Of a stretch of 64,000 nt of DNA, positions 1-64,000 are shown in pieces. The stretch is from positions 62,001 through 126,000 of the forward strand of contig NZ_JAHBAY010000010.1 of the NCBI RefSeq assembly GCF_018499875.1. Direction: 5' to 3'. Origin of the DNA: Kineosporia corallincola (GTDB lineage: Bacteria; Actinomycetota; Actinomycetes; Actinomycetales; Kineosporiaceae). Numbering within the stretch: the first letter of the stretch is position 1; each line of letters opens with the position of its first letter. Made by a program: the position numbers and the translations under genes. The notes under the pieces were generated by a model. It made no database searches. It saw only the letters and a list, made by a program, of their open reading frames with translations, and was not told the DNA's origin.

Positions 1-956
1 GACCGCGACACCTGCGGGTCGGCATCCGGCTCCCAGATGCTCGAGCGAATGTGATCAAGGTCCACCCAGCCAGGGCGGTGGCACGAAGGATTGTGAATCG
101 CACACGACTCAACATCCGCCGAGTCACCGTAAGCAACCGCGAGCCCCGCGATGAGGGAGTCGCCATCGGCCATATCCGTCGCCGCCGGCGCCTCGCGATG
201 GTCGAACATCAGGCCGTCGTCGATCCGCGCCTTGCCCGACCGGATCGCCATGTACGCCTGCATCGAGGACTCGGCCACCGAATCCATACCCGGCGTATAC
301 GCGTTCGGTGACTCCAGCAGGTGACCGCCGCGCTTGATCACGTTGTTCTTCAGCTTGTTGAACAGGTTCTTCCCGCCGTTGCCGGGCGTCCATTCCTCAG
401 TCTGGTCACACACAACGAACACCGCCGGTGCGCCCTTGGCCGATCCGGCCGCCGCAGTGCGCTTCTGGATCCGCCCGAACGGCAGATTGATGAACGTTCC
501 CAACGGCTCGACGCCCGGATAGTTCTCGAGCACCGGGCCACGAGTCAGCATGTCCAGCAGCGGCGCCCACGTGTTCGTGTCCACCTGCGACTCAGACACC
601 GCGGCAATCTCCACCAGCGGCCGACGAGTACGCGACCACGGCTCACCCACGGGGCGGCCATCCGCATCCCAGCCACCGAACTGCACCGGGCCCAGCCCTT
701 CCAGGCAGGCCATCGCCGCGGTGAAAGGCGACTTGCCCCAACCACGCGGCCGACTGATCACGCCCCGGCGAATCTTCCGCTTGCCCGTCAGTGGATCCAG
801 CTCGTAGAAGCGAAGAATGAACTCAGCCTGCTCGCGCGTCGGCACGAACGGCTGATAATCATCCAACTCCGGGCGCGCCAGATTCTCCGTCAGCCAGTCC
901 AAGCACTCGAACCCGAGCGTCGGAACCTCGCCCGGCTCAGACGGACGCCACGGCAA
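1..956 (-). CDS. Phage terminase large subunit (partial, C-terminus off the left edge)
   Basis: The minus-strand frame reads through to the window edge and gives about 318 residues beginning MPWRPSEPGEVPTLGF, typical of actinophage large terminases. A Walker-A-like motif RGWGKSP lies near residue 60, and an acidic Walker-B-like stretch VVCDQTEEW near residue 175, as expected for the ATPase that drives DNA packaging into the prohead. I chose TTG at 954-956 because a GGAG sequence lies about 8 bases upstream and the small-subunit stop codon is only 3 bases away in the same frame, so nothing further upstream is possible. No ATG start exists. The nuclease domain must lie to the left of the window. 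Confidence 0.85.
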   Translation of the reverse strand, partial: MPWRPSEPGEVPTLGFECLDWLTENLARPELDDYQPFVPTREQAEFILRFYELDPLTGKRKIRRGVISRPRGWGKSPFTAAMACLEGLGPVQFGGWDADGRPVGEPWSRTRRPLVEIAAVSESQVDTNTWAPLLDMLTRGPVLENYPGVEPLGTFINLPFGRIQKRTAAAGSAKGAPAVFVVCDQTEEWTPGNGGKNLFNKLKNNVIKRGGHLLESPNAYTPGMDSVAESSMQAYMAIRSGKARIDDGLMFDHREAPAATDMADGDSLIAGLAVAYGDSADVESCAIHNPSCHRPGWVDLDHIRSSIWEPDADPQVSR

Positions 957-959
957 GAA

Positions 960-1421
960 CTACTCCGACGACGCAGAGGGAAGAGACTTCAGAACCCCAA
1001 GACGCTCACGAGAAGATAATCCAGGCTTGGCTTGGCGGCGAGAATCTTTCTCATCTGCGTCCGCGAAAACGATCCGCAGACGGGCCCTGTCCTCTGGGGT
1101 GGCGCCGAACTTAGCCACCCGCAAACGGATTTCCGAAGCGAGGGTGAAGGTTCGCTTCTTCATGAACTCGTGATGGAGAACCGCGCAGGCCTCAAGTTCG
1201 GACCAGTCCACCTCGGACCACGTCTCGATCAGCGGCGACTCGCACCAACGATTCCACCAGCGGATTGTCGCCGGGTGCCAGACCTCGTCGTATTCCAGAA
1301 GGTCATCGGGCAACTCACGCGGAAAAGTCGGGGTGTGCTCAATCAGGCGTTCTGGAGTGGGCCCGCCATTGGTTCGGACCCGACGAGAGGAAGGCTTGGG
1401 GGCTGGGCCTCGACCGGCCAT
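960..1421 (-). CDS. Phage terminase small subunit
   Basis: Predicted 153-residue protein beginning MAGRGPAPKP, the characteristic start of P27-like phage small terminases. It is rich in charged and Trp residues (DEVWHPATIRWWNRW) and should recognise phage DNA and recruit the large subunit. It ends 3 bases before the TTG start of the large subunit, so the two are co-translated. I chose ATG 1421 because GAGGG lies about 8 bases upstream and the family starts at this motif; a longer frame to 1502 exists but looks unconserved. The 5' end overlaps the end of the preceding HNH gene by about 79 bases. Confidence 0.8.
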   Translation of the reverse strand: MAGRGPAPKPSSRRVRTNGGPTPERLIEHTPTFPRELPDDLLEYDEVWHPATIRWWNRWCESPLIETWSEVDWSELEACAVLHHEFMKKRTFTLASEIRLRVAKFGATPEDRARLRIVFADADEKDSRRQAKPGLSSRERLGVLKSLPSASSE

Positions 1422-2083
1422 CGGGCAATCACCCTCTTCCTGCCTCGTTCGGGTACCGACATCGCGACGACGTCCGTTGAGTTGCGCTTGGCTGCATTGC
1501 AAGTCCAGTGGGCGAGCTGAGCGTTCGCCAGCGCGTGTTCGCCGCCAGCCGTAATCGGGACGATGTGATCCACGGTCGCTTCTTCGTAGCGATCCCCGCG
1601 AATACGCCAGTCAATGGGGCCGAGGCAAAGTGCGCAGATCCAACCGTCTCGTCGCACGATGTCGCGCATCGTGAAGCGGCCAATGGTCTGAGCGCCGCGA
1701 CGACGAGCCTGACGCCGGAGCGCAGTCGAACTTCCGAACTGCCGGTTGTACTTCAGGCGGCACTCGGTGGAGCAGTACAACTGCTTGCCATTGGAGACTG
1801 TGAACTCGACGTCACAGAATCGACAGGTCCGCATCTTGCCGACGGAACTCCCGGCAGCCGAACGGCGCCGGCAGACCTCATTGCAGAACTTGATCCTTAT
1901 ATCCGCCGACTCGATCGGTAGCGAGCAGTAAAGGCAGTGGCGCTCGGCCAGCCACGTCGGTGCCTGGCCGTCCGGATGTGCCCGTCGCCATTGGTGGCAA
2001 CGGGAACTGCAGACCTTTCGCGGCCTTCCCTTACCCGGGTAGGGCGGAAGGGGCGCGTTGCAGACCTCGCAGTTCATGCCCAC
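1343..2083 (-). CDS. HNH endonuclease with N-terminal zinc-finger clusters
   Basis: 246 residues. The first half has three Cys-pair clusters (CEVCNAPLP...CSSRCHQW; CLYCSLPI...CNEVC; CRFCDVEF...CSTEC), which look like tandem zinc ribbons. The second half is an HNH domain: CALCLGPIDW, then ATVDHIVPITAGGEH and HWTCNAAKRN. Phage HNH proteins encoded next to terminase genes assist cos cleavage during packaging in several phages, and its position directly before the terminase genes fits that role. The tandem Cys clusters ahead of the HNH domain are less usual. The C-terminal end overlaps the small terminase start. Confidence 0.8.
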   Translation of the reverse strand: MGMNCEVCNAPLPPYPGKGRPRKVCSSRCHQWRRAHPDGQAPTWLAERHCLYCSLPIESADIRIKFCNEVCRRRSAAGSSVGKMRTCRFCDVEFTVSNGKQLYCSTECRLKYNRQFGSSTALRRQARRRGAQTIGRFTMRDIVRRDGWICALCLGPIDWRIRGDRYEEATVDHIVPITAGGEHALANAQLAHWTCNAAKRNSTDVVAMSVPERGRKRVIARWPVEAQPPSLPLVGSEPMAGPLQNA

Positions 2084-2204
2084 ATTCTACTTGAGATGCA
2101 GCTCTTATAAACGAGTTACATAAACCCCAGTATCGCAGCCAGCCCGAGGACCAGTGCGCTCCGGCGTTGGTCTAGGCCCGGGGTGGGGGGTGGCCCCCGG
2201 GGGG
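2084..2204. other. Intergenic spacer between two HNH genes; candidate cos region
   Basis: This 121-bp gap separates the two HNH nuclease genes. It has an AT-rich part (about 2090-2130) next to a strongly G/C-skewed part with C5/G6 runs that can fold (about 2170-2205). In cos-type actinophages the cohesive end commonly lies beside an HNH gene upstream of the small terminase, so this is the best cos candidate. Part of it may instead be the terminator of the upstream HNH gene. The overhang cannot be read from sequence alone. Confidence 0.35.
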
Positions 2205-2516
2205 TTAGAGGAGTCCTGGGTGGCGCTGTGCCGGCCTGCGGGCGCTTGGTCGGGCTGCTGCTGCCTCTGCTTGGATCTTCGCCTTGTGATGCGTCAGGCA
2301 GAGGCTTGCTGCGTTGCCCAGGTCGTCGGTGCCACCGGTACTGGCGGGCGTGACGTGGTCGACCTGTTCGGCAGGGGCCGCGCACCGTGCTCCGTGTTCG
2401 ACGTGTGTGCACTGGTATTGGTCGCGGGCGAGTGCGGCCGGCCTGATGTGCTGCTGCCAGTGGTAGGTGCTGGTGCGCTTGCTGGATGCGGTGCGTGGGC
2501 TGGCTGACCAGGGCAT
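2205..2516 (-). CDS. Small HNH endonuclease
   Basis: 103 residues with a compact HNH motif: ALARDQYQCTHVEHGARC, then AEQVDHVTPASTGGTDDLGN and LCLTHHKAKI. This is the short type found near cos ends and terminase genes of many actinobacterial phages, where it nicks DNA or supports packaging. The start at 2516 overlaps the stop of the upstream small gene. The C-terminus is Arg/Pro/Ala-rich. It may act with, or compete with, the larger HNH protein encoded just downstream. Confidence 0.75.
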   Translation of the reverse strand: MPWSASPRTASSKRTSTYHWQQHIRPAALARDQYQCTHVEHGARCAAPAEQVDHVTPASTGGTDDLGNAASLCLTHHKAKIQAEAAAARPSARRPAQRHPGLL

Positions 2517-2743
2517 CAGTGTTTTCCGGGTCGTGAGCCGGTGGCGATGAGGTGAAGCGTTGAGCAGAGCCCGTTGATGACGTTGGGTGCGAGGGGCTTC
2601 TTGCCGTCTTCTGTGATGGCCTGCTGGATTTCGCGTTTACAGGATTCGAAGTCGCCGTCCTTGCCCCAGCCGATCTTTCCGGCGCCTTCCCCCTTGGTCC
2701 AGTAGGTGATTAGCGCGGGTGGCAGTCCGGTCCCTTCAGCCAT
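2516..2743 (-). CDS. Small phage protein of unknown function
   Basis: 75 residues beginning MAEGTGLPPALITYWTKGEG with a clear GGGAGG ribosome binding site upstream. The LPxALxxYWTxGEG start resembles a small uncharacterised protein common in actinophages near the HNH/lysis end. No enzymatic motif, membrane segment or Cys cluster is visible. It lies between the lysis block and the HNH genes, with stop and start overlapping the HNH gene by one base. Confidence 0.65.
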   Translation of the reverse strand: MAEGTGLPPALITYWTKGEGAGKIGWGKDGDFESCKREIQQAITEDGKKPLAPNVINGLCSTLHLIATGSRPGKH

Positions 2744-2755
2744 GGCGGGCCTCCC

Positions 2756-2887
2756 TTAGTGGGCGGTGGCTGCGATGGCGTATCCGAATGCGACCCAGAG
2801 GGGCATGCAGATTAGGACGCCGATGATGATTCCGCGCCAGAACCGTTGGTGTTCGTGGTCGTTGGGGTGGCGTAGGTCGGGGTCCAT
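2756..2887 (-). CDS. Small single-pass membrane protein of the lysis block
   Basis: 43 residues: a hydrophilic N-terminus (MDPDLRHPNDHEHQRFW) followed by one strong hydrophobic segment of about 22 residues and a short end. The start codon shares one base with the stop codon of the holin-like gene upstream (TAATG), implying coupled translation. Single-pass proteins next to holins can be second holins or antiholins; that role is inferred from position only. Confidence 0.55.
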   Translation of the reverse strand: MDPDLRHPNDHEHQRFWRGIIIGVLICMPLWVAFGYAIAATAH

Positions 2888-3138
2888 TAGTCGAGGGGGT
2901 CGCTGATGGTGGGTTCGGGGATGAGGCGGTCGCCGAGTTCGTCGCGGGGGTCGGCGATGGGGGTGACGAGCATGCGGCTGGTGACGGCGACGATGAGGGG
3001 TGCGGCGACGGCGATGATCCCGAGGATCGCGGCCTGCTGGTCGTCGGTGATGTCGAGGCCGTAGGCGGTGAGGAGCGCGATGACTGCGGTGACGGCGGAG
3101 GTGAGGCCGGCGCGGGTGATGAGGGGTTCGCGGGTCAC
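2887..3138 (-). CDS. Putative holin (two membrane segments)
   Basis: 83 residues with two predicted hydrophobic segments (LTSAVTAVIALLTAYGL and ILGIIAVAAPLIVAV) separated by a short polar turn, then an acidic C-terminal tail. Size, topology and place in the lysis block near the endolysin match actinophage holins, which form lesions that release or activate the endolysin. No sequence feature distinguishes it from other small two-span phage proteins, so the call rests on context. Confidence 0.55.
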   Translation of the reverse strand: MTREPLITRAGLTSAVTAVIALLTAYGLDITDDQQAAILGIIAVAAPLIVAVTSRMLVTPIADPRDELGDRLIPEPTISDPLD

Positions 3139-3149
3139 GGTGGCGTCCT

Positions 3150-3683
3150 TTAGGGGGTTTGGCGGTACTGCTCGCAGTCGACGAGCAGGTGTTCGAGTGC
3201 GGTGGCGGAGTCGGCGTGGGCTTGGGCTTCGATGGGGTCGAGTCCGGGGATGGCGGCGAGGACGCGTTCGCGCTGGATTTGGACCTCGCTGCTGGCGTTT
3301 CGTTGGATGCAGGAGGGGTATCGGTTGCGGTTGGCGTCGTCGATGAGTTCCCGCGCGCGGTCGGCAGCGTCGTTCGCGACAACCACAGCGACCGTGCCGA
3401 CAGCGATCGCCAGGGCGGCCAGGACGAGGATGAGCGCGACGGTGAGCTGACGCAGACCTTTACGGGTTCGCTTGGCCCGGGCGTCGTTCACGGCCTGTGT
3501 CTTCTTCGCGAGTGCCTCGGCGGCTTCGGCCTTGGCCCGGAGGTTCGCTTGCTCCCGCTGGATTGCGCTCAGTTCAACGGTGGCATGGGTCATGCCTTCG
3601 ACCGAGCGCCGCAGTTCACGCACACCGGCAATGGCCTCGTCGACCCGGGCGTTGAGGCTCTGGATCTCGACGGGGTCAGTCAT
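3150..3683 (-). CDS. Phage protein with N-terminal coiled coil and one membrane segment
   Basis: 177 residues. Residues about 5-75 form a charged, heptad-like helical region rich in Ala, Glu, Lys and Arg. A membrane segment follows (LRQLTVALILVLAALAIAVGTVAVVV), then a C-terminal domain with two cysteines (SCIQRN and DCEQYRQ) that would lie outside and could pair. This layout recalls spanin- or tail-fibre-assembly-like phage proteins, but I do not recognise a family. The start overlaps the end of the next small gene. Confidence 0.6.
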   Translation of the reverse strand: MTDPVEIQSLNARVDEAIAGVRELRRSVEGMTHATVELSAIQREQANLRAKAEAAEALAKKTQAVNDARAKRTRKGLRQLTVALILVLAALAIAVGTVAVVVANDAADRARELIDDANRNRYPSCIQRNASSEVQIQRERVLAAIPGLDPIEAQAHADSATALEHLLVDCEQYRQTP

Positions 3684-3828
3684 CCGTTTCTCCTTGCAGG
3701 TGCACCCGGAGCAGTTCCAGGAGGCTCACCTCGAGTTCGTCGGCCATCTGGTTCGCTGCGATGGCGAGTGCGGCACCCTCGCGGATGATCTCGTCGGTGC
3801 GCTCGCTCAAGTCGTCGGCCACCTTCAT
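3676..3828 (-). CDS. Small acidic helical phage protein
   Basis: 50 residues beginning MKVADDLSERTDEIIREG. Strongly acidic and predicted all-helical, with no membrane segment or motif. Its ATG overlaps the stop codon of the upstream gene (ATGA) and its end overlaps the start of the coiled-coil membrane gene downstream, so all three would be translated as a unit. Function unknown. Confidence 0.55.
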   Translation of the reverse strand: MKVADDLSERTDEIIREGAALAIAANQMADELEVSLLELLRVHLQGETDD

Positions 3829-4181
3829 CCCCGGCCCTCGGTGATCCGTCGGGCGGTCATCTCCTCGACGAAGCGAGCGTTGATGTCCGTCGCCCGGGCG
3901 AGCGCGGGCATAAGTTCTTTCCCGGTGAGGTCTTGGAGGCGCTGCACCTGGTCTTCGAGGTGCGCGATCCGTTCGTCTCGGGCGGCGTTGTCGGCTGCGT
4001 GGCGCTCTTCTTCCTTCCGGAGTGTCCACTCGGGAACGAAAAACTTCCGGAAGGCGACGCACGCGAGGACGAACGCCAGGAAACCGAACTGGACGCCGTA
4101 CGACTGAAGGATGCTTTGCAGGTCGAAGCCCTCGGGCGCCTGTTTCACTGCGTCGGCGGCCGCGGCCAGGGCGGCCAGCAT
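3825..4181 (-). CDS. Phage membrane protein with coiled coil
   Basis: 118 residues. A short N-terminal segment (LAALAAAADAV) is followed by one membrane helix (GVQFGFLAFVLACVAFRKFFV) and a long charged coiled coil (RKEEERHAADNAARDERIAHLEDQ within it). It resembles small phage lysis-associated membrane proteins. It is encoded directly after the endolysin gene and is translationally coupled to the next gene. I chose ATG 4181 because the longer in-frame extension encodes unlikely Arg/Pro-rich sequence. Confidence 0.55.
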   Translation of the reverse strand: MLAALAAAADAVKQAPEGFDLQSILQSYGVQFGFLAFVLACVAFRKFFVPEWTLRKEEERHAADNAARDERIAHLEDQVQRLQDLTGKELMPALARATDINARFVEEMTARRITEGRG

Positions 4182-4186
4182 GAGCG

Positions 4187-4918
4187 TTACTTCTTCGCGG
4201 GTGCGGCGCCGAGCTTGGCGAGCGCGGTCATGATTTCGGCGTGTCGGAGGCCGTCGGAGCGGGTTTGCTGGTCCTGGTTGAGCTCGATGTTGGACAGGCA
4301 TCCGGCGAAGGTCATGTCGGCGTGGGGCTGTTCGTCGGGGGTGACCTTCTCGTTGGGGATGAAGCGGTCGGTGAGAAGGAGGTCGCGGAGGCCGGCGAGG
4401 ACTTTCTTCGCGGCGAGTTCGGCGATCTGGTTGCGGTCTTCGGGGGTCACGTCGTCCTCCTGGAGGGCTCGGATGCGTTCGGCGGCCTGTCGGACGGCGC
4501 GTTCTCCGGCGACGATTTCGAAGTGCATCCCGTCGATGGTGGCGCTGAAGTCTTCGCCCCAGCGGACGATCTGATCGTCCCGGTTGATGTCGGCGAGGAT
4601 GCGCCGGACCGCGGTCTTGGTCTTCATGCTGAAGGTGCCGTGGGAGCCGCGGGGATGCCGAAGCGCGTTGATGTCGATCGCGGTCGCGGAGGCGTGGCAG
4701 CTGTAGCCGGTGCTCTGCCCACGGACGGGCCGAACGGCGTAGGACCAGTCATCGAGCTGGCCCGCGTCGACGGACTCGACTTCGCGGTCGAAACGGCCGA
4801 TCAGGTAGGCGAAGACGGTGGCGACGTCGCGGTTGGCGGCGTACCAGGAGCGTCCGCCGGCGGTGAAGCGGGTGGGGGCGGTGGTGAGGACTCGCCATCC
4901 GTTGTAGCTGGTGGCCAT
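4187..4918 (-). CDS. Phage endolysin, M15-type D-Ala-D-Ala peptidase domain
   Basis: 243 residues. The N-terminal half carries zinc-peptidase motifs of the M15 (VanY/L-alanyl-D-glutamate peptidase) type: GYSCHASATAIDIN around residues 72-84 supplies the His and Asp ligands, and DGMHFEI around 129-135 supplies the second His. It should cut the peptide part of host peptidoglycan at lysis. The C-terminal 100 residues are helical and acidic, without a recognised wall-binding repeat. I chose ATG 4918 (GGGAGG a few bases upstream) over ATG 4942, which sits at the edge of the 4945-4984 hairpin. There is no signal peptide, consistent with holin-dependent release. Confidence 0.8.
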   Translation of the reverse strand: MATSYNGWRVLTTAPTRFTAGGRSWYAANRDVATVFAYLIGRFDREVESVDAGQLDDWSYAVRPVRGQSTGYSCHASATAIDINALRHPRGSHGTFSMKTKTAVRRILADINRDDQIVRWGEDFSATIDGMHFEIVAGERAVRQAAERIRALQEDDVTPEDRNQIAELAAKKVLAGLRDLLLTDRFIPNEKVTPDEQPHADMTFAGCLSNIELNQDQQTRSDGLRHAEIMTALAKLGAAPAKK

Positions 4919-5096
4919 GGTCCGCCTCCCTGGGCCGGGCATGACGAAACCCTCTCGCCACGGGGGGTTGGCGAGAGGGTTTCGAGTGTGGGGGTGTCGT
5001 TGTCGGATGCACTTCACGACTCTGACGTTCGAATGGTTGCACGCGATGGTTCGAGCGTCAAATAGGCGTTCCCGGATGGCCCAACTTGATTGATGG
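4919..5096. other. Phage intergenic region with hairpin and possible promoter
   Basis: 178 bp between the endolysin start and the upstream Cys-rich gene. It holds the perfect hairpin at 4945-4984. On the minus strand a TTGACC sequence at about 5090 could serve as a -35 element, although no convincing -10 follows at the usual distance. It is more AT-rich than its neighbours. The remainder shows no ORF of plausible composition. Confidence 0.4.
4945..4984 (-). terminator. Perfect 16-bp hairpin before the endolysin gene
   Basis: The arms 4945-4960 (CGAAACCCTCTCGCCA) and 4969-4984 are exact reverse complements with an 8-base loop. It stands 26 bases upstream of the endolysin ATG on the transcribed strand. 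There is no U-run after either arm, so it may be an attenuator, processing site or operator rather than a simple rho-independent terminator. It separates the small-gene cluster from the lysis genes. Confidence 0.6.
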
Positions 5097-5270
5097 TCAA
5101 CCGCCCTCATGCTGTCGAAGCACAGCGATCAATGCCTGGCCGTGGTCGGCGCCCGCGACGAAGCCGGCGTGGTAGACGCACGTGAGGTGGCCGTTGATGA
5201 CGGTGAGGGTGTCGGTGTCCTCGCCGTCGGGGGCAGGGTGGTAGAGGCAGATGGAGCAGATGAGACTCAT
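5097..5270 (-). CDS. Small Cys-containing phage protein
   Basis: 57 residues beginning MSLICSICLYHP, with a CxxC pair and a further Cys/His (LTCVYHAGF), which could bind one zinc ion. The start overlaps the end of the zinc-ribbon gene upstream, indicating coupling. No family recognised. The longer frame to 5390 encodes Arg-rich sequence and was not used. Confidence 0.55.
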   Translation of the reverse strand: MSLICSICLYHPAPDGEDTDTLTVINGHLTCVYHAGFVAGADHGQALIAVLRQHEGG

Positions 5271-6016
5271 GACGCTCTCGCCAGTTCGGCTTTCCGGGCC
5301 CGCATCCTCAGCCGTTTGCGCCAGAGTGCGTCTACGTCCCCGAAGCGCACCCACCCGGCTCGGTCTTCGAGTGCGCCCCGGTGGATCCACAGGTCGATGG
5401 CCTTGCGGACGGTCTCGGGCCGGTCGACGTGGTAGCGGGCCGAGATCAGCGATACGGCCTCGCTACGCCGGACCAGGGATTCCCCGACGGCTTCCCATTG
5501 CCGGGTCCTCAGGACGGTCGCGTCGTAGCCGCGGTCGCACACGCAGGTGACCCTGAGCGCGTCGGGGGGCCCGCACATTGCCATGCCGCAGGCCTCGCAG
5601 TGGCCAAAGAACCACTTCGATGCGGGCCGGTCGATGACCTTCAACGCGAGATTGTATGCGACCTTGAGGGCGGTGAGACGCGCCCCGACGGATGGCATCC
5701 GGGCGGTGAGGCGGGCTTGTTCATCGGGTCGGCGGTGGTCGGGGTGGGAGCTGATTCCTTTGATGGCGGAGCGGATTTCGGTGAGGGCGTCGAGCGCGTG
5801 CGTGTTGATCGGGAGGGGGGCTGCATTCTGTCCGGGCTTGCTGCCTTGTTCGGTGAGGGTGATGGCGTCTTGCCGGGCGAGGGTGATGTTGAGGTCGACG
5901 ATGAGCGCCGGTGTGTCCGCGATCAGCCCCGCGAGTTGGGCGAGGCAGTACCGGCACAGGTATAGGTCCCGTGTCTCGGCCCCGCACACCCCGCACGCGA
6001 GCAAGGTCTGTGTCAT
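5267..6016 (-). CDS. Phage zinc-ribbon / helix-turn-helix-like protein
   Basis: 249 residues with a good GGAGG site before ATG 6016. The N-terminus carries CGVCGAETRDLYLCRYC, a four-Cys zinc ribbon. A second Cys set occurs mid-protein (HCEACGMAMCG and CVCDRGYD). The C-terminal third is a winged-helix-like region (SEAVSLISARYHVDRPETV then GALEDRAGWVRFGDVDAL), as in DNA-binding proteins that sense or position on DNA. It could be a phage regulator or replication accessory factor. Flanking genes overlap it by 4 bases on each side, so it belongs to one long operon. Confidence 0.6.
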   Translation of the reverse strand: MTQTLLACGVCGAETRDLYLCRYCLAQLAGLIADTPALIVDLNITLARQDAITLTEQGSKPGQNAAPLPINTHALDALTEIRSAIKGISSHPDHRRPDEQARLTARMPSVGARLTALKVAYNLALKVIDRPASKWFFGHCEACGMAMCGPPDALRVTCVCDRGYDATVLRTRQWEAVGESLVRRSEAVSLISARYHVDRPETVRKAIDLWIHRGALEDRAGWVRFGDVDALWRKRLRMRARKAELARAS

Positions 6017-6207
6017 CGTGCCTCCTGCTGATCGAGCTGGTCCCACATCGGATCGTCGGGATTCAGTCCCCATTGATCGGCGTCGTAGTTCGTGGCGAGG
6101 TCTCGCATATCGATCCACTCATCGAGGAGTTCATCCCGCCGGGCTGGCTCGGTCGTCGCTCGCAGGCCGTTCGACAGCCGCTCGTAGGCCAGACCATGCC
6201 CAGGCAT
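6013..6207 (-). CDS. Small acidic phage protein
   Basis: 64 residues beginning MPGHGLAYERLSNGLRATTE, with the acidic end DPMWDQLDQQEAR. The start shares a base with the upstream stop (TGATG) and its stop overlaps the next ATG (ATGA). This tight packing supports a real gene although the product is unrecognised. No membrane segment or Cys cluster. Confidence 0.5.
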   Translation of the reverse strand: MPGHGLAYERLSNGLRATTEPARRDELLDEWIDMRDLATNYDADQWGLNPDDPMWDQLDQQEAR

Positions 6208-6395
6208 CAGACCTCCGCATTCGGGTCGACGTCGTTGATCTGAGCCCACCAGTTGATCTGTCGCTCCCAGAACGCTCCGTGCATGTGATCGGGCAGTTCG
6301 GCGCAGACGGTTGGCCCATCGACGGGCTCGTCCGCCCGATACCCGAGCCGCACCTTCGCAGCGGCGATCTCGGCCTCGATGTCGTACGCGAGCAT
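6207..6395 (-). CDS. Small phage protein
   Basis: 62 residues beginning MLAYDIEAEIAAAKVRLGYR. An amphipathic helix precedes a Trp-rich C-terminal part (FWERQINWWAQINDVD). Both ends overlap neighbouring genes by one or a few bases. Function unknown; it belongs to the small-gene operon typical of actinophage early regions. Confidence 0.5.
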   Translation of the reverse strand: MLAYDIEAEIAAAKVRLGYRADEPVDGPTVCAELPDHMHGAFWERQINWWAQINDVDPNAEV

Positions 6396-6796
6396 CAGTC
6401 CTCCACGGTCGGGTTGAGTAGCGCATGCTGGCGCGTGTACTCGTCTGCTGTCATGACCAGAACAAGCAGTGGATCGTTAGTGCAGCGGCTGTAGAGGACT
6501 GCGTCGAAGTGCTCGTCGTCGTCTGCAAGGCCATAGAGCGGGCCGCCCATGTAGTGCTTGCCGATGATCTTCAGCCGGTCGCCGGGCTCAGGCAGTCGCC
6601 TGCCGCCGTAGGAAGCGACGTGGAAGGCGGGCATCGGGCCCTTCTTGGTCCTCTCGCCTAGCCACACGCATCGCGGGCCGTATCTGTCTGCCGTGGCGTA
6701 TTCGTGGTCGCCCCGGTGGTTCGCCGGCATCCAGCAGCGGACGGGCCGTGCCCACGGGATGACTTTCTCGGCCGGGCATCGCGGGTCGGTGGTCAC
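6395..6796 (-). CDS. Phage protein of unknown function
   Basis: 133 residues from GTG 6796, chosen because that GTG overlaps the upstream stop codon (GTGA). It contains CPAEKVIPWARPVRCWMPANHRGDHEY, a Cys/His pattern (C..C..H..H) resembling a small zinc-binding fold seen in phage and actinobacterial proteins, then a beta-rich region (GDRLKIIGKHYMGGPLYGL). A possible nucleic-acid-binding role is only a guess from the Cys/His spacing. Confidence 0.5.
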   Translation of the reverse strand: MTTDPRCPAEKVIPWARPVRCWMPANHRGDHEYATADRYGPRCVWLGERTKKGPMPAFHVASYGGRRLPEPGDRLKIIGKHYMGGPLYGLADDDEHFDAVLYSRCTNDPLLVLVMTADEYTRQHALLNPTVED

Positions 6797-6942
6797 GACT
6801 CGCCCAGCAAGGGTGCGAGGCGGTTGAGGCGCGCCTCCTGCCAGCACTCGGCTACGCGACCCGCGGTGTTCGGCACGTCGATTCCGGCTCGGGCGGCGGA
6901 GTGCGCGAGGCGTAGCCAGATCGCACGGTATTGGCTGCTCAC
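6793..6942 (-). CDS. Tiny phage protein
   Basis: 49 residues if started at GTG 6942 (SSQYRAIWLRLAHSAARAG), preceded by GAGGC and overlapping the stop codon of the next upstream mini-gene (GTGA). A longer in-frame start at 7035 would overlap the upstream gene heavily and adds Pro/Ala-rich sequence, so the short form is preferred. Helical, basic, no recognised family. Confidence 0.4.
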   Translation of the reverse strand: MSSQYRAIWLRLAHSAARAGIDVPNTAGRVAECWQEARLNRLAPLLGES

Positions 6943-7049
6943 CCTTGTGCCTCTCGCCTCATCCTGGCCAGGTACGGGCCCACCCAGTCCTGTGTCAGCG
7001 GGTGCCGTGCGTGACGTGGCCGACGGCGAAGCCAACGGGGGAGCCTCAC
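6939..7049 (-). CDS. Very short phage ORF (36 residues)
   Basis: A basic 36-residue frame (ends QDWVGPYLARMRREAQG). Its GTG start overlaps the stop of the upstream gene (GTGA at 7046-7049) and its stop overlaps the next GTG in the same way. Such stop-start overlap on both sides, filling an otherwise empty gap in a tightly packed operon, is the only support. No homology claimed. Confidence 0.35.
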   Translation of the reverse strand: MRLPRWLRRRPRHARHPLTQDWVGPYLARMRREAQG

Positions 7050-7195
7050 GGAACTCCGATCATGTTGAGGGCGTCGCGGAGGTCGGTTTCGGCTCTGGCG
7101 CGGATGGCGATCTCGGCCAGCGTGATGGCCGCTTGGTGCCGGTCCTCGGGGGTGGATGTGGCTTTCAGGATCCCGTTTTCGGTGATCTCGGCCAT
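7046..7195 (-). CDS. Small phage protein
   Basis: 49 residues (begins MAEITENGILKATSTPED). An acidic, Ala/Glu-rich helix makes up most of it. The ATG overlaps the stop of the upstream gene (ATGA). No family recognised. It is one of a chain of minigenes, each coupled to the next by 1-4 base overlaps. Confidence 0.5.
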   Translation of the reverse strand: MAEITENGILKATSTPEDRHQAAITLAEIAIRARAETDLRDALNMIGVP

Positions 7196-7461
7196 CAGGT
7201 AGCTGTCACTTTGATGCCGGCCGACGGGTCAACGACGAGGTCACCGAGCAGGAAGCGGTCGAACGCGCGATGACTGGCCGCCATCAGATCGCCGACGGGA
7301 TCAGCGGCCGGTTCACTCCACGGAATTCCCGTCGCGTACCGGACAGGCAACCGACGCCGGGCCTGCTCCTCGTCCATCGGGTGGCACCACCAGCCGGGCC
7401 CGTCATCGCGCCGCAGCAGCTGGTACCGGGCCCCGGCGATCGTCACGACTTGTCTGCTCAC
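7195..7461 (-). CDS. Small phage protein
   Basis: 88 residues from GTG 7461, chosen for the GGGGAGG site about 9 bases upstream; an alternative start exists at 7512. The middle has GWWCHPMDEEQARRRLPVRYATG. Mixed alpha/beta appearance, no known motif. It is the first gene of the minus-strand chain downstream of the excisionase. Confidence 0.5.
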   Translation of the reverse strand: MSRQVVTIAGARYQLLRRDDGPGWWCHPMDEEQARRRLPVRYATGIPWSEPAADPVGDLMAASHRAFDRFLLGDLVVDPSAGIKVTAT

Positions 7462-7548
7462 GTGCCCTGCCTCCCCTGACGCCACCAGACGATGCAGTAT
7501 CGCACGCACCACCGACGGTGTTACAGGGACCTCTCATTGGGGCATGGC

Positions 7549-7752
7549 TCAGGAAGCGGTGCGCGTCTTGCGCTTTTCTTCCCAGGCGGTCACGTCGTCC
7601 GGGTCGAAAAACCGGACACCGCCCACCATGAAAGAGGGCGGAACCTCGCCGTTTCGGTCCCATCGACTCCACGTAGCTCGGGAAACCTTTTTCCCGCCGG
7701 TCCCGTACCGCAGCAGCAGATCCTCGATCCGCAGCATGGTCTTTTTCGGCAT
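7549..7752 (-). CDS. Excisionase / AlpA-like winged-helix DNA-binding protein
   Basis: 67 residues with an MerR/AlpA-type helix-turn-helix: LRIEDLLLRYGTGGKKVSRATWSRW, followed by a wing GGVRFFDPDDVTAWEEKRK. A strong AGGAGG site lies before the ATG. Small proteins of this family encoded next to, and divergent from, a tyrosine integrase act as excisionases (recombination directionality factors) or as regulators of int. The 104-bp divergent spacer to int contains a short palindrome that it might bind. Confidence 0.75.
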   Translation of the reverse strand: MPKKTMLRIEDLLLRYGTGGKKVSRATWSRWDRNGEVPPSFMVGGVRFFDPDDVTAWEEKRKTRTAS

Positions 7753-7804
7753 GTCAGCCTCCTGGTCGAATTGGATCGCCTACGCTCACCAATGTAGTCC
7801 TCAT

Positions 7805-7819
7805 GCTACCGGGGGTAGC
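7805..7819. promoter_or_regulatory. Palindrome in the xis-int divergent spacer
   Basis: GCTACC and GGTAGC are exact inverted arms separated by GGG. The site lies 38 bases upstream of the integrase start and 53 bases from the excisionase start. It is a plausible operator for a phage repressor or for the excisionase. The assignment is positional only. Confidence 0.4.
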
Positions 7820-7856
7820 GTGGAGAACACCACGACGAGCAAGAAGGGTGGCGCGC

Positions 7857-9017
7857 ATGGGCTCCATCGAGACCCTCTACGACCAGGCAGGCAAAGCCCG
7901 CGGGTACCTCGCCCGGTGGCGCGATGAGGCCGGCGCGAGCCAGAAAAAGACATTCCTCCTCAAACACGGCCTCCGCAAGGAAGACGCCCGCCAGCATGTG
8001 ACCAAGATGGAGCGCGCCAAAGCCGTCGACGAAAACGAGGGCTACGACACCAAGATCACCGTCGCGGCCCTCATTGAGAAGTACATCAGCCTCAGGGAAT
8101 CCGACCTCGCAGAGGCATCCATCGAGGCCATGCGCCGCAGGCTCCGCCTCCACATCGCGACCACCCCACTGGGGAGAATGCCTGCCCGCCGCGTCCGCTG
8201 GTCACACGTCCAGGCATGGGCCACTCGGATGCGCACGGGATCGTCCGAGGCCACCGTCGAGGCAACCCTGGCGCTGGTCAGCTCGGCGCTGAACATGGCG
8301 ATCCGGGACCAGGACATCAAGCCCACGTACGCGACCCACAAGATCGCCATCAAGGATGACGCGGCCGAGCCGACGCCCTTCGTCCCGCTGGAGGTAGAGG
8401 ACGTCGCGGCGATCCTCGCGCAGATGGATCCACGGCGACGGATCATCGCGGAAGTCCAGGCGCACACAGGGGCCCGGGTCCAGGAGGTACTTGGACTGCT
8501 GCCGCCCGGAGCCGGCGAACCGATTGAGATCGATCTGGACGCGAAGGTGATCCGGTTCCGGGAGCAGCTCCATCGGCGGCGGCGGGTGCGTATCCCGATG
8601 AAGACGCCTCAGTCGCGCCGCGACGTCGTCATCGGCGACGTCCTGGTCTGCCTGCTGCGTGACTACTTCGCCGAGCACCCGACCGCCGGGCAGAGCGTCG
8701 CGTTCACCGATGCGGAGGGCCGGCCGTGGGGCTATGACGCTTACTCGGGGCATCTGGAGCGTGCGGCTCGACGGGCGGGTCTGAGTGCTTCTACGCACGA
8801 TCTGCGTCATCACCACGCGTCGGTGCTGATCCGGGCGAATGTGCCATTGCTGGCCATTGCGCGGCGGCTTGGGCATAAGGGGGTTCGGCAGGTGGAGGTG
8901 ACGTACGGGCATCTGCTGCGGGCTGTTGACACGGTCCTGCGGAGCGCGGTGGATGACGCGTGGGGGGAGGCGCGGGTGGCGGGGGATCTAGACCATGGCT
9001 CGGATGGTGTGCCTTGA
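7857..9017 (+). CDS. int: Tyrosine recombinase (phage integrase)
   Basis: 386 residues from ATG 7857, preceded by AAGGGTGG; an upstream in-frame ATG at 7803 adds Arg-rich sequence and is less likely. The N-terminal region looks like an AP2-like arm-binding domain, followed by a SAM-like core-binding domain ([20 protein letters not shown]). The catalytic domain shows HTGARVQE (Arg, about 207), HDLRHHHAS (His-x-x-Arg, about 315), LGHKG (about 340) and the nucleophile context VTYGHLL (about 350). It should integrate and excise the element by strand exchange. Its 3' end is only about 45 bp from the junction with lon, so attP was immediately downstream of int. Confidence 0.9.
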
Positions 9018-10412
9018 TCGTGCCATGGCTGATGCGTGTAGGGGGCTGACCTGCAAAGCATTGCGGAAGGTGTGGTTCTGCGCCGGGTCGAGCACCTCCA
9101 GCAGCGCCGCCGCCGGATCGCCGCGGAAGTCCGAGCCGACCTTGTCGATCTCGTCCAGCAGCACCACCGGGTTCATCGTGCCGGCCTCCTGGAGCGCCCG
9201 CACCAGCCGCCCGGGCAGTGCGCCCACGTAGGTGCGCCGGTGCCCGCGGATCTCCGCCTCGTCGCGCACGCCGCCCAGCGCGACCCGGACGAACTCGCGG
9301 CCCAGCGCCCGGGCCACCGACTCGCCCAGCGAGGTCTTGCCCACCCCGGGCGGGCCGACCAGGGCCAGCACCGCGCCCGAGCCCCGCCCGCCGACGACCT
9401 CCAGGCCCCGCGAGGCCCGGCGGGCGCGCACGGCCAGGTGCTCGACGATCCGCTCCTTCACGTCGTCCAGGCCGGTGTGGTCGGCGTCGAGAACCTCACG
9501 GGCGTGCCGGATGTCGGTGCTGTCGACCGTGCGGCTGCTCCACGGCAGGCCGAGCACGGTGTCCAGCCAGGTCCGGATCCAGCCGGTCTCCGGCGAGGCG
9601 TCCGAGCCCCGCTCCAGCTTGTCCACCTCGGCCAGCGCCGCGGCCCGCACCTTCTCCGGCAGGTCGGCCGCCTCCACCCGCGAGCGGTAGTCGCCGGACC
9701 CGCCGGCGTCCTCCTCGCCCAGCTCCTTGCGGATGGCCGCGAGCTGCTGGCGCAGCAGGTACTCGCGCTGCGTCTTCTCCATGCCCTCCTGGACGTCCTC
9801 GGCGATCTTGCCGGTGACCTCCATCTCGGCCAGGTGCGCCCGGCCGCGCTCCAGCAGGAAGTCCAGGCGCTTCTCCACGTCGAGGGTCTCCAGCAGGGTG
9901 ACCTTCTCGGCGGTCTCGATCCAGGTGGCGTAGCCGGCCACGTCGGCCAGCTCGGACGGGTCGCTCATCCGCTGCACCGCGTCCAGCACCTGCCAGTTGT
10001 TGCGCTGCTGGAGCACCGTGGTGAGCACCTGCTTGAACTCGGCGGCCTTCTCCCGCACCCGGCCGGTCACCCTCTCCGGCTCCAGCGTCTCGGCCTCCAC
10101 CCACAGCGCGGCACCGGTGCCCACCACGCCCTGGCCGATCCGGGCGCGGGCGCCCGCCCGCAGCACCGCGGCCGGCTCACCGCCGGGCAGCCGGCCGATC
10201 TGCACGACCTGGACGATCGAGCCGATCACGCCGCTCTTCCCGTCGATCCGGGGAACAGCGAGCACCTCCAGCGGCTTCTTCGAGGCACCGCGCGCGGCCC
10301 GCGCGGCGTCGATGGTCTGCTGGGCCTGCGCCGTCAGCTCGATGGGCAGGGCCATGCCCGGGAGGACGACGACATCATCGAGGAACAGGACGGGGTAGGT
10401 CTGGGTGGTCAT
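8988..10412 (-). pseudogene. lon: Lon protease interrupted by the prophage (N-terminal part)
   Basis: 474-codon frame from ATG 10412. Residues 1-200 are the LON substrate-binding N-domain ([20 protein letters not shown]), followed by the coiled-coil linker ([25 protein letters not shown]). The AAA+ module has Walker [10 protein letters not shown] (about 352-360) and Walker [11 protein letters not shown] (about 413-422). After about residue 449 the sequence becomes element DNA and stops 28 codons later. Sensor-1, the Arg finger and the whole Ser-Lys protease domain are missing; family members are about 780-800 residues. The rest of lon should lie beyond the left end of the prophage. The truncated product may be an inactive, unfolded or dominant-negative protein, and excision would restore the gene. 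Just upstream (10426-10441) the octamer GATTACTT occurs twice in tandem. Confidence 0.85.
9056..9082. other. Right attachment junction (attR) inside lon
   Basis: Up to about 9063 (reading the lon strand from 10412 downward) the product matches Lon, ending QNHTFR. The following residues (NALQVSPLH) no longer match the expected DHYLEV. The crossover core therefore lies within about 9062-9082. Its exact limits need the left junction, which is outside the window. Confidence 0.6.
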
Positions 10413-10668
10413 GCCCGGTCAATGCGATTACTTGATTACTTAGTTCCGTGTTCGCCGTCGGCGGATCATCGCCGGGCCGGCGTGAGCTCTGCGTGACACG
10501 GCGGTCCGGGCGCCGCCCGCCACCCGGGTGACTAGCCGTGGCGGCGCTCACCCAGCGCGAGCCCGGGCGGTCCGCCGGATCCCTGCGCGAAAGCCCCGAA
10601 CCGCTCCGCCGAACCCGCTGTGACCTGCGGCGATACTTCCCTGGGGTGGGGGAGTTCCAGATTTCCTC

Positions 10669-13600
10669 ATGACCGGTCGAGGATGGGCCGATGAGAGGAC
10701 AGTGACTTCCAGCCGCCAGGTCTCGCCGCCGCCCAGGGCCGGTGCGACCACCAGGGTCCCGCAGACGCGGGAATCCCGTGACGGCCGCGCCCGTCAGGGG
10801 ATGCTCGCCGGCTTCGAGATCGTCGAGCAGCTCGGGAACGGCGCCGACAGCACCGTCTTCAAGGTCCGTCGGCCGCAGGACGCGAACCAGCCTCGGCGCG
10901 CCGAGTACGCCCTGAAGATCCTCGACAAGCCGCTCGCCGACTCGCACGAGGCCGAGGTGGCGTTCCGCCGCGAGGCCGCGCTGCTGGCCGGCGTGAACCA
11001 CCCCGGACTGCTGCGGGTGTACGAGGTCGGTGCCCTCGACCGCCGCCCCTACCTGGTGATGGACCTGGTGCAGGGCCGCGCCCTGTCCGACGTGCTGGAG
11101 AGCGGCGCGCTGGCCACCGACAAGGTGGTCGCGCTCACCCTCGACATCGTCGAGCCGCTGTCGGCCGTGCACGACAAGGGCCTGGTGCACCGCGACCTCA
11201 AGCCGGCCAACGTGATCATCATGGCCAACGGCGAGGCCCGGCTCATCGACTTCGGCCTGACCGCCCGCGACGACGAGGACGGCGACGGCGCCCCGGCGAT
11301 GGTCGGCACCCTGGCCTACGCCGCGCCCGAGCAGGGCGGCACGCTCAAGCGTCCCGTCGACAACCGCTCCGACCTGTACTCCCTCGGCGTGATCATGTTC
11401 CAGGCGCTGGCCGGGGTGCTGCCCTTCCGTAGCTCCGACACCGGCGAGCTGCTGCGCATGCACGCCGTCACCCCGGCCCCCGACCTGACCGAGCTGGTGC
11501 CCAGCATCCAGCCGGCCCTGGCCGAGATCGTCGCGACACTGCTGGCCAAGGACCCCGACGACCGCTACCAGAGCGGCCGCGACCTGGCCGCCGACCTGCG
11601 TGCCCTGGCCGGCATGCCGCGCAGCCCCGGCGACGCCCGGTCCGGCTCCGCCGAGGCCCCGCTGTTCGGCCGCAACGCCGAGATCAGCATCCTGTCCGGC
11701 CGCTGGAACGAGGTGCGCAACGGCCGCAGTGGCGTCGCCCTGGTGCACGGCGGTGGCGGCACCGGCAAGACCCGGCTGGTCACCGAGCTGCTCCAGCGGG
11801 TGCGTGAGTCCGGCAGCACCGTGCTCCAGGCCGGCTGCGTGCCGGACAGCCCGGTGCCGTTCGCGCCGGTGCGCGACGCGGTGCTGAACCACCTCCAGGA
11901 GATCGCCCGGATGCCGGTCGGCGACCGGTGGCGGCGGCGGGCCAAGATCCGCGCCGCGTCGGCCGGCTGGTCGCCGTCCATGCTCGGCCGGATCGCCCCC
12001 GGCCTGGAGGCCATCCTCAACGGCTCGGACACGCTCAAGGGCAAGGACAACCTGACCTCGCGCTCCGGCGTCGTCGGCCGCCGGGAGAGCGGCCCGGCGC
12101 AGACCGAGCCGGAACCGGTCAACGAGAGCCAGTTCGCCGTCGCGATCGCCGGGTTCCTGTCCGCCCTCGCCCGGGAGTGCGGCGACCTGCTGCTGTTCCT
12201 CGACGACGTGCAGTGGCTCGACGAGGGCTCCCGCCAGGTGGTCGCGCACCTGGCCGGCCAGTTCTCCGAAAGTGGTGGCGGGCGGGTGCTGATCCTGGCC
12301 GCCAGCCGCGACGAGGTCGAGCACGCCGCCGGGCTGGGCGCGTTCTACCATGCGGCGGGCATGGCGCTCGACGTCGAGGTGCCGGTGATGGAGCTCGACG
12401 AGGAAGCGATCGGCGAGCAGATCCGCTCGCTGATCCCCGGCCTGGACGCCGGTTCCCGGCTGGTCGAGATCCTCGCCCGGCGCAGCAACGGCAACCCGTT
12501 CGTGGCCGGCGAGTACCTGCGCGCCGTCATCGACGCCGGCCTGCTCCAGCCCTCGTGGGGCAGCTGGCAACTGGACGAGGAGGGCCTGGACCGGCTGGAG
12601 CTGCCGCAGGACGCCGTCGGCCTGGTGCTCACCCGTCTCCAGAACCTCGCCCCCGGCACCTACGAGCTGCTGGTCACGGCCGCCGCCATCGGCACCGAGT
12701 TCCACGCCGAGGTGCTCGCCCCGCTGCTCGGCCTGACCGACGAGGAGGTGCTGCCCGCACTGTCCGAGGCGGTCGGGCAGCGGCTGATCGACCCCCGCGA
12801 CGGCGGCTCCTACGTGTTCCTGCACGACCGGGTGCGCCAGGCCCTCCAGAACCAGCTGGACGAGGACGAGCTGGCCGCGATGCACCTGCGGATCGCCCAG
12901 TCGATGGAACAGTCGATGGAGCACGGCGCGGCGTCCGGCGCCACCGGGGCCACCACCCGGCCGGAGTACGCGTACGCCATCGCCCACCACTACATGCAGT
13001 GCGACCCGGACAGCGACGAGCGGCTGGAGAAGATCTTCGACGCCGCCTGGCGGGCCGGGCGGCTGGCGCTGGAGAACCACGCGCCGAACGAGGCGATCAA
13101 CTTCCTCGAGTTCGCGGCCGGCCTGCGCGCCCAGCCGCCCGGCTCGTTCCTGATCGAGCTGGCGCACGCCCTCAAGCAGAACGGCCGGCTGGAGGCCGCC
13201 CGCAACCGCACCGAGCAGGCGCTGCGCGGCGAGACCGACCCGGTGCGCCGGGCCGGCATGTACTCGCTGCTCGCCGACCTGCACCGCGACGACTGGGACA
13301 ACGCCGCGTCCCTGGCCGCCGTGGCCAGCGGCCTGGGCGAACTCGGCCTGGCCCTGCCCGCCTCCCGGCCGCTGCTGCTGGTCTCCTCGTGGCTGCGCCT
13401 GCTGCTCGCCCGCCTGCGCGGCGGCCCGGCGGCCCCCGCCGACACCGCCACCGACACTTCCACCGACACTTCCGCCGACGCCCGTGCCCAGGCCGAGCTG
13501 GTGCGCGAGCGGCTGCTCGTCACCATCCAGCTGCACAGCACCGCCTCGTTCGTGGCGCTGTTCGCCCAGGACCGCCCGCTCGCCCTGGCGCACGCCCTGC

Positions 13601-16212
13601 GCGCCCGCGCCTGGGCGGTCCGGCTCGGCCCGGGCCCGGGAAACGTGCTGGCCCAGGCGCACTACGGGATGGTCGCGGCGTTCCGTGGCCGGCGCCGCGC
13701 GGCGCTGCGGGCGTTCCGGGCGATGGATGCCGACCCGGTCTCCGAGCTGCCCACCCAGCGCGCCGCCAACTCCTACCTGCGTGGCCTGGCGGCCTACGGC
13801 GGCAACCTCGACGACGGCGTGCGCTGGATGCGTGACACCGAGGCCGACGGGCCGTGGACGGAACTCGCCCACGAGCTCGACGCCATCGCCGTGTTCAGCA
13901 TCCGCGCCTGCATGGCCGGCCGCACCGCCGAGGCCCAGCACTGGCTGGACCGCGGCCGCAACCGGCAGACCGGCCGCAACGTCGACGCCACCCCGTTCGT
14001 CGGTGCCGCCCCGATGACCCTGTCGCTACTCGGCCGCTTCCCCGAGGCCGGCACCGAGCTGCGGCAGATCCGCCAGACCTGTGAGCGGGTGCCCACTCTC
14101 GACCTGCTGCGCCAGATGGCCACGCTGTTCCAGCTCACCGAGCAGCGCGACTTCGGCTCGGTGTTCGACACCGTCGCCGGTGAGGTCGAGGCCGCCTACC
14201 CCGAGCCGGAGCGGGTGTTCCGCGCCCACCACCCGATGTTCTACCTGATCGGCGTGGGCCGCCTGGCCCAGCTGCGGGCGGCCGTCACCGACGCCGAGCG
14301 CCAGGCCCGGACGATCGCGGCCCGGCACGCCGTGGAGCGGGCCGGCCGGCACCCGGGCCCGCCCGAGCTGGAGGCGCTCGCCGCCCTGCTGCGCGCCGAC
14401 CTGGAGGTGGCCGTCGGCCGTCCGGGCAGCGCCCTGGCCCTGCTCAACGGCATCGGCCTGTACCTCACCCCGGACGCCCCCACGGTGTCGTTCGAGGTGG
14501 CCCGCATCCGCGCCCGGGCCCTGGCCGCGCTCGGCACCCCGGAGGCCCGCCGCCAGGCCCAGCACGCCTACGCGATCGCGGTCGGCGAGGGCTGGCCGCA
14601 CCGCGCCCAGGCCGTCGGCACCGAGTTCGCGCTCGGCACCGACTGGCTCGGCTCCGCCGCCGGCGGCACCGTGGGCAAGAGCTCCGGCACCACCTACTCG
14701 GCCGGGCACGAACGCCAGCGGCTGGCCGCGCTCCAGACCGTCAGCGCGGCCGCGGCCAAGGTGCTCGACCCGCGTGTGCTGGCCCGGATCGCCCTGGACG
14801 AGACCATCAAGCTGCTGTCGGCCGACCGCGCCTACCTGTTCCTGGTGCCCGAGGACGACGAGGAGGCCAGCCTGTCCGGCGGCCTGGAACGGTACCTGGG
14901 CCGGGACGCCGACGGCCGGGACATCGCCGAGCTCACCGGCTACAGCACCACTCTCGTCGACCGGGTGCGGCAGACCGGCCAGGTGCAGGTGTTCACCGGC
15001 ACCGAGGAGGGCGCCGTGCTCGGCACCCGCAGCGTGGTCACCCACGGCCTGCGCTCGGTGCTGGCCGCCCCGATGAAGGTGGACGGCCGGATGACCGGCG
15101 TGGTCTACCTCGACAGCCAGGTGGCCAAGGGCATCTTCACCACCGGCGACGGCGACATCCTGTCGGCGCTGACCAACCACATCGCCACCTCGATGGAGAC
15201 CGCGCGGGTGGCCCAGCTCCAGATCACCGCGGCCAACGCCGACCGCGAGCGGGTGGTCGCGAACAACCTGCGCGACGCCCTGCGCGAGATGGCCGAGAAG
15301 CTCGACGACCCGGACCAGGTGCTGCGCGAGCTGCTCGCCGCCACCGGCCCGGTGCTCGGTGCCGACGGCGCCTGGCTGCTCAACGTCGCCGACGGGGTGT
15401 ACTCGCTGCGCGGCGCCGGCGACGCCGAGCCGGAGCAGGTCGCCGAGGACGCGAAACTGCGCGGCCTGCTGGCCCTCCAGCAGCCCCGGGTGGGCAACCC
15501 CGACCTGGTGCCGGCCGGCCTGGCCACCCATCTGGCCGGCGCCACCTCGTGGATCGCCGTGCCGATGCGCTCGCGCCGCGCCGACCTCGGCGTGCTCCTG
15601 GTGCGCTCCACCGGCAACGGCGCGCTGTCCGAGAACATCACCACCGCGGCCGTTCTCGCTGCCCAGGGGATGAGCGCCTACGACAACTCCACGCTCTTCC
15701 AGCAGGTGCAGAACCTGGCCGTGGTGGACGAGCTGACCGGGGTGCCCAACCGGCGCCGCTTCTTCGAGGTGGGTGCCCGCGACCTGGCCGGTGCCCGTCG
15801 TCACGGCCGCCGGCTGACCGCCCTGATGATCGACATCGACCACTTCAAGCGGGTCAACGACACCTACGGGCACCCGACCGGCGACGACGTGATCAAGACC
15901 GTCGCCGAGCGGTTCCGCGAGCAGATCCGCAAGACCGACGTGCTGGGCCGCTACGGCGGTGAGGAGTTCGCGGTGCTGCTCCAGGACGCCGGTGAGGACA
16001 ACACGCTGCCCGAGCGGCTGCGCGCCTGCATCGCCGAGGAGCCGGTGATGACCCGCACCGGGCCGCTCGACATCACCGTCAGCGTGGGCATGACCTACCT
16101 GACCGAGGAGGACAGCACGGTGGAGGCCCTGCTCGCCCGCGCCGACCAGGGGCTGTACAAGGCCAAGGAGGGTGGCCGCAACCGGGTCTGCCTCCAGGCC
16201 GAGCTGGAGTAG
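10669..16212 (+). CDS. Giant Ser/Thr kinase - ATPase - GAF - diguanylate cyclase fusion
   Basis: 1847 residues. Kinase about 48-315 with HRDLKPAN, DFGLTARD and APEQ, all intact. An AAA/STAND-type ATPase (about 330-610) has GGGGTGKTRL and LLLFLDDVQWLD. A winged-helix-like region and a long helical TPR-like array (about 650-1330) follow. GAF 1 is about 1353-1525, GAF 2 about 1537-1675, and a GGDEF domain about 1683-1842. GGDEF is catalytic-type: GGEEF near 1763, with an RKTD inhibitory site five residues ahead. Such proteins resemble PknK/cyanobacterial multi-domain kinases, but with a c-di-GMP synthase as output. No membrane segment is seen, so it is cytosolic. An alternative GTG start lies at 10702, behind GAGAGGAC. 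It is encoded alone. The kinase could be regulated by GAF ligands and pass signal to c-di-GMP; this is inference. Confidence 0.85.
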   Translation: MTGRGWADERTVTSSRQVSPPPRAGATTRVPQTRESRDGRARQGMLAGFEIVEQLGNGADSTVFKVRRPQDANQPRRAEYALKILDKPLADSHEAEVAFRREAALLAGVNHPGLLRVYEVGALDRRPYLVMDLVQGRALSDVLESGALATDKVVALTLDIVEPLSAVHDKGLVHRDLKPANVIIMANGEARLIDFGLTARDDEDGDGAPAMVGTLAYAAPEQGGTLKRPVDNRSDLYSLGVIMFQALAGVLPFRSSDTGELLRMHAVTPAPDLTELVPSIQPALAEIVATLLAKDPDDRYQSGRDLAADLRALAGMPRSPGDARSGSAEAPLFGRNAEISILSGRWNEVRNGRSGVALVHGGGGTGKTRLVTELLQRVRESGSTVLQAGCVPDSPVPFAPVRDAVLNHLQEIARMPVGDRWRRRAKIRAASAGWSPSMLGRIAPGLEAILNGSDTLKGKDNLTSRSGVVGRRESGPAQTEPEPVNESQFAVAIAGFLSALARECGDLLLFLDDVQWLDEGSRQVVAHLAGQFSESGGGRVLILAASRDEVEHAAGLGAFYHAAGMALDVEVPVMELDEEAIGEQIRSLIPGLDAGSRLVEILARRSNGNPFVAGEYLRAVIDAGLLQPSWGSWQLDEEGLDRLELPQDAVGLVLTRLQNLAPGTYELLVTAAAIGTEFHAEVLAPLLGLTDEEVLPALSEAVGQRLIDPRDGGSYVFLHDRVRQALQNQLDEDELAAMHLRIAQSMEQSMEHGAASGATGATTRPEYAYAIAHHYMQCDPDSDERLEKIFDAAWRAGRLALENHAPNEAINFLEFAAGLRAQPPGSFLIELAHALKQNGRLEAARNRTEQALRGETDPVRRAGMYSLLADLHRDDWDNAASLAAVASGLGELGLALPASRPLLLVSSWLRLLLARLRGGPAAPADTATDTSTDTSADARAQAELVRERLLVTIQLHSTASFVALFAQDRPLALAHALRARAWAVRLGPGPGNVLAQAHYGMVAAFRGRRRAALRAFRAMDADPVSELPTQRAANSYLRGLAAYGGNLDDGVRWMRDTEADGPWTELAHELDAIAVFSIRACMAGRTAEAQHWLDRGRNRQTGRNVDATPFVGAAPMTLSLLGRFPEAGTELRQIRQTCERVPTLDLLRQMATLFQLTEQRDFGSVFDTVAGEVEAAYPEPERVFRAHHPMFYLIGVGRLAQLRAAVTDAERQARTIAARHAVERAGRHPGPPELEALAALLRADLEVAVGRPGSALALLNGIGLYLTPDAPTVSFEVARIRARALAALGTPEARRQAQHAYAIAVGEGWPHRAQAVGTEFALGTDWLGSAAGGTVGKSSGTTYSAGHERQRLAALQTVSAAAAKVLDPRVLARIALDETIKLLSADRAYLFLVPEDDEEASLSGGLERYLGRDADGRDIAELTGYSTTLVDRVRQTGQVQVFTGTEEGAVLGTRSVVTHGLRSVLAAPMKVDGRMTGVVYLDSQVAKGIFTTGDGDILSALTNHIATSMETARVAQLQITAANADRERVVANNLRDALREMAEKLDDPDQVLRELLAATGPVLGADGAWLLNVADGVYSLRGAGDAEPEQVAEDAKLRGLLALQQPRVGNPDLVPAGLATHLAGATSWIAVPMRSRRADLGVLLVRSTGNGALSENITTAAVLAAQGMSAYDNSTLFQQVQNLAVVDELTGVPNRRRFFEVGARDLAGARRHGRRLTALMIDIDHFKRVNDTYGHPTGDDVIKTVAERFREQIRKTDVLGRYGGEEFAVLLQDAGEDNTLPERLRACIAEEPVMTRTGPLDITVSVGMTYLTEEDSTVEALLARADQGLYKAKEGGRNRVCLQAELE

Positions 16213-16257
16213 CCGCGGCGGGGGGCCACGCCGCCCGGGTCGGGGTAGCGTCACCGG

Positions 16258-18847
<2,590 letters not shown>

Positions 18848-18866
18848 GTTTTCGTTCGGCGTCGAC

Positions 18867-20090
18867 TCAGCAACCGGTCGTGGGCGGCGGGTCCGCCGGG
18901 GGCAGCTCCGGCGGACGCCAGCCCACGATCGAGGTGAGGCCCCGGGCCGCGGGCCGGCCGGGCACCACGCTCAGCGCCCGGGCCGCCATCACCTGCGCCG
19001 GATAGGGCGTGACCGAGCTGAGCCGCCCCATCCGCCGTGAGCGCCGCGCCACCATCCCGGTGCGTGGCTGCCGCTGGGCGCTGAACTCCTCCAGAGCCGC
19101 CGGGATCGGCACGCTCCGGTAGCCCTCGCCGATCCGGCCGTCACCCACGAGCGACGCCAGCACCACGGCGTCTTCCAGGGCCATGCCGCCGCCCTGACCC
19201 AGGTCGGGCGTCATCGCGTGCGCGGCGTCGCCGATCAGCGCCACCCGGCCGCGGTGGAAGGCGGGCAGCCCGGGATTCAGGTCTTCCACCGGGTGGTGCA
19301 GCACCCGGTCGTCGGTCAGGCCGGCCAGGATCGCCGGGATCGGCTCGTGCCAGTCGCCGAAATGCTGGTGCAGCCGGTCGATCTGGCGTGCGGCCGGCTG
19401 CCCGTCGGAGGAGTCCTGCGACGCCGTCGCGTAGCAGTAGAGCCGGTCGCCGGCCAGCGGCGCCACGGCGAAGCGCCGCCCGTCGCTGCCCCAGGTCTCG
19501 AAACCGGTGTCCAGCCCGCCCGGGTCGGGCACCACCATGCGCCAGGTCGAGTAGCCCTCCGGGCTCGGCTCGGCGTGCCGGGGGAACAGGAAACCCCGCA
19601 GCCCGGAACGGATCCCGTCGGCGGCGACGACCAGGTCGGCGTCGCTCTCGCCGTGCTCGGTGATCACCGTGGCCGGAGTGCCCTCGCCGCCGGGATGCAC
19701 ACCGAGCACCCGGGTGGAGGCCTGCACCACCCCGAACGGCAGGGCACGCACCACCACCTCGGCCAGGTCGGCGCGGTGCAGCAGGAGCAGCGGGTCGCCG
19801 AAACGTTCCCGCACCGCCCCGGACAGGTCCTCGCGCAGCAGCCAGGTGCCGTCGGGCTGCCGCACGCCGCCGGCGCCCGGGGAGCGGCCCGCCGCCCGCA
19901 CCGCGTCGCCGATGCCGAGCTGGTCGAGCGAGCGTAGTCCGTTGGGCCACAGGCTGATCCCGGCGCCCACCGGTTCCAGGTCGGGCCCCTGCTCGAACAC
20001 GCAGACGTCCCAGCCGCGCCGGTACAGTGCCAGGGCCGCCGCCAGCCCGCCGAGCCCTCCACCCGCGATCAGGGCGCGTCGTCGTGCCAC
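18867..20090 (-). CDS. FAD-dependent monooxygenase (salicylate/6-hydroxynicotinate hydroxylase-like)
   Basis: 407 residues. The FAD-binding GGGLGGLAAALALYRRGWDV near the N-terminus, the DG motif VVAADGIRSGLRGFLF and the GD motif VALIGDAAHAMTPDLGQGGGMALEDAVVLA are all present. It belongs to the shorter class A flavin monooxygenases (NahG/UbiH/zeaxanthin-epoxidase-like); the substrate cannot be told. It converges on mdh and stands alone. The hairpin at 20177-20210, upstream of its start, terminates the NlpC/P60 gene, so it probably has its own promoter between about 20090 and 20176. Confidence 0.8.
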   Translation of the reverse strand: MARRRALIAGGGLGGLAAALALYRRGWDVCVFEQGPDLEPVGAGISLWPNGLRSLDQLGIGDAVRAAGRSPGAGGVRQPDGTWLLREDLSGAVRERFGDPLLLLHRADLAEVVVRALPFGVVQASTRVLGVHPGGEGTPATVITEHGESDADLVVAADGIRSGLRGFLFPRHAEPSPEGYSTWRMVVPDPGGLDTGFETWGSDGRRFAVAPLAGDRLYCYATASQDSSDGQPAARQIDRLHQHFGDWHEPIPAILAGLTDDRVLHHPVEDLNPGLPAFHRGRVALIGDAAHAMTPDLGQGGGMALEDAVVLASLVGDGRIGEGYRSVPIPAALEEFSAQRQPRTGMVARRSRRMGRLSSVTPYPAQVMAARALSVVPGRPAARGLTSIVGWRPPELPPADPPPTTGC

Positions 20091-20176
20091 CGCTGCCTCC
20101 CGCTCCTCGTCCGGCTCCGAAGATCACGATAGGCGCGTCAGGGGTTTTCGGCGCGTTTGGACGCCTGTGGGACGAC

Positions 20177-20210
20177 GAGGAGGCCGGGTCCCGAGGGACC
20201 CGGCCTCCTC
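20177..20210 (-). terminator. Strong hairpin terminator after the NlpC/P60 gene
   Basis: Perfect 15-bp arms (20177-20191 and 20196-20210) with the 4-base loop CGAG. On the minus strand the stem is followed by TCGTCCCAC rather than a U-run. It lies 52 bases past the NlpC/P60 stop. The TCGTCGTCCC flank recurs at other gene ends in the window. Confidence 0.8.
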
Positions 20211-20261
20211 CGCCCATCGGAGGGGTGGCGGGCGACGGTCGTGCTGCTGTGTCGCCGTGGA

Positions 20262-21113
20262 TCAGACCTTGACCCGGCCCACCGAGTAGCTGGAGGTCCA
20301 GATGTCGGCCTTGGTCACCGAGCGGCCGGTGCCGGGGGCGTGCCAGATCTTGCCGTTACCGGCGTAGATGCCGACGTGGTAGACGTGACCGCCACTGGAG
20401 AAGAAGACCAGGTCGCCCTTCTTCTTCGCGCGCTTCGACACCTTCTTGGTGTCGGACACCAGACCGGCGGAGGTGCGGTTCAGGTGCGTCACGCCGGACT
20501 GCCGCAGCACGTAGCCCACGTAGCCGGAGCAGTCGAACGAGTTCGGGCCGGTGGCGCCGTAGACGTACGGCGTGCCCTTGAGGTCGGCCGCCTCGTCCAC
20601 CACCTTGGTGGTGAACTTGCTCCAGGCCAGGCTCTCGGCCTTGTCCTTGGCCCGGTGCTTGGCCTTCTCCTTCGACTTCGCCACGGCCTGGTGCTTGGCC
20701 TCGGCGATGGCGGCGGACTTCGCCTTCTCGTGCGCCTTTTTCCTGGCCTGCTTCTTCGCCTCGGCCAGAGCCGTGTCGTAGCTGGCGGCGCTGGTGGTGA
20801 CGGTGACCGAGCGGGTCTCCTTGGCGGTCCGCGTGGACCAGGCGGTCACCTTGGCGGTGGCCTTGACCTTCTTGGTGACCCGCTTCGTGGCCTTCGCGGT
20901 GGACTTCCGCGTGATGGTCGCGGTCTCGGTGTCGCTCACCTTGACGGTGGCCGACTTGAGGTTCGCCTTCTCGGACTTCGCCTCGTCGTTGCTGCCGGTG
21001 GCCGCGGAACTGTCCGCCGCCATGGCCGGGATCTGCCCTGTGAGTGTCAGCGCCGCACCGGTGACGACGGCGCCGAGTGGCATGACGGATCTTCGAACGC
21101 GCGATTTCTCCAA
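20262..21113 (-). CDS. Secreted NlpC/P60 peptidoglycan hydrolase
   Basis: 283 residues. A basic N-terminus and hydrophobic stretch ending in AMAADSS look like a Sec signal peptide (cleavage about residue 33). Residues about 40-165 are a low-complexity Lys/Ala/Thr-rich stalk (KAHEKAKSAAIAEAKHQ), probably extended or wall-binding. The C-terminal NlpC/P60 domain has the catalytic Cys in FDCSGYV, His in HVYHVGIY and the third polar residue in KIWHAPG. It should cut the stem peptide (D-Glu-mDAP bond) of peptidoglycan. Translation from TTG 21113 is assumed; a later ATG (21083) would shorten the signal peptide. A c-di-AMP riboswitch immediately precedes it. Confidence 0.85.
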   Translation of the reverse strand: MEKSRVRRSVMPLGAVVTGAALTLTGQIPAMAADSSAATGSNDEAKSEKANLKSATVKVSDTETATITRKSTAKATKRVTKKVKATAKVTAWSTRTAKETRSVTVTTSAASYDTALAEAKKQARKKAHEKAKSAAIAEAKHQAVAKSKEKAKHRAKDKAESLAWSKFTTKVVDEAADLKGTPYVYGATGPNSFDCSGYVGYVLRQSGVTHLNRTSAGLVSDTKKVSKRAKKKGDLVFFSSGGHVYHVGIYAGNGKIWHAPGTGRSVTKADIWTSSYSVGRVKV

Positions 21114-21121
21114 AGAGGTGT

Positions 21122-21275
21122 GTGTCCTTCCCTCGCCTACCAGGTGAGCTGACGGGCTCGGGCGGAAGAATGCCCGGTCGTCTCGTCATGAGACGGCTTA
21201 GCCCCGTGGTTCCGGACCGGCTGTCCGGTGCCTGTGGTTCCCCGGCGTCCATCTGACTCACTGAGCGGCCGCCGA
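21122..21275 (-). ncRNA. c-di-AMP riboswitch (ydaO/yuaA type)
   Basis: On the minus strand the leader contains the conserved blocks of this class in order: GACGCCGGGGAACCAC (21234-21249), a CGGAACCACGGGGC block, an AAGCCGT helix with variable loop, CCGCCCGAGCCCGTCAGCT, and ACCTGGTAGGCG followed by AGGGAAGGA. These are the hallmarks of the actinobacterial ydaO riboswitch, which usually precedes wall hydrolase genes and switches expression off when c-di-AMP is high. The aptamer ends about 10 bases before the start codon. End positions are approximate. Confidence 0.88.
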
Positions 21276-21618
21276 TGGACCTCGGCAGGACGGTCGCCCG
21301 GCCCCTCGGCTGAAGGGCCGATGGGGACACTACGTCCATTCGGGGAGTAATCAAAATGTGATCAGCCGAATGTGACTTGGCTCATGGGGGTAAGCACCTT
21401 GTGTGCTACGTGTCCGGACACGTTCGGTAGTCCGCTCGTCGCGATATCCGTGCAGCTCAGACGCTGTGGTGATCAACAGTGACGTGACGTGGCCAACATC
21501 ATGCGGGATTAACATGCACCACTACGCCCCGTGGTGTGCGATGCCCTTTCGGGCATCCGTCCAGTTCGCCACACCCGTCGCTGTGGGTGATTGTTAAATA
21601 GCGCAAAGAAATGATCAA
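21276..21618. other. Intergenic region upstream of the riboswitch
   Basis: About 340 bp between the convergent-side terminator of the GH26 gene and the riboswitch. It is clearly less GC-rich than its surroundings and should hold the promoter of the NlpC/P60 transcript on the minus strand. It contains the 16-bp palindrome at 21408-21423. No ORF of convincing composition was seen. Confidence 0.4.
21408..21423. promoter_or_regulatory. 16-bp perfect palindrome ACGTGTCCGGACACGT
   Basis: An uninterrupted self-complementary 16-mer upstream of the riboswitch-controlled NlpC/P60 gene. Its symmetry fits a homodimeric regulator operator. No matching regulator is encoded nearby and I cannot name the family. 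Confidence 0.45.
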
Positions 21619-21652
21619 AACACGACCGGCCGGGTGCGGTGGCCCGGCCGGT
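21613..21652 (-). terminator. Rho-independent terminator of the GH26 gene
   Basis: Perfect 10-bp arms (21625-21634 ACCGGCCGGG and 21643-21652) with an 8-base loop. On the minus strand the stem is followed by CGTGTTTTGATC, giving a short U-run. It lies 25 bases after the GH26 stop codon. Confidence 0.8.
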
Positions 21653-21676
21653 GGTGACGCTTCGTGCTGCTGATCT

Positions 21677-24600
21677 CTACTTCTGGTTGCCGCCGAACAG
21701 CTCCAGGAACTTCTTGGCGCTCTTCGGGAACGACTCGGTGAGGCTGTGCTCGCCCTGCTCCGAGTTCATGTTGAAGTAGTTGGCGTAGGCCACGTTGTTG
21801 GGGGCCCAGGTGATGTAGTCGTGCATGAACTCGATGAAGAGCGGGTCGTCGGCGCCGCCGGTGTGGTCGTAACGGTCCCACAGCCCCCACTCGGGCAGGG
21901 AGACCGGCTTGCCGTGCTCCTCGGCGAAGTCGGTCCAGAACACCAGCCCGCGGTCACCGCCGAAGATGTTCTCCTCCCAGGCCCGCGTCTGGCGCTTCTC
22001 GCGGCAGGCCTGGTTGCAGTTCGCCGGGTACGGGTAGACACCGCTGTGCAGGTCGTACACGTCCACCCCGACGTAGTCGACGTACTCGTCGCCGGGGTAG
22101 TAGTCCTCACCCGGGTTCGGGTTGTAGCCGTTGTTCACGTTCCAGTCGAACCTGAACTCCGCCCCGTCCACCGCGCTCATCGCGTCGTGGATCCTGCGGT
22201 AGAAGTCGATGTACAGGTCCGGGTCGTCCACGCCCCAGGCCCACGACTCCAGGTTGAACTCCCAGCCGATCCGCAGCACGGCGTCGCCCTGGTTGCTCGC
22301 CACCAGGTTCTCGGCGAGCGTGGTGAAGTACTGGTCGTAGTCGCCGGCGCCGCCCTTGGTCATGTACTGCTTCTTGACCTTCATCTGCTGCTTCTCCGAG
22401 ACGCCCTCGGGGACGATCTCGCTGGGCAGCATGGGCACCGCGAAGACCAGCGTGTAGCCGCTGTCCTTCCACTCCGACAGCACCTTCGACGGGTTGGCGA
22501 TCTGGGCCCAGGTGTCGCGCTGGCCGAAGTCCGTGGCGTAGGTGACCTTCCGGCCCATCCACTCCTCGAAGTCCTTGGTCGCGTCGGCGTCGGTGCCACT
22601 GAACACGCCCAGCCGGCCCTTCAGCGAGGCGACGGTCGCGACCGTGGTCGGGGCCGCCGTGGTGGCGGTGTTCGTGCTGCCGGACGAGCCCGCGCCGGCC
22701 TCCGTGCGGGAGCGGTACACGCTGGCCACCGCGACCAGGATCACCAGCGCCGTGACCAGGCCCAGGGTGAGGACCTGACTGCGCCGCAGGGCGATCTGGT
22801 TCGGCCGCCAGTCGCGCCAGGTCTTCTTGACCGGGCGCAGTCCCTGCGGTTGCAGCGCGCCCCGCGGGGCCGGTCCCACGCCGCGATTTCCCGTGGGGTG
22901 CGGGCTGTTCGGGTAGCCGCCCCGGTGGCCGCCGTGGTTGTGGGGGTTCGGGGGACGCCCGTGGTCACCGGCGCCGGGACGCTCGCGGTCGCCCCGTGGC
23001 CCGCGGGGCAGGGAGTCCGAGGTCGCCGCGCCGGTCAGGCGCCGTCCGCCCAGGCCCCCGGACGGTGCGTCGTCCGGCGTCCCGGCGGTCCTCCAACCGA
23101 CCGTCCCGCCGGAGGGCTGCGCGTCCTTCTCGCTGATCAGACGGCGTTCGCCCAGGCTGCCGGACGCCGGGGCGCCGGTGTCGCCGGTCAGGCGCCGTCC
23201 GCCGAGCCCGCGCCGGCCCCCGAGCCCGGACGGGCGTGGGGCGAACTCGTCGTCCTGCTCGTCCTGCTCGTCCGGTGGCCCGGCCCGGCCGATCCGGCCG
23301 AGGTCGAACTCGTCGGCGACGTCGTGCGGATCCTGGTCGCGGCCCGGGAGATCGACGTTGCGGCCGTACAGCCCGCGCGGTGCCGCGCCGGGATGCTCGT
23401 CGTCGCGGTCACGACGGCTCCGCGGCGACGGGTCGGCGGCGGGCGCGGCGAACTCGTCGTCCCGGCCCAGGGGGCCCTGCACCGGTGATCCGGAACCGAA
23501 TCCGGGCATGCCACGGTCTCTTCCGGCCCGGCCCCGGGGAGCGGAACCGGGACGCCCGGCGTCCCGGCCGTCGTGGTCCTCACGCCCGTCACGGGATCGC
23601 GGGTCGTGGCCGGTCGGCCCGGGGAACGGATCACGCTGCGGCGCGGGAGGTTCCGGGGAACGGCTGAACAGCCCACCGGCCGGGGAGCCAGGGTCCTGGT
23701 CCGGGCGTGCGGTGTCCCGGCCGCGGCGGCCGTGGGCGCGTGCCCCGGAGGCCTGCCCGGCAGCGGAGGCGTCGGGGCCGAACGGTTCATGCGCGGGGGC
23801 GTCCGGCCGGGAACCGGGCAGACCGGTCTCCCGGGCGGGCGGGGCGGAGCCGTCCGGCGCGTCGCCGGGCAGCGGGCGGCGACCCCGCGACGAACCCCGG
23901 CCGCTCGCCGGTGCGGCGCCTCGGCTGCCGGGCAGGTCACCGGGGGCGGGGACACCACGCGACGACGGCGCCTCGCCCCGGCGCTGGTCGCGGCGGGAGG
24001 CCGGGAACGGGTCGTCGGCCGGACCGGTCAGCGGGCCACCGAGCAGGGAGCCCGGGGGGACCGGGGTGCGCGGGCCGCCCAGGAGCGAGTCCTGGGGGGC
24101 GGGCGTGCGGGGACCACCGAGCAGCGAACCCGGGGGCACCGGCGTGTACGGGCCGCCGGGCGCGCGGTTCTGCGGCGCGTCGGTACCGGACAGCGGGGTC
24201 GCCACCGGACGTGGTCCGGGCAGCGGAGCATCCGGGTACCCACCGGAACGGCCGTGCTGGTCCGCACCTGCGGGCCCGGGCTCGGGAGAGCGGGGGTGCC
24301 GCCTGCGGCCCGGTGCGTCGTCCGTGCCCGGAAGCCCGGGAAGCGACCGGCCGGGCGCCTGCGGCCCGGGCAACTGCGGGGCCGGCCCGGGCGACCCGGC
24401 CAGGGGGATCGGGATGGACTGCGGGGTGACCGCCGACGGGCTGAAGAGTCCGGCGGGCGGGTTCTGTGGCGAGCGCCCCCGGGCCGACGGAGCCGACGGG
24501 GCCGAGACCTGCGGGACCGGAGGGACCGGTGACGGCGGGGCGGCGGGACGCGGGGGCGCCCAGGCGTCCGCCGGGCCGGCGGCGCTCGCGTCGTCGTCCC

Positions 24601-25141
24601 GCGGTTCGCCACCCCGGCCGCGACCCTGCGGATTCTGCGGACGGCGCGGGCCGCCGCCCGGCGCCGGAGGGGTGCCGGGGAAGCCGGGAAGGCCCGGGGC
24701 CGCGGGGGAGTCCGGGGCGACGCGGGCCGGCGGCCGGTCCTGCACCCATTCCTGCGGGGGTCCCTGGTCACCGTGGTGCCGGCTCCAGGCGAGATCACTG
24801 TGCCGGTCGCGGGACCGCTGCTCCTCCCGCGTGACGGAGGTGACGGACGGTGCGTGGCCCGAAACGGGCTGTGCGGAGCCGGATGTTGCGTCTCGTCGTC
24901 CGAAAGCGTCTGCGACGGGCGATGATGCGGGTGATGCCGGAGCGGCCTGCGGTGCGGCGGAGGGTGACGGAGGGGCGGGAGAGGTGGCAGCCCGGCGGCC
25001 GTGACCCCGGCCGTCCGCGGCGTCTTCGGGCGTGCCGGGCACCGGCGTCTCCGGAGCGGACGCCTTGCGGCGCTCCAGCTCCCGCAGCTCTCTTCGGCTG
25101 CGGGGGTGCTGATCCTGGTCCGGCACGCTCGGATGTGGCAT
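21677..25141 (-). CDS. Membrane-anchored GH26-type glycoside hydrolase with giant disordered N-terminus
   Basis: 1154 residues. Residues 1-780 are Pro/Gly/Arg/Ser-rich, without a predicted fold. They contain imperfect repeats such as PPGSLLGGPRTPVP (three or four copies) and LGGRRLTG/GERRLIS (three copies). A single membrane segment (VLTLGLVTALVILVAVASVY, about 785-808) follows, so the disordered part is cytoplasmic. The extracellular C-terminal 320 residues resemble GH26 (beta-mannanase/lichenase) enzymes: WEWMGRKV-like start, likely acid/base Glu in RIGWEFNLESWAW, and likely nucleophile Glu in SLPEWGLWDR. Expected activity is cutting beta-1,4-mannan or mixed-linkage glucan near the cell surface. 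Such a long intracellular tail on an exo-enzyme is odd; it may scaffold division or transport proteins. The start could be later within the repeat region. Confidence 0.75.
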   Translation of the reverse strand: MPHPSVPDQDQHPRSRRELRELERRKASAPETPVPGTPEDAADGRGHGRRAATSPAPPSPSAAPQAAPASPASSPVADAFGRRDATSGSAQPVSGHAPSVTSVTREEQRSRDRHSDLAWSRHHGDQGPPQEWVQDRPPARVAPDSPAAPGLPGFPGTPPAPGGGPRRPQNPQGRGRGGEPRDDDASAAGPADAWAPPRPAAPPSPVPPVPQVSAPSAPSARGRSPQNPPAGLFSPSAVTPQSIPIPLAGSPGPAPQLPGPQAPGRSLPGLPGTDDAPGRRRHPRSPEPGPAGADQHGRSGGYPDAPLPGPRPVATPLSGTDAPQNRAPGGPYTPVPPGSLLGGPRTPAPQDSLLGGPRTPVPPGSLLGGPLTGPADDPFPASRRDQRRGEAPSSRGVPAPGDLPGSRGAAPASGRGSSRGRRPLPGDAPDGSAPPARETGLPGSRPDAPAHEPFGPDASAAGQASGARAHGRRGRDTARPDQDPGSPAGGLFSRSPEPPAPQRDPFPGPTGHDPRSRDGREDHDGRDAGRPGSAPRGRAGRDRGMPGFGSGSPVQGPLGRDDEFAAPAADPSPRSRRDRDDEHPGAAPRGLYGRNVDLPGRDQDPHDVADEFDLGRIGRAGPPDEQDEQDDEFAPRPSGLGGRRGLGGRRLTGDTGAPASGSLGERRLISEKDAQPSGGTVGWRTAGTPDDAPSGGLGGRRLTGAATSDSLPRGPRGDRERPGAGDHGRPPNPHNHGGHRGGYPNSPHPTGNRGVGPAPRGALQPQGLRPVKKTWRDWRPNQIALRRSQVLTLGLVTALVILVAVASVYRSRTEAGAGSSGSTNTATTAAPTTVATVASLKGRLGVFSGTDADATKDFEEWMGRKVTYATDFGQRDTWAQIANPSKVLSEWKDSGYTLVFAVPMLPSEIVPEGVSEKQQMKVKKQYMTKGGAGDYDQYFTTLAENLVASNQGDAVLRIGWEFNLESWAWGVDDPDLYIDFYRRIHDAMSAVDGAEFRFDWNVNNGYNPNPGEDYYPGDEYVDYVGVDVYDLHSGVYPYPANCNQACREKRQTRAWEENIFGGDRGLVFWTDFAEEHGKPVSLPEWGLWDRYDHTGGADDPLFIEFMHDYITWAPNNVAYANYFNMNSEQGEHSLTESFPKSAKKFLELFGGNQK

Positions 25142-25431
25142 GTCGCCGCTAGACCTCTCTGCCTTCGCTCGGCCGTCAACAGGCTTCGTCGTTCGGTGGG
25201 CGTTCCTGGGCCCGGCATCAGCGAGCGCCCCTGCACCCTACTCACTGAAAGTCGGGCGGGTCAGCCGATCACGCACATCCACCGCACGGCGTGTGACCAG
25301 GCCCACGCCACCTTCCGGTAACGTCATTGCAGGTCAGAGGCAATTCACAGTCAAATCCACAGGCCTGTGCGGCAAGTCGGAAGGTACGAACGGGCGATCG
25401 GGGCACCGTCTGCGTCACCGGTCGTGACACC

Positions 25432-26415
25432 TCAGGCGTCGGCGGGCATCCATTCCCGCCAGGTGTCCTCGTGCGCGTCCAGCCACTTCCGCGCGGCCTC
25501 GTCCGGTTCCGTCCCGGCGTGCAGGTCGCGGGCCACCTGGTTCTGGTCGTCGTTGGTCCACCGGAACCGCTGGATCAGCTCGGCGGCCGGGCTGCCGGAG
25601 TAGGCGAAGTCCCGGTTCTGGATCTTGTCCAGGTCGTAGGGCTGGTAGTCGCAGCGCACCGCCTCCGGGTCGGCGTCGCAGCCCGGGGTGTAGGCCGGCA
25701 GCCTGATGTTGACCAGGTCGATCTCCGAGAGCAGCCACTGCGGCGAGTAGAAGTAGCCGAGCATCGGCTCCCGGTCGGCCTCGGCGTCGCGGAACGCCTC
25801 GATCAGCGCGTCCTCGCTACCGGTGTAGACCACCTTGTAGTCCAGGCCGAGGTTCTTGATCAGCGCCTTGTCGTTGGTGACGTAGGTCGGGTCGCCGTCC
25901 AGGAACTGTCCCTGGTCGCCGCTCTCGGAGGTGCGGAAGAGGTCCGTGTACTTCTTCAGGTTGCGCCAGCTGGTGATGTCCGGGTACTCCCGGGCCATCC
26001 ACGGCGGCACGTACCAGCCGATCACGCCCTTGTTCCCGGTCAGACCGGCCTCCACGGCGACCTTCTCGTTGTCGATGTACTTCTTCTTCTCCTCGTCGTG
26101 CCCCCAGTTCTCCAGGATCGCGTCGACGCTGCCGTCGGCCAGGTGCTGCCACGAGTCCGATTCGGCCTCGGTCCTCACCCGCACGTCGCAGCCCAGCTCG
26201 GTGCGGGCCAGGTACCGGATCACGGCGAGGTTGGCCTGGTAGCCGACCCAGGGGTTCTCGGCCAGGGTGACGGTGCCGCACGCCTGCGGCCGCACCCCCG
26301 GCGCCGCGACCACCTCCGGCGCGGGCGAGCCGCAGGCACTCAGGGCCAGCAGCCCGGCCCCGGCCAGCAGCAGGGCCCGCCGGGCCCGGCCGGTCACGGT
26401 GTTCACGGTGGTCAC
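25432..26415 (-). CDS. Glycine-betaine/choline-type ABC substrate-binding lipoprotein (OpuAC/ProX family)
   Basis: 327 residues. The N-terminal lipobox LLALSACGS predicts a lipid-anchored Cys at about residue 28. The OpuAC domain follows, with VTLAENPWVGYQANLAVIRYLA near the start and ILENWGHDEEKKKYI and GYFYSPQWLL later. Aromatic residues in these segments typically cage quaternary ammonium ligands. No permease or ATPase gene is nearby, so it must work with a transporter elsewhere or sense ligands. It is encoded just downstream of the conservon on the same strand (61-base gap), although the TCGTCGTCCC motif lies between. Confidence 0.85.
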   Translation of the reverse strand: MTTVNTVTGRARRALLLAGAGLLALSACGSPAPEVVAAPGVRPQACGTVTLAENPWVGYQANLAVIRYLARTELGCDVRVRTEAESDSWQHLADGSVDAILENWGHDEEKKKYIDNEKVAVEAGLTGNKGVIGWYVPPWMAREYPDITSWRNLKKYTDLFRTSESGDQGQFLDGDPTYVTNDKALIKNLGLDYKVVYTGSEDALIEAFRDAEADREPMLGYFYSPQWLLSEIDLVNIRLPAYTPGCDADPEAVRCDYQPYDLDKIQNRDFAYSGSPAAELIQRFRWTNDDQNQVARDLHAGTEPDEAARKWLDAHEDTWREWMPADA

Positions 26416-26476
26416 GGTCTCTCCTCGTGCTGAACAGACAATGGGGGACGACGAACTGCCCGGCTCGCGCTCGGCG

Positions 26477-27088
26477 TCAGTACGCCGCGGCCTGCTCGGC
26501 CAGGCGGCGGGCGAGGACCTCCTCGGTGAGCGCGACCAGCACGCCCTTCACCGACTCCCGGCGCCGCGCGTCGCAGGGCACCAGCGGCACCAGGCCGTCG
26601 ACGCCCAGCGCCTCGCGCACCTCCTCCAGCTCGAACTGCCGGGTGCCCTGGAACTGGTTGACGGCCACCAGGAACGGCACCCGGTGTTCCTCGAAGTAGT
26701 CGATGGCCGGGAAGCAGTCCTCGATCCGGTTGGTGTCGAGCAGCACCACCGCGCCGAGGGCCCCCTCCACCAGGTCGTCCCAGAGAAAGGCGTAGCGGTC
26801 CTGCCCGGGCGTGCCGAACAGGTACAGGCGCAGCGCCTCGTCCAGGCTGATCCGGCCGAAGTCGAGGGCGACCGTGGTGGTCACCTTGCCGGGGACCGGG
26901 TCGCGGTTGTCGATGCCGACCGACTCGTCGGTCATGTCGGCCTCGGTGAGCAGCGGCTCGATCTCCGAGATCGACCCGACGAAAGTGGTCTTGCCGACGC
27001 CGAAACCGCCACTGATGACGATCTTGACGGAGATCGGCGCGACGGCACCGCCGCTGCCGCCCACGGGCCGGTCATAGAGCGCGGACAC
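26477..27088 (-). CDS. cvnD: Conservon GTPase-like protein CvnD
   Basis: 203 residues with Ras-like motifs: P-loop GGFGVGKTTFVGSI (about 27-40), a switch-II-like LFGTPGQDRYAFLWDDL, and VAVNQF in the NKxD position (N replaces the expected start, D is absent). This is the small GTP-binding member of actinobacterial conservons, which associates with the CvnA-B-C complex at the membrane. The start overlaps the end of cvnC by 17 bases. The altered NKxD motif is normal for this family but leaves nucleotide preference open. Confidence 0.85.
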   Translation of the reverse strand: MSALYDRPVGGSGGAVAPISVKIVISGGFGVGKTTFVGSISEIEPLLTEADMTDESVGIDNRDPVPGKVTTTVALDFGRISLDEALRLYLFGTPGQDRYAFLWDDLVEGALGAVVLLDTNRIEDCFPAIDYFEEHRVPFLVAVNQFQGTRQFELEEVREALGVDGLVPLVPCDARRRESVKGVLVALTEEVLARRLAEQAAAY

Positions 27089-27515
27089 GATCCCGGATCC
27101 TCTCGATCAGCTGTATCGACAGCTCTTCGCGTTCGGTGACGACCACCGACCCGTCGGCGACGAGATCGGACACCAGCACCCGGGCCACCCCGAAGGGCAC
27201 CCGCAGCGCCGCCGAGATCTCGGCCAGCGAGGTGGGTTCCCGGCACAGCTGCACGATCTGCCGGTGCTCGAAACGCAGGGCGCCCGAGGCGAACCGGGTG
27301 CGGGCGTGGATCAGCGTCTCGACCCGCAGGCCGTCCTGCGCCGGGCGGGTGCGCCCGCCGGTGAGCAGGAACGGCCGGATCACCATGTCGTCGGCGGCGT
27401 CCGTGCCGTCGTTCGTGCCGTCCGGATCGTGCTCCGGCGCCCGTGAGGGCACCGGAGCGGCGACCGGTGGCGGGCCCGCCGCCCGCCTGCCCGTCTGCCC
27501 CGGTCGCTCGTTCAT
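27072..27515 (-). CDS. cvnC: Conservon protein CvnC (DUF742)
   Basis: 147 residues. A disordered Pro/Ala-rich N-terminus is followed by the DUF742 winged-helix-like domain: IRPFLLTGGRTRPAQDGL, then LCREPTSLAEISAALRVPFGVARVLVSDLVADG. In known conservons CvnC interacts with CvnB and CvnD. ATG 27515 overlaps the cvnB stop by 4 bases, so translation is coupled. Confidence 0.85.
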   Translation of the reverse strand: MNERPGQTGRRAAGPPPVAAPVPSRAPEHDPDGTNDGTDAADDMVIRPFLLTGGRTRPAQDGLRVETLIHARTRFASGALRFEHRQIVQLCREPTSLAEISAALRVPFGVARVLVSDLVADGSVVVTEREELSIQLIERIRDRVRAL

Positions 27516-27937
27516 CGGGGCAGATGCTGCCGCGACTCGGAGATCAGGGACGGCGTCAGCAGCGGGCCGAAACGCTCGGCCAGCGAGGCGATCTCGTAGC
27601 CGATCAGGCCCAGGTCGCAGTCGCCCTCGGCGACCACCCCGAGGCAGCTGCCGCCGGCGATCGCCGAGACCAGCAGGAAGCCCCGGTTCATCTCGATCAT
27701 CACCAGCTTCAGCCCGTCGAAGTCGTACCGCCGGGCGGCGGAGCGCCCCAGACTCGACAGGCTGGAGACGATCGCGGCCAGGTGGTCGGCCTCGGTGCGG
27801 GTCAGGCCGTCGGAGCTGGCGATCAGCAGCCCGTCCGACGACACCGCCACGGCCTCCCGGACGCCGTCGGTCTGGTGCACGAAATTGCCCAGAAGCCAGC
27901 CGAACTGGTGCCTGTCGGTATGCGTGTGGACGCTCAT
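27512..27937 (-). CDS. cvnB: Conservon roadblock/LC7 protein CvnB
   Basis: 141 residues of roadblock/LC7 fold: QFGWLLGNFVHQTDGVREAVAVSSDGLLIASSDGL at the start, then ADHLAAIVSSLSSLGRSAARRYDFDGLKLVMIEMNRGFLLV. Roadblock proteins regulate Ras-like GTPases, here CvnD. ATG 27937 overlaps the cvnA stop codon (ATGA), which fixes the start; the long upstream frame is the shadow of cvnA. Confidence 0.9.
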   Translation of the reverse strand: MSVHTHTDRHQFGWLLGNFVHQTDGVREAVAVSSDGLLIASSDGLTRTEADHLAAIVSSLSSLGRSAARRYDFDGLKLVMIEMNRGFLLVSAIAGGSCLGVVAEGDCDLGLIGYEIASLAERFGPLLTPSLISESRQHLPR

Positions 27938-30900
27938 CCCTCGCTCATTCCTGCTGACTCCTCTGACGGGTGGTCGGAGCTTGCGCGGCCCGGCCGATCG
28001 GCCTGCCCACGGCGCATCCCTGCGCGCAGGGCGGTCAGCCGGGCGCTGACGTCGGCGGGGGAGTCGGCCATGGCCCGCTGCGGGACCGGCTGCTGCCCCC
28101 GGGCCGCCGCGTCCAGGTCGATGACCCGCCGGTTGGTGCGCCCGCCACCCGGACCGCTCTGCCGCTGGGTGCGGGGAACCCGCTTGCGCAGCCCGTTCTG
28201 GGTGCGCTCGGTGGCCGGGCCGCCGCCGGAAGCGCCGGCGGTGCCGGGCCGGCCGGCGGTACCGAACGGGTCGGTGGTGCCAGGCCGGTCGGTGGTGCCG
28301 GGCCGGTCGGTGGTGCCGGGCCGGGCGTCGCGCCGGGTCAGTCCGGCCGGTGAGCCGAGGCCGGCCGGACCGCCGAGATCGACCGGACCGCCGAGATCGG
28401 CCGGGCCATTGAGGCCGGTTTGGCCGTTGAGATCGGCTGGGCCGTTGGGCTGGTCGGAGGTCTGGCCGGGGCGGTGGTGGGGAGCCTGTCCGGGACGCAA
28501 CGATCCGCCCGGACGGGCCGAGCCGGCCGGTGGGGTGGCCGGGCCCGCCGGCGGGAACACGTGATCGACACCGCGGGGGATCCGGGGGGCGGCTCCGGCC
28601 GGCGCGTCGCCCGCTCCGGTGCCCGGCCGGGCGGGCCGGTCCCTGCTCCACGAAACCGGGCGCAGTGGGCCGATTCCCGCGGCCGGTGTGGTCAGGTCGC
28701 CCGGTGAGTCATGCGACACGTCACCGGGTACGTCGCTCACCGTGTCACCTGGCACGGCACCCGGAACGCCGCCCGGCAGGTCACTCGGGGCGTCACCCGG
28801 TGCCTCACCCGGCAGGTGGCTCGGGGCGTCGCCCGGTGCGCCGTCGGGACGCTGCCCGAACTGGTGGGCGAACAGGTCACCCGGCTTGGCCCAGCGCGGG
28901 GTGCCGGCGATCTGGTCCGGCGCGGTGAGCCCGGCCGTGGTGCCCGTCGTCCCCAGGCCGGTGGGCAGGCCGTTCGGGTCGGTGTCCACCCGGTGCGCCG
29001 GCGAGGGCCGCGACGAGGTCACCGAGTCGATCGGGCCGGACGTGCTCTCGAACTCGGGCTCGATCACCGGCAGCCCGCCCGAGGCCGGGCCCGTTCTCGG
29101 CCCGGCGGCGGGCCCGACGTCGCGCACCTGCGCGTCGTGGATGTCCTGGAGATCGTCCATCGGGCCGAAACCGCCCGGCAGGGTGCCCGGTTCGGGGGCC
29201 CGTCGTCCGGCGGTTCGGGTCTGTGGCACGCCGCGGAGCCCGGCCGCGTGCTCGTCGTCCACCAGTTCGCGTGGGTCGTCGGGCACCCCGTCACCCAGGT
29301 GGTGCAGGTCGTGCAGGTCGTCGACCCCGGTCAGCCGGGGCAGGGCGAGCAGGCCGGCCTGCCGTGCGCCGTCCGCCGGGCCGCCGAGCGACTGCACCTC
29401 CACCGACAGCGACGTGGCCAGGAGCGAGGCGGGCAGCGTGACCCGGGCGGTCACCCCGGTGACCGGGGAGGGCAGCAGCTCGACGTGAACACCGGTGTCC
29501 CGGGCCAGCTTCCCGACCACGAAGTGCCCGAGGAACCGGGTCGGCGCGGCGATGAAGTCGCCCTCACCGCGCAGCCGGCTGTTGGCGACGCGCAGCTCCT
29601 CGGGGTTCATCCCGACGCCCTGGTCGGTGACGGCGATCAGGTAGCCGTCGGACACCCGGCGGCCCTGCACCTCGACCTCGCTGTCCGGCGGGGAGAAGGT
29701 CAGGCCGTTCTCGATCAGCTCGGACAGCAGGTGCGCGACCGACCCGATGGCGCTGCCCAGCACGTTGGCGTCGTCCACCCGGCGCAGCGCCACCCGGCGG
29801 TACTCCTCCACCTCGGACACCGCGGCCCGGATCACGTCGGCCACCGGCACGGACTGCGACCAGGTGCGCGGGCTGGCCGCGTCGACCAGCACCAGCAGGC
29901 TGGAGGCGTTGCGCCGCATGCGGGTGGCCAGGTGGTCCAGCTCGAACAGGTTGGCCAGGGCGTTCGGGTCGACCTCCTCACGCTCCAGCGAGGTGATGAA
30001 GCCGAGCTGGCGCCGGATCAGGTTCTGGTTGCGGCGGCCCAGGTTGGCCAGCGACTCGATGGTGTCGCGCCGCTGGACCGCCTGCTCGGTGGCCAGGTCG
30101 TAGGCGGCGGTCTGGAGGTGGTCCAGAGCGCCTGCCACGGAACGGATCTCGTCGGTCGCCCGGTCGGGCACCCGGACCGGCTCGGGACGCTGCGGCGGGT
30201 TGGCCGGATCGGTGGTCTGGGCCCGGCGCACCGCCTCGGGCAGCCGGTTGGCGGCCAGGTCGTCGGCCTCGGCGGCCAGCGCGGCCAGCGGCCGGGTGAT
30301 CGACAGCGACGCCAGGGCGGACAGGTACACCGAGCCGGCGAAACAGATCAGCACGGCCACCAGCAGCAGCCCGATCCGCTGGGCGGAGCCCTGTTGCAGG
30401 TCGTGCGCGCGCACCTGGATCTGCGACCCGACGTGCTGTTCCAGCTGGTTGGCGTCGGCCAGCAGGGTGCCCATGCCGGACCACCAGGACTGCGGGTTCA
30501 CGGTCAGGTGGCGGCCGTCGCCGGCCTCCAGCGCGGTCTGCTCGAACGACTGCACCACCTGCGCGGCACCGGTGGAGAAGATGAACGCCAGCGACTGCTT
30601 CTGCGGGCCGGTGGCGTACTCGCCGAACTGGTCCAGCGAGTACTGGTAGCGGGCGCGCATGTCGGCCAGCCGCACGAACTCGTCACCGCTGAAACCACCG
30701 GCCGAGTAGACGCCGTTGAGGAAGGCGCGTTCCTGGGACAGGCCCTCGATCGCGTGCTGGAGCGCGCGGAAGGCGGTCAGGCCCTGGCGCAGCTGCGGGT
30801 CGCTGTTGTTGCCCAGGCCCAGGTCGATGTCGGCCAGCGCCGCGATCCGCTCGGTGTAGTACTCGAAAGTGGCCGCGCGCTGGGCATTGTCGACGTCCTT

Positions 30901-31410
30901 GCCGGTGTCGGTGGCGGACCGGATGGCGGGCAGGCCGTCGAGCTGGCCGAGCGCCGCGTCCACCCGGGCCTGCTCCCCGGAGCCGCCGCCGACCAGGCCC
31001 TGCACCACCCGGCGCTGGGCGTCGACCTGCGTGCGGGCGGGGGCCAGCTCGGGGGTGAAACTGCTGTTGCCGCCCTGCACCGCGGCGGTCACACCACGTT
31101 CGGTCTGGAGGGAGGTGACAAGCCGCTGCATCTCCATCGACAGGGTGACGGCGTCGGAGGTGGCGGCCGAGTCGCGGTAGTAGCCGATCTGCTGCGCCGA
31201 GAGCAGGCCCAGCAGAAGCAGAATCACCACGGCGGGCAGGGCCAGGATGCGGGCCACCCGGCGTCCGACGGTGCTGCCCCCGGGCCGCCGGAGCGAGCCC
31301 CGGGCAGGTCCCCGGGCCGGGTGACGTGGCTCGGGGAAGGCCGGGGCCGCCGGATCGCGGCCCGGTCGGCCGGAGCCCAGTTGCGCCGGCTCGTGCTGCA
31401 CCGCTGTCAA
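27934..31410 (-). CDS. cvnA: Conservon sensor histidine kinase CvnA (nitrate/nitrite-sensor-like)
   Basis: About 1158 residues from TTG 31410, chosen because GGAGG lies 5 bases before it; an in-frame TTG at 31443 would add 11 residues. Order: a disordered basic N-terminus, membrane helix 1 (ILALPAVVILLLLGLLS), an extracellular nitrate-sensing-like helical domain of about 280 residues, membrane helix 2 (RIGLLLVAVLICFAGSVYL), a HAMP-like linker, an atypical dimerisation region, an ATPase domain (HLLSELIENGLTFSPPDSEVEV; VTDQGVGMNPEEL), and a very long Pro/Gly/Asp-rich tail with repeats such as RPGTTD. The usual phospho-His motif is not obvious, as is typical of conservon kinases. It heads cvnABCD and has no cognate response regulator. 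Confidence 0.88.
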   Translation of the reverse strand: MTAVQHEPAQLGSGRPGRDPAAPAFPEPRHPARGPARGSLRRPGGSTVGRRVARILALPAVVILLLLGLLSAQQIGYYRDSAATSDAVTLSMEMQRLVTSLQTERGVTAAVQGGNSSFTPELAPARTQVDAQRRVVQGLVGGGSGEQARVDAALGQLDGLPAIRSATDTGKDVDNAQRAATFEYYTERIAALADIDLGLGNNSDPQLRQGLTAFRALQHAIEGLSQERAFLNGVYSAGGFSGDEFVRLADMRARYQYSLDQFGEYATGPQKQSLAFIFSTGAAQVVQSFEQTALEAGDGRHLTVNPQSWWSGMGTLLADANQLEQHVGSQIQVRAHDLQQGSAQRIGLLLVAVLICFAGSVYLSALASLSITRPLAALAAEADDLAANRLPEAVRRAQTTDPANPPQRPEPVRVPDRATDEIRSVAGALDHLQTAAYDLATEQAVQRRDTIESLANLGRRNQNLIRRQLGFITSLEREEVDPNALANLFELDHLATRMRRNASSLLVLVDAASPRTWSQSVPVADVIRAAVSEVEEYRRVALRRVDDANVLGSAIGSVAHLLSELIENGLTFSPPDSEVEVQGRRVSDGYLIAVTDQGVGMNPEELRVANSRLRGEGDFIAAPTRFLGHFVVGKLARDTGVHVELLPSPVTGVTARVTLPASLLATSLSVEVQSLGGPADGARQAGLLALPRLTGVDDLHDLHHLGDGVPDDPRELVDDEHAAGLRGVPQTRTAGRRAPEPGTLPGGFGPMDDLQDIHDAQVRDVGPAAGPRTGPASGGLPVIEPEFESTSGPIDSVTSSRPSPAHRVDTDPNGLPTGLGTTGTTAGLTAPDQIAGTPRWAKPGDLFAHQFGQRPDGAPGDAPSHLPGEAPGDAPSDLPGGVPGAVPGDTVSDVPGDVSHDSPGDLTTPAAGIGPLRPVSWSRDRPARPGTGAGDAPAGAAPRIPRGVDHVFPPAGPATPPAGSARPGGSLRPGQAPHHRPGQTSDQPNGPADLNGQTGLNGPADLGGPVDLGGPAGLGSPAGLTRRDARPGTTDRPGTTDRPGTTDPFGTAGRPGTAGASGGGPATERTQNGLRKRVPRTQRQSGPGGGRTNRRVIDLDAAARGQQPVPQRAMADSPADVSARLTALRAGMRRGQADRPGRASSDHPSEESAGMSEG

Positions 31411-31443
31411 CGGTTCCTCCGGTGGCGAGTGAAGACCCGTCAA

Positions 31444-32070
31444 CCGGTTTCCCGGATACGGGCCGCGCGTACGAGAGTTTCGTCTGGCCGCCCGGCCTGG
31501 GCCGGGAATGTACCAGAGAATCCGCCTCTGGTTCGTAGCTGTGCGTAAGGGAGCAGTCGCGGCTGGATGTACTTAACCAGTCCTTCGCGCCGGTGAACAG
31601 TGAAATGGCGGAATTCGTTGACAGAACGCGATTCTGGTAGCGCTCCGGGTGGTCGACCGGGGCTGGGGGGATTCGTGACGCCTTGGATAACCTCATGTTT
31701 CGACTGGGTGGAAAGTTCAATGACGCTGATCCCGTCGTCATTAATTGCGGATTTCACCGGGGTAGATTTCGGTCATTCGAAAATCGTCGGAAACGCGCGA
31801 TGCGACGACGGTGCAACGCGTGTTGTCGGATGTGACTGGTGTTAGTTGCGGGAAAAGTCGACCGCAACTCTCGGTCAAAATCCGAACGACGCTTTTTCGG
31901 AAATTGCCGAACGGGGTGGGCGGTTCGTTATCGGCCGGCCCGGGGGCGAGGCCACCGCGACTGTGGGTGACGGAGGCAACACGCGCCGGGTGGTGCGGGC
32001 GGGGGATGGTGGGGCAGGGTCCGGGAGGGGTTCCGGTTCTGACGCCACTTCGGGCGCCAGGCCGGTGTGA
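31444..32070. other. Long intergenic region upstream of the conservon
   Basis: About 630 bp, AT-richer than the rest. It must carry the cvnA promoter on the minus strand. Short plus-strand frames here (for example 31600-31845 and 31846-32070) have poor composition and no good ribosome binding site. A TTGACA at 31618-31623 on the plus strand lacks a matching -10. I see no structured RNA that I can name. Confidence 0.4.
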
Positions 32071-32097
32071 AAACAAAAGGACGCCCCGTGGACGTCC
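32071..32097 (-). terminator. Rho-independent terminator of the two-component/ABC operon
   Basis: Arms GGACG (32079-32083) and CGTCC (32093-32097) with a 9-base loop. On the minus strand they are followed by TTTTGTTT. It lies 23 bases after the response regulator stop, at the end of a four-gene minus-strand operon. Confidence 0.7.
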
Positions 32098-32119
32098 GGT
32101 TGCTGCCGTCCGGGTGTGG

Positions 32120-32800
32120 TCAGGGCCGGTCGGGAACGACCAGGCCGGACTCGTAGGCCAGCACGACCGCCTGCACCCGGTCGCGCAGGTTCAGCTTGGA
32201 CAGGATGCGCCCCACGTGGATCTTCACCGTGCCCTCGCTCAGGTGGAGCTCCCCGGCGATCTCCCGGTTCGAGCGGGCCGCGGCCACCAGCAGGAACACC
32301 TCCCGCTCGCGCTCGGTCAGCCCGGCCAACACGGTGTCGGCCGGCCGGGGGCGCTCGGCCGCCGGGTCGCCGTGCGGGAGCAGGGTGACCAGGCGGCTGA
32401 TCAGCCGGGTGGTGGTGCTGGGCGCCAGTACCGACTCACCGCCCGCCACCGTGCGGATGGCCGCGATCAGCTCGTCGGTCGGCGCGTCCTTCAGCAGGAA
32501 GCCGCTCGCCCCGGCGCGCAGCCCGGCGTACACGTACTCGTCCACGTCGAAGGTGGTGAGGATCAGCACCCGGGCCCGGGGGTCGGCCGCGATGATCGCC
32601 TCGGTCGCCGAGATGCCGTCCATGCCGGGCATTCTCACGTCCATCAGAACGATGTCGGGATGCAGGCGGGCGGCCATGGTGACGCCGGTGCGGCCGTCGC
32701 CGGCCTCACCGACCACGGTCATGTCGTCCTCGGCGTCGAGGATCATCCGGAACCCCATGCGCAGCAGCTGCTGATCGTCGACGAGGAGCACGCTGATCAC
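32120..32800 (-). CDS. LuxR-type (NarL/FixJ) response regulator
   Basis: 226 residues. Receiver domain 1-120 with acidic pocket VDD (8-9) and phospho-acceptor Asp54 in IVLMDVRMPGMDG. The C-terminal LuxR helix-turn-helix (LTEREREVFLLVAAARSNREIA then LHLSEGTVKIHVGRIL) binds DNA. It is the partner of the histidine kinase encoded 16 bases upstream. Together with the ABC genes it forms a sensor-exporter operon, as in actinobacterial peptide- or drug-responsive systems. The likely target is the promoter of its own operon, upstream of 35872. Confidence 0.92.
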   Translation of the reverse strand: MISVLLVDDQQLLRMGFRMILDAEDDMTVVGEAGDGRTGVTMAARLHPDIVLMDVRMPGMDGISATEAIIAADPRARVLILTTFDVDEYVYAGLRAGASGFLLKDAPTDELIAAIRTVAGGESVLAPSTTTRLISRLVTLLPHGDPAAERPRPADTVLAGLTEREREVFLLVAAARSNREIAGELHLSEGTVKIHVGRILSKLNLRDRVQAVVLAYESGLVVPDRP

Positions 32801-32816
32801 GGCGCCACCCTTCCGC

Positions 32817-34076
32817 TCACGGCTCGCCCCGGGCCGTGCCGAGCCCGATGAATGCCGAAACCCGCCATCCGGCCGGGCTTCTCGGCCCCGACTCTACCTC
32901 ACCGTGATATGACAGCACCCGTTCGCGCATGCCGGTCAGGCCCCGCCCACCGCCGCGCTCGGGAGCCGGCGTCGCGCGCCGCCCGCCACCGTCGTCCTCG
33001 ATCGTGACCGTGATCCCCTCCGGTGCCAGGGCCATCCGCACGCTCGCGGTCGCGCCCGGCCCGGCGTGCTTCATCGTGTTGGTGAGGGCCTCCTGCACCA
33101 GTCGGTACACGGTCAGCTGCAACCCGGGCCCGAGAGCCCCGTACTCGTCCACGTCCTGGCCCGGGCCGGCCGACGAACCGGTGACCTGGAACGTCACCGG
33201 CAGCCCGGCCGCCCGCACCCGTTCCACCAGGGTGTCGAGACCGTGCAGGTCAGGCATCGGTTCCCGGTCGGCGTCGTCGGGCCGGCCGGCGCCCACCCCG
33301 CCGCCCCCGCCGCTGCCCCCGGCCGGCTCACCCGTGGGGGCGGTGCCGTTCAGCACCCGCCGGGTCTCGGCCAGTGCCTGTCGTCCGGTCGCCGACACCT
33401 GGCGCATCACCTCGGCGGCCTGCTCGGGGGAGCGTACCGCGGTCCGTGCCGCCGCGTCCGACAGCGTCACCACCACGGTCAGGTGGTGGGCGACGATGTC
33501 GTGCAGCTCGCGGGTCATCCGGGCCCGCTCGGTGGCCACCGCCAGTTCGTGTTGCTGGTCGCGCTCGCGCTCGGCGCGGGCGGCCCGGTCGCGCAGCTCG
33601 GCCAGGTAGCTGCGCCGGGTGCCGGTCCACAGCCCCAGCCCGAGGGCGCCGGCCGTGGCCGCGGTGCTGAACACCAGCGATCCGGCCACCGGGGCGGCGG
33701 CGCCGGCCGTCAGCGCGAGGATGTACACCGCGTCCAGGGCCACCGCCGCGAACGCGGCCCGCACCCGGGACTCCTGGGCCGCCACCGTGTACAGCGCGAT
33801 CAGCAGGGCGATGTTCGGGTTGTTCACCTCGCTCCACACCGGCAGCGAGCCGAAAAGCAGCACCAGCACCAGGAAGACCGGTCCCGGGTAGCGCCGGCGC
33901 AGGACCAGCGGCAGGCAGACCAGCATCTCCACCGCCGCGGCCCGGCCGCTGATCGGTGGCGCGTCGGCGCGCAGCACCACCGTCGACATCGAGAACACGG
34001 TGATGAGCGCGTCGAACGCCCACTGCCGCCGGGTGAGCGACCGTGGGTGTTCGGCGGGCCGGGTCATGGTGGCCAT
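32817..34076 (-). CDS. Sensor histidine kinase (HisKA_3 type)
   Basis: 419 residues. Four or five hydrophobic segments in the first 150 residues form an intramembrane sensor without a large outer loop. A coiled segment is followed by the phospho-acceptor box TRELHDIVAHHLTVVV and the ATPase domain (VYRLVQEALTNTMKHA; ITVEDDGGG-like ITVTIEDDGGG; GGRGLTGMRERV). A Gly-rich linker lies in between. It should phosphorylate the regulator encoded next to it. Intramembrane-sensing kinases beside ABC exporters often respond through the exporter to membrane-active compounds; that is inference here. Confidence 0.9.
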   Translation of the reverse strand: MATMTRPAEHPRSLTRRQWAFDALITVFSMSTVVLRADAPPISGRAAAVEMLVCLPLVLRRRYPGPVFLVLVLLFGSLPVWSEVNNPNIALLIALYTVAAQESRVRAAFAAVALDAVYILALTAGAAAPVAGSLVFSTAATAGALGLGLWTGTRRSYLAELRDRAARAERERDQQHELAVATERARMTRELHDIVAHHLTVVVTLSDAAARTAVRSPEQAAEVMRQVSATGRQALAETRRVLNGTAPTGEPAGGSGGGGGVGAGRPDDADREPMPDLHGLDTLVERVRAAGLPVTFQVTGSSAGPGQDVDEYGALGPGLQLTVYRLVQEALTNTMKHAGPGATASVRMALAPEGITVTIEDDGGGRRATPAPERGGGRGLTGMRERVLSYHGEVESGPRSPAGWRVSAFIGLGTARGEP

Positions 34077-34094
34077 CCCATCAGAGACCGGCGC

Positions 34095-34922
34095 TCAGAC
34101 GTCCGTGCGCCGCAGCCGCCAGGCCGCCACCGCGACCAGCACCACGGCGTAGGCGCAGAACACCAGCGCGCCGGTGCCCGGCGAGAGGGAGCCGTCCCCG
34201 CCGCCGGTGCCGAACATCGCCTGCCCGGCCGAGCTCGGCAGGTACTTCACCAGGTCGCCGGAGACCGACGCCGGCAGCAGCGAGACCAGCGGCGGGATCA
34301 CCAGGAACACCGCGACCAGGGTGGAGATGCCGGCCGCGGTGGTGCGCAGCAGGGCGCCCAGGGCCATGGCCACGATGCCGGCCACGGTGAGGTAGAAGGC
34401 CAGGCCGAACACCGCCCGCAGGGCGTCGCCGTCGGTGATCGGCACGCTGAGCCCGTGGCCGGAGACGACGGCCTGGGAGACGAAGAAGGCGGCGAACGAG
34501 GAGATCAGGGTGACCACGAACGTCACCGCCGAGAACACCGCCAGCTTCGCCCAGAGCACCGGCAGCCGCCGGGGGACGACGGTCAGGCTGGCCCGGATCA
34601 TCCCGGTGGTGTACTCGCCGGTGATCATCAGCACCGCCAGGACGCCCGTGGCGAGCTGGGCGAAGGTGCTGCCGGAGGTGGCCAGCGCGACCGGGTCGAG
34701 GCTCGCCCGGGTGGCCTCGTCGAGGCTGTCCCACTGGCTCATCGTGACCGAGCCGATCAGCGCGCTGAGCCCGACCAGCAGCACGACGCCGGCGGCCAGC
34801 GTCCACAGGCTGGAGCGGACCGAGCGGAACTTGATCCACTCCGAGTGGATCACCCGGGCCTGGGTGACCCGGATCCCGGTGGTACCGGTGGGGGCGGTGC
34901 GGACGAGGGGCGTGGCGGTCAT
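34095..34922 (-). CDS. ABC-2 type transporter permease
   Basis: 275 residues with six predicted membrane segments and the ABC-2 architecture: amphipathic N-terminus (RVIHSEWIKFRSVRSSLWTLA), first helix, a long loop with EYTTGMIRASLTVVPRR, then the remaining helices. It pairs with the ATPase encoded upstream, whose stop overlaps its start by 4 bases. The C-terminus RLRRTDV is short and charged. Likely exports a lipid, peptide or antibiotic; substrate unknown. Confidence 0.88.
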   Translation of the reverse strand: MTATPLVRTAPTGTTGIRVTQARVIHSEWIKFRSVRSSLWTLAAGVVLLVGLSALIGSVTMSQWDSLDEATRASLDPVALATSGSTFAQLATGVLAVLMITGEYTTGMIRASLTVVPRRLPVLWAKLAVFSAVTFVVTLISSFAAFFVSQAVVSGHGLSVPITDGDALRAVFGLAFYLTVAGIVAMALGALLRTTAAGISTLVAVFLVIPPLVSLLPASVSGDLVKYLPSSAGQAMFGTGGGDGSLSPGTGALVFCAYAVVLVAVAAWRLRRTDV

Positions 34923-35872
34923 GCCGGGATCTCCTGCTTCTGCGCGTCCTGCTGGTCCAGACCGGTGACGCCGGTGTCGCGGTACTCCACCGCGTCGTGG
35001 GTGAGCTGCATGAACGCCTCCTCCAGCGAGGCGGCGCGGCGGGTCAGCTCGGACAGCGGCAGGCCGGCCCGCCAGGCCGCCAGGCCGATCTCCTCGGCGG
35101 TCAGCCCGCTCACCTCCAGCACACCCTCGGCGTCGCTGGTCACGGTGACGCCAGGACGCAGCAGCACGTCACGCAGCCGGGCGGCCTCCGGCGAGCGCAC
35201 CAGCACGCCGTTGCCGGCGGCCCGGGACACGAACTCGTCCACGGTGGTGTCGGCGATCAGCTGCCCGCGCCCGACCACCACCAGACGGGACGCGGTCTGC
35301 GCCATCTCGCTCATCAGGTGCGAGGACACGAACACCGTGCGGCCCTGCGCGGCCAGCGCCTTGAGCAGGTTCCGGATCCACAGCACGCCCTCCGGGTCGA
35401 GGCCGTTCACCGGCTCGTCCAGGATGACGACGCGCGGGTCGCCGAGTAGGGCGGAGGCCACGCCGAGGCGCTGGCCCATGCCGAGCGAGAACCCGCCCAC
35501 CCGCCTGGACGCGACCTGGCCCAGGCCGACCATCTCGATCACCTGGTCGACGCGGCGGGCCGGGATGCCGTTGGTGGCGGCCAGCGCCAGCAGGTGGTGA
35601 CGGGCCGAGCGACCGGTGTGCACGGCCTTGGCCTCCAGCAGGATGCCGAGCTCGGACATCGGCGCGGCGGCCCGGCGGTAGTCGGCGCCGTTGACCCGCA
35701 CCCGGCCGGAGGTGGGCTCGTCGAGGCCGGCGATCATCCGCATCGTGGTGGACTTGCCGGCGCCGTTCGGGCCGAGGAACCCGGTCACGGTGCCCGGTTC
35801 GACGGTGAAGGTCAGATCGGCCACGGCGACCTTGTCGCCGTACTCCTTGCGCAGGTTCTCGACTTCGATCAT
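34919..35872 (-). CDS. ABC transporter ATP-binding protein
   Basis: 317 residues from ATG 35872 (MIEVENLRKEYG). Walker A GFLGPNGAGKSTTMRM, Q-loop region LGILLEAKA, signature FSLGMGQRLGVA, Walker B VVILDEPVNGLDPEG and H-loop VFVSSHLMSEM are all intact. The C-terminal 90 residues are the extra domain of the DrrA/BcrA-like export family. The longer upstream frame to 36295 translates repeat DNA (RQAGRQ motifs) and is rejected as N-terminus. It is the first gene of the ABC-kinase-regulator operon. Confidence 0.93.
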   Translation of the reverse strand: MIEVENLRKEYGDKVAVADLTFTVEPGTVTGFLGPNGAGKSTTMRMIAGLDEPTSGRVRVNGADYRRAAAPMSELGILLEAKAVHTGRSARHHLLALAATNGIPARRVDQVIEMVGLGQVASRRVGGFSLGMGQRLGVASALLGDPRVVILDEPVNGLDPEGVLWIRNLLKALAAQGRTVFVSSHLMSEMAQTASRLVVVGRGQLIADTTVDEFVSRAAGNGVLVRSPEAARLRDVLLRPGVTVTSDAEGVLEVSGLTAEEIGLAAWRAGLPLSELTRRAASLEEAFMQLTHDAVEYRDTGVTGLDQQDAQKQEIPA

Positions 35873-36100
35873 GGTGACGAGCCTAGGAATCCGGGGCCCG
35901 GCGCGAATCTGCCCGACGGCTCGACCCGCGGCGCGGTGCGTAGGGCTGCCGATGGACGACGATAGGCCGCGAGAGGGACTCCCGGCACCGGTGGCCCGCC
36001 GGGGATATGCCTTTCGGCATAGGCGGGCCGGGAACGCGTGGGCATCAGGCGGTGCCCCGGTGGTGGCGTCCCGGATGCGCCCGCCCGCGAACCATCCGGA

Positions 36101-36199
36101 GCCTGCCGGCCTGTCTGCCTGCCGGCCTGCCAACCTGTCTGTCTGCCTGCCTGCCTGTCTGCTGGCCTGCCTGCCGGCCTGTCTGCCGTGTCGTCTGCC
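36101..36199. repeat. Imperfect tetranucleotide array (CTGC/CTGT/CTGG)
   Basis: About 100 bp made almost entirely of four-base units of the form CTGN with occasional slips. One strand is C/T-rich. It probably arose by slippage and lies 230-330 bp upstream of the ABC operon start. No coding capacity is credible. Confidence 0.75.
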
Positions 36200-36223
36200 G
36201 GGGCGTGGCCGGTTGTCTTCTGC

Positions 36224-36262
36224 GTTTTGACACCGGCATGGCCGTCTGGCTGGTGTCAAAAC
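36224..36262. promoter_or_regulatory. 11-bp inverted repeat GTTTTGACACC with 17-bp spacer
   Basis: Arms 36224-36234 and 36252-36262 are exact inverted copies, placed between the two low-complexity arrays. Each arm contains TTGACA facing inward, a -35-like hexamer, but no -10 is seen at a suitable distance on either strand. A two-half-site operator or a long-loop hairpin are both possible. Confidence 0.5.
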
Positions 36263-36335
36263 TGGAGAAAGGCCCCTGCCCTCGGCGCCCGCCACGGTCG
36301 GTCGTGGGGTGCGGTAGGTGATGTGAAGGGAGGCA

Positions 36336-36442
36336 GAGGTGAGGTGGGGTGAGGTGAGGTGGAGGCGAGGTGAGGTGGAGGCGAGGTGGGGTGTGGCGAG
36401 GTGGGGTGAGGCGCGGCGGGGTGGAGACGCGGTGGGGGAGGC
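36336..36442 (+). repeat. G-rich GGTGA/GGAGGCGA repeat array
   Basis: The plus strand consists of GAGGTG, GGGTGA and GAGGCGAGGTG units repeated over about 105 bp with almost no C. The strand asymmetry and many GG/GGG runs could allow quadruplex-like structure. It lies downstream of the M56 gene and far upstream of the ABC operon. Confidence 0.75.
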
Positions 36443-36578
36443 GTGATGCGGTGTGGCAAGGCATCACAGTGGGAGGGCATCACGGCGGGGGAGGACGGGT
36501 CGGCGCGGGGGGCGTACGCGGAGCACCCGGTACGTGCCTGAGCGTCGACCGGCTGTTCACCGGACCGGCCGGGCCGGG

Positions 36579-37646
36579 TCAGCGGACGGCGGCCCAGGTG
36601 CTGGTGAGCCAGGGCAGGGCGATGGCGACGGTGGGCACGGCGATGAGGGCGAGTGCCCCCGTGTAGACCGCGGCGGCCAGGCCGGGTGGGGCGATCGAGA
36701 CCGGGGCGTCGGCCAGGCGGCGCAGCCGGGGGAGTACCCCGAGTGCGGTGACCTCGGAAAGGTTTTCGTCGTCCACTGTTGTGTCACTGGTGCCGGGCGC
36801 TGGTGAACGTGGCGAACGGGACGGGGGCGACGCGGAGGCCGGTGGGGCGATGGGGCTGGCCGGACTGCTCAGGGCGGTGGTGCTGCCCATCGTGGCCAGG
36901 GCGGCGATCAGCGGGGCGGGGCCGTGCAGGCGGCGGGCGGCGTCGTCGGCGAGCAGCTCGACCAGCACGGCGGTCTGCTCCAGCGCGGCCTGGGTGCCGG
37001 CCCGGCGCCCGGCCGCCTCGTAGAGCACGGTGAAGAACTCCAGCAGCAGGTCGTGCCGGGCCCGCAGGTGCGCGCGCTCGTGCTCGATCACGGCCGCGAC
37101 CTGCTCCGGGGTGAGGTCGCGCAGGGCCGCGTCGCTGATCACCACGCGGGCGTGGCGGCCCGGAAGGCAGTAGGCGTAGGCGGCCTCACCGTGGGAGAGC
37201 ACGCGCACGTCGTGGCCGGCGTCGGCGGAGGCCGGGCCCGCGTCGTCCGTGAGACCCGACTTCGCCAGCAGGTCGACCAGGTCGCGGTGCCGGCTGCGGT
37301 GACGGCGCAGCCGCCGGGCCACCTGGATGCCCACGTAGTTCAGCTTGACCAGGGCGACCACGGTGAGCACCAGCAGCACACCGGCCAGGCCGAGGTGCAC
37401 CAGGCCGAGCAGGTCGAGGCGCCGCACGCCCTGCCCGGCGCCGGGCACGAACAGCCCGAAGGCCAGGGCCTGGACGGTGGCGAGCGACGCGCCGAACACC
37501 GCGAGCAGCGCGGCGACGGCCACGGCCTGCCACAGCACCACGGCGGCGCGGGGCACGGTCGCGAGCCGGCGGGCCCGCGCCAGTGCGGCCGGAACCGGCC
37601 AGATCAGCGTGATCGCGAGCAGCCAGAGCCAGGCCGCGGTGGTCAC
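36579..37646 (-). CDS. BlaR1/M56-family membrane metalloprotease
   Basis: 355 residues. Hydrophobic segments lie at both ends (WLWLLAITLIWPVPAALA; VAVAALLAVFGASLATV; LVHLGLAGVLLVLTVVAL; a C-terminal one at about 325-345). The zinc-peptidase motif VIEHERAHLRARHDLLLEF gives HExxH with E and H ligands. Such proteins cleave or relieve a partner BlaI-type repressor. Its GTG overlaps the blaI stop (GTGA), so the pair is co-translated. There is no penicillin-binding sensor domain, so the signal is unlikely to be a beta-lactam bound in BlaR fashion. Confidence 0.88.
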   Translation of the reverse strand: MTTAAWLWLLAITLIWPVPAALARARRLATVPRAAVVLWQAVAVAALLAVFGASLATVQALAFGLFVPGAGQGVRRLDLLGLVHLGLAGVLLVLTVVALVKLNYVGIQVARRLRRHRSRHRDLVDLLAKSGLTDDAGPASADAGHDVRVLSHGEAAYAYCLPGRHARVVISDAALRDLTPEQVAAVIEHERAHLRARHDLLLEFFTVLYEAAGRRAGTQAALEQTAVLVELLADDAARRLHGPAPLIAALATMGSTTALSSPASPIAPPASASPPSRSPRSPAPGTSDTTVDDENLSEVTALGVLPRLRRLADAPVSIAPPGLAAAVYTGALALIAVPTVAIALPWLTSTWAAVR

Positions 37647-38020
37647 GGAGCGCGTTCCGGGGTGGTGCTCGCACTCAGCGCGGCCTTGAGCAGCTCGGTC
37701 TCGTTGGCGGTCATCCGGCCGACGAAGTGCAGCAGCGCGGCCTGCCGGGCCTGGGCCCCACCGACGTCGCCCAGGGCGTCCATCATCAGTTCCGCGGCCA
37801 TCTGCTCCCGCGACTCCGAGGCCGAGTACAGGTGCGCCTTGCCGAGTTTCGTCTGCTGCGCCAGGCCCTTTTTCGCCAGCCGCTGGAGCACCGTCATCAC
37901 GGTGGTGTAGGCCACCTCGCGCTGTTCACCCAGGGCCGCGTGCACGTCCCGCACCGTCATCGGTGCAGGTGCGGCCCACAGGCAGTCCATGACGTCGCGT
38001 TCGAGATGACCCAGACTCAC
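37643..38020 (-). CDS. blaI: BlaI/MecI/CopY-family repressor
   Basis: 125 residues. The winged-helix domain has LERDVMDCLWAAPAPMTVRDVHAALGEQREVAYTTVMTVLQRLAKKGL, the family hallmark, and a C-terminal dimerisation helix (ELLKAAL). GTG 38020 is used, with GGATGG upstream. It would repress its own operon and possibly the divergent cydA gene; the shared 186-bp spacer carries five phased TCGTAC repeats. M. tuberculosis BlaI is known to affect respiratory/ATP synthase genes, which makes a link with cytochrome bd plausible. Confidence 0.92.
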   Translation of the reverse strand: MSLGHLERDVMDCLWAAPAPMTVRDVHAALGEQREVAYTTVMTVLQRLAKKGLAQQTKLGKAHLYSASESREQMAAELMMDALGDVGGAQARQAALLHFVGRMTANETELLKAALSASTTPERAP

Positions 38021-38047
38021 CCGGCCATCCTACCGCCGGTGACCGTC

Positions 38048-38113
38048 TCGTACGAGGCTGTGTCGTACGTCCCTCCGTCGTACGACGATCGGTCGTACTA
38101 CACTCTGTCGTAG
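38048..38113. promoter_or_regulatory. Five direct repeats of TCGTAC spaced exactly 15 bp (blaI-cydA spacer)
   Basis: TCGTAC starts at 38048, 38063, 38078 and 38093, and TCGTAG at 38108, each 15 bp after the last. The first and third copies extend to the palindrome TCGTACGA. The array fills most of the space between the divergent blaI and cydA genes and is the obvious binding array for a regulator, most likely the adjacent BlaI. Confidence 0.7.
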
Positions 38114-38206
38114 GTGGACCGGAAGGGTTCATCGTCCCGGTCCACAGCGCCGCTGGTCCTCACGCCCCGTCCGGCGCGGACATCGGCATTCAGGAGGGTC
38201 CAGCTC

Positions 38207-39697
38207 ATGGACGTCACGGATCTCGCGAGACTCCAGTTCGCGGTGACGACCGTCTACCACTACCTGTTCGTGCCCCTGTCGATGAGCCTGTCGCTGCTCA
38301 CCGCCGGGTTCCACACCGCCTGGCTACGCACCCGGCACGAGCATCTCAAGCAGGTCACCGTGCTGTGCGGGCAGCTGCTGCTGATCACCTTCGCCGTCGG
38401 CGTGGTCACCGGGCTCGTGCAGGAGTTCCAGTTCGGCCTGTCGTGGAGCAGTTTCGCGCGCTTCTACGGCGACGTGTTCGGCCCCACCCTGGCGATCGAG
38501 GGCATGCTCGCCTTCTTCCTCGAGGCCACCTTCCTCGGCCTGTGGTTCTTCGGCTGGGACCGGCTGCCGCGTGGCGTCCACCTGGCCACCATCTGGATCG
38601 TGGCGATCGGCACCCAGCTGTCGGCGTTCATCATCCTGTCGGCCAACTCGTTCATGCAGAACCCGATCGGCTACTCGATCGACGCCGAGACCGGCCGGGC
38701 CGAGCTGAACGACTTCTCCACCCTGCTGTTCAACAAGCTCAACCTGGCCGCCTACCCGCACGCCGCCACCGGCGCCCTGATGACCGGCGGCGCGCTGCTG
38801 CTGGCCGTCTCGGTCTGGAACCAGCTGCGGCGTCCCTCGTCGATCGGCTCCGACCGGGCCGCCGTCCGGGTGATGGGCCGGGTCGGGGCCTGGGTGATGG
38901 TGGTCGCCGGGGCCGGCACCGCGATCACCGGCGACCGCCTCGGCGTCGTCATCACCGAGGTGCAGCCGATGAAGATGGCCGCCGCGGAAGCGCTCTACAG
39001 CACCACCACCGGCGCGCCCTTCTCGCTGTTCTCCTACGCCGGGCCGGGCGAGGCCGAGCCGTCGATCAAGATCGACATCCCCGGCCTGCTGTCGTTCCTG
39101 GCCACCCACAACTTCCACGGCACCGTGCAGGGCATCAACGACCTCCAGGCGCAGTACGTGCAGCAGTACGGCGACGGCAACTACGTGCCCTGGGTGCCGG
39201 TCGCGTTCTGGTCGTTCCGGCTGATGATCGGCGTCGGCATGACCGCCGCCGCGCTCGCCGCCCTGTATCTGCTCGTCACCCGCAAGGACCGTGACCTGCC
39301 CGCCTTCCTGCACACGCCGCGGCTGCGCCCGGTGGCGGTGCTCGTGCCCGTCGTCATCGGCCTGATGCCGCTCGCCGCCAACGCGATCGGCTGGATCTTC
39401 ACCGAGACCGCCCGTCAGCCGTGGCTCGCGTTCGGCCTCTTCAAGACCGGGGACGGCGTGAGCTCCGGACTGACCGCGGCCGAGGTCGTCATCTCGCTGG
39501 TCGGGTTCACGCTGGTCTACGGCGTGCTCGCCGTGGTCTGGGTGCGGTTGCTGTGCCGTCTCGTGCGCTCGGGCCCCGGCGCGGAGCATGCCGGCCACGG
39601 TGGCGACCACGGTGACGATCACGCTGACGGCCACGGTGACCCGCACGCGTCCTCCCCCGACCCCGGGGCGGCCGACCGGCTCGCCCTCACGTACTGA
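38207..39697 (+). CDS. cydA: Cytochrome bd ubiquinol/menaquinol oxidase subunit I
   Basis: 496 residues with about nine membrane helices. Heme-ligand and quinol-site motifs: N-terminal YHYLFVPLS (heme b595 His), GLVQEFQFGLSW, an AFFLEATFLGLW segment, EVQPMKMAAAEALY (quinol-binding loop) and VAFWSFRLMIGVG (axial Met). It reduces O2 to water with quinol electrons, without pumping protons, at low oxygen. The Q-loop is short, as in non-enterobacterial forms. An unusual tail is rich in His/Asp (HGGDHGDDHADGHGDPH). ATG 38207 has AGGAGG 10 bases upstream; the longer frame to 38114 runs into the repeat region. First gene of cydABDC. Confidence 0.96.
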   Translation: MDVTDLARLQFAVTTVYHYLFVPLSMSLSLLTAGFHTAWLRTRHEHLKQVTVLCGQLLLITFAVGVVTGLVQEFQFGLSWSSFARFYGDVFGPTLAIEGMLAFFLEATFLGLWFFGWDRLPRGVHLATIWIVAIGTQLSAFIILSANSFMQNPIGYSIDAETGRAELNDFSTLLFNKLNLAAYPHAATGALMTGGALLLAVSVWNQLRRPSSIGSDRAAVRVMGRVGAWVMVVAGAGTAITGDRLGVVITEVQPMKMAAAEALYSTTTGAPFSLFSYAGPGEAEPSIKIDIPGLLSFLATHNFHGTVQGINDLQAQYVQQYGDGNYVPWVPVAFWSFRLMIGVGMTAAALAALYLLVTRKDRDLPAFLHTPRLRPVAVLVPVVIGLMPLAANAIGWIFTETARQPWLAFGLFKTGDGVSSGLTAAEVVISLVGFTLVYGVLAVVWVRLLCRLVRSGPGAEHAGHGGDHGDDHADGHGDPHASSPDPGAADRLALTY

Positions 39698-39713
39698 AAG
39701 GCCAGGAACCGCC

Positions 39714-40712
39714 ATGGGTCTGCCCGAGATCTGGTTCGGCGTGATCGTCGCCGCCTGGGTGCTGTTCTTCGTGCTGGAGGGTTTCGACTTCGGGGTCGGC
39801 ATGATCGCCGGCCTGGCCCGGCGCCCCCTGCACGAGCGGGACGCCGCGGTGCGCACCATCGCCCCCACCTGGGACGGCAACGAGGTGTGGCTGGTCGGTG
39901 CGATCGGCCTGATGTTCGCGATCTTCCCGGAGTGGTACGCGTCCGTGCTCTCCTCGCTGTACCTGCCGATGGTGCTGATCCTGCTCGCCCTGGCCGCGCG
40001 CGGCGTGGCCCTGGAGTTCCGCGGCAAGTACCACGGCGAGGGCGAGGAACGCTGGAAGTCGCGCTGTGACACGGTGATGGCCCTGGCGTCGCTGCTCGTC
40101 GTCGCGCTCTGGGGCGCCGTGGTGGCGGTGCTCGCCCGGGGCCTGGCGATCAACCAGGAGGGCGAGGTCGTCGGTTCGTCCTGGACCCGCAGCATCGACC
40201 CGCTGCTGACCTGGCAGGCCGCGGCCGGGGCGGCCGGGGGCGTGCTGACCGCCCTGCTGGTGGGCGCGCTGTTCCTGTCGCTGCGCACCACCGGCCCGCT
40301 GCGGAACTGGGCCCGGGGCCTGGCCTTCCGGGTCGGCGGCGTGGTGACGGCCGGGGCCCTGGTGGCCGCCGCGCTGACCACCGAGCCGGTGGTCGCGCTG
40401 ATCGCGGTGCCGGCCCTGCTGGCCACGGTCGCGGCCCACCTCGGCCGGGAGGGCCTGGCCTTCACCGGCGGCGCCCTGACCATCGCCCTGGCCACCGTGC
40501 TCGGCCTGGCCTGGCACGCGCCGACGCTGCTGCCGAGCACGCTGGACCCGGCCTGGTCGGTGACCATGGACGGCGCCATCACCTCGGACTTCTCCCTCGG
40601 GGTGATCAGCTGGGCGGCCCTGTTCATCATGCCCGCCGTGCTGATCTACCAGGCGTTCTCGTACTGGGTCTTCCGCCGCCGCATCACCAGCGAGCGCGTG
40701 GTCACGGCCTGA
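39714..40712 (+). CDS. cydB: Cytochrome bd oxidase subunit II
   Basis: 332 residues with about eight membrane segments. Conserved motifs: EGFDFGVGMIAG near the start, IAPTWDGNEVWLVGAIGLMFAIFP and GVALEFRGKYHG. It forms the heterodimer with CydA. It begins 16 bases after cydA and is followed after 31 bases by the fused cydDC gene. Confidence 0.96.
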   Translation: MGLPEIWFGVIVAAWVLFFVLEGFDFGVGMIAGLARRPLHERDAAVRTIAPTWDGNEVWLVGAIGLMFAIFPEWYASVLSSLYLPMVLILLALAARGVALEFRGKYHGEGEERWKSRCDTVMALASLLVVALWGAVVAVLARGLAINQEGEVVGSSWTRSIDPLLTWQAAAGAAGGVLTALLVGALFLSLRTTGPLRNWARGLAFRVGGVVTAGALVAAALTTEPVVALIAVPALLATVAAHLGREGLAFTGGALTIALATVLGLAWHAPTLLPSTLDPAWSVTMDGAITSDFSLGVISWAALFIMPAVLIYQAFSYWVFRRRITSERVVTA

Positions 40713-40743
40713 GCGCCCGGGCCGAATCGAGCAGGAAGCCGAC

Positions 40744-43700
40744 ATGAGCACTCTCCAGCACGTCCCCTCCACCGCGCCCGTACCGGCGGGCGGTGACGGG
40801 GAACCGGCCGCCGGCCCACCGGCGTCACCCCGTCCCCGGGGCCCGGTGGACGCCCGGGTGTTCCGGCTGGTCCCGGCGATGCGCCGGGACGCCGTGCTGC
40901 TCGGGAGCCTGGCCGCGCTCGGCGCGCTCGCCCTGCTCGGCCAGCTGGTGACGGCGGCCTGGGCGGTCACCGCCTACTCGACCGGTGAGGGGCCCTGGCC
41001 GCCGCTGACCGGATTCCTGCTCGCGACCCTGGCCCGCGGTGTGCTGCGCGGCGCCGAGCACGCGCTGACCGCCCGGGCCGCGGGCCGGGCCCGGGTGCGG
41101 TTCGGCGCCGCGATCGCCGGGGCGGCGCTGCGGATGCCGCCGGCCCGGCTCGCCGCGACCGGGCCGGGCGCGGTGTCGGCGCTGGCCACGAACGGCGTGG
41201 ACACGCTGGAGAAGTACGTCACCCGGTACCTGCCGGCGGTGGTGCCCGCCGTGGTGCTGCCGCCCGCGGTGGTCGTCGTGCTGGCGGTGCTGGACCCCCG
41301 CTCGGCCGTGATCGTGGTGGTCACGCTGCCCCTGGTGCCGCTGTTCGCGGCGCTGGTCGGGTGGGCCACGCAGCGCCGTTCGGAACAGCAGTGGCAGCTG
41401 ATGTCCCGGCTGTCGTCGCACTTCCTCGACGTGGTGCAGGGCCTGGTGACGCTGCGGGCCCACCGCCGCGCCGGGCGTCAGGTCGAGGTGCTCGCCGAGG
41501 TGGGGGAGCAGCACCGCGCCGCCACCGTGCGGGTGCTGCGCCTGGCCTTCCTGTCCGGCACGGCCCTCGACCTGGTCGCGACCCTGTCGGTGGGGCTGGT
41601 GGCGGTGGAGGCCGGGCTGCGGGTGGCCGCGGGCGATCTCGGCCTGGGCACCGCGCTGGTGGCCATCCTGATCGCTCCCGAGGCGTACCGCCCGGTGCGG
41701 GAGCTGGGCGCCCGGTTCCACGAGAGCGCCGACGCGGCAGCCGTTCTCGACGAGGCGACAGCGGTGATCGACGCAGGGACCGACGCAGGGACAGACGCGG
41801 TGCCGGTCGCCCCGGACGCCCCGCTGCCCGCCGGGGTGGCCCTGCTCGCCGACGGGATCACCGTGAGCCTGCCGGGCCGGCCCGATCCGGTGCTGGCCGG
41901 TGTCGGGCTGTGGGTGCTCGGCGGGCAGATCACCGCGATCACCGGCCCCTCCGGTGTCGGGAAGACCACGCTGGTCAGGGTTCTCGCCGGTCAGCTGGCG
42001 CCCGGCAGCGGCCTGGTGCGGCGGGGCGCCCCGGTGGACGGCGAGCACCTCGTCGCCTACCTGCCCCAGCGCCCCACCTTCCCGCTGGCCCGGACCCTGC
42101 GCGACGCCGTGGGGGCGGGCTGGCCGCAGGCCCCGGCCGCCGCGTTCGACCAGGCCCTGCGCGACGCCTGCTGCGACTGGATCGGGCAGCTGCCGGCCGG
42201 CCCGGACACCCCGCTCGCCGAGGACGGCCGTGACCTGAGTGCCGGCCAGCGTCAGCGCCTGGCCCTGGCCCGCACCTTCCTGCATGCCGCCCGGCTGGGT
42301 GAGAAGGGCTCTCCCGTGGTCCTTCTCGACGAGCCCACCGCCCACCTCGACGAGCACACCGAACGCCGGGTGCTCGACGGCCTGCGCCGCCGGGCCGGGG
42401 ACGGGACGGCGATCGTGATGGTGGCCCACCGCCCGGCCGCGATCGCCGCCGCCGACGAGGTCAGCCACCTGTACGGCACCGTGCCCCGGGCGTCCCGCCC
42501 CGGCCGGGCCGCTCCGTCGCACCTCAGCCACCTCGACCTGGGCGCCTGCCTGGACCTGGGATCCTGCCCCGACCCGACCTTCCACCTGGACCTGTCCGAG
42601 GCCGAACTCGACGCCTGCGCGCGGGGTTTCGGCTGGGAGGGATGGCTCGGCGACGGCGATAACAGGCTACCGCAAAAGGGTGGATCCAAGACCGGCGAAG
42701 ATCTCACCGACGCCGGGGAGAAGCCCCCACACGAGCCCGCCGGCACATTCGAACCGCAGGGATCCGGCGCGGCGCGCGCGCCCGCCCCTGGATCCGCCCC
42801 TGGATCCGCGGCCCCCGCACCCCGCACCCCGGACCGGGACGACGCGGTCCTCCCCGGATTCGGCCGGGCCTGGGCCGCGGCGGCGCCCGCCCGCAGCTGG
42901 CTCCCGAAACCCCTGCGCACGGCCTCGATGAACCTGGCCCTGGTGCTGGGCACCCTGTCGTCGCTGTCCGGGGTGGCGCTGACCGCGGTCGCGGCGTGGC
43001 TGCTGACCCGGGCGTCCGGGCAGCCGCCGATCCTCACCCTGACCGTGGCGGTGGTCGGCGTGCGGTTGTTCGCCGTGGCCCGTCCGCTGTTCGGTTACCT
43101 GGAACGGCTCGTCGCCCACGACGTCGCCCTCGCCGACCTCGGCCGGCTGCGGGCACGGGTGTACGCGGATCTGATCCCCCGGGTTCCCGGCCCGGCGCTG
43201 CCGCGGCGCGGCGATCTGCTCACCCGCCTGGTGGACGACGTGGACGCGGTCGCCGACACCGTGCTCCGCTGGCGCCGTCCGGTGATCGTCGCCGCCGGGA
43301 CCCTGGTGGTCGCGGTCGCCGCGGGCGCGCTCGTCGACCCGCTCGCCGCGGCGGCCGCGCTGCCCGGTCTGCTGCTGGCCGGGCTGGTCGCGCCGCTGGT
43401 GGCGGGTTCGGGGGCTGGGCTGCGGGCCCACCGGACCGCCGCCGCCCGGGCCGGGTACGCCCAGGCCGTGGTCGAGGTGCTGGCCGGGGCCGAGGACGTG
43501 AGGGCCCTCGGCGTCACCCGTTCCGGTGTCGTGCCGGTGCGCGAGGCCGGTGAGCGGGCGGTGCGCGCGGACCTGGCGCAGGCCCGCCGCAACGCCCTGG
43601 CCGAGTTCCTGCGCACCGTGGGGGCGGGCCTGGCCGTCGCCGGCGTCATGCTGGCGACCACCCTGGATTCCACTCTCGGCCTGGAGCAGGTGGGCGTGCT

Positions 43701-44691
43701 GGTGCTCGGCACCCTCGCCCTGGCCGACGTGACCGCGACCCTGCCCGACGCCGTCAACGCCCGCACCCGCGGCCGGATCGCCCACCGCCGTCTGAGCGAG
43801 GTGCTCGACACGCCGCCGGCCAGCGTCGACCCGGTGGACGCTGAAACGGTTGGCGCTGAAACGGTTTGCGCCGAAACGGCTCTCACCAGCCCGGCCACCA
43901 CCAGCCCGGCCACCACCAGCCCGGCCACCACCAGCCCGGCCACCACCAGCCCAGCCACCACCAGCCCGGCCACCACCGGACCGGCGCCCGCCGGACCGGG
44001 TCCCACCGGCGTCCCCCGGCCCGCCACCCCCGGCATCGCGCTGGACCAGGTCGTGGCCGGCTGGGACGCCCGGCGGCCACCGGTACTCGACGGGCTCGAC
44101 CTGGAACTGGCCCCGGGACAGCGGATCGCGGTGCAGGGGCCCTCCGGGTGCGGCAAGTCGACGCTGGCCGGGATCGTGCTGAAGTTCCTCGACCCGCGGG
44201 CCGGCTCGGCCCGGCTGGACGGCCGGGACTACCGCGACCTGACCGGCGACCGGGTGCGCGGCAGCGTCAGCCTGGTGTCGGACGACGACCACGTGTTCGC
44301 CGGCACCCTGCGCGAGAACCTGCTGCTGGCAAGCCCTTCCGCCACGGACGCCGAACTGCGCGTGGTGCTGACCCGGGCCCGGCTGGGGCACTGGTTCAAC
44401 AGCACGCCCCAGGGTCTCGGCACCCGGCTGGGAGAACGCGGCGCCACCATGTCGGCCGGCGAGCGCCGCCGCCTGGCCCTGGCCCGCGCCCTGCTCGCCG
44501 GGCGCCCGGTGCTGGTGCTCGACGAGCCCGCCGAGAGCCTCGACACCGAGACCGCCCAGGCCGTGCTCGGCGACCTGCTGGAGACCACCGGCGGCTGTTC
44601 GGTGCTGCTGGTCACCCACCGCTCCGAGGGGCTCGACGCGATGGACCGGGTGCTGCGCCTGGAGGACGGCGGCCTCAGAGCTGGTACTTGA
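40744..44691 (+). CDS. cydDC: Fused CydD-CydC ABC exporter for cytochrome bd assembly
   Basis: 1315 residues comprising two complete ABC half-transporters. Half 1 (CydD-like): six membrane helices, then GPSGVGKTTLVRVLAGQL and LSAGQRQRLALARTFL near 400-515. Half 2 (CydC-like): helices about 715-1010, then GPSGCGKSTLAGIVLKFL near 1135 and MSAGERRRLALARALLAG near 1238. CydDC exports thiols (cysteine, glutathione) or heme-related reductant needed to mature the oxidase. The same fusion exists in streptomycetes. Linkers are long and Pro/Thr-rich; the second contains six copies of a 15-bp unit (listed apart). The gene converges with the GNAT gene, overlapping it by 17 bases. Confidence 0.93.
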   Translation: MSTLQHVPSTAPVPAGGDGEPAAGPPASPRPRGPVDARVFRLVPAMRRDAVLLGSLAALGALALLGQLVTAAWAVTAYSTGEGPWPPLTGFLLATLARGVLRGAEHALTARAAGRARVRFGAAIAGAALRMPPARLAATGPGAVSALATNGVDTLEKYVTRYLPAVVPAVVLPPAVVVVLAVLDPRSAVIVVVTLPLVPLFAALVGWATQRRSEQQWQLMSRLSSHFLDVVQGLVTLRAHRRAGRQVEVLAEVGEQHRAATVRVLRLAFLSGTALDLVATLSVGLVAVEAGLRVAAGDLGLGTALVAILIAPEAYRPVRELGARFHESADAAAVLDEATAVIDAGTDAGTDAVPVAPDAPLPAGVALLADGITVSLPGRPDPVLAGVGLWVLGGQITAITGPSGVGKTTLVRVLAGQLAPGSGLVRRGAPVDGEHLVAYLPQRPTFPLARTLRDAVGAGWPQAPAAAFDQALRDACCDWIGQLPAGPDTPLAEDGRDLSAGQRQRLALARTFLHAARLGEKGSPVVLLDEPTAHLDEHTERRVLDGLRRRAGDGTAIVMVAHRPAAIAAADEVSHLYGTVPRASRPGRAAPSHLSHLDLGACLDLGSCPDPTFHLDLSEAELDACARGFGWEGWLGDGDNRLPQKGGSKTGEDLTDAGEKPPHEPAGTFEPQGSGAARAPAPGSAPGSAAPAPRTPDRDDAVLPGFGRAWAAAAPARSWLPKPLRTASMNLALVLGTLSSLSGVALTAVAAWLLTRASGQPPILTLTVAVVGVRLFAVARPLFGYLERLVAHDVALADLGRLRARVYADLIPRVPGPALPRRGDLLTRLVDDVDAVADTVLRWRRPVIVAAGTLVVAVAAGALVDPLAAAAALPGLLLAGLVAPLVAGSGAGLRAHRTAAARAGYAQAVVEVLAGAEDVRALGVTRSGVVPVREAGERAVRADLAQARRNALAEFLRTVGAGLAVAGVMLATTLDSTLGLEQVGVLVLGTLALADVTATLPDAVNARTRGRIAHRRLSEVLDTPPASVDPVDAETVGAETVCAETALTSPATTSPATTSPATTSPATTSPATTSPATTGPAPAGPGPTGVPRPATPGIALDQVVAGWDARRPPVLDGLDLELAPGQRIAVQGPSGCGKSTLAGIVLKFLDPRAGSARLDGRDYRDLTGDRVRGSVSLVSDDDHVFAGTLRENLLLASPSATDAELRVVLTRARLGHWFNSTPQGLGTRLGERGATMSAGERRRLALARALLAGRPVLVLDEPAESLDTETAQAVLGDLLETTGGCSVLLVTHRSEGLDAMDRVLRLEDGGLRAGT
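43885..43974 (+). repeat. Six tandem 15-bp units ACCAGCCCGGCCACC inside cydDC
   Basis: Six units with one base change in the fifth encode (TSPAT)n in the linker before the second ATPase domain. This in-frame coding minisatellite is a likely site of length variation. Confidence 0.85.
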
Positions 44692-45127
44692 ACCCGGCGT
44701 GCGACTGGACGAAGCCCAGGCGGCGGTAGAACCGGTGGGCGTCCTCGCGGGACAGGTCCGAGGTGAGCTGCACCAGATCGCAGCCCCGCGAACGGCATTC
44801 GTCGAGCGCCCAGCGCATCAGCGCGGTGCCCAGCCCACTGCCGCGCTCGGTGCCGGACACCCGCACCGCCTCCACGATCGCCCGGGTGGCCCCGCGCCGG
44901 GACAGTCCCGGGACGAAGGTCAGGTGCGCCGTGGCCAGCACCCGGCCGTCCCGGTCACCGACCACGAGCAGCTGGTTCGGGTCCTGCTCCACCCGGGTGA
45001 AGGCCCGCTCGTACAGCGCGAGGTCGTCCGGGCTCTCGCGCTGGGCGCCGAGCCGGTCGTCGGCCAGCAGACCCACGACCGCCGGGACGTCGGACCGGGT
45101 GGCACGGCGGAAACGGATGTCGCTCAT
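44675..45127 (-). CDS. GNAT-family N-acetyltransferase
   Basis: 150 residues of complete GNAT fold: MSDIRFRRATRSDVPAVVGLL at the start, acetyl-CoA loop RGSGLGTALMRWALDECRSRGC and C-terminal DAHRFYRRLGFVQSH. Substrate unknown. The last 17 bases overlap the convergent cydDC gene, so the two transcripts are antisense at their ends. Confidence 0.88.
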   Translation of the reverse strand: MSDIRFRRATRSDVPAVVGLLADDRLGAQRESPDDLALYERAFTRVEQDPNQLLVVGDRDGRVLATAHLTFVPGLSRRGATRAIVEAVRVSGTERGSGLGTALMRWALDECRSRGCDLVQLTSDLSREDAHRFYRRLGFVQSHAGFKYQL

Positions 45128-45161
45128 CCGGCCCTTTCAAACATCCGGTGCGGTGGGGGAG

Positions 45162-45488
45162 TCACGCCGCCCGCGAGTGCGGGCCGGTACGCGGGGTGAC
45201 GGTGTCGGTCCGGCCGGCAGCCTGTCGCTCCAGTGCCGCCCGCTCCAGCGCCGCCCGCACCAGCAGCCGGCCGGCCACGCCGTAGCCGGCGCCCTCCGGG
45301 GCCACCAGTGGCAGGTCGTGCACCAGCCCGGGGGTGACGGCCGCCAGAACCGGCCGTCCGTCCGGTTCCAGGGCCGCCTCCGCGGCGGCCGAGCGGCCCT
45401 GCCGCGCGACCACCCGCCCGAACACGCAGGCCGTCATCACCGGGGCACCCAGGCCCACGGCGGCGATCCCGATCAGTTCGACGAACAT
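45162..45488 (-). CDS. Small protein with N-terminal membrane segment, unknown function
   Basis: 108 residues from ATG 45488 with GGAGGAG upstream. The first 25 residues (FVELIGIAAVGLGAPVMTACVFG) form a membrane helix or uncleaved signal. A soluble region follows with a conserved-looking LVAPEGAGYGVAGRLLVRAALERAA. No family recognised. Gene neighbours are a GNAT and an EamA exporter on the same strand. Confidence 0.6.
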   Translation of the reverse strand: MFVELIGIAAVGLGAPVMTACVFGRVVARQGRSAAAEAALEPDGRPVLAAVTPGLVHDLPLVAPEGAGYGVAGRLLVRAALERAALERQAAGRTDTVTPRTGPHSRAA

Positions 45489-45575
45489 GCCAGTCTCCTC
45501 CGGAAGCCGTTGCCCCGACCCGGGGCGACGGTGCCGCACCGCCGCCCGGGTTCCGGCTTCCGTCGGCACCGACTC

Positions 45576-46544
45576 TCAAAGCGTCAGCCCGTGGGCGGAA
45601 TTCGGCGGCACCCGGACACCGGAGTCATCCTCCGGGCGGACGTCCGGGGGTGTGGAACCACCCGTGCGGCGTAGCGCGGTCGCCTGCCGCGTGGGCCGCC
45701 GGATCGCGACCACCGCCACCCCGGCCAGCAGAATCAGGCCGCCGAGCAGCTCGAACCGGCCCGGCCGCTCGTGCTGCACCAGCCAGGCGGTGACCAGCCC
45801 GACCACCGGCACGAGCAGGGTGAACGGCACCACCTGAGCGGCGTTGTAGCGGGCCAGCAGGGTGTTCCAGATGCCGTAGCCGACCAGGGAGGCCAGCACC
45901 GCCGTGTAGAGCGTGGACGCGATGTTGCCGAGCGAGATGTGGGTCAGCGCGTGCCGCACCTCGGCCGGCCCGTCGACCAGCAGCGACAGCGCGACCAGCG
46001 GCACCGGCACGACCAGCGCCGACCAGACCGTCATCGACAGGCCGGACGCCACGGCCGCCCGGCGGCTGAGCACGTTGCCGGCCGCCCAGCTCAGCGCCGC
46101 GCAGACGCACAGGCCGAGCGCGGGCAGCGGGGTGTGCGCCGACCGGCCGACCGCGACCACGGCCAGGCCCAGCGCCCCCAGCCCCACGCCGGCGCAGGCC
46201 CGGCGGCCGGGCCGTTCGTGCAGGGCCACGGCGGCGATCACCACGGTGCCCACCACCTGCCCCTGGAGCACGAGACTGGCCAGGCCGGAGGGCATCCCGG
46301 CGTGCAGCGAGGTGTAGAGGAAGGCGAACTGGCCGAGGCTGAGGAACGTGCCGACCAGCAACAGGGTGCTCCACGGCACGGCCGGGCGGGGGATCAGGAA
46401 CACGGCGGGCAGGAGCACCACGACGAATCTCAGCGCCACGAACAGCAGGGGCGGGAATCCGGACAGGCCCTCGTCGATGACGACGAAGTTCATGCCCCAG
46501 ATCACGGTCACCATCACGGCCAGCAGGGAGTCACGGGTGCTCAC
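45576..46544 (-). CDS. EamA/DMT-family transporter
   Basis: 322 residues with ten membrane helices in two EamA repeats (VMVTVIWGMNFVVIDEGLS opens repeat 1; LCVCAALSWAAGNVLSRRAAV opens repeat 2). These permeases (YdcZ/RhaT-like) export or import amino acids and other small metabolites. GTG 46544 has GGAGG 10 bases upstream and precedes the first helix. It is divergent from a LysR-type gene, the usual arrangement for a regulated exporter. Confidence 0.9.
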   Translation of the reverse strand: MSTRDSLLAVMVTVIWGMNFVVIDEGLSGFPPLLFVALRFVVVLLPAVFLIPRPAVPWSTLLLVGTFLSLGQFAFLYTSLHAGMPSGLASLVLQGQVVGTVVIAAVALHERPGRRACAGVGLGALGLAVVAVGRSAHTPLPALGLCVCAALSWAAGNVLSRRAAVASGLSMTVWSALVVPVPLVALSLLVDGPAEVRHALTHISLGNIASTLYTAVLASLVGYGIWNTLLARYNAAQVVPFTLLVPVVGLVTAWLVQHERPGRFELLGGLILLAGVAVVAIRRPTRQATALRRTGGSTPPDVRPEDDSGVRVPPNSAHGLTL

Positions 46545-46582
46545 CCTGCCAGCCTCCAGGAGCGGACCATGTACGTCCATCG

Positions 46583-46604
46583 ACGATCGGTGACGCCGAA
46601 TCGT
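46583..46604. promoter_or_regulatory. LysR-type operator candidate in the eamA-lysR spacer
   Basis: Near-perfect inverted repeat: ACGATCGG (46583-46590) and CCGAATCGT (46596-46604) around TGACG, with one extra base in one arm. It lies 12 bases before the regulator start in a 72-bp divergent spacer, where a LysR protein would bind to control both genes. Confidence 0.5.
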
Positions 46605-46616
46605 TAGCATCGCTTC

Positions 46617-47543
46617 ATGATGGATCTGGTGGCGTTGCGTTCCCTGATCGCGGTCGACGTGCACGGCACCGTCGCGGCGGCCGCCTACGCCGCCGGCTAC
46701 ACGCCCTCCGCGGTGTCGCAGCAGATCAAGCGCCTGGAGAAGGACCTCGGTGTGCTGCTGCTGGAACGGGTCGGGCGCGGGGTGGTGCTGACCGAGCGCG
46801 GCCGCACCCTGGTGCTGCACGGGCAGGGCATCCTGCGGCAGGTCGAGGCGGCCACCGCCGGGCTGGCCGGTGAGCAGGGCGAGCCGGCCGGGCCGCTGCG
46901 GATCGTGGCGTTCTCCACCGCGGTGCGCGGGCTGGTCGCGCCGCTGCTGTCCGACCTGGCCCGGACCAGCCCGGCGGTGGTGCCGGAGGTGTTCGAGCGG
47001 GACCCGCACGAGGCCGTCGACATCGTCGCCGCCGGGCAGGCCGACATCGGCCTGGTGCACCACTGGGTGGGCGTGCCGCTGCACCGGCCCGACTACCTGG
47101 ACGGCCGGCTGATCGGGTTCGACACCGCCGACCTGCTGGTGCACCGGGAGCACCGGCTGGCCGGCCGCACCGACGTCACCCCGGCCGACCTGGTCGACGA
47201 GCCCTGGGCCTCCACCCCGGTCGGCACGATCTGCCACGGCTGGTTCGTGTACATGTTCACCGGCTTCGCCCGGCCGCCGCGGGTGCGGTACTGGTCGGCG
47301 GAGTTCGCGTCGCAGGTCCGGCTGGTGCAGGAGGGCCTGGCCGTGGCCCTGGTGCCCCGGCTCGGTCGCGGCCGGCTGCCCCACGACGTGGTCGCGGTCC
47401 CGGTGTCCGGGCCGGCGCCGACCCGCGTCCTGGAGATGATCTGGCGGGACTCGATGTCGTCCAGCCCGGCCGTCCGGCACGTGCGTGAGCGGTGCGCGGC
47501 CGTGTTCACCGGCGGCGTCGCGACCCTCGAACCCTCCAACTGA
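46617..47543 (+). CDS. LysR-family transcriptional regulator
   Basis: 308 residues. The N-terminal winged helix (VALRSLIAVDVHGTVAAAAYAAGYTPSAVSQQIKRLEKDLGVLLLERVGRGV) and the two-lobed effector domain (PLRIVAFSTAVRGLVAPLLSDL; ADIGLVHHWVGVPLH) are intact. It is divergent from the EamA gene and most likely controls it in response to the exported compound. Two ATG codons in tandem begin the frame (46617, 46620). A GAGGACGACG hairpin lies at its stop codon. Confidence 0.92.
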   Translation: MMDLVALRSLIAVDVHGTVAAAAYAAGYTPSAVSQQIKRLEKDLGVLLLERVGRGVVLTERGRTLVLHGQGILRQVEAATAGLAGEQGEPAGPLRIVAFSTAVRGLVAPLLSDLARTSPAVVPEVFERDPHEAVDIVAAGQADIGLVHHWVGVPLHRPDYLDGRLIGFDTADLLVHREHRLAGRTDVTPADLVDEPWASTPVGTICHGWFVYMFTGFARPPRVRYWSAEFASQVRLVQEGLAVALVPRLGRGRLPHDVVAVPVSGPAPTRVLEMIWRDSMSSSPAVRHVRERCAAVFTGGVATLEPSN

Positions 47544-47580
47544 GGACGACGAGGGGTGGCGCCGGTCTGTCGTCGTCCTC
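47542..47580 (+). terminator. Hairpin at the lysR stop codon
   Basis: Perfect 10-bp arms GAGGACGACG (47542-47551) and its complement (47571-47580) with a 19-base loop, overlapping the TGA. No U-run follows. The stem belongs to the recurrent GACGACGA family found at other gene ends in this window. Confidence 0.6.
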
Positions 47581-47820
47581 GAAGCCGCCCCGCGAGGGGT
47601 GGGCACGACCGGCGAACCGCCGCAGCGGGGTGGCCTGAGCTGCTCGGCACGGAGGACGGCGCCGGGCGGGCACTGCACGCGCACGGCACGATCCCGGTGC
47701 GGGAACTACGCGCCGTGCTCGATCATGACCAAAGTGCTTCCGGTGCAGCCTGATCCCGATCTCAGGACAAGTCGGCTGTGATCTGGGTCAAGCCGCGCGC
47801 GACACTCCGGGCTACCCGCT
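47581..47820. other. Intergenic region before the metallophore-like operon
   Basis: About 240 bp between the lysR hairpin and the Zur/Fur-like box. Short frames here (for example 47556-47753) have Arg/Pro-rich, shadow-like composition and no ribosome binding site. No other signal recognised. Confidence 0.4.
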
Positions 47821-47841
47821 GGTGAATGAGAGTCATTATCA
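47821..47841. promoter_or_regulatory. Zur/Fur-type metal-regulator box
   Basis: AATGA-GAG-TCATT is a perfect inverted core, followed by ATCA. The actinobacterial Zur consensus has half-sites TGAnAATGA and TCATTnTCA around three bases. Here the right half matches fully (TCATTATCA) and the left half matches in its AATGA core. It lies 87 bases upstream of the GNAT start and is the only such box I noticed in the window. Fur-family repressors block transcription when their metal (Zn or Fe) is plentiful. Confidence 0.65.
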
Positions 47842-47927
47842 AAGCATCGGCTATCGTCATCTCCCGCCGGGCAGCCGCCCGGCCGGGCCCCGGGCCCGAC
47901 CGACGATCACGGGGGACAGGGAAGACC

Positions 47928-48500
47928 ATGGGTGAGGTGCAGATCCGGCCGGCCACGGCGGCGGACCTGGCGGGTGCCGCGGCGTGCATGCGCGAGGTGC
48001 TGGAGACCGACCTGGGCGGCTATACCGAGCGATGGCACCAGGACCTCGACGAGCTGGAGGCGACCTACCTGCAAGCCCCGCGTGCGGCTCTGTTCGTCGC
48101 GGTCGGCACGAGTGGGGACGGCGAGGAGGTGGTGCTGGCCACCACCGCGGTCCGGCCCTGCCTGCTGGCGTCGCCGCCGAACCCGGCCTGGCTGGCCGGG
48201 CGGTACAACCGGCCGGACGTGTGCCAGCTGGTGCGGGTCTGGGTGCGGCCGCGGGCCCGCCGCCGCGGGCTGGCCCGGCGGCTGGTGGCCGAGGCCGCGC
48301 GCTGGGCCACCGGGGCCGGAGGCTACGGCACGGTGTATCTGCACACCGACACCGGAGTGCCCGGCGCGGAGGCGTTCTGGCGCTCGATGCCCACCGTCGA
48401 GGTGCTCGACGCCCGGCCAGATCCTTGGAACACCGTGCACTTCGAGCTCGAGGTGCCGAAACTCCTTACCCTGCACGGGGAACCGGAAGCACTCCGGTGA
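47928..48500 (+). CDS. GNAT-family acyltransferase coupled to a nicotianamine synthase-like gene
   Basis: 190 residues from ATG 47928, preceded by GGGGGACAGGGAAG. GNAT fold: IRPATAADLAGAAACMREVLE at the start, a VRVWVRPRARRRGLARRLVAEAARWA acetyl-CoA site and a C-terminal GAEAFWRSMPTVEVL. Its stop overlaps the GTG of the NAS-like gene (GTGA), so the two are made together. It lies downstream of the metal-regulator box. Inference: it may acylate the NAS product or its precursor, or provide self-protection. The substrate cannot be read from sequence. Confidence 0.8.
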   Translation: MGEVQIRPATAADLAGAAACMREVLETDLGGYTERWHQDLDELEATYLQAPRAALFVAVGTSGDGEEVVLATTAVRPCLLASPPNPAWLAGRYNRPDVCQLVRVWVRPRARRRGLARRLVAEAARWATGAGGYGTVYLHTDTGVPGAEAFWRSMPTVEVLDARPDPWNTVHFELEVPKLLTLHGEPEALR

Positions 48501-49420
48501 GGGCCGGTGAGACCCCGCTGGAGGCGGGCGCGGCCGCGGGCCGGGTGGTCGACCAGGTGGGTGACCTGGCGCTGCTGCACGACACCTCGGTCGACCAAGC
48601 CTACGCCGAGCAGCTCGCCGCGCGCGTCGCCACGATCTACGAGAACCTGCGGCAGCAGCCGGGTCTGGCGCCGTCCACGATGGTCGACCGGCTGTTCACC
48701 GAGCTGGTCGGGCTGTGCGGCGAGGACGGCGGCGACCTGTCGCCCCGGGCCGCGCGGGTGCTCGGCGACCAGCGGGTGGCCTCCCGCCTGGCCGGCCTGC
48801 ACGAGATCTGCGCCGAGGGCGAGTACCTGATGGAGACGCACTGGGCGCGCCGGATCGCCGAGGCGGACAAGCCGCGCGAGGAACTGGCCGGTTTCCCCTA
48901 CCTCGGCAACTACCGCGAGCTGACCCGGCTGGAGATCAACCTGCTGCGCTGCTTCGGCGTGGAACCGGCCACGGCACGGCGGATCTGCTTCCTCGGGGCC
49001 GGGCCGCTGCCGCTGTCCGCGATCTGCCTGTACGAGGAACTCGGGGTGCCGGTCGACGTGGTGGACCGTTCCGAGGAGGCCGTCGTGCTCGGCTCGGCCT
49101 GTGTCAACGCCCTGCTCGGCCGGGGCCGGGTGCGGTTCCACCTGGCCGACGCCGCGCGGTTCGAGCAGGTCGCCGGTGCCGACGTGGTGGTGCTCGGGGC
49201 CCTGGCCGGGCTGGAGCCGGACGCCAAGAACGCCATCCTGGCGGCCCTGTGGCAGCGGCTCGACCCGGGCACGGTGCTGCTGGTGCGCAGCGCGGCCGGG
49301 CTGCGGCGCCTGCTCTACCCGGCCGTGGGCACGCGCGACCTGGGCGGCTGGGAGCAACTCGGGGTGCTGCACCCGCTCAACGACGTCATCAATTCGGTGA
49401 TAGTCCTGCGCCGCCCCTGA
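48497..49420 (+). CDS. Nicotianamine synthase-like protein (CntL-type metallophore enzyme)
   Basis: 307 residues from GTG 48497, which overlaps the GNAT stop. An N-terminal helical domain precedes a SAM-type Rossmann domain: CFLGAGPLPLSAICLYEELG (about 164-182), VDVVDRSEEAVVLGSACVNAL, ADVVVLGALAGLEPDAKNAIL, LLVRSAAGLRRLLYP, and the C-terminal signature HPLNDVINSVIVLRR. These blocks match plant nicotianamine synthase and bacterial CntL enzymes, which transfer aminobutyrate units from S-adenosylmethionine. Bacterial versions usually sit beside an opine dehydrogenase, a racemase and a transporter; none is adjacent here. The metal box 676 bases upstream suggests a zinc- or iron-starvation metallophore. 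Confidence 0.85.
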   Translation: MRAGETPLEAGAAAGRVVDQVGDLALLHDTSVDQAYAEQLAARVATIYENLRQQPGLAPSTMVDRLFTELVGLCGEDGGDLSPRAARVLGDQRVASRLAGLHEICAEGEYLMETHWARRIAEADKPREELAGFPYLGNYRELTRLEINLLRCFGVEPATARRICFLGAGPLPLSAICLYEELGVPVDVVDRSEEAVVLGSACVNALLGRGRVRFHLADAARFEQVAGADVVVLGALAGLEPDAKNAILAALWQRLDPGTVLLVRSAAGLRRLLYPAVGTRDLGGWEQLGVLHPLNDVINSVIVLRRP

Positions 49421-50603
49421 TCACGTCCACGCCCCGGATCACCACGTCGCGCACCCGGGTCAGCGCGGTGACCGAGGCCCGCGGATCGCCGTCCACCACC
49501 AGGAGGTCGGCGTCCGCGCCGGGCGTCAGCCCTCCCTTGACGCCCTCCAGGCCGCAGGCCCGGGCCGACACCGAGGTGGCGGTCGCGATCGCGTCGCCGG
49601 TGGCGATGCCGGCCGCCACCAGCTCGGCCACGGCCAGCGCCACGATGCCGTGCGGTTTGGCCGCGTGGATGCCGGCGTCCGAGCCGCTGATCACCGAAAC
49701 GCCCTGCCGGTGCAGCATCTCGACCTGCACGAAGCGGTGCTCGGGCACCAGGCCGGTGCGCCGGTTGACCTCCAGGGCCTGGGCCGACATCGGGCTGCCG
49801 GGGATCCGGCCGAACGTCGGGCCGACGTGGATGCCGCCCTCGCGCAGCCGGTCCGCCAGGTCGGGTGGGGTCTGCACGCCGTGGGTGGTGAGGCAGGTGC
49901 AGTGCTCGATGCCCTGCACCCCGGCGTCGATGCACAGCCGCACGGCGTCCAGCGAGTGGGCGTGCGCCACCACCGGAAGCCCGTGCTCCGTGGCCCTTCT
50001 CACCACCAGGGTGACGTCGTCGAGGGAGTACTGCAACGACAGCAGGTCCGAGCCCGGCGTCATCGCGCCGCCGCTGACCACGATCTTCACCAGGGCCGCG
50101 CCCCGCCGGGCCCGCTCGTCCACCGCCGCCACCAGCTGATCGGCCCCCGCCGCCTCGCCGCCCATCGCGGCGCAGTGCCCGCCGGGCGTGGTGATCGGCG
50201 GGCCGGAGGCGACCACGGTGGGCTCGTCGGCCGACGAGGTGCGCTCGAGCACCGACCAGCGATGGTCGCCGAGGTCGCGCACGGTGGTCACGCCGGCCCG
50301 GGTGTGGCCCCGCAGCGACTGCCGCACCACCTCCTCCCGCTCGGCCGGGGTGCGGCCGGGATCGCGGCCCAGCGCCCCGTCCCGGCCGTCGGCGATCAGG
50401 TGCACATGGGTGTCGATCAGCCCGGGCAGCAGCGTGCCGCCGTCGTGGTGGCGCACCGTGAAGTCACCGGAAACCGCTGCCGTGCCGGGAATCACGGCCA
50501 GGATGCGGGGCCCTTCGGTGAGCACGGTGGCCCCGTCCGGCCAGAACCGCTCACCGTCGAAGGCCAGGGGGGCGACATGGGCGACACGTTCGGGGGCGGA
50601 CAT
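49389..50603 (-). CDS. Metal-dependent amidohydrolase (imidazolonepropionase/prolidase-like)
   Basis: 404 residues from ATG 50603; a TTG at 50639 would add 12. Amidohydrolase motifs: LLPGLIDTHVHLIADG (HxH), a Lys in VKIVVSGGAMTPGSD (likely carbamylated), VVAHAHS and GIEHCTCL (His ligands) and VISGSDAGIHAAKP (Asp). It hydrolyses amide or C-N bonds with one or two metals. Such dipeptidase-like members (Sgx9260/Xaa-Arg type) are common in actinobacteria. It converges on the NAS-like gene with a 32-base overlap. A link with metallophore degradation is possible but unproved. Confidence 0.85.
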   Translation of the reverse strand: MSAPERVAHVAPLAFDGERFWPDGATVLTEGPRILAVIPGTAAVSGDFTVRHHDGGTLLPGLIDTHVHLIADGRDGALGRDPGRTPAEREEVVRQSLRGHTRAGVTTVRDLGDHRWSVLERTSSADEPTVVASGPPITTPGGHCAAMGGEAAGADQLVAAVDERARRGAALVKIVVSGGAMTPGSDLLSLQYSLDDVTLVVRRATEHGLPVVAHAHSLDAVRLCIDAGVQGIEHCTCLTTHGVQTPPDLADRLREGGIHVGPTFGRIPGSPMSAQALEVNRRTGLVPEHRFVQVEMLHRQGVSVISGSDAGIHAAKPHGIVALAVAELVAAGIATGDAIATATSVSARACGLEGVKGGLTPGADADLLVVDGDPRASVTALTRVRDVVIRGVDVIRGGAGLSPN

Positions 50604-50875
50604 GGGCCCAGTCTCCGGAACGGGCCGCACCGTGATCAAGTGCGTACGGAGTGATGATGGACAAGTCCCGGCCCTGGTTCCGGCGGGGCCGTGGTGCGCG
50701 GCTCAGGTCGCCCGGCGACCGCCGGGCGCATCGGTGAGCACCCGGAATCCCGCCGAAGTCGCAGGTCGACCGGGGGCAGCAGGTCGGCGCCCGGGAGGCA
50801 AGGCCTGTCCGGACAGCAATTGGCGTGCCTACCCTCGCTGCACCTGGACCGGTGGCGGAGAGGCGTGGTGTCTTC

Positions 50876-53539
50876 ATGACCCAGTACGTGTACGCGTTCT
50901 CGGAGGGCAGCAAGGAGCAGCGGGAGCTGCTCGGCGGCAAGGGTGCGAACCTGGCCGAGATGACCAACCTCGGGCTGCCGGTGCCGCCCGGGTTCACGAT
51001 CACCACGCAGGCCTGCCGGTCCTACCTGACCGCCGGGTCCGAGCCGGGCGAGCTGCGGGTGCAGGTGACCATGGCGCTGCGGCGGCTGGAGGACGACCTC
51101 GGGCGGCAGCTGGGCGACCGGCACGACCCGCTGCTGGTGAGTGTCCGCTCCGGGGCGATGCACTCGATGCCGGGGATGATGGAGACCGTGCTCAACGTCG
51201 GCCTCAACGACGCGAGCGTGAAGGGCCTGGCCGAGGCCGGCGGAGACGAGCGCTTCGCCTGGGACTCCTACCGCCGGCTGCTCCAGATGTTCGGCAAGAC
51301 CGTGCTGGAGATCGACGGGGAGAACTTCTCCCGCGCCCTCGACGACGCGAAACGCCGCCAGGGCGTGGAGACCGACGTGGAACTCACCGCTGAGAGCCTG
51401 AAAAGCCTGGTGTCCGAGTTCAAGTCGGTGATCCTGGAGCACAGCGGAACCGAGTTCCCGCAGCATCCGCGCGAACAGCTCGACCTGGCGATCCGGGCGG
51501 TCTTCGACTCCTGGAACACCGAGCGGGCCCGGCTGTACCGGCGGCGCGAGCGGATCCCGCAGGATCTCGGCACGGCGGTGAACATCTGCACGATGGTGTT
51601 CGGCAACACGGGTGAGACGTCGGGCACCGGTGTGGCCTTCACCCGCGACCCGGCGTCCGGGCACGGTGGGGTGTACGGCGACTACCTGCCGAACGCGCAG
51701 GGCGAGGACGTGGTGGCGGGCATCCGTAACACGATGAGCCTGGCCGACCTGAAGGACCTCGACGCGTCGTCGTACAAGCAACTGCTCCAGGTGATGCGGC
51801 GGCTGGAGACGCACTACCGCGACCTGTGCGACATCGAGTTCACGATCGAGCGCAGCAAGCTCTGGATGCTCCAGACCCGGGTGGGAAAACGCACGGCCGC
51901 CGCCGCCTTCCGGATCGCCACCCAGCTGGTCGACGAGAACCTGATCACCATGGACGAGGCGCTCCAGCGGGTGGACGGCTCGCAGTTGGCCCAGCTGATG
52001 TTCCCGCGGTTCGACGCCTCGGCCCCGCGGGAGTCGCTGGGCACCGGCATGGCGGCCTCGCCGGGCGCGGCCACCGGGCAGATCGTGTTCGACTCCGCCG
52101 CGGCCGAGAAGGCGGCGGCCGAGGGGAAGGACGTGATCCTGGTGCGCCGCGAGACCAGCCCGGACGACCTGGGCGGCATGATCGCGGCCCGTGGGGTGCT
52201 CACCTCGCGGGGCGGCAGGACCAGCCACGCGGCCGTGGTCGCGCGGGGCATGGGCAAGACCTGCGTGTGCGGTCTCGCCGAGCTGGACGTCGACGGGTCC
52301 ACCGCCCGGGTGGGTGGAAAGACGCTGCGTGAGGGCGATCTCATCAGTATCGACGGCAGCAGCGGCGAGGTGTTCGCGGGGGCCGTGCCGGTGGTCGCCT
52401 CGCCGGTCGCGACCTACCTGGAGCGAGGGCTGGACGAGGCGGTCAAGGACGCCGACGCCGACACCGCCGATCTGGTGCGCTCGGTGGACCGGCTGCTCTC
52501 GCACGCCGACCGGATCCGCCGGCTGCGGGTGCGCGCCAACGCCGACAATGCCGAGGACGCCTCGCGCGCCAGGGATCTCGGTGCCCAGGGGATCGGGCTG
52601 TGCCGCACCGAGCACATGTTCCTGGGGGAGCGGCGGGTGCTGATCGAGCGGCTGATCCTGGCCTCGGGGGCGGACGCGCGCCAGGCCGTGTACGACGAGC
52701 TGCTGCCGTTGCAGCGCCAGGACTTCACCGAGCTGCTCACCGCGATGGACGGGCTGCCGGTGACGATCCGCCTGCTCGACCCGCCGCTGCACGAGTTCCT
52801 GCCCGACCGGACCGAGCTCTCGGTCAAGGTGGCGCTCGAAAAAGCTTCCGGAACGGCCGATCCGGGTGAGGAGAGGCTGCTCGCGGCGGTGGAGCGGCTG
52901 CACGAGTCCAACCCGATGCTGGGCCTGCGCGGCGTGCGGCTGGGGCTGGTGCTGCCCGGGCTGTTCGCGTTGCAGGTGCGGGCGATCAGCGAGGCGGCGG
53001 CCCTGGCCCGGCGCGACGGCGGCGACCCGCACGTCGAGATCATGATCCCGCTGGTCGGCTCGGTGATGGAGCTGTTCCTGATCCGCGACGAGGCCGACGC
53101 CATCGTGCGGCAGGCCGGGCTGGACATCCCGATCGGCACCATGATCGAGCTGCCCCGGGCGGCCCTGACCGCGACCCGGGTGGCCGAGGCCGCCGAGTTC
53201 TTCAGCTTCGGCACCAACGACCTCACCCAGACCACCTGGGGTTTCTCCCGCGACGACGTGGAGGGCGGCTTCTTCGCCGCCTACCTCGACCGCGGGGTGT
53301 TCATGGTGTCGCCGTTCGAGAGCCTCGACGTGGACGGCGTGGGCCGGCTGATCCGGATCGCCGCCGAGGACGGCCGCCGCACCCGGCCCGGACTGAAACT
53401 GGGGGTCTGCGGCGAGCACGGCGGCGACCCGGAGTCGATCCACTTCTTCCACCGGGTCGGCATCGATTATGTGTCGTGCTCGCCGTTCCGGGTGCCGATC
53501 GCCCGGCTGGAGGCGGGGCGGGCGGCGGTGATCGGGTAG
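50876..53539 (+). CDS. ppdK: Pyruvate, phosphate dikinase
   Basis: 887 residues; interconverts pyruvate, ATP and phosphate with PEP, AMP and pyrophosphate. N-terminal ATP-grasp part (LLGGKGANLAEMTNLGLPVPPGFTITT; SVRSGAMHSMPGMMETVLNVG), phospho-His domain GGRTSHAAVVARGMGKTCVCG (His about 451), and PEP/pyruvate TIM barrel (ANADNAEDASRARDLGAQGIGLCRTEHMF; NPMLGLRGVRLG; FFSFGTNDLTQTTWGFSRDD; LGVCGEHGGDPESIHFF). Length and all motifs are normal. ATG 50876 matches the family start. OsmC follows 19 bases after. Confidence 0.96.
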   Translation: MTQYVYAFSEGSKEQRELLGGKGANLAEMTNLGLPVPPGFTITTQACRSYLTAGSEPGELRVQVTMALRRLEDDLGRQLGDRHDPLLVSVRSGAMHSMPGMMETVLNVGLNDASVKGLAEAGGDERFAWDSYRRLLQMFGKTVLEIDGENFSRALDDAKRRQGVETDVELTAESLKSLVSEFKSVILEHSGTEFPQHPREQLDLAIRAVFDSWNTERARLYRRRERIPQDLGTAVNICTMVFGNTGETSGTGVAFTRDPASGHGGVYGDYLPNAQGEDVVAGIRNTMSLADLKDLDASSYKQLLQVMRRLETHYRDLCDIEFTIERSKLWMLQTRVGKRTAAAAFRIATQLVDENLITMDEALQRVDGSQLAQLMFPRFDASAPRESLGTGMAASPGAATGQIVFDSAAAEKAAAEGKDVILVRRETSPDDLGGMIAARGVLTSRGGRTSHAAVVARGMGKTCVCGLAELDVDGSTARVGGKTLREGDLISIDGSSGEVFAGAVPVVASPVATYLERGLDEAVKDADADTADLVRSVDRLLSHADRIRRLRVRANADNAEDASRARDLGAQGIGLCRTEHMFLGERRVLIERLILASGADARQAVYDELLPLQRQDFTELLTAMDGLPVTIRLLDPPLHEFLPDRTELSVKVALEKASGTADPGEERLLAAVERLHESNPMLGLRGVRLGLVLPGLFALQVRAISEAAALARRDGGDPHVEIMIPLVGSVMELFLIRDEADAIVRQAGLDIPIGTMIELPRAALTATRVAEAAEFFSFGTNDLTQTTWGFSRDDVEGGFFAAYLDRGVFMVSPFESLDVDGVGRLIRIAAEDGRRTRPGLKLGVCGEHGGDPESIHFFHRVGIDYVSCSPFRVPIARLEAGRAAVIG

Positions 53540-53558
53540 CTCGTGCGATATTCACGGC

Positions 53559-53990
53559 ATGGCTGAACAGAACGACGACAACCGCTCGGTGAGCATCGAA
53601 CGACTCGAGGAGGGCGTGTACCTGGCCACCAACAAGCGCGGCGACACGCTGCGCTTCGGCAGCAAGGCCACGGACGCGTTCTCGCCGGTGGAGCTGCTGC
53701 TGGCCGCGATCGCCGGCTGCTCCGCGGTGGACGTCGACGTGGTCACCGGCCGGCGCTCGCCCGCCGAGCACTTCTCCGCCCGCGTCGACGCCACCGCGGT
53801 GCGCGAGGGCGGTGAGAACACGCTGAAGGACATCGTCCTGACCTTCGACGTGCGCTTCCCCGAGGGTGAGGCCGGCGACGCCGCCCGCACCCTGCTGCCC
53901 CGCGCGGTCAAGGCCTCCCACGACCACACCTGCACGGTGTCGCGCACGATCGAGGCGGGCACCCCGGTCACGGTGCGCATCGCCGGGTAG
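53559..53990 (+). CDS. OsmC/Ohr-like peroxiredoxin
   Basis: 143 residues of OsmC fold. Two conserved Cys (AAIAGCSAVDVDVV about 51 and SHDHTCTVSRTIE about 129) can reduce organic hydroperoxides. It is closer to general OsmC/YhfA proteins than to Ohr. Encoded 19 bases after ppdK, so it may be cotranscribed. A bidirectional hairpin follows at 54004. Confidence 0.88.
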   Translation: MAEQNDDNRSVSIERLEEGVYLATNKRGDTLRFGSKATDAFSPVELLLAAIAGCSAVDVDVVTGRRSPAEHFSARVDATAVREGGENTLKDIVLTFDVRFPEGEAGDAARTLLPRAVKASHDHTCTVSRTIEAGTPVTVRIAG

Positions 53991-54003
53991 ATCTCTTCCA
54001 CCG

Positions 54004-54038
54004 GGGGACGACGAGGAGCCCGGCTCTTCGTCGTCCCC
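54004..54038. terminator. Bidirectional hairpin terminator
   Basis: Arms GGGGACGACGA (54004-54014) and its complement (54028-54038) are perfect, with an inner GAGCC/GGCTC stem in the loop. It lies between convergent genes (OsmC plus, small acidic protein minus) and can serve both. It belongs to the TCGTCGTCCC family of 3' hairpins. Confidence 0.8.
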
Positions 54039-54046
54039 TGGTTCTT

Positions 54047-54346
54047 CTACCCGAGCCCGGCCAGCTCGTGCGGGTCGGCGTCACCGTAGAACCTGCGCCA
54101 CAGGCCGGCCAGGTGCTCGCGGAACTCCTGGTCGTCGTCGAAGTCCCAGCCCGCCGCCCGCTCGTACTGGAGCGCGGTGACCTGGCCCAGCACGGCCTTG
54201 GCGAAGCCCCGTCGGAAACGGGTGTGGGCGGGGGAGGGGCGGGACATGTCCCGGATGAAGGTCGCCTCGTAGTCGCGGTCGAGGGAGTTGATGTCCATGT
54301 AAGCGCCCGAGTATTCGAGGAACGTTTCGACGTCGGGGTCGGGCAT
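54047..54346 (-). CDS. Putative immunity protein of the toxin pair
   Basis: 99 residues, acidic overall (MPDPDVETFLEYSGAYMDIN; AGWDFDDDQEFREHLAGLW). It begins 6 bases after the toxin gene stop, with AAGGAG overlapping that stop. A small acidic partner right behind a toxin-like gene is the usual layout of toxin-immunity modules. No known immunity family recognised. Confidence 0.5.
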   Translation of the reverse strand: MPDPDVETFLEYSGAYMDINSLDRDYEATFIRDMSRPSPAHTRFRRGFAKAVLGQVTALQYERAAGWDFDDDQEFREHLAGLWRRFYGDADPHELAGLG

Positions 54347-54352
54347 GACCGG

Positions 54353-55405
54353 TCACTCCTTCGGCAGCACGGGATACATGGTCTTCAGACGCCAGATGCC
54401 GTCGGCCCGGCGAGTGTATATCGCCTTCATCGACCCACCGGAGAAGTCGACCGGTACGGGTGGGCTGCTTCCCTGCGGGTCCCCGGTGGGCTTCGTCTTG
54501 GAGCCGGTGCGACGGATGCCGCTCACATGCTGTCGGTAGGCGGGCCCGAAGATGTCGGAGAGTGGGACCAGGACCTGGAGCCGAGAGTTGTGCGCGGTCT
54601 CGGCCTCATTCCTCTTCTGCTCGAAAGCGGCACTGCCGCGCACGAATTCCTCCGCCGACACGTAGTCGGCGTCGGTCAGGATCTTTGTGGCCTCACGGCC
54701 GCACAGGTGCTGACCCCCGTGATCCCCGTCGGTGGTGGTCCCGGTCATCGGGTCGATCCAGTACAGCGCCCGGTCCAGGAGCTGCTGTCCGGTCACCCCG
54801 GAGCCGTGGCGTTGCGGCCCGTGCCCGTCCCGCCGCAGTTCCTCGAGGCGCTCGGCGATCCGTACCTCCTCGGCGACCGGGGCGTCCGCGCCGCGCGTGG
54901 GGGCCGGGGCGGCGCAGCGCCCGGTCTCGTCGGCGATGCCGGCCCGGGCGACGGCCAGGGCCTCGCCCGTCGCCCGCAGCTGTTCGACCAGGTCCCCGCC
55001 GAGGCCGGTGCCGTCCTCCCCTCCCGTGGCCTCCAGCAGGGCGCGGGCCTCGTCGGCGAGCAGCATCGCCTCGTCGAGAAGGGTTGCCGCATCGTGCAAG
55101 ACGCCGTCCGCCGCCTCCAGGCTCTCCCGTACCCCGGTCAGCGACGGAACCTCGGGAATGCCGTCAACGACCTCCACCGCCCGCCGGGTGCACTCCTCGA
55201 CACCGTCGAGGCGCTCGGCAGCCTCGTCGAGACGGCCGCGGGCGTTCTCGTACCCGTCGGCGACCCCGTCCCAGCCGTGCCACAGCGCGGACTCGGCCTC
55301 CTGCTGAGCGGCCTCCCCGAGCCGCCGGGCCTGTGCGGCGTGCCCGGCGGCGGCCGCGGTGACGGCTTTGACCGCACCACTGATCGCCGCCGTCCGGGTG
55401 GTCAC
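54353..55405 (-). CDS. Putative secreted toxin with C-terminal nuclease-like domain
   Basis: 350 residues. Residues 1-200 are Ala/Glu-rich helices like the N-terminal regions of WXG/LXG or type VII substrates (GHAAQARRLGEAAQQEAESALWHGWDGVADGY; ALLEATGGEDG). The C-terminal 145 residues form a separate domain: GGQHLCGREATKILTDADYVSAEEFV, LVPLSDIFGPAYRQHVSG, and the final GSMKAIYTRRADGIWRLKTMYP. That last block resembles C-terminal strands of BECR-fold (EndoU/RelE/colicin-like) RNase toxins. No signal peptide is seen, so export would be non-classical. The gene order toxin then acidic partner supports the idea. Family assignment is tentative. Confidence 0.5.
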   Translation of the reverse strand: MTTRTAAISGAVKAVTAAAAGHAAQARRLGEAAQQEAESALWHGWDGVADGYENARGRLDEAAERLDGVEECTRRAVEVVDGIPEVPSLTGVRESLEAADGVLHDAATLLDEAMLLADEARALLEATGGEDGTGLGGDLVEQLRATGEALAVARAGIADETGRCAAPAPTRGADAPVAEEVRIAERLEELRRDGHGPQRHGSGVTGQQLLDRALYWIDPMTGTTTDGDHGGQHLCGREATKILTDADYVSAEEFVRGSAAFEQKRNEAETAHNSRLQVLVPLSDIFGPAYRQHVSGIRRTGSKTKPTGDPQGSSPPVPVDFSGGSMKAIYTRRADGIWRLKTMYPVLPKE

Positions 55406-55471
55406 GATCCATCCCTACCGGCGCCGGGCGAACCGCGCAAGAAGCCGGAACCGGTTATCTTGACAGGTTTT

Positions 55472-57811
55472 TCACTCCGACCACCAAGGGCCATCCAGTC
55501 CCTGCGGCAACTGTGCGCAGTGCAGCACCCCCAGCCGCTGCGTGGCCCGGGTGAGGGCCACGTACAGGTCGCCCGGGCCACGCGGCGAGGAGGTGGCGAT
55601 GCGCTCGGGCTCGACCACGACCACCGCGTCGAACTCCAGGCCCTTGGTCTCGCGCGGCTCCAGCACCACCACCCGGGCGGGCACGTCGTCGTCCGGGTCC
55701 TGGCCCAGGGCAACGCCTTCCGTCATCAACGGCTTGAGGACGGCGAACAGGCCGGCCGCCCGGCCCGGCGCCGCGACCACGGCCAGCCGCCGGTCCTGCC
55801 CCAGCGTGGCCAGCTCGGCCCGCACCGCTCCCGCCAGTTCGGCGGCGAGCGCGCCCGGGGCCACCCGGCGGCGCCAGGGGGTGGGGCCGTCGTGCCGCAC
55901 CGGCTCGGGCGCGGGCAGGCCGGGGGCCAGCGACTCCAGCAGCCCGGCGGTCACTTTCGCGACCGGTGCGGGCATCCGGTAGTTGACGGTGAGCTGCTCC
56001 AGGCGCCAGCGGTCGCCGACGTGCGGGGCCAGGGCCTGGTGCCACGACGAGGCACCGGCCGGATCACCGGTCTGGGCCACGTCGCCGACCAGCGTCATCG
56101 AGCGGGAGCGGCGCATCAGCATGCGCCAGGCCATCGGGGACAGCTCCTGCGCCTCGTCCACCACGATGTGCCCGAACCGCCAGGTGCGGTCGGTGGCGGC
56201 GCGCTCGGCCGCGGTGCGGTGGTCAGCCTCCTCCTGCCGTTCCACCAGGTCCTGCGCGGTGACCAGGTCGAAGGCCGCGAGGATCTCGCTCTCCTCGTCC
56301 TCGAAGTCGCCGGACTCCGAGCCGCGCAGCAGGTCGAGCACGCCCTGCGCGTACTCCAGGTTCGCGGTCTGGAGCTCCTCGGCCAGCCGGCGGGCCGCCG
56401 AGTCGTCGCGGCCCAGCAGTTCCGCGGCCTCGTCGAGCAGCGGCACGTCGGCCTCGGACCAGCCGTTCCCCTCGCGCTCCAGCAGGTCCTGCTCGGCCTG
56501 GGTGAGGCCGACCTGGGCGCAGGCGGCGCGGATGCGCCGGGGCGAGGCGAACAGCTCGCGCAGCAGACGGGTGGGGGTGAGCGCGGGCCACAGCCAGTCG
56601 ACCACGCCGTCCACGTCGCCGTTCTCCTCCAGCTCACGCCGCAGCATCGCGAGATCCTCCGGCCCGAGCAGGCTCTCGCCGCCCAGCGGGTCGGCGCCGA
56701 CGGCCTGGGCCCACTGCCGGGTGAGCTCCTCCACCACCAGCCGGTGCACCAGCGGCCGGGCCTCGTTGTGCAGCAGGCGGGCGGCCCGCACCCGGTCCCG
56801 CAGCGCCAGGCAGGCCTGCCGGTCCAGGCGCAGCAACTGCCCGTCGTGGCGCACGGCGACGGTCTCGTCGTCGTCCTGCGGCACCCACTGCCGGTCGGCG
56901 ACGGCCCCGGCCATCACCCCCGCCATCAGCAGCCGCCCCTTGAGCGCCGTGACCGGGCCCGGGTCGGTGCGGGTGGGGGAGACGCCGGGGTGCAGGTCGC
57001 CGGTGGTCGCCAGCATCACCCCGGTCTCGCCGAGCGCGGGCAGCACCTCGGCGATGTAGCGCAGAAACGTGGTGTTCGGGCCGATGATCAGCACACCGCG
57101 CCGTTCCAGCTGCTCCCGGTGGTGGTAGAGCAGGTAGGCCGCGCGGTGCAGGGCCACGGCGGTCTTGCCGGTGCCGGGCCCGCCCTGCACCACCAGGATG
57201 CCGTCGGGCCCGGAGCGGATGATCCGGTCCTGCTCGGCCTGCACGGTCTCGACGATGTCGGTCATCCGGCCGGTGCGGGCCGCGGTCAGGGCGGTCATCA
57301 GGGCCGATTCACTGGTGATGGAGCCCGGTTCGGCACCGGTGCCGCCGGCCAGGTTCTCGTCGTGCAGCTGCACCACCCGGCGGCCCACCGTGCGGATGTG
57401 CCGCCGCCGGATCACGCCGTCCGGGTGCATCGCCGTGGCCAGGTAGAACGGCCGGGCCACCGGCGCCCGCCAGTCGATGAGCAGCGGCTCCTCGTCGTCC
57501 ACCGTTGCCCCCGGACGCTCGCGGTGCAGGCCGATCCGCCCGATGTACCGCGGGCCCTGCTCGCCCTCCTCCAGGTCGAGACGCCCGAAGCAGAGCGCGT
57601 TCTCGGCGGCGTTCAGCTGGGTGGTGCGGCGGCCGTACAGGCGCACCACCGCCTCCCGCTCGACCAGCGCCTGCCGGGTGCCCGCCGCCTCGCCCGGGCT
57701 GCCCGCGAGCGCGTGGGTGCGCCGCCCGGCGAGCCGCTCGCGGAGCCCGTCGACGTGGTCGTAGAGCATGGAGAGGTATTCCTGCTCGAGAGCCAGGTCG
57801 TTAATTGACAA
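55472..57811 (-). CDS. HelR/HelD-like RNA polymerase-associated superfamily-1 helicase
   Basis: 779 residues from TTG 57811 with GGAGGGG 5 bases upstream. N-terminal antiparallel coiled coil (EQEYLSMLYDHVDGLRERLAG), then Walker A VVQGGPGTGKTAVALHRAAYLL, HIVVDEAQELSPMAWRML (Walker B), SMTLVGDVAQTGDP and a C-terminal VVLEPRETKGLEFDAVVVVEP. HelD/HelR proteins use the coiled coil and helicase arms to dislodge stalled or rifamycin-bound RNA polymerase; Streptomyces HelR confers rifamycin tolerance. It has no nuclease domain. It is encoded upstream of the toxin-like gene on the same strand. Confidence 0.88.
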   Translation of the reverse strand: MSINDLALEQEYLSMLYDHVDGLRERLAGRRTHALAGSPGEAAGTRQALVEREAVVRLYGRRTTQLNAAENALCFGRLDLEEGEQGPRYIGRIGLHRERPGATVDDEEPLLIDWRAPVARPFYLATAMHPDGVIRRRHIRTVGRRVVQLHDENLAGGTGAEPGSITSESALMTALTAARTGRMTDIVETVQAEQDRIIRSGPDGILVVQGGPGTGKTAVALHRAAYLLYHHREQLERRGVLIIGPNTTFLRYIAEVLPALGETGVMLATTGDLHPGVSPTRTDPGPVTALKGRLLMAGVMAGAVADRQWVPQDDDETVAVRHDGQLLRLDRQACLALRDRVRAARLLHNEARPLVHRLVVEELTRQWAQAVGADPLGGESLLGPEDLAMLRRELEENGDVDGVVDWLWPALTPTRLLRELFASPRRIRAACAQVGLTQAEQDLLEREGNGWSEADVPLLDEAAELLGRDDSAARRLAEELQTANLEYAQGVLDLLRGSESGDFEDEESEILAAFDLVTAQDLVERQEEADHRTAAERAATDRTWRFGHIVVDEAQELSPMAWRMLMRRSRSMTLVGDVAQTGDPAGASSWHQALAPHVGDRWRLEQLTVNYRMPAPVAKVTAGLLESLAPGLPAPEPVRHDGPTPWRRRVAPGALAAELAGAVRAELATLGQDRRLAVVAAPGRAAGLFAVLKPLMTEGVALGQDPDDDVPARVVVLEPRETKGLEFDAVVVVEPERIATSSPRGPGDLYVALTRATQRLGVLHCAQLPQGLDGPWWSE

Positions 57812-58029
57812 TTACCCCTCCGCGAATTACTATCTGCCCTGTTGAGTGGCATTCTTTTGCGAATCCGGAAATGCGAACTCAATCTCCGAAGATATCCCTT
57901 TCCCGCCGCTGATCACCAGCGCCCACCCCTGCCCGGGCCGGGTGAGCGGGTCTGTCGTTCGCGTCACCTTCCGGGCCCCACCGCGTGAACCTCCCCGTGG
58001 TCAGGCCGCCTTTCGGCGACAATCGGCGA
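57812..58029. promoter_or_regulatory. Divergent promoter region (helR-like / decarboxylase)
   Basis: 218 bp, relatively AT-rich near 57830-57900. It carries TGCGAA twice, 14 bp apart (57858 and 57872 areas). Promoters for both divergent genes should lie here. I looked for a rifamycin-associated element (GGGGCTTGCGGCAAG-like) and saw none. Confidence 0.4.
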
Positions 58030-59250
58030 ATGCGTGACGATGTGCTCCCTGCGGCCGTGCGTGATCGGGCCCTCGCCCTCGCGGCGGAGAACCGGCTCCC
58101 GGCCTACCTCTACGACCTGCCCGCCCTGCGGGACCGGGCCGGGCAGATCCGCGACGCGCTCGCGGGTGCCGGGGTGGAGTTTCTCTACGCCGCCAAGGCG
58201 AATCCCGACCCGGAGCTGCTGCGGGTGATCGCCCCGCTGACCGACGGCGTCGAGGTGGCCTCGGGCGGTGAGCTGGAGCACGTGGTGGCGGCGCTGCCGG
58301 GGGCCCGGGTGGCGTTCGGCGGGCCGGGCAAGACCGACCGCGAGCTGATGACCGCGATCCGCGGCGGCGTGTGGCGCCTGCACGTGGAGAGCCCGCGCGA
58401 GCTGAACCGGGTGATCGCGCTGGCCGGCCGGCGCCCGGTGGACGTGCTGCTGCGGGCCAACCTGCCGTTCGGGGTGGCCGGCGCCGCCCTGACCATGACC
58501 GGCCCGTTCGGGATGGACGAGGACGACCTGGCGGTGGCGGCGCGGGTCGCCCGGGACGCCGGGGCGGCCGGCAGCGGGGTGCGGCTGCGCGGCCTGCACG
58601 TGCACCTGGCCTCCGGGCTGGACGCCGAGCAGAAGCTCGCGCTCGACCGCCGGGTGCTCACCTGGGCGCTCGGCTGGCTGCGCGAGCGGGCGCCCGGGCT
58701 GGAACGGCCGGAGATCAACCTGGGCGGGGGGATGACCGTGGACTACGCCCAGCCGGAGCGCGTGTTCGACTGGCCCGCCTACGCCAAGGGACTCAGCGAG
58801 CTGAGGGCCGAGCTGGACGGCGGGCCGGGAGCCGGCGGGGCGGTGCTGCGGGTCGAGCCGGGCCGGTCGGTCAGCGTGCACGCCGGGTACTACGTCAGCG
58901 ACGTGCTCGACCTGAAGCTCACCCGGGGCCAGGCCTTCGCGATCGCCCGCGGCGGCACCCACCACCTGCGCACGCCGGCGACGAAGGGGCACAGCCAGCC
59001 GGTGGCGGTGCTGCCCGGGCCGGGCCGCTCGGGCGACCCGCTCGACGACGACGCGCTCACCGTGGTCGGCCAGCTGTGCACCCCCAGGGACCAGCTCGCC
59101 GCCGGGGTGCCCGTGCGCGACCTGCGCATCGGTGACCTGCTGGTGTTCCGGATGGCCGGGGCCTACGCCTGGAACATCTCGCACCACGACTTCCTCATGC
59201 ACCCGCACCCGGCCTTCGCCTACCTGGACCCGGCCGGCCCGCAGGGCTGA
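58030..59250 (+). CDS. PLP-dependent group IV decarboxylase (diaminopimelate/ornithine decarboxylase fold)
   Basis: 406 residues from ATG 58030; an in-frame GTG at 57985 would add 15. Alanine-racemase-fold motifs: EFLYAAKANPDPELLRV with PLP Lys (about 56), VEVASGGELEHVV, LHVHLASGL, EINLGGGMTVDY, VLRVEPGRSVSVHAGYYV and the C-terminal GQLCTPRDQLAAG with catalytic Cys. It decarboxylates a basic amino acid or derivative. It resembles siderophore-associated and carboxynorspermidine-type members more than LysA. No lysine or polyamine genes are adjacent. Confidence 0.85.
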   Translation: MRDDVLPAAVRDRALALAAENRLPAYLYDLPALRDRAGQIRDALAGAGVEFLYAAKANPDPELLRVIAPLTDGVEVASGGELEHVVAALPGARVAFGGPGKTDRELMTAIRGGVWRLHVESPRELNRVIALAGRRPVDVLLRANLPFGVAGAALTMTGPFGMDEDDLAVAARVARDAGAAGSGVRLRGLHVHLASGLDAEQKLALDRRVLTWALGWLRERAPGLERPEINLGGGMTVDYAQPERVFDWPAYAKGLSELRAELDGGPGAGGAVLRVEPGRSVSVHAGYYVSDVLDLKLTRGQAFAIARGGTHHLRTPATKGHSQPVAVLPGPGRSGDPLDDDALTVVGQLCTPRDQLAAGVPVRDLRIGDLLVFRMAGAYAWNISHHDFLMHPHPAFAYLDPAGPQG

Positions 59251-59257
59251 GCGGGTC

Positions 59258-59992
59258 TCAGCAGGAGAAGCTGATCTCGCAGATCGTGCTGTCGGAGTTG
59301 CGGGTGAAGTCGCGGCGCTGACCCTCGGCCCAGATGCCGAACAGCACCAGGGCGATCACCACCACGGCGATGATCTCCAGCTTCAGCAGCAGGTCGGTGA
59401 ACCGCTTGGCCGAGTTCAGGAACCGCATCCCCCCGGTGGGGTGCTCCGGCTCGGGCCGGTGGTGCGGGTGGCGCAGGCCGACGGCGGCCGGCACGAAGTC
59501 CGGGTCGTCCTTGGTGCGGGCACGCAGGGTGGTGGCCGGGGCCGCGGTCATGCCGGGCACGGTGTACTCCGGGTGGCGCCCCGAGGAGGGGCCGACGCCG
59601 TCGTGGCCGTGGTGGATCCGGACGTCCTCGAGCACCTCCTCGTTCTCGTGCAGCGGCACCCGGGCGCCGGGGATCCGGGCCGGTGCGGCGGCCTCCTGCT
59701 CCTGGTGGTGGCGGAAGCGCTCCATCAGGTCGTGCAGCCGGTGCGCCTCCCGCTCGTCGTGGTGGCGGTGGCCGAACAACTCGGTGCGCATGAACAGGAA
59801 GCCGAGGACGGCGATCGGCCACATCCGGGTGGCCAGGGCGGCGGCGACGATGGTCACCGCCGCCACGAACCCGGCGGCCCGCACGGCGGTGCCGTGCCGG
59901 GGCAGGCGGCCGAACCGGATCAGCAGGTGCACGGTGAGCAGCCAGATCACCGGAATCCAGCCGAAGGCCTGGATGACGTCCGCGACCGACAT
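59258..59992 (-). CDS. Membrane protein with His-rich cytoplasmic region, unknown function
   Basis: 244 residues from ATG 59992 (GGGAGG upstream). Two or three hydrophobic segments near the start (FGWIPVIWLLTVHLLIRFG; AAGFVAAVTIVAAALATRM) and one near the end (LEIIAVVVIALVLFGIWAEG). Between them lies a soluble part rich in His/Glu (HRHHDEREAHRLHDLMERFRHHQ; IHHGHDG; HPHHRPEPEH). Its C-terminus has TICEISFSC. Possible metal binding is inferred from the His clusters. It converges on the decarboxylase. Confidence 0.6.
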   Translation of the reverse strand: MSVADVIQAFGWIPVIWLLTVHLLIRFGRLPRHGTAVRAAGFVAAVTIVAAALATRMWPIAVLGFLFMRTELFGHRHHDEREAHRLHDLMERFRHHQEQEAAAPARIPGARVPLHENEEVLEDVRIHHGHDGVGPSSGRHPEYTVPGMTAAPATTLRARTKDDPDFVPAAVGLRHPHHRPEPEHPTGGMRFLNSAKRFTDLLLKLEIIAVVVIALVLFGIWAEGQRRDFTRNSDSTICEISFSC

Positions 59993-60094
59993 GAAGACCT
60001 CCCGGTTCGCGATGGTGGGCGGGACTTTCGCCGTACATCGGCATCCGGGCGTCATCCCTTGAGGGCCGTTCCGGGGACGTCGGGACGACGAGGG

Positions 60095-60337
60095 CTACTC
60101 CCGGCGCACCCCGAGCAGTTCGCCGGGCGTGCAGCCGAGCGCGTCGCAGATCGCGGTCAGCGTGGAGAACCGGATGGCGCGGGCCCGGTTGTTCTTCAGC
60201 ACCGACAGGTTGACCACGGTGACGCCGGCCCGGGCGGCCAGCTCGGTCAGGGTCATGCCCCGGGCGGCGAGCAGGTCGTCGAGGTGACAGACGACGCGGT
60301 GGTCCGGTTCCTCCGGGGCCGGGCGGGAGGGGCTCAC
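60095..60337 (-). CDS. XRE-family helix-turn-helix regulator (YozG-like)
   Basis: 80 residues from GTG 60337. Helix-turn-helix: CHLDDLLAARGMTLTELAARAGVTVVNLSVLKNNRARAIRFSTL, then the typical end ICDALGCTPGELLGV. Such small regulators are co-encoded with DUF2975 membrane proteins. The GTG overlaps the stop of that gene by 4 bases. It probably represses its own promoter through the palindromes at 61020-61078. Confidence 0.88.
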   Translation of the reverse strand: MSPSRPAPEEPDHRVVCHLDDLLAARGMTLTELAARAGVTVVNLSVLKNNRARAIRFSTLTAICDALGCTPGELLGVRRE

Positions 60338-60981
60338 ACCAGGCCCTCGGTGTCGCGGTGCAGCCGGTCGCCCTGCCGGAACGCCTCGGCCAGCACCAGG
60401 AACACCAGCGGCAGCAGCAGGGGCAGCAGGTCGAACGTGATCCCGGCGACGAACGGGCTGTCCGGCTCGATCCGGTCCAGGCGCCCGAGGGTCAGCATCG
60501 TCGCGAGCTGCGGCAGCAGCGGCCCGGCGAAGGCGGTGACCGCGGTGACCGCGCCCAGCAGCTGGAGCCGCCGGGCGTTGCCCGAGCCGAACGGGCGGCC
60601 CGCGGCCACCGAGACCAGCAGCGGCCGCAGCAGCAGCGCGCCCACGCCGACGGCCGACCCGGTCAGGATCGCGCCGCCGTTCTCCAGCACCAGGTCCACC
60701 CGGTGCGGGCCGGGGGCGGTGAGGGTGAACCCGTCGTTGCCCGCGGTCAGGGCGGCCGGTGTGGCGTAGCTGTCGTTCGTGCGCGAGAGGTAGGACTGGG
60801 CCTGTTCGTAGGTGCTGTCCTCGCCGAGCCGCACCGCCACGTCGATCTCGCCGGCCCCGGCCAGCGAGCGCACCAGCAGCACCGCGGAGAACGTCACCGC
60901 CAGCCCGCCGGCCACCAGCAGGAGCCCGGTGACCAGCCGGAGCGCGCGGGCGCTGAGAGAGGCCGGATCGGTTCTGTCCAT
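60334..60981 (-). CDS. DUF2975-type membrane protein
   Basis: 215 residues with four hydrophobic segments (LVTGLLLVAGGLAVTFSAVLLV near the start; ILTGSAVGVGALLLRPLLVSV; LLGAVTAVTAFAGPLLPQ; LLPLLLPLVFLVLAEAF near the end), as in DUF2975. An extracellular loop about 30-110 separates helices 1 and 2. It is cotranslated with the XRE regulator; such pairs may sense a small ligand or membrane state. GGGGGC precedes ATG 60981. Confidence 0.8.
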   Translation of the reverse strand: MDRTDPASLSARALRLVTGLLLVAGGLAVTFSAVLLVRSLAGAGEIDVAVRLGEDSTYEQAQSYLSRTNDSYATPAALTAGNDGFTLTAPGPHRVDLVLENGGAILTGSAVGVGALLLRPLLVSVAAGRPFGSGNARRLQLLGAVTAVTAFAGPLLPQLATMLTLGRLDRIEPDSPFVAGITFDLLPLLLPLVFLVLAEAFRQGDRLHRDTEGLV

Positions 60982-61019
60982 GGTTGCCCCCAGGTCGTCG
61001 CAACGGCTCGGCCGTTGAC

Positions 61020-61042
61020 CGCATATCGACTGTCGATATGCG
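61020..61042. promoter_or_regulatory. Perfect palindromic operator, 10-bp arms
   Basis: CGCATATCGA (61020-61029) and TCGATATGCG (61033-61042) around CTG. It lies 39 bases upstream of the DUF2975 start and 67 bases upstream of the divergent monooxygenase. An excellent operator shape for a dimeric repressor such as the adjacent XRE protein. Confidence 0.75.
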
Positions 61043-61055
61043 ATGCCAGGAGTAT

Positions 61056-61078
61056 GGATATCGTTTCTCGATATGTCC
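61056..61078. promoter_or_regulatory. Second related palindrome
   Basis: GGATATCG (61056-61063) and CGATATGTCC (61069-61078) around TTTCT share the ATATCG/CGATAT core with the first operator, 36 bp away. Two related sites in one divergent spacer suggest cooperative repression of both genes. Confidence 0.65.
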
Positions 61079-61108
61079 AGCGGATGACCGGGGACTAGGA
61101 TCGGGCGC

Positions 61109-61435
61109 ATGATCGTCATCACGGTGCGTTTTCCGGTGAAACCCGAGTTCTCCGACACCTTCCTCAGCGAGCTGCGCGAGTCCACCGAGGCGGTCCGCAG
61201 CGAGCCAGGTTGCCTCTGGTACGACTGGGCGCGCAACGCGGACGACCCGAACGAGTTCCTGCTGACCGAGGGCTATGTGGACGCCGCGGCCGGCGCCGAC
61301 CACGTCAACTCCGACCACTTCCGCCCGGGCCTGGAGAAGATGCGCCCGATGCTCGCCGCCACCCCGCGGATCATCTTCTCCGACCTGCCCGAGCGCACCG
61401 GGTGGGACGCGATGGGCGAACTCCGGATCGACTGA
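61109..61435 (+). CDS. Antibiotic biosynthesis monooxygenase-domain protein (YgiN-like)
   Basis: 108 residues of ABM fold: IVITVRFPVKPEFSDTFLSELRES, EPGCLWYDWARNADDPNEFLLTEGYVDAAAGADHVNSDHF, and a beta-strand end. Proteins of this type are dimeric cofactor-free oxygenases acting on quinones or small phenolics. It is divergent from the DUF2975/XRE pair, across the twin operators, so the XRE protein may control it. Confidence 0.85.
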   Translation: MIVITVRFPVKPEFSDTFLSELRESTEAVRSEPGCLWYDWARNADDPNEFLLTEGYVDAAAGADHVNSDHFRPGLEKMRPMLAATPRIIFSDLPERTGWDAMGELRID

Positions 61436-61538
61436 GGCGCCGGCGGAAGATCGCCTGGGCCGGGCCGATGAGTTCACGGCTTCCGCGTCGTCCACCAAGA
61501 CGTACCGGTTACCCCTGAACTCCGGAAAGGTGGCAGTC

Positions 61539-62015
61539 ATGCCCGCCATCCAGCCCAGCCTCTGGTTCGACGGCAACGCCGAGGAGGCCGTGCGGGCCTA
61601 CGTCGAGTTGTTCCCGAACTCCTCGGTGACCCGCACCTCGCACTACGGGCCCGACTCGCCCGGACCCGAGGGCGAGGTGATGGCCCTCGACTTCGTGCTC
61701 GACGGCCGGCCCTTCAACGCCATCAACGGCGGCCCGCAGTTCCCGTTCACCGAGGCGGTGTCGTTCACCATCCCCTGCGCCGACCAGGCCGAGGTCGACC
61801 ACTACTGGTTCGGCCTGATCGCCGACGGCGGCCAGGAGGTGCAGTGCGGCTGGCTGAAAGACCGGTTCGGCCTGTCCTGGCAGGTGGTTCCGCAGGCGCT
61901 CGGGGAACTGCTCGGCGATCCGGACGAGGGCCGGCGCAACCGGGCCATGCAGGCGATGCTGGGCATGAAGCGCCTGGTCGTCGCCGACCTGGAGGCCGCC
62001 GCCGACGGCGCCTGA
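61539..62015 (+). CDS. VOC-family protein (PhnB/3-demethylubiquinone methyltransferase-like fold)
   Basis: 158 residues of the PhnB-like glyoxalase fold: AIQPSLWFDGNAEEAVRAYVELFPNS, FVLDGRPFNAINGGPQFPFTEAVSFTIPC, DRFGLSWQVVPQALGELL. Members are often annotated as methyltransferases but lack SAM motifs and have no confirmed activity. ATG 61539 has GGAAAGG upstream. Confidence 0.85.
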   Translation: MPAIQPSLWFDGNAEEAVRAYVELFPNSSVTRTSHYGPDSPGPEGEVMALDFVLDGRPFNAINGGPQFPFTEAVSFTIPCADQAEVDHYWFGLIADGGQEVQCGWLKDRFGLSWQVVPQALGELLGDPDEGRRNRAMQAMLGMKRLVVADLEAAADGA

Positions 62016-62019
62016 GGGC

Positions 62020-62757
62020 TCAGGGAGTGCGCCCGGTCAGGCAGTAGGCCAGGCCCGCCGGGGCGGTCATCACCGTCCAGTCCGCGGTCGACCGGCCCGC
62101 CGTCGCACCCGCGGCGGCGTGTGCCGGGGCGAGCGAGAACCGTTCCGGCGCGGCGAAGTCCGGGTGTGCCGTCACCGTCGGCGCCGGGTCGTCCAGGCGC
62201 TGGAGCAGCAGGTGCACCGGCTGCCCCTCCGGGCGGCGCAGCCGGGTGAACTCCGGGCTGCCCGTCGGCACCGGCTCCCAGCCGGTCAGGGCCTGCCAGA
62301 AGGCGCACTCGCGCTCCCAGGCGGCGGGCGGCACGTCGAGGCAGAGCTGATCGAGGCGGGCGGTGCCCTCCGAGCCGGGCAGCGCGGGTGCCGGCGGCAC
62401 GGTGTCCTCGCCGTCCCACGGAACCAGGCAGAAGCTGAAACCGCCCGGGCTGGAAAGAATCTCAAGACCCTCCTCGCTGTGCACCCGGACGGCGCCCAGG
62501 CCCTCGGCGCGCTCCGCCTGCGGGATGAGTTCCGTGGCGTCCAGGTGCAGGTCGAGATGGCAGCGGGCCGGTCCTGACCCGAGCCGCTGCACCCGCAGGT
62601 AGGCGTCCCCGTGCCGGGGCAGCAGCGTCACGAACTCGCCGTGAGCGCCGCGAGGCGCCGACGGTGTGGTGGCGGTGACCGTGCTCCAGAAGGTCAGCCC
62701 GGCCTCGTGGCCGGACGCGGGCAGGTCGAGAAAGATCGTGGTCCACCGGATCCGCAT
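62020..62757 (-). CDS. VOC-family (glyoxalase/bleomycin-resistance-like) protein with two VOC halves
   Basis: 245 residues from ATG 62757; a GTG/TTG start 21 bases earlier is possible. Two beta-alpha repeats: IRWTTIFLDLPASGHEAGLTFWSTVTATTPS, then ARLDQLCLDVPPAAWERECAFWQALTGWE. This places both VOC modules in one chain, as in actinobacterial resistance or isomerase proteins. Convergent with the PhnB-like gene (4-base gap). Substrate unknown. Confidence 0.8.
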   Translation of the reverse strand: MRIRWTTIFLDLPASGHEAGLTFWSTVTATTPSAPRGAHGEFVTLLPRHGDAYLRVQRLGSGPARCHLDLHLDATELIPQAERAEGLGAVRVHSEEGLEILSSPGGFSFCLVPWDGEDTVPPAPALPGSEGTARLDQLCLDVPPAAWERECAFWQALTGWEPVPTGSPEFTRLRRPEGQPVHLLLQRLDDPAPTVTAHPDFAAPERFSLAPAHAAAGATAGRSTADWTVMTAPAGLAYCLTGRTP

Positions 62758-62930
62758 CCCCCGAGGGTAGGGGCTCACGAACCGGCCACCGGCTGCCGAG
62801 AAGTCCTGGGTGACGGGTCCCCGGTCCGTGCCGCCTCCGGAGCGGCCGGTATGACGTGCGGCACAACGCCCACGAGCACCGGCGATGCGCGGCTAGTGTC
62901 CGGATTCGTGTCGTTTCGGAAGGGTCCGTC

Positions 62931-64000
62931 GTGAGCGGGCCGGTGGACGACGAGACCCCGGTGCGGCACGCCCGGCCCGGGCGGCGGCGCCGGCTGCGGA
63001 TCACGCTCTACCTGGTCGTGCTGGTGCTGCTGGCCGGCGCCGGCGGCGGCTACCACGTGTACCGGCGGCTGAACGCGAACATCTCCTCGTCCGCCCTGTA
63101 CAGCGGCACCACCGGCAGCGCCGGCGTGCAGACCGCGGACGACCAGGGCCGGTTTCCGGTGAACGTGCTGGTGATCGGCACCGACTCGCGGGACTCCACG
63201 GAGAACTGCAAACTCGGCGGCGGCTGCGACGAGACCCACTCCAACGCCGACGTCGAGCTGCTCGTGCACCTGTCGGCCGACCGCAGCAACATCACCGCGA
63301 TGAGCATCCCGCGCGACACCATGACCGACCTGCCCGGCTGCAAGGACGCCGACACCGGCGAGACGGTGGCGGAACGCTACGGCCAGATCAACAGCAGCCT
63401 GACCTACGGCCCGGGCTGCACGGTGGCCGCCGTGCACCAGCTCACCGGCATCACGGTCGACCACTTCGTGCTGGTCGACTTCACCGGCGTGATCAAGATG
63501 TCCGACGCCACCGGCGGCGTGCGGGTGTGCGTCAGCGACGACGTCTACGACACCTACTCGCACCTGAAACTGTCCAAGGGCAAGCACACGCTCAAGGGCG
63601 AGGCCGCGCTCCAGTTCGTGCGCACCCGGCACGGTTTCGGCGACGGCAGCGACCTCGGCCGCACCTACGGGCAGCACGCCTTCCTGGCCGCCGCGATCCG
63701 CGCGATCAAGGACCGGGGCACCCTGCTGAACCCGGCCAGGCTCTACGCGGTGGCCGACGCCGCCACCCAGGCCCTCACCGTGGACGAGGACCTCGACAGC
63801 ATCCCCGCCCTGGTCGACCTGGCCGGCGAGTTCAACGCCGTGGACACCGACCGGATCACCTTCACCACGATGCAGACCAGCCCGGACCCCTCCGACAGCA
63901 ACCGGGTGGTGCCGGCGGCGTCCGCGCAGAAGCTGTTCAGCACGATCATCGACGACCGCTCGCTGAGCACCGCCGCCACCGCGACGCCCACCACCAGCGC
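62931..64000 (+). CDS. LytR-CpsA-Psr (LCP) family cell-wall glycopolymer ligase (partial, 3' end off edge)
   Basis: About 356 residues in the window from GTG 62931 (GGAAGGG upstream). A cytoplasmic basic start and one membrane helix (LYLVVLVLLAGAGGGYHVY) precede the extracellular LCP domain: VNVLVIGTDSRDS, NADVELLVHLSADRSNITAMSIPRDTM, HLKLSKGKHTLKGEAALQFVRTRHGFGDGSDLGR. The Arg residues in TDSRD, SIPRD and RTRHG bind the pyrophosphate of the lipid-linked polymer. LCP enzymes attach teichoic-like or arabinogalactan-like polymers to peptidoglycan. Confidence 0.92.
   Translation, partial: MSGPVDDETPVRHARPGRRRRLRITLYLVVLVLLAGAGGGYHVYRRLNANISSSALYSGTTGSAGVQTADDQGRFPVNVLVIGTDSRDSTENCKLGGGCDETHSNADVELLVHLSADRSNITAMSIPRDTMTDLPGCKDADTGETVAERYGQINSSLTYGPGCTVAAVHQLTGITVDHFVLVDFTGVIKMSDATGGVRVCVSDDVYDTYSHLKLSKGKHTLKGEAALQFVRTRHGFGDGSDLGRTYGQHAFLAAAIRAIKDRGTLLNPARLYAVADAATQALTVDEDLDSIPALVDLAGEFNAVDTDRITFTTMQTSPDPSDSNRVVPAASAQKLFSTIIDDRSLSTAATATPTTS

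What the first reader, a model, noticed from the sequence alone, without database searches (positions are those of the whole stretch)
47821..49420. Two-gene GNAT + nicotianamine synthase-like operon behind a Zur/Fur-like box
The NAS-like protein carries the signature blocks of nicotianamine synthases (CFLGAGPLPLSAI, LLVRSAAGLRRLLYP, HPLNDVINSV). It is translationally coupled (GTGA) to a GNAT enzyme, and a near-consensus Zur-type palindrome lies 87 bases before the first gene. Known bacterial NAS-type metallophores (staphylopine, pseudopaline) use an opine dehydrogenase next to CntL; none is here, nor a transporter or histidine racemase. An acylated nicotianamine-like metallophore, made under zinc or iron limitation, would be a new variant. 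The pathway itself is inference.
Basis: partly seen in the sequence, partly recalled or inferred. Interest (0 to 1): 0.85.

Follow-up and report, generated by a model that had tools for sequence, protein, structure and literature searches.

The report
Zinc-starvation operon making nicotianamine-type chelator
A soil bacterium appears to switch on, when zinc runs short, a two-gene operon whose second gene resembles the plant enzyme that makes the metal carrier nicotianamine, and whose first gene is an acetyltransferase of unknown task.

Summary
Window 47928-48500 (GNAT) and 48497-49420 (nicotianamine synthase, PF03059, E 4e-51) overlap by GTGA behind a Zur-type box at 47821-47841; the host is a Kineosporia. 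The box is not chance: its core TGANAATGANNNTCA has 7 exact places in the 8.2 Mb genome (0.23 expected), among them the promoters of a Fur-family gene in a zur-like setting, of a znuA-type gene and of an NRPS cluster. It is kept in 6 of 6 Kineosporia. In Pseudosporangium the pair is the tail of a znuACB operon. Among 23 NAS genomes found, GNAT lies directly before NAS in 14 and converges with it in one; 8 have none beside NAS. In 354 Micromonosporaceae genomes the close GNAT is in exactly the 7 that have NAS. NAS keeps the catalytic Glu and Tyr and, by spacing, the extra Glu and loop tied to true nicotianamine synthesis. No opine dehydrogenase was found. The GNAT's task is inferred: sister GNATs sit in or beside Nik/Cnt-type importers in 12 of 16 loci read, so it may acylate the chelator or its azetidine fragment. 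Verdict: a new, zinc-controlled variant of NAS-type metallophore systems; product and acylation unproven.

The parts
47821..47841 (.). Zur-type operator GGTGAATGAGAGTCATTATCA (other strand TGATAATGACTCTCATTCACC)
   Evidence: conserved in 6 of 6 Kineosporia genomes
47852..47857 (+). possible -10 element TATCGT just after the box (a guess by eye)
   Evidence: short partly conserved block after the box in the Kineosporia promoter alignment
47928..48500 (+). GNAT family N-acetyltransferase, 190 aa, first gene
   Evidence: PF00583 E 2.8e-11; AlphaFold2 pLDDT 93.6, GNAT fold
48497..49420 (+). nicotianamine synthase-type protein, 307 aa, GTG start overlapping the GNAT stop
   Evidence: PF03059 E 4.1e-51; model pLDDT 88.6, best solved match MtNAS 3fpe, TM 0.76/0.87
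49389..50639 (-). convergent prolidase-like amidohydrolase overlapping the NAS 3' end by 32 bases (true start may be 50603); conserved neighbour, role unknown
   Evidence: PF01979 E 4.5e-29; NF051886 153 bits, cut-off 500, so not a member of that model; near NAS in Kineosporia, G003 and Micromonosporaceae
46617..47543 (+). LysR-type regulator upstream; kept in six Kineosporia, no hit at E 1e-20 in nine loci of other groups; probably not part of the system
   Evidence: PF03466 and PF00126; conservation
45576..46574 (-). EamA/DMT transporter divergent from LysR; candidate exporter only, no Zur-type box found near it
   Evidence: PF00892; conservation as for LysR; box scan

Best explanation
It is a zinc-starvation operon. 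With enough zinc, Zur sits on the box at 47821-47841 and blocks the promoter. In zinc shortage GNAT and NAS are made together. NAS joins aminocarboxypropyl units of S-adenosylmethionine into nicotianamine or a near relative, a zinc ligand that is secreted as a zincophore or used to hold zinc in the cell. The GNAT puts an acyl (probably acetyl) group on an amine of that ligand or of a fragment of it. This would take the place that the opine dehydrogenase CntM has in staphylopine-type pathways, or weaken metal binding so that the ligand is kept idle or gives up its zinc. Shown by computation: the operon, the operator and its sharing with zinc-uptake genes, the conserved pairing, the NAS fold and active-site residues. 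Inferred: Zur binding and repression, the product, secretion, and everything about the GNAT substrate.
For: Operator: 7 exact core sites genome-wide against 0.23 expected. They lie before a Fur-family gene (PF01475) with recO-, uppS- and glyS-like genes by eye; before a znuA-type gene; before a Nik/Opp-type ABC operon and at the divergent promoter of an NRPS cluster with a thiazolinyl imide reductase; between a methyltransferase and a LysR gene upstream of an anchored-repeat metal ABC transporter; before a surface-repeat-like gene downstream of it (no Pfam family); and before this operon. The box is the longest run of identical columns in six Kineosporia promoters. Three genomes of group g6 (same family) have NAS without GNAT but with a 2-mismatch box of their own before NAS. 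Pseudosporangium has znuA-znuC-znuB-znuB'-ArsR-GNAT-NAS; G847 has znuACBB', ArsP_1, DUF1980 and YibE around the pair, G291 has zur-znuCAB, G002 has NAS-ArsP_1-DUF1980. Pairing: the close GNAT (289-315 bits) is in exactly the 7 NAS-bearing genomes of 354, next best 199 bits. NAS: E113 and Y139 align without gaps with MtNAS E81 and Y107; E109, E113, Y135, Y139 and G238 are invariant in 22 of 22 rows. E109 has the spacing of AtNAS1 E73, and the loop at 237-240 lies where MtNAS and CntL have a gap. GNAT: sister genes sit in or beside Nik/Opp/Cnt-type importers in 12 of 16 loci read.
Against: No expression, binding or product data. Eight of 23 NAS genomes have no such GNAT beside NAS, and group g6 is nested in the tree inside GNAT-bearing relatives (branch 88/96, midpoint root), so the GNAT is not needed for NAS to be under a Zur-type box. 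The Dactylosporangium-type pair (L097) has a DtxR/IdeR-like rather than a Zur-like block, so iron may matter there. No importer or exporter is in the operon here. NAS genomes G151, G667, G468 and G415 show no zinc link in the stretches read. The GNAT substrate cannot be read from its fold: matches are generic. No plant NAS was aligned here; the match to AtNAS1 positions rests on residue spacing and published passages, and the loop letters differ (Asp or Glu at position 240 in Kineosporia, mostly Thr elsewhere).
Confidence: 0.6

Rival explanations
1. The GNAT is a self-protection enzyme. It acetylates azetidine-2-carboxylate (AZC/AZE), the toxic proline analogue that is the ring of nicotianamine and may arise as a NAS side product or breakdown product. 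The ligand itself is plain nicotianamine.
For: [quoted passage not shown] Three NAS-less genomes carry a sister GNAT near a HAD protein whose second-best PDB relative is L-azetidine-2-carboxylate hydrolase (3smv, E 5e-24), FAD amine oxidases, and in one or two of them an aminotransferase, an SSADH-like enzyme and a Nik-type importer. That HAD was found at E up to 1e-25 in 3 of 47 genomes tested, exactly those three. An EamA/DMT gene lies near the operon here. The convergent amidohydrolase is prolidase-like.
Against: Free AZC is not given as a NAS product in anything read here. No enzyme named as an AZC acetyltransferase is among the 60 of 114 PDB matches listed for the GNAT profile. NAS genomes without the GNAT exist. 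The HAD's relatives include haloacid dehalogenases, and none of the NAS genomes tested has it.
Confidence: 0.2
2. The GNAT acts on incoming metal chelates: it acetylates nicotianamine-type ligands after import so that they release zinc, and pairs with NAS because the cell recycles its own ligand.
For: Sister GNATs directly follow the ATPase gene of Nik/Opp-type importer operons in 6 of 10 NAS-less Micromonosporaceae loci read (L130-L133, L135, L139) and are divergent from one in 2 more (L136, L137); 10 of 41 such loci were read. L135 also has the ArsP_1-DUF1980 pair after the GNAT. In Pseudosporangium GNAT-NAS is the tail of a znu operon.
Against: Nothing shows that the imported substrate is a nicotianamine-type ligand; Nik/Opp-type transporters carry many things. 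In Kineosporia no importer adjoins the pair. A Micromonosporaceae operator matrix found no convincing site before these importers: one weak site (L130, 13.1, threshold 13), while L136 and L137 show sites of equal score elsewhere.
Confidence: 0.25
3. NAS makes a different aminocarboxypropyl compound (thermonicotianamine- or xNA-like, from glutamate or histidine), not nicotianamine.
For: [quoted passage not shown] The closest solved structure is MtNAS, a thermonicotianamine synthase.
Against: The features reported as tied to nicotianamine-making enzymes (E73 and the VGMD loop of AtNAS1) have counterparts here by position; the loop is missing in MtNAS and CntL, and MtNAS has Gly where E109 aligns.
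Confidence: 0.25
4. The GNAT is an unrelated acetyltransferase that happens to share the zinc-controlled promoter, and the pairing is inherited by descent or transferred as a block without a biochemical link.
For: Eight NAS genomes lack it beside NAS; GNATs are abundant (29-203 first-look candidates per genome among those listed with values, fewer in the smallest); the convergent amidohydrolase travels along too.
Against: Overlapping stop and start in the window, in three other Kineosporia and in Pseudosporangium; conservation across two families although the NAS proteins are only about 41-47 percent identical between them and the GNATs 58-62 percent; exact co-occurrence in 354 genomes.
Confidence: 0.2

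Closest known systems
Staphylopine / pseudopaline / bacillopaline systems (CntL-CntM, with or without CntK)
   Same: NAS-family enzyme using SAM and a link to zinc uptake. Some opine zincophore clusters also carry a predicted acetyltransferase (8 in SSN cluster 1, 4 in cluster 6), and Vibrio CntM2 genes are always followed by an N-acyltransferase gene (PMC7438024, passages and section 7).
   Different: No PF10100 match in the genome, whereas in that survey every cluster but the Vibrio cluster 7 had NAS directly upstream of CntM. CntL is a distant relative (E 0.16 by single sequence; NF033601 15 bits, cut-off 350). GNAT precedes NAS; no transporter in the operon.
Plant and fungal nicotianamine synthases
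   Same: Same Pfam family over the whole profile, counterparts of the AtNAS1 catalytic Glu and Tyr, of E73 and of the VGMD loop by position. A published NAS history is rooted with Actinobacteria (PMC12454661, results section).
   Different: Bacterial operon behind a Zur-type box, overlapping a GNAT gene; no plant sequence was aligned here.
Thermonicotianamine synthase MtNAS (Methanothermobacter)
   Same: Closest solved structure (Foldseek TM 0.76/0.87, rmsd 2.5, 25 percent identity).
   Different: MtNAS has Gly where E109 aligns and lacks the inserted loop.
AZE synthase clusters (AzeJ/VioH) with N-acetyltransferases and DMT transporters
   Same: SAM-derived azetidine chemistry with an adjacent N-acetyltransferase (PMC11794875, passages).
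   Different: AzeJ and VioH resemble class I methyltransferases and were not compared here; there the acetyltransferase is proposed for detoxification.
Coelibactin-type Zur-controlled zincophores of actinomycetes (recalled)
   Same: The same genome has an NRPS cluster with thiazolinyl imide reductase behind the same kind of box.
   Different: NRPS chemistry on another contig; no NAS there.

Membership tests
Nicotianamine synthase family (PF03059) | Full-length match over the curated cut-off | tested here: met
   174 bits against 27.1, profile 5-271 of 276
Nicotianamine synthase family (PF03059) | Catalytic Glu and Tyr (AtNAS1 E77 and Y106; MtNAS E81 and, recalled, Y107) | tested here: met
   E113 and Y139 align with MtNAS E81 and Y107; both invariant in 22 of 22 rows
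True nicotianamine-making NAS | Glu at AtNAS1 position 73 and the VGMD loop | tested here: inconclusive
   E109 (spacing as E73 to E77) invariant in 22 of 22; loop present with invariant Gly and absent in MtNAS and CntL, but its letters differ from VGMD and no plant NAS was aligned
True nicotianamine-making NAS | Makes nicotianamine from three SAM | not testable with these tools
   needs enzyme assay and mass spectrometry
Opine-type zincophore systems (Cnt) | Opine dehydrogenase CntM (PF10100) | tested here: not met
   0 matches at E up to 1 in the genome, which is 97 percent complete
Opine-type zincophore systems (Cnt) | CntL equivalog | tested here: not met
   NF033601 15.3 bits, cut-off 350
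Opine-type zincophore systems (Cnt) | Histidine racemase CntK | not tested
   no genome search made; none in the two-gene operon
Opine-type zincophore systems (Cnt) | Importer or exporter within the cluster | tested here: inconclusive
   none in the operon; a divergent EamA gene starts 1.35 kb before the GNAT
Zur regulon | Operator shared with zur-like and znuA-type promoters of the same genome | tested here: met
Zur regulon | Zinc-dependent Zur binding and repression | not testable with these tools
   needs gel shift and transcript assay
GNAT acetyltransferases | Acyl-CoA-binding motif R/Q-x-x-G-x-G/A (recalled) and fold | tested here: met
   PF00583 over its cut-off, RRRGLA in the sequence, fold search

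The most novel reading that the evidence does not exclude
Soil actinobacteria are a source of nicotianamine itself, made as a Zur-controlled answer to zinc shortage. They carry a hitherto unnamed family of metallophore N-acetyltransferases that cap nicotianamine-type chelators, in place of opine dehydrogenase in producers and as a metal-release or disarming step in cells that import such chelates through Nik/Cnt-type transporters.
Probability: 0.3. Interest if true: 0.87.

Novelty: new variant of a known kind. Interest (0 to 1): 0.7.

Why it matters
Plants depend on nicotianamine. A 2025 study infers that plants gained NAS genes several times from microbes, roots its NAS history with Actinobacteria, and speaks of scant knowledge of NAS among bacteria (PMC12454661). 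If actinobacteria make nicotianamine under Zur control, the early job of NAS may have been zinc scavenging, and this can be tested in culturable soil genera. A GNAT where other systems have an opine dehydrogenase would be a second way to tailor NAS-derived ligands. A GNAT family riding with metal-chelate importers gives a concrete candidate for how imported chelators give up their metal.

Tried and rejected
Chance box: rejected. Iron rather than zinc: no iron context was seen for Kineosporia, but it is kept open for the Dactylosporangium-type pair, whose promoter has a DtxR-like palindrome (the DtxR consensus is recalled). CntL/CntM membership: rejected. Phage or plasmid carriage: protein search of phages gave no match, of plasmids only two Halocatena records without a GNAT among the nine features shown. 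GNAT substrate from fold: uninformative. EamA-LysR as part of the system: both are kept in all six Kineosporia, but neither has a hit at E 1e-20 in nine loci of other groups, so they are treated as neighbours. Zur-like sites beside sister GNATs: weak ones in L130 and L134 only at a sensible place; L136 and L137 have sites of like score elsewhere, and no chance rate was computed for that seven-site matrix. One natural-history paper that holds both 'nicotianamine synthase' and 'GNAT' was checked: the GNAT there is the AHL synthase fold, not a NAS partner (PMC1282579, passages).

Literature negative: in the titles and abstract starts listed (20 of 67 listed; 10 of 24), 66, 83, 94 and 98 I saw no paper on a GNAT paired with a bacterial nicotianamine synthase outside opine clusters, or on Zur control of an actinobacterial NAS. 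Only open-licence papers are held, and most hits were not opened.

Biases: the list of 'zinc genes' (znu, zur, ArsP_1, DUF1980, YibE, CobW) was drawn up after seeing the neighbourhoods, and the zinc link of the last four is recalled; the ORF caller is home-made and misses some genes; genomes within a genus are not independent; 2 of the 9 rows of the GNAT profile A3 are from 2 of the 7 co-occurring genomes; alignment A4 has 22 rows because the split NAS of G012 was left out, and several rows start at guessed codons; in alignment A2 the L022 row was read in a wrong frame and was left out of A3 and A5. Of the 16 sister loci, importer genes were checked against families for nine and otherwise named by eye.

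Full report
What is there. The window comes from a Kineosporia: the other genomes of its genus group include K. mesophila, K. babensis and K. rhizophila (whose contig lengths equal those). Two genes overlap by GTGA: a GNAT at 47928-48500 and a nicotianamine synthase-type protein at 48497-49420. The NAS matches PF03059 at 174 bits (cut-off 27.1) over nearly the whole profile. It is the only PF03059 match in the 8.2 Mb genome at E up to 0.01. A convergent prolidase-like amidohydrolase overlaps its 3' end by 32 bases.

The box is a Zur box by context. A 21-base Zur-like pattern has 9 places in the genome with up to 3 mismatches and none for the pattern read backwards. The core TGANAATGANNNTCA has 7 exact places, control 0, where 0.23 are expected from composition. 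The seven are: before a Fur-family gene with recO-, uppS- and glyS-like genes by eye, which I recall as the usual actinobacterial zur setting; before a znuA-type gene; before a Nik/Opp-type ABC operon and at the divergent promoter of an NRPS cluster with a thiazolinyl imide reductase; between a methyltransferase and a LysR gene, upstream of an anchored-repeat metal ABC transporter; before a surface-repeat-like gene downstream of that transporter (no Pfam family); and before this operon. In six Kineosporia promoters the box is the longest run of identical columns.

The pairing is conserved. NAS is uncommon: 15 of 396 genomes of the order, 3 of 396 of a phylum sample, 7 of 354 Micromonosporaceae, which makes 23 distinct genomes. 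GNAT lies directly upstream on the same strand in 14 of these (six Kineosporia, G003 with a fragment at a contig end, seven Micromonosporaceae) and converges with NAS in one more, G151. Eight have none beside NAS: G010, G011, G012, G002, G667, G468, G415, G291. The GNAT stop and NAS start overlap in the window, in three of five other Kineosporia by my start calls, and in Pseudosporangium. In the 354 Micromonosporaceae the GNAT profile is bimodal: 289-315 bits in exactly the seven NAS genomes, then 199 bits and less in 41 others. Two of the seven are in the profile itself. The amidohydrolase is near NAS in the same 14 loci, about 3 kb away in one and cut by the contig end in another.

The zinc context recurs. 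Pseudosporangium ferrugineum has znuA-znuC-znuB-znuB'-ArsR-GNAT-NAS. G847 has znuACBB', ArsP_1, DUF1980, amidohydrolase, NAS, GNAT and YibE together; G291 has zur-znuCAB, YibE, ArsP_1 and DUF1980 around NAS; G002 has NAS-ArsP_1-DUF1980; G1056 has a Fur-family gene and ArsP_1 near the pair; G010 and G011 have NAS followed by YibE, with CobW in G011. Three group g6 genomes have a 2-mismatch Zur-like box before NAS. Five of seven Micromonosporaceae GNAT promoters share an AT-rich block like the znuA operators of L041 and L102, and L101 has a weaker one. Counting an operator or such a neighbour, 17 of 23 genomes show a zinc link. Six do not: G003 (contig end), G917 (DtxR-like block instead), G151, G667, G468, G415. 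The criteria were set after looking.

What NAS makes. The AlphaFold2 model (pLDDT 88.6) fits MtNAS 3fpe (TM 0.76/0.87, rmsd 2.5) better than CntL (TM on the query 0.58-0.63). E113 and Y139 align without gaps with MtNAS E81 and Y107. E109, E113, Y135 and Y139 are invariant in 22 of 22 relatives. In passages of PMC10248798, AtNAS1 E77 and Y106 are essential, and E73 and 206-VGMD-209 are needed and described as conserved among enzymes that make nicotianamine. E109 has the spacing of E73, and the loop at 237-240 (AGLE here, VGxx in most others) fills a place where MtNAS and CntL have a gap. So nicotianamine itself is the likeliest product. This is inference: no plant sequence was aligned and the loop letters are not the plant ones.

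What the GNAT does. The fold is ordinary GNAT. Its context is the clue. Sixteen NAS-less loci with a sister GNAT were read: all 6 found outside the NAS genomes of the order and 10 of the 41 in Micromonosporaceae. Nik/Opp/Cnt-type importers are in or beside 12. Of the other four, L104 has a znu-type system (ZnuA confirmed), L108 a siderophore-type ABC by eye, L134 a five-gene operon with an ATP-grasp ligase, a DUF364 protein (named 'putative heavy-metal chelation' in Pfam), a cysteine-synthase-like gene by eye and an enolase-superfamily gene behind a Zur-like site, and L138 nothing of note. Three loci carry a HAD related to azetidine-2-carboxylate hydrolase with FAD oxidases and, in some, aminotransferase, SSADH-like and tartrate dehydrogenase-like genes, which could be a route for breaking down nicotianamine. 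These facts fit a GNAT that acts on a metal chelator or its azetidine fragment. They do not tell acylated zincophore, metal release and AZC detoxification apart.

Literature seen. PMC7438024: passages and section 7; it reports predicted acetyltransferases in some opine zincophore clusters and says that a CntM-based search misses zincophores made without CntM. PMC12454661: abstract and the results section. PMC10248798, PMC11794875 and PMC1282579: passages. All others: search listings only.

Verdict. The finding stands and grows stronger: a zinc-linked nicotianamine-synthase operon behind a Zur-type box, without opine dehydrogenase, with a conserved GNAT partner. The acylated product remains a hypothesis.

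Noticed in passing
L033/L034/L066 (own genome contig C22, about 54-99 kb): A large zinc-linked region: Nik/Opp-type ABC operon, NRPS cluster with thiazolinyl imide reductase (coelibactin- or yersiniabactin-like, recalled), and an anchored-repeat metal ABC transporter with surface-repeat proteins, with four exact Zur-type core sites.
   Followed up: partly
L105, L106, L107: NAS-less genomes with a sister GNAT near a HAD related to azetidine-2-carboxylate hydrolase, FAD amine oxidases, Nik-type ABC genes, a His-rich CDF metal exporter (L105, L107), and aminotransferase, SSADH-like and tartrate dehydrogenase-like genes in some: a possible nicotianamine or azetidine-2-carboxylate breakdown pathway.
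   Followed up: partly
L134:6905-11480 (minus strand): Operon of ATP-grasp L-amino acid ligase, DUF364 protein, cysteine-synthase-like protein, enolase-superfamily protein and sister GNAT, with a Zur-like site shortly before the first gene; may be an undescribed small-molecule metallophore cluster.
   Followed up: partly
L097, GNAT promoter upstream of position 1595 (minus strand; Dactylosporangium-type pair): The GNAT-NAS promoter carries a DtxR/IdeR-like palindrome (TTAAGGTTAGCCTCACTTAA) instead of a Zur-like one, suggesting a switch of metal control.
   Followed up: no
window 49389-50639 and same place in L041, L043, L098-L102: Prolidase-like amidohydrolase convergent with NAS in two families; conserved enough to suggest a role in handling the ligand or a proline-like fragment.
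   Followed up: partly
L135:4908-12228: Nik-type importer operon with the sister GNAT after its ATPase gene, followed by an ArsP_1-DUF1980 permease pair, a set that recurs near zinc genes.
   Followed up: partly
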